In this document: positions 1 to 35,099 of the stretch, in pieces
Numbering within the stretch: position 1 is the first letter of the stretch
How the letters are laid out: every line of letters begins with the position of its first letter
DNA from: ANME-2 cluster archaeon
GTDB lineage: Archaea; Halobacteriota; Methanosarcinia; Methanosarcinales; Methanocomedenaceae
DNA: 35,099 nt
Direction: 5' to 3'
NCBI GenBank assembly: GCA_019429385.1
Contig: JAHYIS010000029.1
Location: forward strand, 1 to 35,099
The notes under the pieces: generated by a model
Told to the model about the DNA's origin: nothing
Seen by the model: the letters and a program-made list of their open reading frames with translations, nothing else
Database searches by the model: none
Position numbers and translations under genes: made by a program

Positions 1-833
1 ACATTGTGTAATCCCTTTGTTACAAGAGTAGTATTGCTCACGCTTATTATTATATCATTTGCGGGATTGGTAGTAGTGTTTATCAAATAATCATCAATAT
101 ACACATAAGTAGCGTTCACCCCGCTACTGTCATTGACCTTGAAACTGATCGTCACTCCTTCCCCCACCTCAATATAAGTATCGCTGTCGGTACTGGCAAA
201 CTCTGATATCGTAATATTATAAATATACGGACCAATGGTATCATTCGTTGAAACAGTTACCGTGCTGTTGCTGATTGTGGCCCTGCTGACTGAACTGGCA
301 TTGTAGTTATACGTCTTATTATCCAGGTCAACAATATCCTTAACCTTGGTAGCATTTCGCCATTTACCAGATATATTATAAGGACCCAGGGAAGTATTGC
401 CAGGCACCCATACATCATAGGTCAGATACCCACTGGGAACACCTTTTGATTCCAAATTCCATAACGGGTAAATATCTGCAAAAGCCCATTCATATTCCCC
501 GGTAATACTGTTATTTCCCTGATAACCCAGTTTGGCACTGACTTCATAATCATTAAGGTTCTTATCCAAAGAGGGGTCATGCCACTCGTCGATGATCGAC
601 CAGCTGTCAGGCAATTTTTCTGCAATGAAGACAAATTCCTGTCTGGCAGTTGAATTAATGGTATAATCAAGACGCACGGTGAAAACAGTACCGTTCTGGA
701 CATCAACAGTTGAGTTTCCATAAAAAGACCGGTTCACAATGAGGGCATCAGGTGCTGATGCTACCATGATCGAAGCACACATGAATAGCATCATAATAAT
801 AACCAGGGAATTTCGTCTGTGTGCTGGTAACAT
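1..833 (-). CDS. Secreted adhesin-like surface protein (3' end cut by window edge)
   Basis: The frame is open from the ATG at 831-833 down to base 1, so 277 residues are visible and the C-terminus lies outside. A GAGAAGG Shine-Dalgarno lies just upstream of this ATG. Residues 8-27 are a hydrophobic signal segment ending in VASA. The mature part is rich in Asn, Thr and Ser with many N-x-S/T sites (for example NRS, NST, NDT). It ends in a beta-sandwich-like stretch containing DTIGPYIYNI and VEVGEGVTISFKVNDSSGV, typical of Ig-like repeats of archaeal S-layer-associated proteins. It is probably exported and anchored by the missing C-terminus. It precedes another surface protein on the same strand. 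No specific family was recognised. Confidence 0.75.
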   Translation of the reverse strand, partial: MLPAHRRNSLVIIMMLFMCASIMVASAPDALIVNRSFYGNSTVDVQNGTVFTVRLDYTINSTARQEFVFIAEKLPDSWSIIDEWHDPSLDKNLNDYEVSAKLGYQGNNSITGEYEWAFADIYPLWNLESKGVPSGYLTYDVWVPGNTSLGPYNISGKWRNATKVKDIVDLDNKTYNYNASSVSRATISNSTVTVSTNDTIGPYIYNITISEFASTDSDTYIEVGEGVTISFKVNDSSGVNATYVYIDDYLINTTTNPANDIIISVSNTTLVTKGLHN

Positions 834-977
834 AGAACCTTCTCATGTTTTTTAATTCAGTTTTTCAATAATGTTCAGTATCAAGTTATCCAATCAGGGT
901 ATCGATATCATGATTGGAATACAATTTGGAAGTATTATTATGATTGAATCAAATGTTTATTAAATTTTGGATGATTT

Positions 978-2342
978 TTATATTTTTTTTGCCTTCATGA
1001 AGACCAGGACAATGACGCTACAGGTAATGAATGCCAACAATGCCAGCGTCAAATCAAAACCATTTAGCCGGCTATCTTTTTCAGGAAATGTTGGACTGTC
1101 TACAATAATCGCTGTTGGTTGTGTTGTAGGCACTGCCAGTTTCTTTTCGCTGCCTGTAACAACAAATGATGAAAAACCGGGTGTTTCTGCCCTGAAATAA
1201 ACATATGTATAATCGTCACCTGTTTGCATCGTAGCCAACGGTTCCCATCCATCATCATATCTTGATAATCGAATCGAATCCTCTGCAATGTTTTTCTCTG
1301 ATATCCATTCCTTTTCCACCCTGAACGAAATACTGGCATTGGCAATAGTACGCTCTGTAGCCCAACCTGCATTCCCCACCCAGATGTTAACATACCTGTA
1401 TACATTACCGGTAGGAGACGAATCCACAAGCGACGACCTGCCATTTAATACCTCTACTACAGTATCAATATCCCCATAATTCATCCGTGACGTGAAATTG
1501 ACATATGTTATTATGTTGTCCAGTTTCTCAAAATGGTGCGACACAGGCTTATCTACCCCTGAATATTTCCTGTCGATCTCCCTGACCAGGATATTCGCAG
1601 GGTCCTCTTCAGTACTTGAACTCACGCTTGAACCAGAACCCGATGAACTGGCAGTTGCCACCATCACATTTCCACCGGCTGCTATTCCCACCGATTCAGG
1701 ATATCCGATTACATAATCGTTCGTTGCGATTATGCCGTTCACGTAATACGTTCCGGCAATAGCGGGCATGCCAATATCTGCTTTATAGATACCTGTTCCT
1801 ACCCTGGTCGCGCTAACCTCTGCAATATTTGAACTCCCCTGGAACAATATTCCTTTAAGCTGGTCCAAAGGGTCAGCAGGGACACCGCCCTTGCTAGTGG
1901 TTATCGTCACGCTCAGAGTTTCACCGGGTTGAAGCCGGGTCTTATCAGGTGTTACCGTCATTGCGTATTCTGAAATCACTACCGGTTTTGCACCTTTATA
2001 CTCTCCGCTGCTCAACACCACGATGCCATACGTTGACGGAACAGATTGACCGGGGATGGTTACTGTTCCTTTTCCCTTGGATAAAAGGGTATTCTGGACC
2101 CATACCTGATTCATATCCATGTCCACCAGTTGTACTTTCATACTGGTATATGAGGGGTCCAATTCTATAGAGGCCTGGATATCCTGACCGGTAAGATATG
2201 AGCCGACATTATCGATGTCACAAACATAACCATCATAGGAAACTGCAGCATCCGGTACATCCACATACCGGTCTAAAATAATTGTGGAATCAAGTACTAC
2301 AGCACTGGATTGGGGGAATATTAAGAAAGATAGTAAAAGCAA
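978..2342 (-). CDS. PGF-pre-PGF domain surface protein
   Basis: Extracellular protein of about 454 residues. The N-terminus is a signal peptide (LLLLSFLIFPQSSA). The middle (about 30-220) looks like beta-sandwich domains. A Ser-rich linker follows. Residues about 250-400 form a PGF-pre-PGF domain, recognised by YVNIWVGNAGWA, the VEKEWIS segment and ETPGFSSFVVTG near its end. The C-terminus is a single membrane helix (LTLALLAFITCSVIVLVFM) followed by KAKK, so the protein is membrane-anchored facing outward. The usual PGF before that helix is NGF here. The annotated start is a TTG. A strong GGGGGAGG Shine-Dalgarno lies 5 bases before an in-frame ATA at 2361-2363, which would add seven residues, so the true start is uncertain. 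Confidence 0.85.
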   Translation of the reverse strand: MLLLSFLIFPQSSAVVLDSTIILDRYVDVPDAAVSYDGYVCDIDNVGSYLTGQDIQASIELDPSYTSMKVQLVDMDMNQVWVQNTLLSKGKGTVTIPGQSVPSTYGIVVLSSGEYKGAKPVVISEYAMTVTPDKTRLQPGETLSVTITTSKGGVPADPLDQLKGILFQGSSNIAEVSATRVGTGIYKADIGMPAIAGTYYVNGIIATNDYVIGYPESVGIAAGGNVMVATASSSGSGSSVSSSTEEDPANILVREIDRKYSGVDKPVSHHFEKLDNIITYVNFTSRMNYGDIDTVVEVLNGRSSLVDSSPTGNVYRYVNIWVGNAGWATERTIANASISFRVEKEWISEKNIAEDSIRLSRYDDGWEPLATMQTGDDYTYVYFRAETPGFSSFVVTGSEKKLAVPTTQPTAIIVDSPTFPEKDSRLNGFDLTLALLAFITCSVIVLVFMKAKKI

Positions 2343-2431
2343 ACATGCGAATTTAACGTTTATGGCGTCCTCCCCCTACCAATAGTGGTTCCAATATATT
2401 ATCCTTATATGTAAAATGTAACCTGAAATAT

Positions 2432-2788
2432 TCAGATTATCTCTAAAACCTTATAACATACGATTGCGGAAAATGAAACAAGGAGCGGCATTATACTCAT
2501 ATTCATCGAACAATTTATCGCCCTGTTCCACAGGGATGACGCTGACAATATCTCTTTGGCCGAGAGCATTACTATCAGTGCGATGACTGCCAGTACACCA
2601 TACTCGGGAAGTCCCATAGTTGTTGTCATGGATAGAGCACTGACCGCAGCAGAAGATGATACTGCTGCGCTTGTAGTAGAACTTGCCAGGGTGGATGAAA
2701 CAGCTGCACTGGCTGTAACAGCTGAAACAGTTGTAGCTGATACAGTAGTGGCTGAAACGGTCGTTGATGAAATTACACTGGTAAGCAT
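2432..2788 (-). CDS. Small Ser/Thr/Val-rich membrane protein
   Basis: 118 residues. Residues 1-52 are a degenerate repeat of VSATT/VSAAVSS type with almost only Ser, Thr, Val and Ala. Residues 58-78 and 97-117 are hydrophobic helices separated by a polar loop (SAKEILSASSLWNRAINCS). The helices and loop look constrained, which makes this strand the better choice although the opposite strand is also open. A GAGTGAT ribosome-binding site lies about 8 bases before the ATG. It lies upstream of the PGF-pre-PGF gene on the same strand and divergent from the ABC transporter. The Ser/Thr stretch could be an O-glycosylated outer segment. Function is unknown. Confidence 0.6.
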   Translation of the reverse strand: MLTSVISSTTVSATTVSATTVSAVTASAAVSSTLASSTTSAAVSSSAAVSALSMTTTMGLPEYGVLAVIALIVMLSAKEILSASSLWNRAINCSMNMSIMPLLVSFSAIVCYKVLEII

Positions 2789-2958
2789 TTATTTATCACT
2801 CTGTGAAATTGAATTTCAGTAATTATATATATGTTTTTCAGCAATTAGATATCTGGATTTATTTATATTACTCTTCATTAATTAACTTATCCCAACAATA
2901 CATATAAGTATTTCTCAATCCATACAAATTCCAATTATAATTATCATAAAAGTTTAGC

Positions 2959-3630
2959 ATGAGCGTTATACAAGCCCGCAATGTCACAAAACAGTACAAG
3001 GTAGACGATATCATTATCAATGCCCTCTCAGACATAAACCTGGAGATCGAGGCAGGTGAGTTCGTCGCCATCAAGGGACCCAGCGGTTCAGGTAAATCCA
3101 CACTATTGCATTTACTGGGCTGTGTGGACCGCCCGAGCAGTGGCGATATTTTCATCAACCACAAGAACACTTCAAACCTCTCAGCCGGAGAACTGGTCAG
3201 GCTCAGACTCATGCAGATAGGGTTCGTATTCCAGCAGTTCTACCTGCTTCCAGCACTTACTGCCTTTGAAAATGTAGAACTTCCCATGCGTGAAGCCTGG
3301 GTGCCCAAAAAAGAGCGCAAAAAGCGGACCCTTGACCTGTTAGATTTAATGGGACTGGCAGACCGTACCAGGCACATGCCTTCCCAGCTCAGCGGCGGGG
3401 AACAGCAAAGGGTGGCCATTGCCAGGGCACTTGCAAACAATCCCGCTATAATCGTGGCAGACGAACCTACAGGAGAACTTGACTCCACCAATGGCGAGCG
3501 CATCCTCCAAATATTCGAATCCATAAACCAAAAATCAGGACAGACTATTTTAGTAGTAAGCCATGATGAGTACGTAACATCCAGGGCACACAGGATAATC
3601 CATCTCAAAGACGGGAGAATCGTAGAGTGA
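2959..3630 (+). CDS. ABC transporter ATP-binding protein, MacB/LolD type
   Basis: 223-residue ATPase. Walker A is GPSGSGKST at 40-48, the Q-loop is near 92, the LSGGEQ signature is at 144-149 and Walker B with catalytic Glu is IIVADEP at 164-170, with an H-loop His in VVSHDE near the end. Length and the VFQQFYLLPALTAFENVELP segment match the LolD/MacB group, whose ATPases work with FtsX-like permeases in lipoprotein or substrate extrusion. The stop overlaps the permease start by four bases (GTGA), indicating translational coupling. There is no clear Shine-Dalgarno before the ATG, and the AT-rich upstream sequence would suit a leaderless transcript. It is divergent from the surface-protein genes, so a role in envelope traffic is plausible but unproven. 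Confidence 0.93.
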   Translation: MSVIQARNVTKQYKVDDIIINALSDINLEIEAGEFVAIKGPSGSGKSTLLHLLGCVDRPSSGDIFINHKNTSNLSAGELVRLRLMQIGFVFQQFYLLPALTAFENVELPMREAWVPKKERKKRTLDLLDLMGLADRTRHMPSQLSGGEQQRVAIARALANNPAIIVADEPTGELDSTNGERILQIFESINQKSGQTILVVSHDEYVTSRAHRIIHLKDGRIVE

Positions 3631-4796
3631 CATACCTGAAAATGGCATTACGAAATCTTTACCGCCGCCGTTCACGCACTGTTTTTACCATTGTTGCCAT
3701 TGGCATGACAGTATCTATGATGGTCCTGCTCATATCTGTCAGCCTGGGATTGAAAGAATCCAGTGTACCCACCGGGTCTATTGACTTCTGGGTGGTGCCT
3801 GCAGATTCTGATATACTTGACCCGATAACCGGTTCTGGCCAGATAATGCTGGGTGATGTACACATGGGATTGGAAACCCTGCTCAATGACCCATCAGTGA
3901 AAGGTGCCAGCCCGGTAATGAACAGGATTGTATATGCCAGGTCGGGTGACAGTAACCAGGTAAACGTGGTCCTGGCAGTGGGTATTGTTCCGGGAGCCAT
4001 TGATGTCATGCCAGCCTCGATTGACGGTTTTACGAAAGGAGACCCCTATTTCTATGATGGGGAATGGACTGCAGAAGCTGTGGTCAACAGGCAGATGGCC
4101 GACCTGCTGGGCATTGGTATCGGCGATGCGTTATACATAAACATGTCCTCAGACGCCCTGGCAGCTTCAAAACCTTTCAGGGTCATGAATATCGTAGACA
4201 CCGTGGAATACTCCAATTACCCGGGTGCGGTATTACATCTTTCAGAACTCCAGAAGATCACCGGACACCTGGAAGATGACAGGGCAGACCAGATAGTGGT
4301 GGACGGACCCGATGCCGGACCGCTGCTCAGGTTAATGTACCCCCAATATCTTGTTCTGACTGGCACTGAATATGTAGGCCACAGGATTATCAGTGATAAA
4401 CGCATCCTGCCTACCGCTGCCGCATCATCGCTTATTTCCTTTGTGCTGGGAGTGTTGTTCATAGGCACTACAATGGTAATGTCCATCAGCGAAAGGGAAG
4501 GGGACATGGCGGTAATGAGGGCCATCGGCATTTCAAGACTTTCCATACTCAAGGAAGTGTTCTATGAATCGCTGCTCATCTCAGCCGCGGGCGGTTTGGT
4601 AGGAGTGCTGTTTACCCTGACCGGAAAAGTCTTGTTAAATATTGCACTGTTACGATTGATCGGGCTCGATGTCAGTCCCGTTACCGAACTCCCACTGCTG
4701 GCCGGGGGATTTGCCGTAGCTGTTGGTGCGGGCATATTCACCGGGCTGCTGGCAGCCATGCTCATGAAACAACCGGACATATCCAGGGTATTCTGA
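3627..4796 (+). CDS. FtsX-like ABC transporter permease
   Basis: 389-residue permease partner of the preceding ATPase, with a GTG start overlapping its stop. One N-terminal helix (about 15-38) follows an Arg-rich cytoplasmic start (RNLYRRRSRT). A large extracellular MacB-type periplasmic-core-like domain spans about 45-255. Three C-terminal helices follow (about 265-285, 315-345, 355-380), the arrangement of MacB/FtsX proteins. The sequence after the first C-terminal helix (SEREGDMAVMRAIGISR) is the conserved FtsX-domain coupling region. Substrate is unknown. Family members move lipids, lipoproteins, peptides or act as mechanotransmitters. Confidence 0.9.
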   Translation: MTYLKMALRNLYRRRSRTVFTIVAIGMTVSMMVLLISVSLGLKESSVPTGSIDFWVVPADSDILDPITGSGQIMLGDVHMGLETLLNDPSVKGASPVMNRIVYARSGDSNQVNVVLAVGIVPGAIDVMPASIDGFTKGDPYFYDGEWTAEAVVNRQMADLLGIGIGDALYINMSSDALAASKPFRVMNIVDTVEYSNYPGAVLHLSELQKITGHLEDDRADQIVVDGPDAGPLLRLMYPQYLVLTGTEYVGHRIISDKRILPTAAASSLISFVLGVLFIGTTMVMSISEREGDMAVMRAIGISRLSILKEVFYESLLISAAGGLVGVLFTLTGKVLLNIALLRLIGLDVSPVTELPLLAGGFAVAVGAGIFTGLLAAMLMKQPDISRVF

Positions 4797-4856
4797 TGCT
4801 GGTGTCTGCCTGATTCTCTATACACAATCCAATATACCCAGTTCAATATGTACGCT

Positions 4857-6152
4857 TCAGTATTCCTTTCTCAGGTCAACTATCCGCTGAGCCTTGCCAG
4901 CAGTCCTGGGAATGGTCCCCCGTTCCACCAGTTCTACTACCGTCCTGAGATTGAGTACGGTTCTTAGCTTCTCTTCTACATTGCACCTGAGATTTTCAAG
5001 GTCCTTAAGCTCACCGGTGAAGGCCCGGTCAGTAAGTTCCACCCTGATATGCATCTCATCCAGTTTGTGACGCTTGCGGTCAATGACCACCTGGAACTGG
5101 TCGCCAACTTCGGAAATGTCCATGAGCACCCCCTCTATCTGGGACGGGAATACGTTAATACCGCGCACGATGAGCATATCATCAGCCCTTCCTACCACCT
5201 TATCAAGAATAGTATGGGTGCGTCCGCACGGGCATTCATCTTCCCTGATAATGGTAATGTCACCTGTCCGGTAGCGTATCAATGGCATGGCCTCCTTGGT
5301 GAGCGATGTCAGTACCAGTTCGCCCCGCTCGCCCGGGGCCACATTCTCTCCGTTCTTGTCCAGCACCTCGACCAGGAAATGGTCATCCCAGATATGCAGG
5401 CCGTCCTTCTCCTGGCATTCAAAAGCAACGCCCGGACCGAACATCTCGGACAGGCCGTAGGAATCATACGCATTGATTCCCAGTGCTTCTTCCAGTTCCC
5501 GTCTGGTATTCACAGACCAGGGTTCTGCACCAAAACATCCTGTCGTGAGGGACAATAGGTCCACCATATCATGTTCCCGGGCGGTCTCGGCGAGATACAG
5601 GGCATAGGAAGGCGTGCAGTGGAGGGCCGTGACACCGAAATCTATCATCATCTCAAGCTGGTGTCTGGTATTGCCCGTACCGCTGGGTACTGCAGTAGCA
5701 CCGATCCGCTCAATACCGAAATGGATACCAAGACCCCCAGTGAACAGGCCATAATTGACTGCATTCTGGAACACATCACCGGGCCCGAGACCCACCATTG
5801 TGAAATTTCGTGCCATCAGGTCACTCCAGGTCACGATATCCCCAGCCGTATAACCCACCACGGTGGATTTCCCGCTGGTACCGCTGGATGCATGCAGCCG
5901 CACCACGTCCCGCATGGGTGTGGCGAAAAGGCCAAATGGGTAATTATCTCGCAGGTCGGTCTTTTTGGTGGTTGGAAGTCTGGCTACATCTTCCAGGCTG
6001 GTGATGTCTTGCGGCTTTACATTTCCAAATCCCTGCCGGTAAAAAGGAACGTGGTCATAAACATTCTTTACGACATTTTTCAGCCTTTTTAATTGCAGTG
6101 CCCTGATATCACTTCTCTGCATTTTTTCATACTTGGGCTGCCAGTATTTCAT
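4857..6152 (-). CDS. paaK: Phenylacetate-CoA ligase family (AMP-forming aryl-CoA ligase)
   Basis: 431 residues, full length for PaaK proteins. It activates an aryl acid to its CoA thioester through an acyl-adenylate. Visible motifs are the P-loop SSGTSGKST at 89-97, YGLSEMFGPG at about 232-241, YRTGD at 294-298 and the C-terminal GRADDMLIVRG at 321-331. A Cys pair (ECPCGRTH, near 307-309) precedes the hinge. In methanogenic archaea such ligases are usually linked to aryl-acetate activation by the indolepyruvate oxidoreductase route to aromatic amino acids, but no such genes are in the window. It is convergent with the ABC permease and followed by no obvious partner. Substrate is inferred only. 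Confidence 0.88.
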   Translation of the reverse strand: MKYWQPKYEKMQRSDIRALQLKRLKNVVKNVYDHVPFYRQGFGNVKPQDITSLEDVARLPTTKKTDLRDNYPFGLFATPMRDVVRLHASSGTSGKSTVVGYTAGDIVTWSDLMARNFTMVGLGPGDVFQNAVNYGLFTGGLGIHFGIERIGATAVPSGTGNTRHQLEMMIDFGVTALHCTPSYALYLAETAREHDMVDLLSLTTGCFGAEPWSVNTRRELEEALGINAYDSYGLSEMFGPGVAFECQEKDGLHIWDDHFLVEVLDKNGENVAPGERGELVLTSLTKEAMPLIRYRTGDITIIREDECPCGRTHTILDKVVGRADDMLIVRGINVFPSQIEGVLMDISEVGDQFQVVIDRKRHKLDEMHIRVELTDRAFTGELKDLENLRCNVEEKLRTVLNLRTVVELVERGTIPRTAGKAQRIVDLRKEY

Positions 6153-6226
6153 GGACGTTTTATCGTACCTGTTTAGTTAAAGTATTTTTCATTTCAGATG
6201 AAGGAATACCGTGACCGAACGTACAT

Positions 6227-7009
6227 TCAGAGCAGTAACCTGGAAAATATAAGCAGGCTCACACATATCAACAGCACTGAAATATAGAGCTTCAGATGAG
6301 CAGCATTCATATCCTTTATGACCCTGGGTCCGATCTGCCCACCAATGACCACTGACGGGAGCACGAATACCAGGACACTGGACAAAATATTGGTGTTATC
6401 TGTCAATACACCCATGAATTCATGGTTCATCCTTGTCAGGGCGGCAACAACATTCACGATAAAAATGATGACGGTGGCCGAACCTATCACTTCAGATGGA
6501 TGGCGGACCTTTTTGTGGTTCCACATGCCGGGGACTATCAACTTGCCCAGACCTGTAGCAATGAGTCCCTTCATGAACCCTGCCAAAAACCCGATACCCC
6601 AGAAAACTTTTTCATGCCTGATTTGTGCTTTCGGGGATGAGATGCAGGATTTGAGCATATGGCTCCCGTATATGATTATAAATGTACCAAAAATAAACAC
6701 CAGAATTTCACCATTGACATAGGATGTCAGCAAGGCGCCGATAACAGCACCCGGTATTGTTGGAATAAGGTACTGCCGGACCAGGTACCAGTTCACAGTC
6801 CCCTGGTAAATGTTCCTTACTACTCCGCTTCCGAATCCGAATATCATAGTAATAAGTGCCAGCCAGAACGTGACACGGGGGTCCAGTTTTACACAGATAA
6901 GATATACCGGTATCCAGAAATTAGCACCTGAGATGCCTGCTGACATTGCAAGGGTGGCAATGACCAGACCCGCGGGGAAGAGATACCAGTACGTGAGGTC
7001 GATGTTCAT
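6227..7009 (-). CDS. TauE/SafE-family membrane permease
   Basis: 260 residues with about eight hydrophobic segments, the size and layout of TauE/SafE anion exporters. The N-terminal half carries GISGANFWIPVYLICVKLDP and the second half repeats the pattern around GLIATGLGKLIVPGMWNHK, as expected for the internally duplicated family. Members export sulfite, sulfoacetate or other organosulfur anions, but the substrate cannot be read from sequence. The gene stands alone, 74 bases from the paaK-type gene and 137 bases below the endonuclease Q gene, with a 9-bp repeat in its upstream region. The ATG has no strong ribosome-binding site. Confidence 0.85.
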   Translation of the reverse strand: MNIDLTYWYLFPAGLVIATLAMSAGISGANFWIPVYLICVKLDPRVTFWLALITMIFGFGSGVVRNIYQGTVNWYLVRQYLIPTIPGAVIGALLTSYVNGEILVFIFGTFIIIYGSHMLKSCISSPKAQIRHEKVFWGIGFLAGFMKGLIATGLGKLIVPGMWNHKKVRHPSEVIGSATVIIFIVNVVAALTRMNHEFMGVLTDNTNILSSVLVFVLPSVVIGGQIGPRVIKDMNAAHLKLYISVLLICVSLLIFSRLLL

Positions 7010-7045
7010 AGGATATCTTTATTTTCTCTAATGACAGCTGTTGTC

Positions 7046-7135
7046 GATGCAATCAATGTTATCACTGTTATCACTGTTATCGGTGTTATCGGTGTTATCG
7101 ATGCTAGTGGTGTTATCAGTATTATCAAAATAATC
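7046..7135. repeat. 9-bp tandem repeat, about ten units
   Basis: The unit is close to NNTGTTATC. Units 7055-7099 are the best preserved, and the flanks (7046-7054, 7100-7135) are degenerate. It fills most of the gap between the endonuclease Q stop and the TauE/SafE start, so it forms part of the latter's upstream region. On the minus strand it would read as an Asp-Asn-Thr repeat, but no start or gene context supports translation. Confidence 0.8.
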
Positions 7136-7146
7136 GATATTTTGAT

Positions 7147-8418
7147 TCAGAATTCGGTCAGGGAACGCTGGGACTGGTCCGAAGCCCTGGTTTGATTTTT
7201 AATTTCACCTGATTCTTTGTCCTGGTCCAGGTCCGTTGTTACTGACGAGGTCAGGATTTCGTCATCCACTTCCACACTGCCATACTGACCGCCACCGCCC
7301 GGTATCACCCTGACCTTACCTTCGCGGAACATCCTGACAGCATGTATCACCGCCGGCTCCACTCCCTTTATACCATCAAGTTCAGCATCCAGAAGCACGG
7401 TAACCTCGCTGCCGAACCTGTCCACCAGGAGTTCCCATGCATCCCTGACCTTTTTGGCAGTAGTACTTTTGGTTCCCAGTGCCATCATAATGATCTCGGA
7501 CAGCGGCACCAGGTGCAGGTAGGGCGGCCTGTGAGCAGGATGGACATGGCTGTCCGCGAGTTCTTCCACACGGTCACATACACCTTTCTTGATACGCCCG
7601 CCACAGGTGCAGCGCCAGTTCTTCCCTCTACTCTCTTCCAGGGTATAATGCCTGAAACAGCGGATACAGGCAGATTCATGGTATTTGCCTTCCTGGGGGA
7701 ACAGTCCCGCGTTCATGACCGGACCCCGGCCATCCTGCCTGAGTATAGCCTTTTCAAGTTCACCGAAGGTGATATCTTCCATCCGGAACCTGGTGAATTC
7801 ACGTGCCAGTTTATTAGGCCAGGGACTGTGGGCATCGCTGTTGGTCAGGAATGTCAGCCTGTGCAGTTCGCTGATGCGGTCGGCCAGGTCAGTGTCAGCA
7901 CTCAGTCCCAGTTCCACGAAACTGATATATGGTGCCAGTTCCCCGTAGCAACTTTCAAGGCTGTCGTGGGAAGCATACATGGCGGTCCAGGGCGTGAATG
8001 CATGGGCCGGGCCTATCATTGCACCGGCTTCTCTGGCCAGTTCAGCGATCTCCACACCGCTGAGGTTTACGTTGGGCCGCCCGTCCGTGTCTATATTGAC
8101 CGATGCTGGCTCCATTGCTTCGCGCAGTTCCTCTGCTTTTGATATATCGGGTATAATGAGCAGGTGATGCACCCTGTCAGTGTCCTCAAGTTCAGTTGTC
8201 AGTACGAATCGGGCATTGTCCATTCCATATATGCCGTCTGTTACTTCGGACATGGTCTTTATCTCGTCCAGCCACTTGCTGTGCAGGCAGTCCCCGGTGC
8301 CGACGAGCTGGATACCTTTCCTGACAGATTCCACTGCAAGTGTAGGAATATCCATGCGGTTCGAAGTGGCCATGCTATACTTAGAATGGATGTGGAGGTC
8401 TGCGTTTATAACTGACAT
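7147..8418 (-). CDS. Endonuclease Q family, PHP-domain DNA repair nuclease
   Basis: 423 residues from the ATG at 8416-8418, close to the roughly 424 residues of characterised archaeal EndoQ. A TTG 24 bases upstream is open but less likely. The PHP metal site begins with ADLHIHS (H9, H11) and continues with H139 (GPAHA) and NSDAHS (193-198). A zinc-finger-like cysteine set follows (C251, C254, C270, C272). The C-terminal part contains a helix-hairpin-helix-like stretch (LDAELDGIKGVEPAVIHAV). EndoQ cleaves DNA 5' of deaminated bases such as uracil and hypoxanthine and of abasic sites. It lies 54 bases below thi4, with a terminator-like hairpin between. Confidence 0.85.
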   Translation of the reverse strand: MSVINADLHIHSKYSMATSNRMDIPTLAVESVRKGIQLVGTGDCLHSKWLDEIKTMSEVTDGIYGMDNARFVLTTELEDTDRVHHLLIIPDISKAEELREAMEPASVNIDTDGRPNVNLSGVEIAELAREAGAMIGPAHAFTPWTAMYASHDSLESCYGELAPYISFVELGLSADTDLADRISELHRLTFLTNSDAHSPWPNKLAREFTRFRMEDITFGELEKAILRQDGRGPVMNAGLFPQEGKYHESACIRCFRHYTLEESRGKNWRCTCGGRIKKGVCDRVEELADSHVHPAHRPPYLHLVPLSEIIMMALGTKSTTAKKVRDAWELLVDRFGSEVTVLLDAELDGIKGVEPAVIHAVRMFREGKVRVIPGGGGQYGSVEVDDEILTSSVTTDLDQDKESGEIKNQTRASDQSQRSLTEF

Positions 8419-8440
8419 AAGATTGAGATGGTAAAGAATC

Positions 8441-8461
8441 AAAAAACCATTTGGGTTTTTT
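8441..8461 (-). terminator. Hairpin with T-run between thi4 and endonuclease Q gene
   Basis: AAAAAACC at 8441-8448 pairs with GGTTTTTT at 8454-8461 around a 5-base loop. Read on the minus strand it is a short stem ending in six T, just after the thi4 stop. It could end the thi4 transcript. Confidence 0.45.
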
Positions 8462-8472
8462 ATGGGAATTTC

Positions 8473-9243
8473 CTATTTGATCTCCAGCTTTGCCATTGCC
8501 AATCTTGCTGCTTTCTCGCCTGAGAGTAACATACCCCCGAACACGGGCCCCATCCTGGGTGCACCGGCTACGGCGTTGGCTGCCATTCCTGTGACGATAA
8601 GGCCGGGATAGACTTCCCTGGTATTGTCCATGATAGTGCGCTCACCCACGTCTGCCCACATGGGTTTTTCCCCAACTACGATCAATGCTCCGGGAATTTT
8701 CCTTGCTACGGTGCTGCACACATCTGCATCATGACCGGTACCGTCAATGACCACCTTTGCCCTGATGGTCATGGGATCAACGTGCAGTTTTTGCAGGCCC
8801 ACTGCGGTCCAGTTAATGACCAGCCCGGTCACAGCATCACCTTCACGTATCATCACATCGTCCACACTTATCAGGTTAAATATCTTGGCACCAGCAGCTA
8901 CTGCCTCGGCTCCCAGCCTGCATACACATTCAATTGAATCTGCCACATAGTAGCCAGGCCTGTATTCAGTGTAATGAACGCCAAAACTATCAAGAATGCG
9001 TTTCGCTTCTTCCTGGACGACTATTCTTGGCATCATCATCCCACCACCCCACATACCGCCACCAACTGCCAGCTTACGCTCGAACAGCACAGTCCTTACA
9101 CCGGCATCTGCCAGGATCTTTGCAGCCACCAGGTTTGCAGGGCCACCGCCTACCAGTGCCACTTCGGTATCAGTACAGTCCAGGAAATCAGCAGTAAATG
9201 CTTCGATGATAGCTCTTGAGATTGTTATTTCGTCCAGTTCCAT
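8473..9243 (-). CDS. thi4: Thi4-type thiazole synthase, sulfide-using archaeal form
   Basis: 256 residues from the ATG at 9241-9243 (a TTG 15 bases further up is less likely). It makes the ADP-thiazole precursor of thiamine from NAD, glycine and sulfide. The dinucleotide-binding motif is VGGGPANLVAAK at 31-42, followed by GGGMWGGGMMMPRI at 61-74 and DGTGHDADV. The position equivalent to the yeast suicide cysteine is His154 in LHVDP, the signature of archaeal Thi4 that uses free sulfide catalytically. The C-terminus carries the conserved GPVFGGMLLSGEKAA. Annotation pipelines often name it ribose-1,5-bisphosphate isomerase, but the flavin/NAD fold and motifs fit Thi4. Confidence 0.9.
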   Translation of the reverse strand: MELDEITISRAIIEAFTADFLDCTDTEVALVGGGPANLVAAKILADAGVRTVLFERKLAVGGGMWGGGMMMPRIVVQEEAKRILDSFGVHYTEYRPGYYVADSIECVCRLGAEAVAAGAKIFNLISVDDVMIREGDAVTGLVINWTAVGLQKLHVDPMTIRAKVVIDGTGHDADVCSTVARKIPGALIVVGEKPMWADVGERTIMDNTREVYPGLIVTGMAANAVAGAPRMGPVFGGMLLSGEKAARLAMAKLEIK

Positions 9244-9485
9244 GATAGTTACCAGCAATTAAATTGGTATCTTCTGATAATCGGATATTGACTTATAATT
9301 ATCCTAAAAAGGATGAGAAATGTGAAAAATCATAATATATTATCAAGTATATTATCAATAATGGTAACTAATTGGTATGCCATCCGAATACATAAATCGA
9401 CGCATGAGCATGGCAATGACTGCAAATATTATCTGACATGGTAACAAATGCACAATAATGGTATTCAGATATAGTTAAAAAAATC

Positions 9486-9529
9486 ATTATATCCTCAGAC
9501 CATTAATGATTGATTTACCTTGGAGTGAT
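9486..9529 (+). promoter_or_regulatory. TATA-like box and ribosome-binding site of the glutaredoxin-nrdD pair
   Basis: ATTATAT at 9486-9492 lies about 41 bases before the ATG at 9533, leaving room for a short leader. GGAGTGAT at 9522-9529 is a strong Shine-Dalgarno and decides the ATG at 9533 over an upstream in-frame ATT/ATG region. The rest of the 289-base gap to thi4 is AT-rich, with a direct repeat of TATATTATCAA near 9335-9357. Confidence 0.5.
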
Positions 9530-9532
9530 CAA

Positions 9533-9793
9533 ATGAAAAATGTAATTGTATATTCCACTAAAGTCTGTCCGAATTGTAAAATACTCAAGCAGATATTGAA
9601 CGAGTCCAACATCTCATTTGATGAAGTTGACATGACCACCCCGGCAGCACTTACCGAACTGACAATGAATAACGTATTTACTATGTCTGCGCCTGTGCTG
9701 AAGATACACAATATGTTTTATACCACTGATGATATGATGGACAGTGATACACTGAACCGTAAGAAAGTGGAAGACATAATCGCAAATAGTTAG
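9533..9793 (+). CDS. Glutaredoxin/NrdH-like redox protein
   Basis: 86-residue thioredoxin-fold protein starting at the ATG preceded by GGAGTGAT. The redox motif is CPNC at residues 10-13 after the strand KNVIVYST. The cis-Pro loop is SAPVLKI further on, as in glutaredoxins and NrdH-redoxins. It ends 23 bases before nrdD, so the two genes are probably one transcript. It is then the likely disulfide reductant of the reductase. A redoxin of this kind feeding class III reductase has been reported for methanogens, which use no formate for this step. That it serves NrdD here is inferred from position. Confidence 0.85.
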   Translation: MKNVIVYSTKVCPNCKILKQILNESNISFDEVDMTTPAALTELTMNNVFTMSAPVLKIHNMFYTTDDMMDSDTLNRKKVEDIIANS

Positions 9794-9816
9794 TTAACCA
9801 TTTGGAGACAAGAAAA

Positions 9817-12168
9817 ATGCAAAAATTACAAATGGAACAGGGAATTCCACAAGCTAAAGCGGTGGATGAAATAATGGTAGAACAAAACGAACATGAAAAG
9901 GAACAGGTACAGCAAACCCTGACAGGTGAAAAGATATCCACCCTGCCAAAAGTAAGGACCACTGACGGGCATCTGATGGAGTGGGACAGGAACACCATTG
10001 TAAAACAATTGATGAAAGAGACTGTTCTCAGTGAAATGTTCTATAACAAACCAGCTATCGACGAAGAAACGGCAAAGGGCATTGCCAGGGAGACCGAAAA
10101 CAGGATCCGTAAGATGGGTGTGCAATTCCTGTCAGGTCCGCTTGTGAGGGAACTGGTCAACATAGTGTTGCTGGAACACGGATATACCGAATGGCGTAAT
10201 ATATCCACCAGAGTAGGTACACCCGTATATGACGCTTATAAGATAGATATAGGTACAGGATTCGAGGCAAAGGATAATGCCAACCTGCAGGAGAATGCTG
10301 AGACATCGCACAAGAAGAAGGCAGATAAGATATCAAAAGAACAATACCTGCTGCTACTGCCCCCTGCCCTGGCTGACAGCCACCTTAACGGTGATATCCA
10401 CATACACGACCTTGAGTATCTTGGTACCAGGGCGTTCTGTCAGGACTGGGACCTGAGATATTTCTTCTATTACGGCCTGATGCCTGATGGTTCAGGAACC
10501 AAGGCCAGTGTGGCAGGTCCTGCTAAAAAGGCAGAAGTGGCAGTGCTGCATGCAGTAAAGGCGCTGGGCAGTGCCCAGACCAATTTTGCCGGCGGCCAGG
10601 GATTCTATAATTTCCTTACATTCATTGCACCTTTTTTCGAGGGGATGGCGTATGATGAAATTGAACAGCTGATGCAGATGTTCGTCTACGAGATGACCCA
10701 GATGATGGTCGCCAGGGGTGGCCAGCTGGTATTCTCTTCCGTACAGCTCTCGCCGGGGGTCCCAAAGCTCTGGCGTGACAAGCCTGTGGTCTATAAGGGG
10801 CGCGTGTGGAATGGAGAAATGGCGCCCCTCAGGACCTATGGAGAGTTCGAGCGTGAAGTACGCCTGGGTTTTGAGGCAATGATGAATGTGATGCTTCAGG
10901 GAGATTACTGGGGTAAGCCATTCAATTTCCCGAAACCCGAGATCAGTATTGAACCGGATTTTATGGAAGAGGATGAAGAGTTCAACCAGGCCCATCCTGA
11001 ATTGTTGACCTATGATGAGCTGTACATGCTGTCATTCAAACTGGCTGCCAAGTATGGTTCACCTTATTTCGATAACCAGTTGCCCAAATACCGGGGAGCT
11101 GGTGAGGGTATCTCTTGTTACCAGTGTTGCGCTTATAATTTCTCAACCACGGCCGAGAAGGATAACACCTTTGAGGAAAAAATGTATTTCAAGGACGGAA
11201 TGCACTTTTCCATGGGCGCGTGGCAGGTCGTCTCTCTTAACTGCCCCAGGGCTGCGTATGAGGCTGGTGGGGACGACCACCTCCTGTTTGAAAACCTGAA
11301 GAGACTTATGGACCAGGCAGTAGAACTGTTCGAGATAAAGCGATACTGGATGGACCATATTATTGAGAGTGGCAGGATGCCCTTTGCCACCCAGCGGCCC
11401 AAAGACCCCGTCACCGGCAAGAAGGGTTCTATTGCTGTGGGTTTGGAGGGACTGGTTTATACGATCGGTGTTGTTGGTATCAATGAGATGGTGCAGCACC
11501 ATACCGGTTTCCAGATGCATGAAGACGAAAAAGCAAGGCAGCTGTCTATCCGGGCCATGTATGAAATGGAGTTCTATTCCAGGGAATTGTCTGAAAAATA
11601 TGGTATTGAGATCGCACTGGCTCGGACTCCTGCAGAAACCACTTGCCAGCGCTTTGCAGTATCAGACATGCTGCACACTGAGTATAAGGAATTTGCCGAA
11701 GTTGTGATCAAAGGTGATCTGGAGGGCGCAAAATCCCGTCTTAACGAAACCCGCGACCTCCCTGTCTATTATACCAATGGGACTCATGTGCCCCCTGGTG
11801 CAAATGTTTCCCTGCCCGAGAGGATCGATATTGAACATGTCTTCTTCCCTATCGTGGATGGCGGAAATATTCTGCACATCTTTATGGGCGAGGGACATCC
11901 GGATCCCCAGGGCCTTAAGGAATTTGCCATGAACATTATAAAGAATACCCAGGTTGGCTATTTTGCTTTCACCAAGGATATGACGGTGTGCATGAATGAT
12001 TTCCACGTAGCAGGTGGATTGCTGGAAGAGTGTCCCAACTGCGCTTCTGATAATGTGGAGCACCTGTCCAGGGTGACAGGGTATATACAGGCTGTTGATG
12101 GGTGGAATAATGGCAAGAAACAGGAGTTGAAGGATAGGCGCAAGTACGGTGCTTCAGATATGATGTAG
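9817..12168 (+). CDS. nrdD: Anaerobic ribonucleoside-triphosphate reductase (class III)
   Basis: 783 residues from the ATG at 9817, which has TTTGGAGA upstream (a TTG at 9802 is less likely). It reduces ribonucleotides to deoxyribonucleotides with a glycyl radical. An ATP-cone begins near residue 45 (KVRTTDGHLMEWDRNTI). Active-loop cysteines are C434, C437 and C438 (ISCYQCCAYNF). The glycyl radical residue is G755 in RVTGY. The zinc site before it shows C725, C739 and C742, while the usual second cysteine position holds D728 with H730 nearby. The activating enzyme NrdG is not beside it. The redoxin gene just upstream probably supplies electrons. Confidence 0.95.
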   Translation: MQKLQMEQGIPQAKAVDEIMVEQNEHEKEQVQQTLTGEKISTLPKVRTTDGHLMEWDRNTIVKQLMKETVLSEMFYNKPAIDEETAKGIARETENRIRKMGVQFLSGPLVRELVNIVLLEHGYTEWRNISTRVGTPVYDAYKIDIGTGFEAKDNANLQENAETSHKKKADKISKEQYLLLLPPALADSHLNGDIHIHDLEYLGTRAFCQDWDLRYFFYYGLMPDGSGTKASVAGPAKKAEVAVLHAVKALGSAQTNFAGGQGFYNFLTFIAPFFEGMAYDEIEQLMQMFVYEMTQMMVARGGQLVFSSVQLSPGVPKLWRDKPVVYKGRVWNGEMAPLRTYGEFEREVRLGFEAMMNVMLQGDYWGKPFNFPKPEISIEPDFMEEDEEFNQAHPELLTYDELYMLSFKLAAKYGSPYFDNQLPKYRGAGEGISCYQCCAYNFSTTAEKDNTFEEKMYFKDGMHFSMGAWQVVSLNCPRAAYEAGGDDHLLFENLKRLMDQAVELFEIKRYWMDHIIESGRMPFATQRPKDPVTGKKGSIAVGLEGLVYTIGVVGINEMVQHHTGFQMHEDEKARQLSIRAMYEMEFYSRELSEKYGIEIALARTPAETTCQRFAVSDMLHTEYKEFAEVVIKGDLEGAKSRLNETRDLPVYYTNGTHVPPGANVSLPERIDIEHVFFPIVDGGNILHIFMGEGHPDPQGLKEFAMNIIKNTQVGYFAFTKDMTVCMNDFHVAGGLLEECPNCASDNVEHLSRVTGYIQAVDGWNNGKKQELKDRRKYGASDMM

Positions 12169-12528
12169 GTTGCCTTTCGTGCAGGTCCAATAAGGGTGGG
12201 TGCACCAGGGATGAATGGAATGGGTATGCAATTTTTGAATTGTAATTGGATTACTCAGGTAGTTTAACCATTTACCCATCATCATTATAAGCATTATTAT
12301 AAAAGTAATTATATATTTCCACTTGAAACAAAGGGGTTGTAACAATTAATCATCATAATTGTACAACAAAGCCAGACAGATTATACATGCTTGCTAATTC
12401 TTATAGTATAGATAATGACTGCATTCGCCATGCATCGGCAATACAAATTACCTGCAGAAACCATTACTCCCTACATGCACGTACATTTTGGACAGGCTGT
12501 TACAGTATGAGAATCGGCTGGAGAGAAA
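12169..12528. other. Non-coding gap between nrdD and a surface-protein gene
   Basis: 360 bases with no supported gene. It contains a small hairpin CAATT/AATTG near 12228-12241 and, at about 12280-12362, an AT-rich segment with TTTCCACTTGAAACAAAGGG that resembles the segment at 13808-13876. The genes on both sides converge here, so it holds two transcript ends. Confidence 0.5.
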
Positions 12529-13413
12529 TTATTTCCTGCGCATACATACAATGACCAGTGCGATCAGGCCTGCAGTCAAACTAAAAGCGGGCGATTCCTG
12601 CGCCTTTTCTGTTGTATTTTTAAGAACCGTATCATTTATTTCAGAACCACGTTCAGTAGCACGTTCACCACCAACATTTGATTTGGGTTCAGAATCCTTC
12701 ACATTCCCGGATACAACAAAATTAGTAAAACCCAGTGTTTTTGCATTAAAATAATAGTATTCAGAATCCTCGTCCACCTGATCTGTTTCAAGAGATAACC
12801 AGACCCCATTGGTATAACGGTATAATCTTATTGTGGATGTGTCGATCTTATTTTGGGATATCCAGGATTTTTCAACCTTAAACTCAATAACAGGATCTTT
12901 AATATTGCCCGGAGTTGCCCAGCCAAGGTTTCCAACCCAGATATTCAGATGCTTATAGGCAATTTCAGGAGGCATTTGCTCGACCATGCTTGAAATGCCA
13001 CGAAGGATCTCAATTTTTGCAGAAATCTGACCTGAACTTTTGACACCGGTGAAGTTGATGTGCCTGACAATATTGCCTGTGATGTCAAAGGTATAACTTA
13101 CTTTTGAACCAGTATTCACATATTCCCTTTCAGTTTCCGAGACCAGTATGTTGTCAAAGGCCTCGCCGGAGTTCATTCCACCACCACCCCCGCTACTGCC
13201 GCCATTAACTGGTTTATTGACATCTACATTTCCATAATTATTGGGATTATCAATACTATCAGAATTGCCAAGTACAGATATGGTACCCTGCGATTTGAAG
13301 CTGTCCGTTAGAACATATGTAGTGGCTGTTGCAGCACTACTGACGGACAGTATTATGAATATAATTGTCATTAACGGAATAATACCTGTATTACCTTCAG
13401 TTGATTTTTTCAT
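12529..13413 (-). CDS. PGF-pre-PGF domain surface protein
   Basis: 294 residues. An N-terminal signal helix (about 11-30, IIPLMTIIFIILSVSSAATA) leads to a short low-complexity linker with a poly-Gly run (SSGGGGGMNSG). Residues about 85-245 form a PGF-pre-PGF domain with HLNIWVGNLGWATPG, the VEKSWIS segment, IRLYRYTNGVW and TLGFTNFVVSG. A charged stalk follows. The C-terminus SPAFSLTAGLIALVIVCMRRK has the layout of a PGF-CTERM sorting signal (motif, helix, Arg cluster) but reads PAF instead of PGF. It is exported and surface-anchored. It shares domain architecture with the protein at 978-2342 but is much shorter. Confidence 0.87.
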   Translation of the reverse strand: MKKSTEGNTGIIPLMTIIFIILSVSSAATATTYVLTDSFKSQGTISVLGNSDSIDNPNNYGNVDVNKPVNGGSSGGGGGMNSGEAFDNILVSETEREYVNTGSKVSYTFDITGNIVRHINFTGVKSSGQISAKIEILRGISSMVEQMPPEIAYKHLNIWVGNLGWATPGNIKDPVIEFKVEKSWISQNKIDTSTIRLYRYTNGVWLSLETDQVDEDSEYYYFNAKTLGFTNFVVSGNVKDSEPKSNVGGERATERGSEINDTVLKNTTEKAQESPAFSLTAGLIALVIVCMRRK

Positions 13414-14179
13414 AATACCTGGTCCTTAAAGATAAAAATTATAATGAACACGCAAACCTTTCTTATTGGGCAATTTAAGTGTAATTTTATAATGTGATAT
13501 ATACAAAATAAAGCTATTATAAATATATAATTGTATCTATTATTAGAGACCATTACAATTCGTATTGGCTAATGTAGGAAGACCACATATGAATGTAGAT
13601 GAACGTAGATTTTCAGGTAGCATACCCGCGTTTAATTGCGTTTATCCCCGGTTCGTTTAATAGTGCAAACATTGAATGTAACGATTATATATTTACAAAG
13701 TATGGTTCTTCACTCGATGGCATTTTTATTAATAAGACCGCGAATTTATTCATGATTATTATTATTATTGTTATTATTATTATTATCAATGTTAGCATGA
13801 TGAGTATTATCATTATTAATATATTATAAGTTGTATAATTTCCAGTTGAAATTGGGGGGTTATCATAATTAATTGTGACACATGATTTTCATCCGATTCT
13901 ATGATCAAAATTCAAAATGCGAATCGTATTCGTAGTGATGTGGAGATGGCGGCACTATACGACGTTGGTTCCTTGTTATAGAAACGAATATATTTACTAC
14001 ACTAATCCTACTTCTGATGGCTATAATTGAATCCTTCCTTGTGGTCAGGATTTACTTGAGTGCATAATCTTATGGATGATAGTAAATCAAAAATGGACCA
14101 GACTACGTTGAAGTAACAGAAACCATGAAGCATGAACTAAGGAAAGCATCAAAGGTCTTGAAGACCATCAATATTGATA
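13414..14179. other. Non-coding, AT-rich gap with possible decayed coding remnants
   Basis: 766 bases. An (ATT)n-rich stretch lies at about 13755-13830. The segment 13808-13876 resembles 12280-12362. From about 13905 short open pieces appear, for example one reading ANRIRSDVEMAALYDVGSL then a stop, and another at about 14100-14160 reading DYVEVTETMKHELRKASKVL. They look like gene debris but no family was recognised. No intact gene is supported. Confidence 0.45.
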
Positions 14180-15205
14180 TCAATTCTTGTATTTCACTTC
14201 ATCCAGCAAGAACGGGGGGCTGAAAACGCCGTTCTCGGTAATGATAGCTGTTATATTCCCCATGGGAGTAGCATCAAAAGCCGGATTGTACACCTTCACA
14301 TCCAGAGGTGCTATCTGCTTGCCACCCATGAACCGCAGTTCATCGCTATCGCGCAGTTCTATCTCTACCTGGTCCTCCATGTTCTCAAAATCAAACGTGG
14401 ATACAGGTGCAGCTACATAAAAGGGAATCTCATGTTCATTTGCCATAACGCTATGGGTATAGGTGCCAATCTTGTTGAACACCGCATCCTGTGTAATGCG
14501 GTCAGCACCGACAATAACACTGTCCACCATCCCCTCCCGCATCACGTGTCCACTCATGCTGTCGGTAATAAGGGTAACAGGGATCTTATCTTCCATAAGT
14601 TCCCAGGCTGTTATCCTGCCGCCCTGGTTCAATGGACGGGTCTCGCAGGCAATGACGTTTATTTCTTTTCCCATCCCGATGGCGCTGCGTATCACACCCA
14701 GAGCCGTCCCCCAGTCCACACATGCCATCCGGCCCGCATTACAGTGAGTGAGCACGGTATCACCGTCATTCAGGAGCGCAGCACCATGAGCTCCCAGGCG
14801 TTTGTTCAACTCAACATCCTCATCGGCTATGTCCTTAGCCTCCTGCAGTAGTATCCTGCGCATACCATCAGTATCATAGGCATCCCGGGCAGCATCCAGC
14901 ACCCTGTCCACGCCCCATGCCAGGTTCACTGCAGTGGGCCTGGTGGATTTAATGACGTCGCCTACACTGCGCAGGTCATCAAGGAGTGTTTCCATAGATT
15001 CTGCGCTCCTTTGCATGGCTGCAAGCGCAATACCAAACCCTCCGGCTGCACCCAGTGCAGGTGCACCTCGCACGCGCAGTGACTGAATCGATTCACACAA
15101 CGACCCGACATTATCACATTCTATCACCTTGAATTCTCCCGGTAACAGGGTCTGGTCGACCATAATTATGGTCGCATTCTCATCGTTCCAGTCAATGGTC
15201 CTCAT
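14180..15205 (-). CDS. mtnA: MtnA-type sugar-phosphate isomerase (methylthioribose-1-P isomerase-like)
   Basis: 341 residues of the eIF2B-related isomerase family. It converts an aldose-1-phosphate, classically 5-methylthioribose-1-phosphate, to the ketose. The conserved RVRGAPALGAAGGFG is at 44-58, the catalytic Cys is C155 in THCNAG, and the catalytic Asp is D235 in GADRI. ACETRPLNQGGRITAWEL at 186-203 is also typical. It begins 18 bases after the amidohydrolase stop with an AAGGAG ribosome-binding site, so the two are co-transcribed. In archaea close relatives include ribose-1,5-bisphosphate isomerase. The MtnA-like motifs favour MtnA, but the substrate may be a deoxyribose analogue. Confidence 0.87.
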   Translation of the reverse strand: MRTIDWNDENATIIMVDQTLLPGEFKVIECDNVGSLCESIQSLRVRGAPALGAAGGFGIALAAMQRSAESMETLLDDLRSVGDVIKSTRPTAVNLAWGVDRVLDAARDAYDTDGMRRILLQEAKDIADEDVELNKRLGAHGAALLNDGDTVLTHCNAGRMACVDWGTALGVIRSAIGMGKEINVIACETRPLNQGGRITAWELMEDKIPVTLITDSMSGHVMREGMVDSVIVGADRITQDAVFNKIGTYTHSVMANEHEIPFYVAAPVSTFDFENMEDQVEIELRDSDELRFMGGKQIAPLDVKVYNPAFDATPMGNITAIITENGVFSPPFLLDEVKYKN

Positions 15206-15223
15206 GGTAACTCCTTATCAAAA

Positions 15224-16039
15224 CTAACTGATTTCAAAATTAAATAATCGTGCTGCATTGGTACCCAGTATCATTTCCAACTGTTGTTCATCAAATCCAA
15301 GGTTTTTCATATTATTGACTTCCTGTCCCTGGTCCCTGAATGGATAATCGGTACCGAACATCACCTTATCAAAACCGTGGGCTTCTATCATCTCTTGCAT
15401 GCGCTTCAACGTGATATGTTCATGGCCGGGCACGGGATATACATAAGCAGTGTCAAGATAGATATTCTTGCCAAGCAAATGACACTCCACATCATCCCAG
15501 CACCGGTGGCCGCCCAGGTGGGCGGCTATGATCTTCAATTCAGGGAAGGAATCCAGTACATTGGATAAACGAATAGGGGTAGTATGTACCTCTTTGACAG
15601 GTATGACCTCGTCGCCAGCATGGAACACCAGTACCATATCGTCACCCATTGACTCATATATTTGAAACATCCGTTCCTCGTCAGGAAGGAAATGCTGGAA
15701 CTCGCTATGCAGTTTTATACCCTTAAGACCAATATCCCGCATACGCTGTACCTCGGCCTCAATGTCCGGATAATCCGGGTGCATGGCCCCAAGTCCTATG
15801 AAGCGTGAATCGGTACTTGCGACCTCTGCCACCCAGTTATTGATGCTCTCCACCTGCGCAGGTATGGTAGCTACCGAAAGTATGACCGAGGCATCAATGT
15901 TGCCAGCCTGCATGCTGGCACCTATACCGGATACGGTAGCTTCACCACAGGCATTGACACCATATTGCTGCTCAAGACCAGTGACTGCTTTTGAAGCGAT
16001 CTTATCAGGAAATATGTGCGCATGAGAGTCTATTATCAT
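15224..16039 (-). CDS. TIM-barrel metal-dependent amidohydrolase
   Basis: 271 residues from the ATG at 16037-16039, giving MIIDSHAHIFPD, the usual start of this family (COG2159-like). An upstream in-frame ATG at 16088-16090 is possible but would put the promoter-like element at 16062-16079 inside the gene. Metal ligands are visible as DSHAH (4-8), VFHAGDE, AAHLGGHR and GTDYP. Members hydrolyse or decarboxylate small ring or amide substrates, and the substrate here is unknown. It is followed after 18 bases by the MtnA-type isomerase, which suggests a shared salvage pathway. That link is inference. Confidence 0.82.
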   Translation of the reverse strand: MIIDSHAHIFPDKIASKAVTGLEQQYGVNACGEATVSGIGASMQAGNIDASVILSVATIPAQVESINNWVAEVASTDSRFIGLGAMHPDYPDIEAEVQRMRDIGLKGIKLHSEFQHFLPDEERMFQIYESMGDDMVLVFHAGDEVIPVKEVHTTPIRLSNVLDSFPELKIIAAHLGGHRCWDDVECHLLGKNIYLDTAYVYPVPGHEHITLKRMQEMIEAHGFDKVMFGTDYPFRDQGQEVNNMKNLGFDEQQLEMILGTNAARLFNFEIS

Positions 16040-16061
16040 ATAGATGTTATGATAACCCACG

Positions 16062-16079
16062 TATTGATAAAATTGTTGA
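16062..16079 (-). promoter_or_regulatory. Promoter-like element of the amidohydrolase gene
   Basis: On the minus strand it reads TCAACAATTTTATCAATA. The identical 18 bases occur at 16924-16941, and both copies sit exactly 23 bases before an ATG (16039 and 16901). The TTTTATC core lies about 27 bases before the ATG, where an archaeal TATA box would be for a leaderless transcript. Confidence 0.6.
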
Positions 16080-16094
16080 CATTTCTGCATCTGA

Positions 16095-16901
16095 TCAGCG
16101 GGGGTTAAAATCAGGAATATCCAGGTTTATATCATCTTCAATGTCAACACATGATATGGGACATGCCAATTCCTTCCATTTCTTCATAAACATGAACAAC
16201 GTCAAACCGGTCAACATTAGTGCTGACAACAAGAATAACCACGATACAACTGCGGGCAAAACCATACCATACAGGTGTACAGCTACGGAAATGAAAAAAG
16301 CGGTGACAGGTAAAGTTAACTGCCTGATAAATGTACGAAATGTCCTGAACCGTAATACAGCGGTCAAATCCCTGCTGACATTGTTGTCGTTAAGAAACCG
16401 GGTCATTTCATCAGGTAACTCATCTCCCAGACAAAGAGCGGTCTTGAAAAGGGTGTAAGGGGTAAGGGAATACTTGCACATACATGCCAGTTTGCCATCT
16501 TCCTCCTGCAGTCTTGCTATGTCTTTCTCCATGACCTCTATTAGCTCGTCCTTGAAGCTCTTGATATCCTCATAGGCTGTGCAAACCAGAAGGGATAGCA
16601 GGAGTAAAGGTTCACTATGCCCTGCCTGTACTGCGTTGCGGCGAATTTGTTCTATCCTGTACAGGGGTATATCCATGTCCATAAGGTCACCTGTCAGGTT
16701 GGTCGCCTTGATGGTTACGGCTGTCTGTCCCGTATTTTCGCGGAGTTGCCGGATGAAGATGGAACGTAATATGGTAAACCTGCGGGCTGCGCAGTTATTT
16801 TTGAAATAGATGACGATGAATGTAATCTTGAGGAAAAGGATGAGGGTAAAAGTCAAAATGAGAGTTGGGGTTGTTATAAAAGGTGAAGGGTGCAATATCA
16901 T
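16095..16901 (-). CDS. Membrane protein of unknown function
   Basis: 268 residues. A first hydrophobic helix spans about 11-33. A cytoplasmic helical region follows (about 40-195), including an Arg/Glu-rich stretch with RIEQIRRNAVQAGHSEPLLLL and a Cys pair CMCKYS. Two further helices form a hairpin (about 200-220 and 224-247). The C-terminus (CPISCVDIEDDINLDIPDF) is acidic with two Cys. No family was recognised. It starts at an ATG with a promoter-like 18-bp element 23 bases upstream and ends 55 bases before the amidohydrolase ATG, whose own copy of the element lies just beyond its stop. It is not obviously linked in function to its neighbours. Confidence 0.75.
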   Translation of the reverse strand: MILHPSPFITTPTLILTFTLILFLKITFIVIYFKNNCAARRFTILRSIFIRQLRENTGQTAVTIKATNLTGDLMDMDIPLYRIEQIRRNAVQAGHSEPLLLLSLLVCTAYEDIKSFKDELIEVMEKDIARLQEEDGKLACMCKYSLTPYTLFKTALCLGDELPDEMTRFLNDNNVSRDLTAVLRFRTFRTFIRQLTLPVTAFFISVAVHLYGMVLPAVVSWLFLLSALMLTGLTLFMFMKKWKELACPISCVDIEDDINLDIPDFNPR

Positions 16902-16923
16902 TATATGATTTATTGTATCCGGA

Positions 16924-16941
16924 TATTGATAAAATTGTTGA
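16924..16941 (-). promoter_or_regulatory. Promoter-like element of the membrane-protein gene
   Basis: Second identical copy of the 18-bp element at 16062-16079, again 23 bases before the gene's ATG. The flanking bases differ between the copies, so only this block is conserved. Confidence 0.6.
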
Positions 16942-17088
16942 ATTGAATTTTATCTCCATAAAATTAAATTAATTATACTTTAAAAAAAGTACACTCATAA
17001 CACACGTACACCAAAAATAAAAATCCACACCTTAAGGGATAATATTAAAATCTTATAAGTAGTCTAATAAAAATAAATGGTGAGAAAC

Positions 17089-18144
17089 ATGGAACAACTG
17101 GATAAAATGCTAAGACTTTTTTCAAATACTCATGGAGTATCTGGCTATGAAAGTAATGTAAAACAGCTTCTTGAAGAAAAACTGAAACCCTATTCTGACG
17201 AGGTCAGGACAGACAAACTGGGCAACTTCATAGCCATTCGCAAGAGAAGCGGGCCTTCAGTCATGATAGCAGCACACATGGATGAGATAGGACTCATGTG
17301 CAAATATGTAGATGAAAAAGGATTTGTCCACTTTGTCAAACTGGGCGGCTGGTTTGACCAGACCCTGCACAGCCAGCGAGTAATACTCCACACTGAAAAA
17401 GGAGACATCTACGGTGTCATCGGTGCTAAACCTCCTCATGCAATGAAAGAAGAAGATAAGAAAAAACCCGTCAATGCCGAAGATATGTTCATTGATATTG
17501 GAGCAAAGAATGAAAAAGATGCCCAGGATATGGGTGTAATTCCAGGCGTCACCGTCACCCTGGACCGCCAATATACTACACTTGCCAATAACAGGGTCAC
17601 AGGTAAATGTTTTGATGACAGGGCCGGAATCGTAATGATGATCGAGGCCATGCGACTTATCCACGAAAGAAATATTGACGCAACCGTGTTTGCAGTAGGC
17701 ACGGTGCAGGAAGAAGTTGGCCTGAAAGGTGCCCGTACCAGTGCATTTGGCCTGAACCCCGATGTATCCCTTGTCTCAGAAGTTACTGTAGCTGGCGACC
17801 ATCCTGGTATTGAAAAGAAACACAGTACCATAGAGCTCAGTAAAGGTCCGGCCATAACTATTATTGATGCAGGCGGAAGGGGTCTTATTGCTACTGAAAA
17901 TGTTGTGAAATGGTTACGAGAGACAGCAAGAGAATTTGACATCAAGGTTCAGCTCGATGTAGCCGAAGGCGGCACTACAGATGCCACTGCCATTCACCTG
18001 ACAAAGTGCGGTATACCATCATCTGTGATAAGCATCCCATCAAGGTACATCCACTCTCCCGTAGAGGTCATAGACCTTGAAGATTTACAAAAAGGTGCTG
18101 AACTCTTAGCACGAGCCGTGGAAACAGTAGGCAAATACTTTTAA
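17089..18144 (+). CDS. M42 family metallo-aminopeptidase
   Basis: 351 residues from the ATG at 17089, which has GGTGA five bases upstream. The ATG at 17077 overlaps that site and is less likely. It is a cytosolic di-metal aminopeptidase of the TET/glutamyl aminopeptidase type. Metal and catalytic residues are visible: H63 and D65 in AAHMDEIG, D176/D177 in CFDDRAG, E208/E209 in VQEEVG, E231 in SEVT and H322 in RYIHSPVE. These complete the M42 set. Relatives form dodecameric shells that finish peptide degradation after the proteasome. A TATA-like TTATAAG lies about 35 bases before the start. The next gene follows after 39 bases. Confidence 0.93.
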   Translation: MEQLDKMLRLFSNTHGVSGYESNVKQLLEEKLKPYSDEVRTDKLGNFIAIRKRSGPSVMIAAHMDEIGLMCKYVDEKGFVHFVKLGGWFDQTLHSQRVILHTEKGDIYGVIGAKPPHAMKEEDKKKPVNAEDMFIDIGAKNEKDAQDMGVIPGVTVTLDRQYTTLANNRVTGKCFDDRAGIVMMIEAMRLIHERNIDATVFAVGTVQEEVGLKGARTSAFGLNPDVSLVSEVTVAGDHPGIEKKHSTIELSKGPAITIIDAGGRGLIATENVVKWLRETAREFDIKVQLDVAEGGTTDATAIHLTKCGIPSSVISIPSRYIHSPVEVIDLEDLQKGAELLARAVETVGKYF

Positions 18145-18183
18145 ATACTCAATAAAACAACAATGGCCAGGTGATAAAAAAGG

Positions 18184-20031
18184 ATGACAGAATCTGCATT
18201 CTTGTTAGCCACCCTGGCTGTTGTACTGTTAATCGGTATTGGCGCCCAGGTGCTATCCCGTATCTTCAAGATGCCCAGTATCGTATTTCTTCTGGCTTTT
18301 GGTATCATACTTGGGCCTGAAATCCTTAATGTTGTAGATACATCAAATTTCCAGAATGAACTTGAAGCGATAGTAGCACTTTCAATAGCAATTATCGTCT
18401 TTGATGGTGGAATGCAGATAAACATCAAACAGATGAAAAAACTGCAAAAAAGCATTGGTAACCTGATAACATATGGTGTCCTCATAACATTTATTGGGGC
18501 TTCACTATCAGCACATTTTCTTTTAAACATAGATCCTGGCATGAGCATGCTCTATGGTGCTCTGGTCTCAGCTACCGGACCTACCGTAATAACACCACTG
18601 GTAAAGCAGATACACGTTACCAGGAAGATCAGCAAGACACTTGAAGCCGAAGGTGTGCTGAATGACCCTGTCAGTGTTATCCTTGCAGCACTGGTTTTTG
18701 AATTTATGCTGCTAGGCCTGCCAACTGTCGATGCATTGGGATCACTGGCAATGAGACTGAGCATGGGCCTTATACTCGGTATTGTTGGCGGTGTAATTCT
18801 CGCCTATATCCTGCAAAACATAACCATGATCACTGCCCAGTATGCCCGGTTATTTACCCTTACTGCAGTATTGTTGACCTTTTCAGGAGCAGAAAGATAC
18901 GGGGACGGCTCGGGTATACTGGCAGTGGCGGTATTTGGCATTATTATAGGGTCAACCGACATAGCACATAAAGAGTCCATTAAAGAGTTCAAAGGTGACC
19001 TGGTAATAATATTACTGTCAATTATCTTTATATTGCTGGCATCATTGATTCGCTTTGAATACATAATTAATCTCGGAGTGTGGGGTGTGGTAGTAATCCT
19101 GATATTGATGTTTGTCATCAGGCCTGTTGCAGTATTTGTATCCACTGCCGGGTCTAACATGTCTTTCAGGGAAAAAGCATTCATTTCTATTATCTCGCCC
19201 CGGGGTATAGTACCTGCATCCATGGTTACCTATTTTGCAATACGAATGCAGAATTTAAATGTAATACCCGGTAATGATGGAGTGGATATGCTTGTAGGAT
19301 TAGTATTTTTAACAGTTATTTTTTCAGTCGTTTGGCCCGGCTTGTTTGCTGGCAGAATTGCACGGAAAATCGGAGTAATACCTATGGAGATAATGATCAT
19401 TGGAGGAGGAGGGGTGGGCAGGGAGCTCGCCCAGAGACTGGATAAACGCGGTGAGAACGTTGTTGTGATAGATACGGATGAAAAAAACTGCCAGAAGGTC
19501 ATGGAATTAGGCATTAAGACCGTCCATGGTGACGGCAATGACATTAACATACTTGAAAAAGCGGGAATCAGACATGCTAAATACATAGTGGCAACCACAG
19601 ACAAAGACAATGTTAACCTGCTTTCCTGCCAGCTCGCAAAAAGCAAGTTCGGATTTTCCGGTAATATGCTGGTTGCCAGGGTGAACGATCCCAATAACCT
19701 CCCTCTGTTCACTGAAATGGGTATAAGGGCTATGAGCCCGGTAAAATCCACGACAATTATTCTGGAGAACATGATTGGCCGGCATGATCTATTCACTATG
19801 TGCGAAGTAGGTCACCAGGGCGATATTATCGAAATCGAAATATCCAACCCAAAGGTGATCGGGAAAGCCATCAAAGACGTAAAGATACCAAGAGATAGTT
19901 TGATAGTGCTCGTACGGCGAGGTGACATCTCGATTATAGCTCACGGAGATACCATTCTTCATGAAGGTGACCACGTAACGATCATTGGGCAGGCTGGAGT
20001 AGCATCTGAGGCAGCCGGTTTATTATCGTAA
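18184..20031 (+). CDS. Cation/proton antiporter with TrkA-N and TrkA-C domains
   Basis: 615 residues. Residues 1-395 hold about 12 membrane helices of the sodium/potassium-proton exchanger fold, with VSATGPTVITPLV and LEAEGVLNDPVSVI as typical transport motifs. A Rossmann TrkA-N domain starts near 401 (MIIGGGGVGRELAQRL) and runs to about 520, with VIDTDE and HGDGND as nucleotide-binding segments. A TrkA-C domain covers about 535-615. The architecture matches antiporters gated by nucleotide binding. The ATG follows AGGTGAT. It is the second gene of a compact plus-strand run. Ion preference is not readable. Confidence 0.93.
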   Translation: MTESAFLLATLAVVLLIGIGAQVLSRIFKMPSIVFLLAFGIILGPEILNVVDTSNFQNELEAIVALSIAIIVFDGGMQINIKQMKKLQKSIGNLITYGVLITFIGASLSAHFLLNIDPGMSMLYGALVSATGPTVITPLVKQIHVTRKISKTLEAEGVLNDPVSVILAALVFEFMLLGLPTVDALGSLAMRLSMGLILGIVGGVILAYILQNITMITAQYARLFTLTAVLLTFSGAERYGDGSGILAVAVFGIIIGSTDIAHKESIKEFKGDLVIILLSIIFILLASLIRFEYIINLGVWGVVVILILMFVIRPVAVFVSTAGSNMSFREKAFISIISPRGIVPASMVTYFAIRMQNLNVIPGNDGVDMLVGLVFLTVIFSVVWPGLFAGRIARKIGVIPMEIMIIGGGGVGRELAQRLDKRGENVVVIDTDEKNCQKVMELGIKTVHGDGNDINILEKAGIRHAKYIVATTDKDNVNLLSCQLAKSKFGFSGNMLVARVNDPNNLPLFTEMGIRAMSPVKSTTIILENMIGRHDLFTMCEVGHQGDIIEIEISNPKVIGKAIKDVKIPRDSLIVLVRRGDISIIAHGDTILHEGDHVTIIGQAGVASEAAGLLS

Positions 20032-20041
20032 TTAAATCAAA

Positions 20042-21223
20042 ATGAGAATCCTGATCATTGGTGTCAACACGCGCCATATTGCCTGTTCTGCTGCACGAGC
20101 CGGACACACAGTTCATACTATTAGTATTTTTAATGATATTGACCTGATGGAATGTGCATCTAAAGCTATAGTATGTAACATACCTGATATACACAATATT
20201 GACCTTGATGAAATTGCAGCCGCAACTTCTTCCCTGCTTCCGGTGGATGGCATTGTGCTTGGCCCAGGATTTGAACATCTTGAACACTGGATACGTGAAA
20301 AAATTGACCTCAAAATACCGGTCTTCAATAATTCCCCACAAACAATTACCCATATGTCAAATAAGGTATGGTTTGCACACAAACTCAAGGAAATGGACAT
20401 AAGGCACCCTTACACATTGCCCCTGGCTTCCATAAAAACTCAGGAAGACTGGACTGCAGGATATCCAGCCATGATAAAGCCAATAAGAGGGGCCGGTGGA
20501 ATAGAAAATATTCTCGTACATGATGCCTGCGACCTTACGAGGTTACTTCGTGAAATCGGCACGGACAAAAACAGATTTCTTATCCAGGAATTTGTTAAAG
20601 GAACACTTGCAAGCGTGTCAGTCATTTCTACAGGGCAGCAGGCTGTAGCTATTGCAGTCAACGAACAACTTGCCGGACTAGGATGGCTCACACGTATGCC
20701 TTTTGCATATTGCGGTAATATCACTCCGTTTGAATCCGATTACAGCACATTGATGTCCGATACCGCCATCAAACTGGCAATTACATTCAATCTCATGGGT
20801 TCAAATGGCGTGGACTTTATAATAACAGAACAGGGCCCGGTTGTTCTTGAAATAAATGCAAGGTTTCAGGGAAGTATTGATACTGTGGAAAATGCAACCG
20901 GCATAAATGTCTTCCAGGCGCATATTGATGCATTTGAAAATATGATACCTGCCAGACCCAGTTACAGGCAATATACGATTAAAACTATATTCTTTGCTCC
21001 TTGCAGGTTTACTGTAGGTAAAAAGGTATATGAATATTTACTGCTATGCTTAAAGTCTGGCAATGGCGCTGATGTTCCTCCTGAAGGGACGATGGTTAAC
21101 ATAAATGAACCCGTAGTCTCATTTATCTCCTGCGGAGTAAGCAGGCAACAGGTGATACAGCAGGTAAATAATTATGTTGACGGGCTTGTTGATAGATTAA
21201 ACAAAGATAACACGGAAGATTAA
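20042..21223 (+). CDS. ATP-grasp superfamily carboligase (COG2232-like)
   Basis: 393 residues. The N-terminal pre-ATP-grasp Rossmann domain (1-110) starts MRILIIGVNTRHIACSAARA. The ATP-grasp part shows KPIRGAGGIENI (lysine and Gly-rich loop), QEFVKGTLASVSV and the Mg-binding VVLEINARFQGS. It ligates a carboxylate to an amine or thiol with ATP, but the substrate is unknown. Relatives in methanogens are annotated only as predicted carboligases. It begins 10 bases after the antiporter stop and ends 16 bases before the TFE gene, so it is co-transcribed with both. Confidence 0.85.
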   Translation: MRILIIGVNTRHIACSAARAGHTVHTISIFNDIDLMECASKAIVCNIPDIHNIDLDEIAAATSSLLPVDGIVLGPGFEHLEHWIREKIDLKIPVFNNSPQTITHMSNKVWFAHKLKEMDIRHPYTLPLASIKTQEDWTAGYPAMIKPIRGAGGIENILVHDACDLTRLLREIGTDKNRFLIQEFVKGTLASVSVISTGQQAVAIAVNEQLAGLGWLTRMPFAYCGNITPFESDYSTLMSDTAIKLAITFNLMGSNGVDFIITEQGPVVLEINARFQGSIDTVENATGINVFQAHIDAFENMIPARPSYRQYTIKTIFFAPCRFTVGKKVYEYLLLCLKSGNGADVPPEGTMVNINEPVVSFISCGVSRQQVIQQVNNYVDGLVDRLNKDNTED

Positions 21224-21239
21224 TACTATAATAAGTTAA

Positions 21240-21752
21240 ATGAGGTTAGGTGATATGTTGGTAGATTTGGATAACATTGCTATTCGAGGACTTCTCTCGA
21301 ATCTCGTAGGCGAAGAAGGGATGAATGTTGTCCTGAAAATGCCTGAAGGTGAAGTCACTGATGAAGACGTATCTATAGTGACTGAAGTTCCTTTGAATAT
21401 TGTCAGGCGTACTCTGTATATACTTTTTGAGAACAGGTTGGCGACTTACAGACGTGAAAGGAATAAAGATAGTGGTTGGCTCACATATTTGTGGAAAATT
21501 GATATGAGCGGGATAAATGAACTGCTCGAAAATGAGACAAATAAATTATTGAACAATCTCAAGGTCAAGCTCGAATTTGAAGATGAGAATATGTTCTACA
21601 TTTGTGTGAACAATTGCGGAAGGTTTGTTTTTAACATTGTGGCAGAGACCGAATATCTCTGTCCAAGCTGTGGCGAAGAAGTGATTTTTGAAGATAATGA
21701 AAAAGTCAAGCAAATCTTGAGAAAACGTATCCAAGAGTTGCAGAACAATTGA
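21240..21752 (+). CDS. tfe: Transcription initiation factor TFE (alpha subunit)
   Basis: 170 residues. It stabilises the open complex with TBP, TFB and archaeal RNA polymerase. A winged helix spans 1-90 (EEGMNVVLKMPEGEVTDEDV and the RRTLYILFENRLA segment). A helical linker follows, then a C-terminal zinc ribbon with C122, C126, C141 and C144. The first pair is Cx3C rather than the usual Cx2C. An internal ATG at 21255 with GAGGT eight bases upstream is an alternative start, losing five residues. The stop overlaps the HD gene's TTG start. Confidence 0.95.
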   Translation: MRLGDMLVDLDNIAIRGLLSNLVGEEGMNVVLKMPEGEVTDEDVSIVTEVPLNIVRRTLYILFENRLATYRRERNKDSGWLTYLWKIDMSGINELLENETNKLLNNLKVKLEFEDENMFYICVNNCGRFVFNIVAETEYLCPSCGEEVIFEDNEKVKQILRKRIQELQNN

Positions 21753-22264
21753 AACCTGATAAATCTGAAGCCCTTGACCTACTTAGAATTTCAGGATGTA
21801 GCGAGAGGGTTTTGAAGCACTGTCTTATTGTGGCATATCACGCAAAAGATATCGCAGAGAAAATAAGACATAACGGATATCAGGTGGATGTGGAACTGGT
21901 CTTTATCGGGGCACTTGTACATGATATTGGTCGTTCCGTCACCCATGACATAAAACATGCAGTGGAAGGGGCACGTCTTGGAAAGGAATATGGTTTACAT
22001 CCAGCTATCATTCGCATAATTGAAACCCATATCGGTGCAGGTATTCCGGAAAATGAAGCTCTAACTATAGGGCTACCTCCTGGAAATTATATGCCCACCA
22101 CTCTTGAAGAAAAAATTGTTGCCCATGCAGATAATATGGTTGATGATGATCATATCGTTTCTATTACAGAAGAAGTAGATGCCCTCAGAAAAAAGGGAAT
22201 GCATGAAAGCATTGTTAATAGAACAATTGAATTGGGTTTATATATTGATGAAATGATGGGTTAG
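21749..22264 (+). CDS. HD-domain phosphohydrolase (TIGR00295-like)
   Basis: 171 residues with a TTG start overlapping the TFE stop (TTGA), a coupled arrangement. No in-frame ATG exists before the HD domain. Metal-binding residues are visible: H in LKHCLIVAYH, the HD doublet in GALVHDIGRS, H in THDIKHAVEGA and D in VAHADNMVDDD. The family is a small archaeal metal-dependent phosphohydrolase of unknown substrate, possibly a nucleotide or cyclic nucleotide. It ends in a four-base convergent overlap with the next gene. Confidence 0.88.
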   Translation: MKPDKSEALDLLRISGCSERVLKHCLIVAYHAKDIAEKIRHNGYQVDVELVFIGALVHDIGRSVTHDIKHAVEGARLGKEYGLHPAIIRIIETHIGAGIPENEALTIGLPPGNYMPTTLEEKIVAHADNMVDDDHIVSITEEVDALRKKGMHESIVNRTIELGLYIDEMMG

Positions 22265-22662
22265 AGATTTTCAGGGTCATTGTTCATCATCGCTGACCAC
22301 CACCATACAGCCATGTCATGGGTATCTTTACTGAACTGGCCCGAGAGCCGGTATTCACCGTTCTTGTTACTGATGAGGCCGGCACCAAGTAATTTATTTC
22401 TCATGGAATAAAATGAAGCCTTTCCAATACCCAGTTCTTCAGAAGTTTCTTTCCATTCACTGGTCTTTATTGGTTCATTCTTTTTCTGCCTATCATCTAT
22501 TAACATTATAAATTTTTTGCCAATCGATGCTGTTTTTTCTTCCTGGAAAAGTCTGCGCATTAATTCATAAAATGGGTCACGTGAACGACTTATTCTACTA
22601 TTGGCATCCGAACGTACCCTGATGGTGGTCGATGTTCTTGGTGCATCTTTTACATATGTCAT
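22261..22662 (-). CDS. Winged-helix DNA-binding protein, unknown
   Basis: 133 residues. After a polar N-terminus (TIRVRSDANSRISRSRDP) residues 35-110 form a winged-helix-like domain: SEWKETSEELGIGKASFYSMRNKLL is a plausible helix-turn-helix and GLISNKNGEYRLSG the wing. The C-terminus carries an unusual WWWSAMM. It is convergent with the HD gene, overlapping four bases at the stops. The AT-rich upstream region has no Shine-Dalgarno, so it is probably leaderless. No named family was recognised. A regulatory role is inferred from the fold only. Confidence 0.7.
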   Translation of the reverse strand: MTYVKDAPRTSTTIRVRSDANSRISRSRDPFYELMRRLFQEEKTASIGKKFIMLIDDRQKKNEPIKTSEWKETSEELGIGKASFYSMRNKLLGAGLISNKNGEYRLSGQFSKDTHDMAVWWWSAMMNNDPENL

Positions 22663-22730
22663 AAATATAACTATTATGTACTATCTAGAATAAAAAAGGA
22701 TACCTTGACTCGACAATCCCAAGACTATAT

Positions 22731-23057
22731 TTATATGGTATTGGTAATCGGCATTTTGAGTAAAGTTTTGACCATATCAATATAATCATCTTTTAATGAG
22801 TATACAATTGTGGTCTTGTAGGATTCTTTATGGGCATTAAGTATTCCCAGTTTTGAATGAATATATCCAATCATAGAAGCCACCATATTATGGGACACAT
22901 CATATTTCTTAGAGAGAATATTATAAACTACATCTACAGTAGCTTCTTTCACATTTAAAAATATATTCAAAATGAAATTTCTAATTCCATCAGTATCTAA
23001 TTCAATATATTTTTCAAGGCGTTTTTTAATCATTTCTTTAAGATATCCCATATCCAT
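22731..23057 (-). CDS. DUF2551-like archaeal protein
   Basis: 108 residues, predicted all-helical with a winged-helix flavour (LNVKEATVDVVYNILSKKYDVSHNMV then an IGYIHSKLGIL helix). The pattern resembles the archaeal family DUF2551, found mainly in Methanosarcina relatives, recalled and not searched. An in-frame ATG at 23051 has GGAG eight bases upstream and may be the real start, removing two residues. It is separated by 68 bases from the previous winged-helix gene on the same strand. Function is unknown. Confidence 0.7.
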   Translation of the reverse strand: MDMGYLKEMIKKRLEKYIELDTDGIRNFILNIFLNVKEATVDVVYNILSKKYDVSHNMVASMIGYIHSKLGILNAHKESYKTTIVYSLKDDYIDMVKTLLKMPITNTI

Positions 23058-23175
23058 TGCTCCGTTTGGTTTAAGGATTTACTCAGATAATATATCTTTT
23101 GATTTTAACTCTATAAATAGATTTCTATAATTTAATCATTATACTCATCTATTATCCCTCATTTTTTTCAGGATA

Positions 23176-23340
23176 ATTTAAATTAATATATTTCCATTTA
23201 ATATATTTCCATTTAATATATTTCCATTTAATATATTTCCATTTAATATATTTCCATTTAACATATTTCCATTTAATATAATCCCATTTAATATAATCCC
23301 ATTTAATATATTTATATTTAATATAATTTAATGTGTGTAA
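23176..23340. repeat. 15-bp minisatellite
   Basis: The unit is TTTCCATTTAATATA. Six near-perfect units run 23191-23280, two variants beginning ATCCC follow (23281-23310), and degenerate units flank both sides. Since 15 is a multiple of three, the minus strand stays open (23361-23152) and would read as YIKWK repeats, but it lacks a ribosome-binding site. Confidence 0.9.
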
Positions 23341-23363
23341 TTTAATACATTTTATATCCATTG

Positions 23364-24232
<869 letters not shown>

Positions 24233-25192
24233 ATGTACCGAAATAAATTTATCGGATGCCTTTTGGGCAGTGCTATAGGAGATGCGCTGGGAATGCAAAC
24301 CGAAGGAATGAAGCCGGATGAAATAAAGATGAAATTCAATGTCGTATTTGATTATGGCAAAGGCAGACCGGGAAGTAATAATGAAAAATTGAAACCCGGA
24401 CAATACACCGATGATACTGAACAGACAATAATTCTTGCCAGGTCTATAGTAGCAGCCGGCAAATTCGATGCAGAGGAATTCTCTAAACGATTATTGGAAC
24501 ATTACCAGATAATAATGAGACTGCCTGAACTGAACAGGGGATGGGGGACTACCAGTTTAACTGCGTGCAGGCATCTGGCTGATGGTAAAGGATGGAAAGA
24601 ATCCGGTGAAGATTCACCTACATGTGGTTCAGCAATAAGAGCATCTCCTATTGGACTGTTATACCCGGGCAAACCCGATAAAACAGAAGAAACATCCCGT
24701 ACATCTTCATTACCAACCCACACAAATCCAGAATCCATTGCTGGTGCTGTAGCAGTAGCTGCAGCAATTTCCCTGGCAGTTACGAACACCGATCCTGACG
24801 TCACCATAAAGACATCTTCTGACCTTGCCAGAAAATATAGTATAAAAATGGCTGATAAAATACAAGCCGTGGAAAAAGTGAGACATATTCCGGACATCAA
24901 AGCATTTTCCATTCTTGGTACTTCCATCATGGCTACTGATGTAGTACCTTGTGCAATGTACTGTTTTGCAAGAAATCCCCTGGACTTCCCAAAAACCCTT
25001 ATCACAGCGATCAATGCAGGCGGAGATACTGACTCAATAGCATGTATTGCAGGAGCCATCAGCGGTGCATATCTTGGAGTTGATGCTATCCCGAAAAAAT
25101 GGCTTACCAGGCTTGAAAACCGTGACGAGATTGAGTCTATTGCATTGGAACTGTGGAAAATAGCTAAACATAATATACAGTATGATGTTTAG
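24233..25192 (+). CDS. ADP-ribosylglycohydrolase (DraG) family
   Basis: 319 residues. It probably removes ADP-ribose from proteins or small molecules using two magnesium ions. Motifs are GSAIGDALGMQTEG near the start, YTDDTEQT at about 62-69 with its Asp pair, and NAGGDTDSIACIAGAISGAYLG near 262-283, the metal-binding signature. Length fits the family. There is no Shine-Dalgarno before the ATG and the upstream region is very AT-rich, so a leaderless transcript is likely. No DraT or nitrogenase gene is near. CofC follows after 24 bases on the same strand. Confidence 0.92.
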   Translation: MYRNKFIGCLLGSAIGDALGMQTEGMKPDEIKMKFNVVFDYGKGRPGSNNEKLKPGQYTDDTEQTIILARSIVAAGKFDAEEFSKRLLEHYQIIMRLPELNRGWGTTSLTACRHLADGKGWKESGEDSPTCGSAIRASPIGLLYPGKPDKTEETSRTSSLPTHTNPESIAGAVAVAAAISLAVTNTDPDVTIKTSSDLARKYSIKMADKIQAVEKVRHIPDIKAFSILGTSIMATDVVPCAMYCFARNPLDFPKTLITAINAGGDTDSIACIAGAISGAYLGVDAIPKKWLTRLENRDEIESIALELWKIAKHNIQYDV

Positions 25193-25216
25193 ATACACTC
25201 GAGGACTGATATTCGT

Positions 25217-25873
25217 ATGAGAGCTGTGATTCCATTCAAGAAGGATAATGCGAAGTCACGTTTATCTGAAGTGCTTTCCAAAAACCAGAGAGAAGAATTT
25301 GCACTAAAGATGCTGCACGATATAGTCAATGTACTTATCGAATCTGATACCTTCACTGATATTGATATATTAAATTCATCTCTATCCAGTATAATCAATA
25401 ATAACTACCCCTTAGATGTTAATTTACTTGTGAGCGATAAAAACCTGAACGATGCATTGAATGAATACCTGAAAAGAGCATCCAGCCATACAAATGACGA
25501 AATATTTATAATAATGGCCGATATGCCCCTGGTCACGAAAAAGCAGATACACCAGATGACCGCACTTAAAGGAGATGTTATTATCGCCCCAGGCTCGCGT
25601 GGAGGGACCAATGCTTTACTTATCCGGCGACCTGACATATTTCGCGTAGATTATTACGGTACAAGTTTTCTGGACCACCTGAGAATATCAAAAGAAACTG
25701 GGCTTGATGTGGATATTTTTGATTCGTTTATGGTGAGTACTGATATTGATGAACCCGACGACCTTATCGAATTGATGATACACGGTCAAGGAACTGCTGT
25801 CGAATATCTGAAAAATCTTGGCATTTCACTTGATACAAGTACGGGTAAACTGGATTTTGGCAATAAAAAATAA
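25217..25873 (+). CDS. cofC: 2-phospho-L-lactate guanylyltransferase
   Basis: 218 residues. CofC transfers a nucleoside monophosphate to 2-phospho-L-lactate in coenzyme F420 synthesis. The nucleotidyltransferase start MRAVIPFKKDNAKSRLS carries the Lys/Arg loop. IIMADMPLV holds the catalytic Asp, and APGSRGGTNALLIR is the family signature. GAGGACTGAT upstream serves as ribosome-binding site. It is paired with the DraG-type gene and faces the mer-fpoF-nadM operon, so F420 synthesis and use sit together. Confidence 0.92.
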   Translation: MRAVIPFKKDNAKSRLSEVLSKNQREEFALKMLHDIVNVLIESDTFTDIDILNSSLSSIINNNYPLDVNLLVSDKNLNDALNEYLKRASSHTNDEIFIIMADMPLVTKKQIHQMTALKGDVIIAPGSRGGTNALLIRRPDIFRVDYYGTSFLDHLRISKETGLDVDIFDSFMVSTDIDEPDDLIELMIHGQGTAVEYLKNLGISLDTSTGKLDFGNKK

Positions 25874-25887
25874 CAGGAATCGTTTAA

Positions 25888-28547
<2,660 letters not shown>

Positions 28548-28598
28548 TTAAAAGCATATTGGTTTTGTTCGGGAAAAAGGATATGACGGAGCGAGGTT

Positions 28599-28682
28599 AT
28601 GAATAAATCCAAATATCCCGAATTATCTATCGAAATTCCTGGTAAAGGTATAAAATATGAGATTAGATGCATTTTTAGTTGA
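28599..28682 (+). pseudogene. 27-codon ORF resembling the N-terminus of a HAD phosphatase gene
   Basis: MNKSKYPELSIEIPGKGIKY followed by EIRCIFS and a stop. The IEIPGKG start recalls COG4087 soluble HAD (P-type-ATPase-like) proteins, whose N-termini read like IEIPGRG followed by a strand leading into the catalytic DFNGT. The ORF has a ribosome-binding-site-like GAGG before its ATG and overlaps the tlyA start in another frame. It may be a leftover of a deleted gene or a small leader peptide. The match is short and remembered, not searched. Confidence 0.3.
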
Positions 28683-29334
28683 ACAGGGACTTGTAGCCAG
28701 TAGAGGCAGGGCTAAACGTGCCATCCTGAGCGGTCAGGTATTCGTGGACGGAAAGCTTGTTTTCAAACCTTCCACCCGGATCGGATACAATAATGACATA
28801 AAAATTATGGAAAATACAGACGTCCCTGCAGGTTACCTGAAACTGAGAACTATCCAGCAACAAACACAGTTCATACATCCCGGAGATACAGTGCTGGATC
28901 TGGGTTCCAGTGCAGGTGGCTTCATTCTATTCGCATCCGAGATCGCAGGCAATATTATTGGTATCGAGTTCAGTGATGAATGTATGCCTTCTCTTGAAAA
29001 AGTGACCGCATTACACGATAATGTCCAGGTGATAAAGGGGGACATTTTCAACATTCCGCTTACCTCATTGTCCGAACGGCCCGTGGATGTGATTTTGAAC
29101 GATATTACCGTTGAACCAGAGGATTCCATCAAGGTGCTTGAAAGAATCCTCCCCCTGTTAAAACCTGGTGGACGTATATTACAGGTATTAAAGCTTGGTG
29201 ACAGGAGCGGACTGAAAGAACATATTAAAAGAATGGAGGGGATCGGCCTCTCAATACAACATATGATCGAACCTGAGAAGAGAGAAGTATATGTGATAGC
29301 AGTACGAAAAGGAGAGAACGAGGCGAAAGAGTAA
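28657..29334 (+). CDS. TlyA-like S4/FtsJ-fold RNA methyltransferase
   Basis: 225 residues. Residues 1-60 are an S4 RNA-binding domain (MRLDAFLVEQGLVASRGRAKRAILSGQVFVDG region). The FtsJ-type methyltransferase follows with SAM motif VLDLGSSAGGFI at 79-90, catalytic-type residues in YLKLR, ILNDIT and LQVLKLGD. The pair of domains is that of TlyA, which 2'-O-methylates rRNA cytidines. The ATG is preceded by AAAGGT. Its stop is directly followed by the AN1-rhomboid ATG. Target site in archaeal rRNA is not known here. Confidence 0.85.
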   Translation: MRLDAFLVEQGLVASRGRAKRAILSGQVFVDGKLVFKPSTRIGYNNDIKIMENTDVPAGYLKLRTIQQQTQFIHPGDTVLDLGSSAGGFILFASEIAGNIIGIEFSDECMPSLEKVTALHDNVQVIKGDIFNIPLTSLSERPVDVILNDITVEPEDSIKVLERILPLLKPGGRILQVLKLGDRSGLKEHIKRMEGIGLSIQHMIEPEKREVYVIAVRKGENEAKE

Positions 29335-30138
29335 ATGGCAGAACTATGCAGTGTATGTGGAAAAAAAGAAATGCTGCCCTATAAGTGCAAATTTTGCGGC
29401 TGGACTTATTGTTCACAGCACAGGTTGCCTGAGAATCATGAATGTGCAGGGCTGGAAATACTCAAAACACAAACAAGGAACAGTGGCGGGATTGTTTACC
29501 ATCCTGAACCCGAACCGGTGCGGAAGCGAAGCATGGGCATTCCGGGCCTGGGTCGCCAGATTAAGTCGCCTTATGCCATTCCGGTATCAAGGAATTACTC
29601 GCTCTATATCATAATGGCATGCGTGGTAGTATTTTTTCTGCAGCAGTTGATTCCTGCATTTACCGGCCTGTTCCTGTTAATACCCCAGCTGGCTGCCATT
29701 CGTCCCTGGACTGTATTTACCTATATGTTCCTGCATGGAAGTGGGGGTCACCTGTTCTTCAACATGCTCGTACTGTTCTTTTTTGGTCCCATCCTTGAGC
29801 GGAAGATAGGGAGTTACCAGTTCCTGGTAGTATATTTCGGTGCCGGACTCTTATCAGCACTGGGACATATGATATTTTCAGGTTCACCCGTCCTGGGTGC
29901 CAGCGGGGCCATATACGGAATATTTGCATGTCTTGCACTGCTGGAGCCTGAAATTCGTGTATATGTCTATTTCATCCCGATGAAAATAGCCCAGGCACTG
30001 GTACTGTTTGCCGCCATTGATATACTGATGATGGGTTCCAATGACATGATAGCCCATGCGGCACACCTGTCAGGCCTTGTATTCGGATTATACATGGGCC
30101 TGAAATTGAAAAAAGGCGTCTCAAGGTCAGCATGGTGA
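29335..30138 (+). CDS. AN1 zinc finger-rhomboid protease fusion
   Basis: 267 residues. An N-terminal AN1-type zinc finger uses C5, C8, C18, C21, C26, H29, H35 and C37. A basic linker leads to a rhomboid domain with about six membrane helices from residue 88. The catalytic Ser is S190 in GASGAIYG and the catalytic His is H244 in AHAAHLSGL. Substrates are membrane proteins cut within the bilayer. The cytosolic zinc finger suggests binding of a soluble partner or a ubiquitin-like (SAMP) modifier; that is inference. The gene starts directly after the tlyA stop, so both are coupled. Confidence 0.9.
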   Translation: MAELCSVCGKKEMLPYKCKFCGWTYCSQHRLPENHECAGLEILKTQTRNSGGIVYHPEPEPVRKRSMGIPGLGRQIKSPYAIPVSRNYSLYIIMACVVVFFLQQLIPAFTGLFLLIPQLAAIRPWTVFTYMFLHGSGGHLFFNMLVLFFFGPILERKIGSYQFLVVYFGAGLLSALGHMIFSGSPVLGASGAIYGIFACLALLEPEIRVYVYFIPMKIAQALVLFAAIDILMMGSNDMIAHAAHLSGLVFGLYMGLKLKKGVSRSAW

Positions 30139-30203
30139 ACAGTTAAGTCGCAAAGTATAATTATCTACAGGTGGATTAACAAATAATCAGGAGCAATCGA
30201 ACA

Positions 30204-30854
30204 ATGGCAAAGAAAAAAGGAAAGGCCAAGAAGAAATCAGAAACCAGCCTACAGAGTAATGTTCATTTTCCGTTCTATTCACAGGAGAGATGGAACAATT
30301 GGCTGGAACAGGTCAAAAAAAGCGGTTTCGAACTCAAGGAGGACGAAGATCGGGGAGATTCTGGCAAGATATTTGTTACTATGGAAGATGACATTATCCT
30401 GGCTTGCCTCAAGGTTATTTCCAAATTCGATAGTAGTGCCCTCACTGTTGATGGGGCATTCGATGCCCTCAATGAGATCAAGACCATTGTACTGAAACCA
30501 CTGGATCCTATCAATGAGTCAATTGACCTGATGCTTGATTCACTGCAGACATCGTTGATAGCTGTTTTTGCTTCTTGTGAATGTTATTTCGACGGTGCTT
30601 ATGACAGGGCGGCTGACCTTACTCCTATCATAAAAAGTGCTTTAGAGGCAGAAGAAGCTGATGACCCGGGAAGTGCTATAGGTTATATTGCAGCCATCGG
30701 TGCAAGCGTGCTCGCGGGGGCAGAATTGCCTGAAGATATATTGTCAGATATGCCTTATGGCCTGGTGGCTGAGTGGATAGACGGTATAGATTCCATTGCC
30801 GCTGCCATGATAGGAGATGACAGTTACAAATTCGATGAACCCGATGATGAATAA
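30204..30854 (+). CDS. DUF2150-like archaeal protein
   Basis: 216 residues. A Lys-rich start (MAKKKGKAKKKSE) precedes a soluble domain beginning FPFYSQERWNNWLEQVK, mostly helical and acidic, ending in a poly-acid tail (DEPDDE). The ERWNNWLEQ start recalls archaeal family DUF2150, recalled and not searched. An AGGAGC ribosome-binding site lies nine bases before the ATG. It stands 65 bases after the rhomboid gene and 28 bases before the methyltransferase gene. Function unknown. The charge pattern suggests a nucleic-acid or ribosome contact, which is speculative. Confidence 0.7.
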   Translation: MAKKKGKAKKKSETSLQSNVHFPFYSQERWNNWLEQVKKSGFELKEDEDRGDSGKIFVTMEDDIILACLKVISKFDSSALTVDGAFDALNEIKTIVLKPLDPINESIDLMLDSLQTSLIAVFASCECYFDGAYDRAADLTPIIKSALEAEEADDPGSAIGYIAAIGASVLAGAELPEDILSDMPYGLVAEWIDGIDSIAAAMIGDDSYKFDEPDDE

Positions 30855-30882
30855 ATAGCATTGGGTTTCTTTTATTACAGGA

Positions 30883-31857
30883 TTGAGTGTTGTGCTGCTT
30901 CACCAGGTTCTGGGTCTGGACGCTGATGCGAACCTGTTCATGCCTGAAGAAGGATACAGCAGCCTGAACGACCTGTATCAGACCCTGAGGTTTATGGAAC
31001 AGATTGTTCAGTCCGGCAGGATTGATGGTCAAATCAGACGTATACGGGATGAGTCTGGGGATATTATCTGTCTTGCCATCAATAATCAGGGCACGGATGA
31101 ATATCCGTCCTTCTGGGCAGTGTTCACAAATGTAGTAGCCCGTGCTGGAATTAAATCTGCGGCTGCAGGAATGTTTGATTCTCTTGCATCATCTCTGTTG
31201 CAGTCTGTCGATGATGTTAATTCAAACGAGGCATCACAGCAGGAACTGGAATTGGCCTTACGGGAGTATTATTCTCTTGCCCTGGTGGAGAGACAGTTAT
31301 GTGATGGCTGTGTAAAACCCGGTGAAACCTACGAAATGGTATACCTGGATATCAGGGTGCAGCGGTTGGATATGCTATTCAGGAAACTGGGGCAAAGGTT
31401 CGATGCTTCAGGCAGAACACTGGAGATATGCTGTGGTAACGGTATGGCGACCTTATCGCTGGAAAAGCTGGGTATTTATCCGCTAACCACTGATTATGAC
31501 CGCTGCCAGGTTTGTCAGGGACTGGAGCATGAGGTATTGAAAACCGGACGTACCATTGTGATGGATGCCACACGATTGACCCATTTTTTTGATGACAGCT
31601 CATTTGATGCTGTGATGGGTTTCATGCTTGGTACCATTTATCATTTCAACAGGGATGTCTGGGCCGCGATGATGGCTGAGTCCCTGAAGGTAGTTAAGCC
31701 GGGCGGAACACTACTGTTTACCGTGAACAGGCGCGATGAGATGGACATATTAAAAGAGGTACTCGACGGTTTGGGTGCAGTGGGTGAGGTCATTGATAAT
31801 ACCGATAAGAACGGGATATACGACCAGTGGGTGTATCTCGGACAAAAAAAAATGTAA
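30883..31857 (+). CDS. SAM-dependent methyltransferase with unknown N-terminal domain
   Basis: 324 residues. Residues 1-150 form a helical domain not recognised. The C-terminal half is a class I methyltransferase: SAM motif I TLEICCGNGMATLSLEKLG near 180-198, an acidic motif II in TTDYDRCQ, motif III/IV in DSSFDAVMGF and motif V in VVKPGGTLLFTVNRR. Two Cys pairs (CDGC and CQVC) may bind metal. The start is uncertain: TTG at 30883 or GTG at 30892. The substrate is unknown. Confidence 0.8.
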   Translation: MSVVLLHQVLGLDADANLFMPEEGYSSLNDLYQTLRFMEQIVQSGRIDGQIRRIRDESGDIICLAINNQGTDEYPSFWAVFTNVVARAGIKSAAAGMFDSLASSLLQSVDDVNSNEASQQELELALREYYSLALVERQLCDGCVKPGETYEMVYLDIRVQRLDMLFRKLGQRFDASGRTLEICCGNGMATLSLEKLGIYPLTTDYDRCQVCQGLEHEVLKTGRTIVMDATRLTHFFDDSSFDAVMGFMLGTIYHFNRDVWAAMMAESLKVVKPGGTLLFTVNRRDEMDILKEVLDGLGAVGEVIDNTDKNGIYDQWVYLGQKKM

Positions 31858-31938
31858 CCGGAACATGATAATAATAAACAAACAAAATCCTTATCTTACC
31901 TCAGCATTATCAATTACCAAAATATCGGTGACTCTATT

Positions 31939-33867
31939 ATGCAGATACTACTCATTCATTCAGACCATATCGAATACCAGGTAAAGAAAAAGACCCCGGT
32001 GGCAGAGGAAATCCAAGAAGACATGCGCCAGGGCAGCATGGACGAAGCCCTCACTGTTTTTATCGCAGTGGAAAAGGTGGACGAATCCGACCCTGGAAAA
32101 GCTGTTACAAAAACGGTTGACGAGATCAAGAAAGTAGCAGAACAGGTCAAAGCAGAGAATATCATGCTCTATCCCTATGCCCACCTGAGCAGTTCCCTAT
32201 CATCACCAAAAGTGGCAGTCAAAGTCCTGAAGGACCTTGAAATTGCACTAAAGAGTGATTTCAATGTCAAACGGGCTCCTTTTGGATTTTACAAATCCTT
32301 TGAGATCAAATGCAAGGGTCATCCCCTGTCTGAGCTATCAAGGACCATCAGGGTAGAGGCTGAAGCATCTCCTGATACTACCTCATCAACTGTATCTGCC
32401 TCACGAACCCCACCAGCCGAAAAAGAAGAAGTGATCAGCGAGGCCATCAAGGCAGAGGCAAAAGCAAAATCCTACTGGCATATCCTGACACCAAACGGGG
32501 AATTACACTCTTTTGATGATTTTGACTTTACAGGACATGATAACCTGCGCAAGTTCAGGGATTATGAAGTGTCCAAAAGCCGGGCTGTAGACCGCACTCC
32601 ACCCCATGTAGAACTGATGAGACGGCTGGAGATTGCGGATTACGAACCGGGCAGTGACAGCGGCAACATGCGGTTCTATCCAAAGGGTCGGCTTATCAAG
32701 AGCCTGCTGGAGAACTATGTACTTGACCGTGCAGCAGCTATGGGTGCCATGGAAGTAGAGACCCCGATAATGTACGACATGAACCACCCCACGCTGAAGA
32801 AATACCTGGACCGGTTTCCTGCAAGGCAGTATTCCATTGAAGCTGACAAGAAAAGCCTCTTTTTACGATTTGCTGCATGTTTTGGCCAATTCCTCATGAA
32901 CCATGATATGACTATTTCCTACCGTAATCTACCCCTGAAGATGATTGAACTTACCCGCTACAGTTTCCGCAAGGAGCAGAGCGGCGAACTGGTAGGGCTT
33001 AAACGGCTTCGTGCCTTTACCATGCCTGATATGCATACCCTGGCTGCAGATATGGAACAGGCCATCAAGGAATTCGGACAGCAATACAATATGTGTATCA
33101 GCGTACTGGATGCTATGGGGCTGGGGCTGGAAGATTACGAAGTCGCTATACGGTTTACCAGGGATTTCTATGAGGAGAATAAAGAGTTCATTACCGAACT
33201 GGCCCGGGTCGTGGATAAACCGGTAATTGTAGAGATGTGGGATGAGCGATTCTTCTATTTCGTGCTTAAGTTCGAGTTCAATTACATTGACGCACTGGAC
33301 AAGGCAAGTGCCCTGTCCACCGTCCAGATAGATGTGGAGAACTCAGAGCGTTATGACATCAATTATATCGACCAGGAAGGGGACTCCCGGCAGCCCACGA
33401 TCCTGCACTGCTCGCCCAGCGGCGCCATTGAACGTATCATTTACGGCCTGCTTGAGAAGAACCACATGCTGGCAGAAGCCGGTGGGGTACCCATGCTGCC
33501 CGTATGGCTATCGCCCACCCAGGTAAGGGTGATCCCGGTGGCTGAGCGGCACAGGGAAGCGGCAGAAGAAGTTGCACTGATGATGGGCTGCAGGACTGAT
33601 ATTGATGACCGGGACGAGACCGTGGGCAAGAAGATACGGGATGCCGGACGGGAATGGATTCCGTATGTGGCTGTGCTGGGCGATGAGGAGTTCCAGAACG
33701 GGGAGCTGGCTGTTAACATACGGTCCGAGAGCCAGCCCAACAAGCCAAAACAGGTGAAGCTAAAGGCATGGGACCTGAGCGCAAGGGTTCAGGCCGAAAT
33801 TGCGGGAATGCCGTATAAGGGTCTTGCTTTACCGTTGTATCTTTCCATGAGGCCCAGGTTCTTTTAA
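31939..33867 (+). CDS. thrS: Threonyl-tRNA synthetase
   Basis: 642 residues. It charges tRNA-Thr and clears mischarged serine. The archaeal N-terminal D-Tyr-deacylase-like editing domain covers about 1-145 ([22 protein letters not shown]). The class II core follows (about 230-500) with motif 2 near [24 protein letters not shown] and motif 3 near [19 protein letters not shown]. The anticodon-binding domain ends near 620 ([13 protein letters not shown]). A Cys/His set ([17 protein letters not shown]) fits the zinc site. GGTGA seven bases before the ATG supports this start. Confidence 0.96.
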
Positions 33868-33929
33868 GTGGAAAGGCTTTTAATCAATTAATGTGTAGTG
33901 AAGGCAATATTCAGGCAGTAGTTCATTGC

Positions 33930-34004
33930 GGGACAGTAGGGTAGCTTGGCCCATCCTCGAGCGTTTGGGACGCTTGGACCGCGGTTCGAATCCGCGCTGT
34001 CCCA
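33930..34004 (+). tRNA. tRNA-Pro (anticodon UGG)
   Basis: GGGACAG at 33930-33936 pairs with CTGTCCC at 33997-34003, discriminator A at 34004. The anticodon stem GAGCG/CGCTT carries the loop TTTGGGA with TGG in the anticodon position. The T-arm CGCGG-TTCGAAT-CCGCG is complete. CCA is not encoded. D-stem pairing at 33939-33942 includes a G-T pair. Confidence 0.95.
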
Positions 34005-34021
34005 TTTCTTATTTATTAGTA

Positions 34022-34327
34022 CTATTCGCTTTTGTATTCCTCAAAAGTATTTACAAGCTGTTCAAAACAAGATGGGGTATATTTTTGGAAATTTTCTTCG
34101 TCAACAAATACATAATCAAACATTATTTCTTTTTGTGATTGATTGATATCCTCGCACCATTGTTTTAAGCGGCTCATTTTTAATAGAACATCCAGATCTT
34201 CCAACCCTTTTGTTTCAATAATATAAATCTCATTTTCAGATTTCTTAACAATGAAATCCGGGTAGTAATTCGATATATTACCATCAGCATTCACATAATC
34301 GATACGGAAGTTCACAGCAAAATAATC
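34022..34327 (-). pseudogene. C-terminal stub of a type III restriction enzyme subunit
   Basis: The frame reads DYFAVNFRIDYVNADGNISN followed by YYPDFIVKK and IIETKGLEDLDV, then RLKQWCEDIN. This is the C-terminal PD-(D/E)xK nuclease end of Res/type III helicase-nuclease proteins, recalled from the family. Only about 100 residues remain. Upstream a TAG at 34328-34330 and the hairpin element cut it off, and no helicase part is present. The best start is GTG at 34313-34315 but a functional product is unlikely. It lies just beyond tRNA-Pro in a disturbed accessory segment. Confidence 0.65.
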
Positions 34328-34678
34328 CTAATCGTTATACCCCGCAGCTCTGCTGCGGTTGGGACAAGCCATGGTCAATGCAACCTCAGTAGCCTGAGAC
34401 ATGAGATACCCCACAGCTCTGCTGTGGGGAGCTTCATTTGGCTCAATAACTTCATCTTCCCAATAGATTGTTTTAATCCCATCTGTATTTTTGACTATTT
34501 CGATATAGAGGGGTTGAAACTCTTTGTTTTGGCTAAGGCTTTCGGTTGCTTTAACTTGAGTGTCTGAAGTAAAATCCAAAGTTAAGGTCCCAGTTGATTC
34601 TGCAGAACTGGCTGAACTGACAACTGTACTCATGCTAAATATTGAAATAAGAATAAATATGTAAATTACTTTCTTCAT
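34328..34678 (-). CDS. Small secreted protein with element-derived C-terminus
   Basis: 116 residues from the ATG at 34676-34678, which has GGAGG eight bases upstream and overlaps the previous stop as ATGA. Residues 1-26 are a signal peptide (MKKVIYIFILISIFSMSTVVSSASS). Residues 27-80 form a short beta-rich domain (TLTLDFTSDTQVKAT, PLYIEIVKNTDG). The last about 30 codons (from EAPHSRAVGY) lie inside the hairpin element, so the original end was probably replaced. The stop TAG is in frame with the restriction stub that follows. It is coupled to the membrane protein upstream. No family recognised. Confidence 0.6.
   Translation of the reverse strand: MKKVIYIFILISIFSMSTVVSSASSAESTGTLTLDFTSDTQVKATESLSQNKEFQPLYIEIVKNTDGIKTIYWEDEVIEPNEAPHSRAVGYLMSQATEVALTMACPNRSRAAGYND
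34339..34430 (-). mobile_element. Triple-hairpin element, IS200/IS605-end-like
   Basis: Hairpin one has a 7-bp stem at 34342-34348 and 34352-34358 around TCT. Hairpin two is CTCAG/CTGAG at 34385-34398. Hairpin three has a 9-bp stem at 34409-34417 and 34421-34429, also around TCT. The first and third share the core CACAG/CGCAG-CTCTG. The layout resembles the folded ends of IS200/IS605 (TnpA/TnpB) elements or a MITE derived from one. No transposase is present. The element separates the secreted gene from the restriction stub. Confidence 0.5.
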
Positions 34679-35034
34679 TTTAATATCCTCCATTTTTTGT
34701 ATACAAAACTGATTAGAGTGCCGATTATAATACCGAATATAGGAATTGAAAACACTAACAAAGTACTTGAATTACTTATTATTCCATATTCATCTAGATA
34801 AGAAAATATCAATATCATTATTGATGCTGGTAAAGTTAAAATCATAAAGAAAATAGAAGGATTAGCACTACTGGTTGGCCCACCAGAAGTCAAAATCCAT
34901 AGAGCAAGGCTTATCAATCCCCATATTCCTCCAATAATCGCACATATTATTGTCCATTTATCTATCACAATAATTGATTTTTGTTTTACTGGCATTCTAT
35001 TTTTAAAAACGGGGTCATCCGATCTAGTATTCAT
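34675..35034 (-). CDS. Small four-helix membrane protein, unknown
   Basis: 119 residues. After a charged start (MNTRSDDPVFKNRMPVKQKS) come four hydrophobic helices at about 28-48, 57-78, 80-88/90 and 94-112, with an acidic/Gly loop (SYLDEYGIISN). AAGGA lies upstream of the ATG at 35032-35034. Its stop overlaps the next ATG (ATGA), so it is translationally coupled to the small secreted protein. Together they may be a small envelope module. No family was recognised. Base composition is AT-richer than the core genes, consistent with an accessory region. Confidence 0.7.
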   Translation of the reverse strand: MNTRSDDPVFKNRMPVKQKSIIVIDKWTIICAIIGGIWGLISLALWILTSGGPTSSANPSIFFMILTLPASIMILIFSYLDEYGIISNSSTLLVFSIPIFGIIIGTLISFVYKKWRILK

Positions 35035-35099
35035 AAGTCCTTAACACCCTAAAAAAAAGTATTAGCTTCTGATATCCATAATTTCTCACCAGCATTGCT

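Follow-up and report, generated by a model that had tools for sequence, protein, structure and literature searches.

An identical 18-base element before two consecutive genes of an ANME-2 cluster archaeon, a probable core promoter of leaderless transcripts

Two consecutive genes of an ANME-2 cluster archaeon, encoding a membrane protein and an amidohydrolase, are preceded by the same 18 bases at the same distance from their start codons. Is this element a shared promoter, or is it the site of a regulator that controls the membrane-protein gene and the amidohydrolase-mtnA pair together? A preliminary description of the locus had left both possibilities standing; the analysis reported here favors a promoter of predicted leaderless transcripts and speaks against a regulator controlling both units. 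The element is most likely an ordinary kind of promoter element in an unusually uniform form. Specifically, it is proposed, with a probability of about three in four, to provide two leaderless transcripts with their BRE/TATA core promoter and to belong to a sub-type CAACNATTTTATC that also stands before alaX and an isopropylmalate/homocitrate-synthase-like gene.

The element and the genes it precedes

The window, i.e., the whole stretch of 35,099 nucleotides that was analysed, contains on its minus strand a gene for a membrane protein of 268 aa (16095..16901) that is hydrophobic around residues 6-34 and 195-240. The protein has no match in Pfam or NCBIfam, and its gene is present in 14 of the 60 genomes searched (own genome included), all within the same family. 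Next on this strand are the gene for an amidohydrolase of 271 aa (15224..16039; Amidohydro_2, PF04909) and mtnA (14180..15205), which encodes S-methyl-5-thioribose-1-phosphate isomerase of 341 aa (NF004700, 609.6 bits, cut-off 528). These two genes are probably co-transcribed, because the gap between them is 18 bases. The start codons of the membrane-protein and amidohydrolase genes are backed by the relatives, in which both proteins have the same first residue. In genus g2 (L037, G008:C28, from about 14508 onward), the amidohydrolase gene, flanked by the membrane-protein gene and mtnA, appears to lack its middle, the N-terminal stretch joining the C-terminal part directly.

Scanning of the window located the exact sequence TCAACAATTTTATCAATA at 16924..16941 (element 1, a predicted BRE plus TATA-like core promoter) and at 16062..16079 (element 2), both on the minus strand and both at -40 to -23 from an ATG (16901 and 16039, respectively), in agreement with the preliminary description. 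Element 2 lies entirely within the short gap 3' of the membrane-protein gene. The distance of 23 bp to the ATG that had been given is correct when the last base of the element is counted as 23 positions upstream of the A, with 22 bases intervening. These 22-base spacers (16902..16923 and 16040..16061, minus strand) are unlike each other, as had also been observed (CGTGGGTTATCATAACATCTAT vs TCCGGATACAATAAATCATATA). The two copies of the element are 862 bases apart, and their identity hardly reaches past the 18 bases into the unshared flanks. Neither spacer is rich in G at -12 to -8, where the sampled genome has its G-rich peak, and no Shine-Dalgarno site is present at either start. The second gene of the amidohydrolase-mtnA unit, mtnA, has the Shine-Dalgarno site AAGGAG (15211..15216, minus strand), which would be expected if leaderless starts are confined to first genes. 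Within the amidohydrolase spacer, GTTATCATAAC forms an inverted repeat (16046-16056, minus strand) that is imperfect in most congeners.

The element is scarce. Three matches to the 18-mer with up to three mismatches were found in the window, vs 0.13 expected from shuffles. The whole genome (G000; 2,400,975 bases in 70 contigs) contains only two exact copies of TCAACAATTTTATCAATA, both at this gene pair, which rules out a genome-wide repeat or the end of a mobile element. Its 21 further matches, at 2-3 mismatches, bring the total to 23, vs 6 for a reversed-pattern control; the majority of them are inside open reading frames, and none is followed by an ATG at a spacing of 22 bases. In the identical stretches of contigs C24 and C38, an ATG does follow after 23 bases, yet both stretches are contained in a 432-aa frame on the opposite strand. 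Identical stretches on separate contigs of this genome (C24 near 19178 and C38 near 19284; C2 near 146038 and C27 near 84) are a sign of assembly overlaps or leftover repeats.

Conservation of the element and recurrence of its core

Relatives, labelled as ANME-2 cluster or Methanosarcinales archaea, were found by protein, and the genus set comprises eight genomes, own genome included. The gene pair is present in seven of the eight, the exception being G001 (81% complete) with neither gene, and in all seven the amidohydrolase gene is directly 3' of the membrane-protein gene and the element precedes both. Element and ATG are 22 bases apart, or 21 in four membrane-gene copies (G002, G003, G005, and G007). 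Thirteen of the 14 sites are within two mismatches of the 18-mer and belong to 22 genus-wide matches, while the membrane copy of G003 has three mismatches. Before the amidohydrolase gene, 16 of the 18 element columns are invariant among the seven genomes and 14 of the 22 spacer columns; only 12 of the 77 fourfold sites of the gene itself are so (P 6e-9 against the element, columns taken as independent). The corresponding figures for the membrane copy are 13/18 in the element, 9/22 in the spacer, and 13/66 further upstream, the difference between element and upstream columns having a P of 5e-5 with columns again taken as independent. That the element is far more conserved than fourfold codon sites argues that it is functional and not a product of chance; together with the shuffle and control counts, the genus-wide conservation rules out a chance origin.

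A 13-base core, CAACAATTTTATC, recurs beyond this gene pair. The own genome has 12 sites with at most one mismatch, vs 6 for the reversed control, and four of them are 24-26 bases before an ATG-started gene (P 0.0065). The four genes are those for the membrane protein and the amidohydrolase, alaX (identified by NF040865), and the isopropylmalate/homocitrate-synthase-like gene, whose best NCBIfam score is under its cut-off. Across the eight genus genomes, this arrangement is seen for 24 of 78 core sites at the same threshold, and no other gene family is involved (gene pair, 13; alaX, 6; synthase-like gene, 5); the P of 1.6e-10 holds if the sites are independent, which orthologous sites are not. 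The sub-type sequence CAACNATTTTATC precedes alaX and the synthase-like gene by 24-25 bases, genus-wide and partly family-wide (L106, L109, and orthologues). Outside the genus, the same distance is kept by the exact 13-mer at alaX of G010 and by CAACTATTTTATC at the synthase-like gene of G009 and G011. The core is absent at alaX and the synthase-like gene in G008 and in the genomes of other families looked at, and at the amidohydrolases of G010, G011, and G012. A genome search for the 13-mer placed 24 bases before an ATG, with up to three mismatches, returned 71 matches vs 39 for the reversed control.

Promoter register in the genome sample

The promoter sample drew on the window and 40 stretches of 20 kb each, 835 kb in total or roughly one third of the genome. 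Of the 690 genes predicted there by a crude open-frame caller, 423 have free sequence upstream; a Shine-Dalgarno-like word is present in 207 of these and absent from 216. An unseeded expectation-maximisation search from random starts, applied to the 177 ATG-started genes without such a word, yielded cgAAAactTTAT starting at -40/-39 at width 12; at width 16 it gave aATacaAAAAnTTTAT, again in this register. The motif of genes without Shine-Dalgarno sites approximates cgAAAnnTTTAT and is in the element's register; CAACAATTTTAT of the element, at -39, falls on the BRE/TATA register of the genome's leaderless-type promoters. With motifs trained on one half of the genes and applied to the remaining half, the best site was at -40 to -37 in 19 of 175 genes vs 8.3 expected (P 7e-4); the two half-trained motifs disagree in detail, and the held-out support is real but modest. 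The word TTTAT separates the two classes of genes weakly, being at -32 to -29 in 14 of 80 occurrences without vs 7 of 85 with a Shine-Dalgarno site (P 0.06). Among genes without Shine-Dalgarno sites, the promoter score of the membrane-protein gene is at the 81st percentile and that of the amidohydrolase gene at the 54th, a moderate fit to the average promoter of the genome. In other genera (g2-g4), TTTATGTA- or TTTATATA-type boxes were recognized by eye about 20-24 bases before the start codon of the membrane-protein orthologues, and no clear TATA box is at that place in the amidohydrolase orthologues of G010, G011, and G012.

From the directly observed identity, register, and conservation of the element, the absence of Shine-Dalgarno sites, and the recurrence before two other genes, together with the TATA-type boxes at the membrane-protein gene in other genera, we infer a shared promoter of the leaderless type, as the preliminary description had suggested. 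CAACAA would serve as the TFB recognition element and TTTTATCA as the TATA-like box, together forming the core promoter of two separate transcripts, one from the membrane-protein gene and the other from the amidohydrolase-mtnA pair. Binding of TBP and TFB would place RNA polymerase about 25 bases downstream, and both mRNAs would start at or a few bases from their own ATG, without leaders. The promoter sub-type CAACNATTTTATC would be common to alaX and the isopropylmalate/homocitrate-synthase-like gene, and its uniform sequence would be kept by selection on promoter strength or on the use of a TATA variant.

A core promoter by itself fails to predict 18 identical bases: 0.005 such pairs per genome are expected from the core-promoter motif of the sample under a position-independent model. 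Something more must therefore hold the sequence, which may be selection on strength, preference of one TBP, a regulator overlapping the core promoter, or a shared origin.

Comparable promoters have been described in other archaea. According to the accessible text on Haloferax volcanii, 72% of the protein-coding transcripts are leaderless, and the promoters have a BRE of CGAAA and short TATA motifs TTWT (PMC4983044). The element shares with them, as far as that text goes, a T-rich TATA-like box that is preceded by an A-rich block and set at a constant distance from the ATG, with no Shine-Dalgarno site (PMC4983044). It differs in its box (TTTTATCA), in the block before the box (CAACAA, not CGAAA), and in that two genes share all 18 bases, the starts here being predicted from sequence (PMC4983044). 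In the methanogen Methanolobus psychrophilus, the consulted part of a dRNA-seq study reports leaderless transcripts as a minority of 16%, most transcripts having leaders, and locates BRE and TATA boxes some 19-22 nt upstream of the start (PMC5378194). Upstream boxes of the BRE/TATA type, predicted ones in the case of the present locus, are a common feature of that organism and this locus, and a shared sub-type like the one here is not described in that part of the study (PMC5378194). A literature search on ANME-2 with promoter and leaderless combined, within the library searched, found a paper on another subject and no mapped promoters of ANME-2 archaea. A conserved element at a fixed distance would provide a testable rule for some of the transcript starts in ANME-2 and aid the assignment of start codons.

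Alternative readings and the copy before mcrB

The 18-mer could instead be the binding site, overlapping the core promoter, of a dedicated regulator by which the membrane protein and amidohydrolase-mtnA, perhaps with alaX and the synthase-like gene, are switched together. The 18/18 identity in excess of what the core-promoter motif predicts, the genus-wide conservation of both copies, and the restriction of exact copies to two in the genome would suit such a site. However, the bases common to both copies fall on the BRE-TATA footprint, in the register that was obtained unseeded, no inverted repeat was seen in the 18-mer on inspection by eye, and the flanks are unshared between the copies. Neither a repeat structure visible by eye nor a footprint distinct from the core promoter, as an operator should have, was found. 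Furthermore, the 18-mer marks this pair only, and its core is also before alaX and the synthase-like gene, two unrelated genes without an evident common pathway; a regulator of the membrane-protein and amidohydrolase genes is therefore weakened and a promoter sub-type favored. We consider a dedicated regulator unlikely.

Another possibility is that the sub-type is read by one of the genome's TBP paralogues and not by the main one. Three TBPs are present in Methanosarcina acetivorans. The genome studied here contains three TBP genes (G000:C3:39275-39799, C4:21815-22336, and C8:35802-36323). An alternative TFB was ruled out, since only one TFB gene was found (C20:15839-16387). In a set of genes the box ends in TATC and not in TATA, an ending shared at alaX and the synthase-like gene by other genera of the family, but plain tuning of promoter strength could give the same pattern, and reading by a TBP paralogue is judged quite improbable. 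In a literature search on the extra TBPs of Methanosarcina, no paper was found that met all terms jointly. If a particular TBP does read the CAACNATTTTATC set, a concrete handle on the role of the extra TBPs in the ANME-2 group would be gained. More speculatively, and rather doubtful in our estimate, CAACNATTTTATC could be a second promoter code in ANME-2-type archaea that, via one of the three TBPs or a dedicated factor, links alaX (tRNA editing), the citrate/isopropylmalate-synthase-like enzyme, amidohydrolase-mtnA (methionine salvage), and the membrane protein in a small leaderless regulon.

Local copying could also have produced one promoter from the other, or the two could be kept alike by gene conversion. 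Their proximity (862 bases) and their mutual identity in G000 and G006 are compatible with this, as is G008, in which the amidohydrolase remnant adjoins the membrane-protein gene without such a gap. On the other hand, the identity hardly extends beyond the 18 bases, and in G002, G003, and G005 the membrane-protein gene has TCAA[C/T]AT and the amidohydrolase copies retain TCAACAAT. Variants thus track the site and not the species, so each copy appears to be maintained separately. With no sign of homogenisation, ongoing gene conversion is unsupported; an old single copying event of the promoter may have occurred. As a whole, an origin of the identity in copying or conversion is considered very improbable. 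The weakest alternative, a 5' leader site for a protein or small RNA acting before the start codon, would explain a shared sequence at a fixed start-codon distance, but it requires a further promoter upstream, which in the case of the amidohydrolase would have to be located within or ahead of the membrane-protein gene, and sits poorly with the TATA-type boxes at similar distance before the membrane-protein gene in other genera, so that it can hardly be upheld.

Among the congeners, G003 alone has an exact third copy of the 18-mer (G003:C83:6510-6527; L100 1501-1518), 262 bases before mcrB. At this place the other congeners have a CTCAACAATTTCAACA-like sequence, similar yet different, or an unrelated one, and a different block, CGATTAATCCGTAACCTTTAAGTAGG, is conserved closer to mcrB instead; the third copy is probably incidental. 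Some 200-230 bases upstream of mcrB, genera g1-g3 share an almost unchanged block like CGATTAATCCGTAACCTTTAAGTAGGTTTG (L253-L260), which could represent the promoter of mcr, the transcript then having a long leader.
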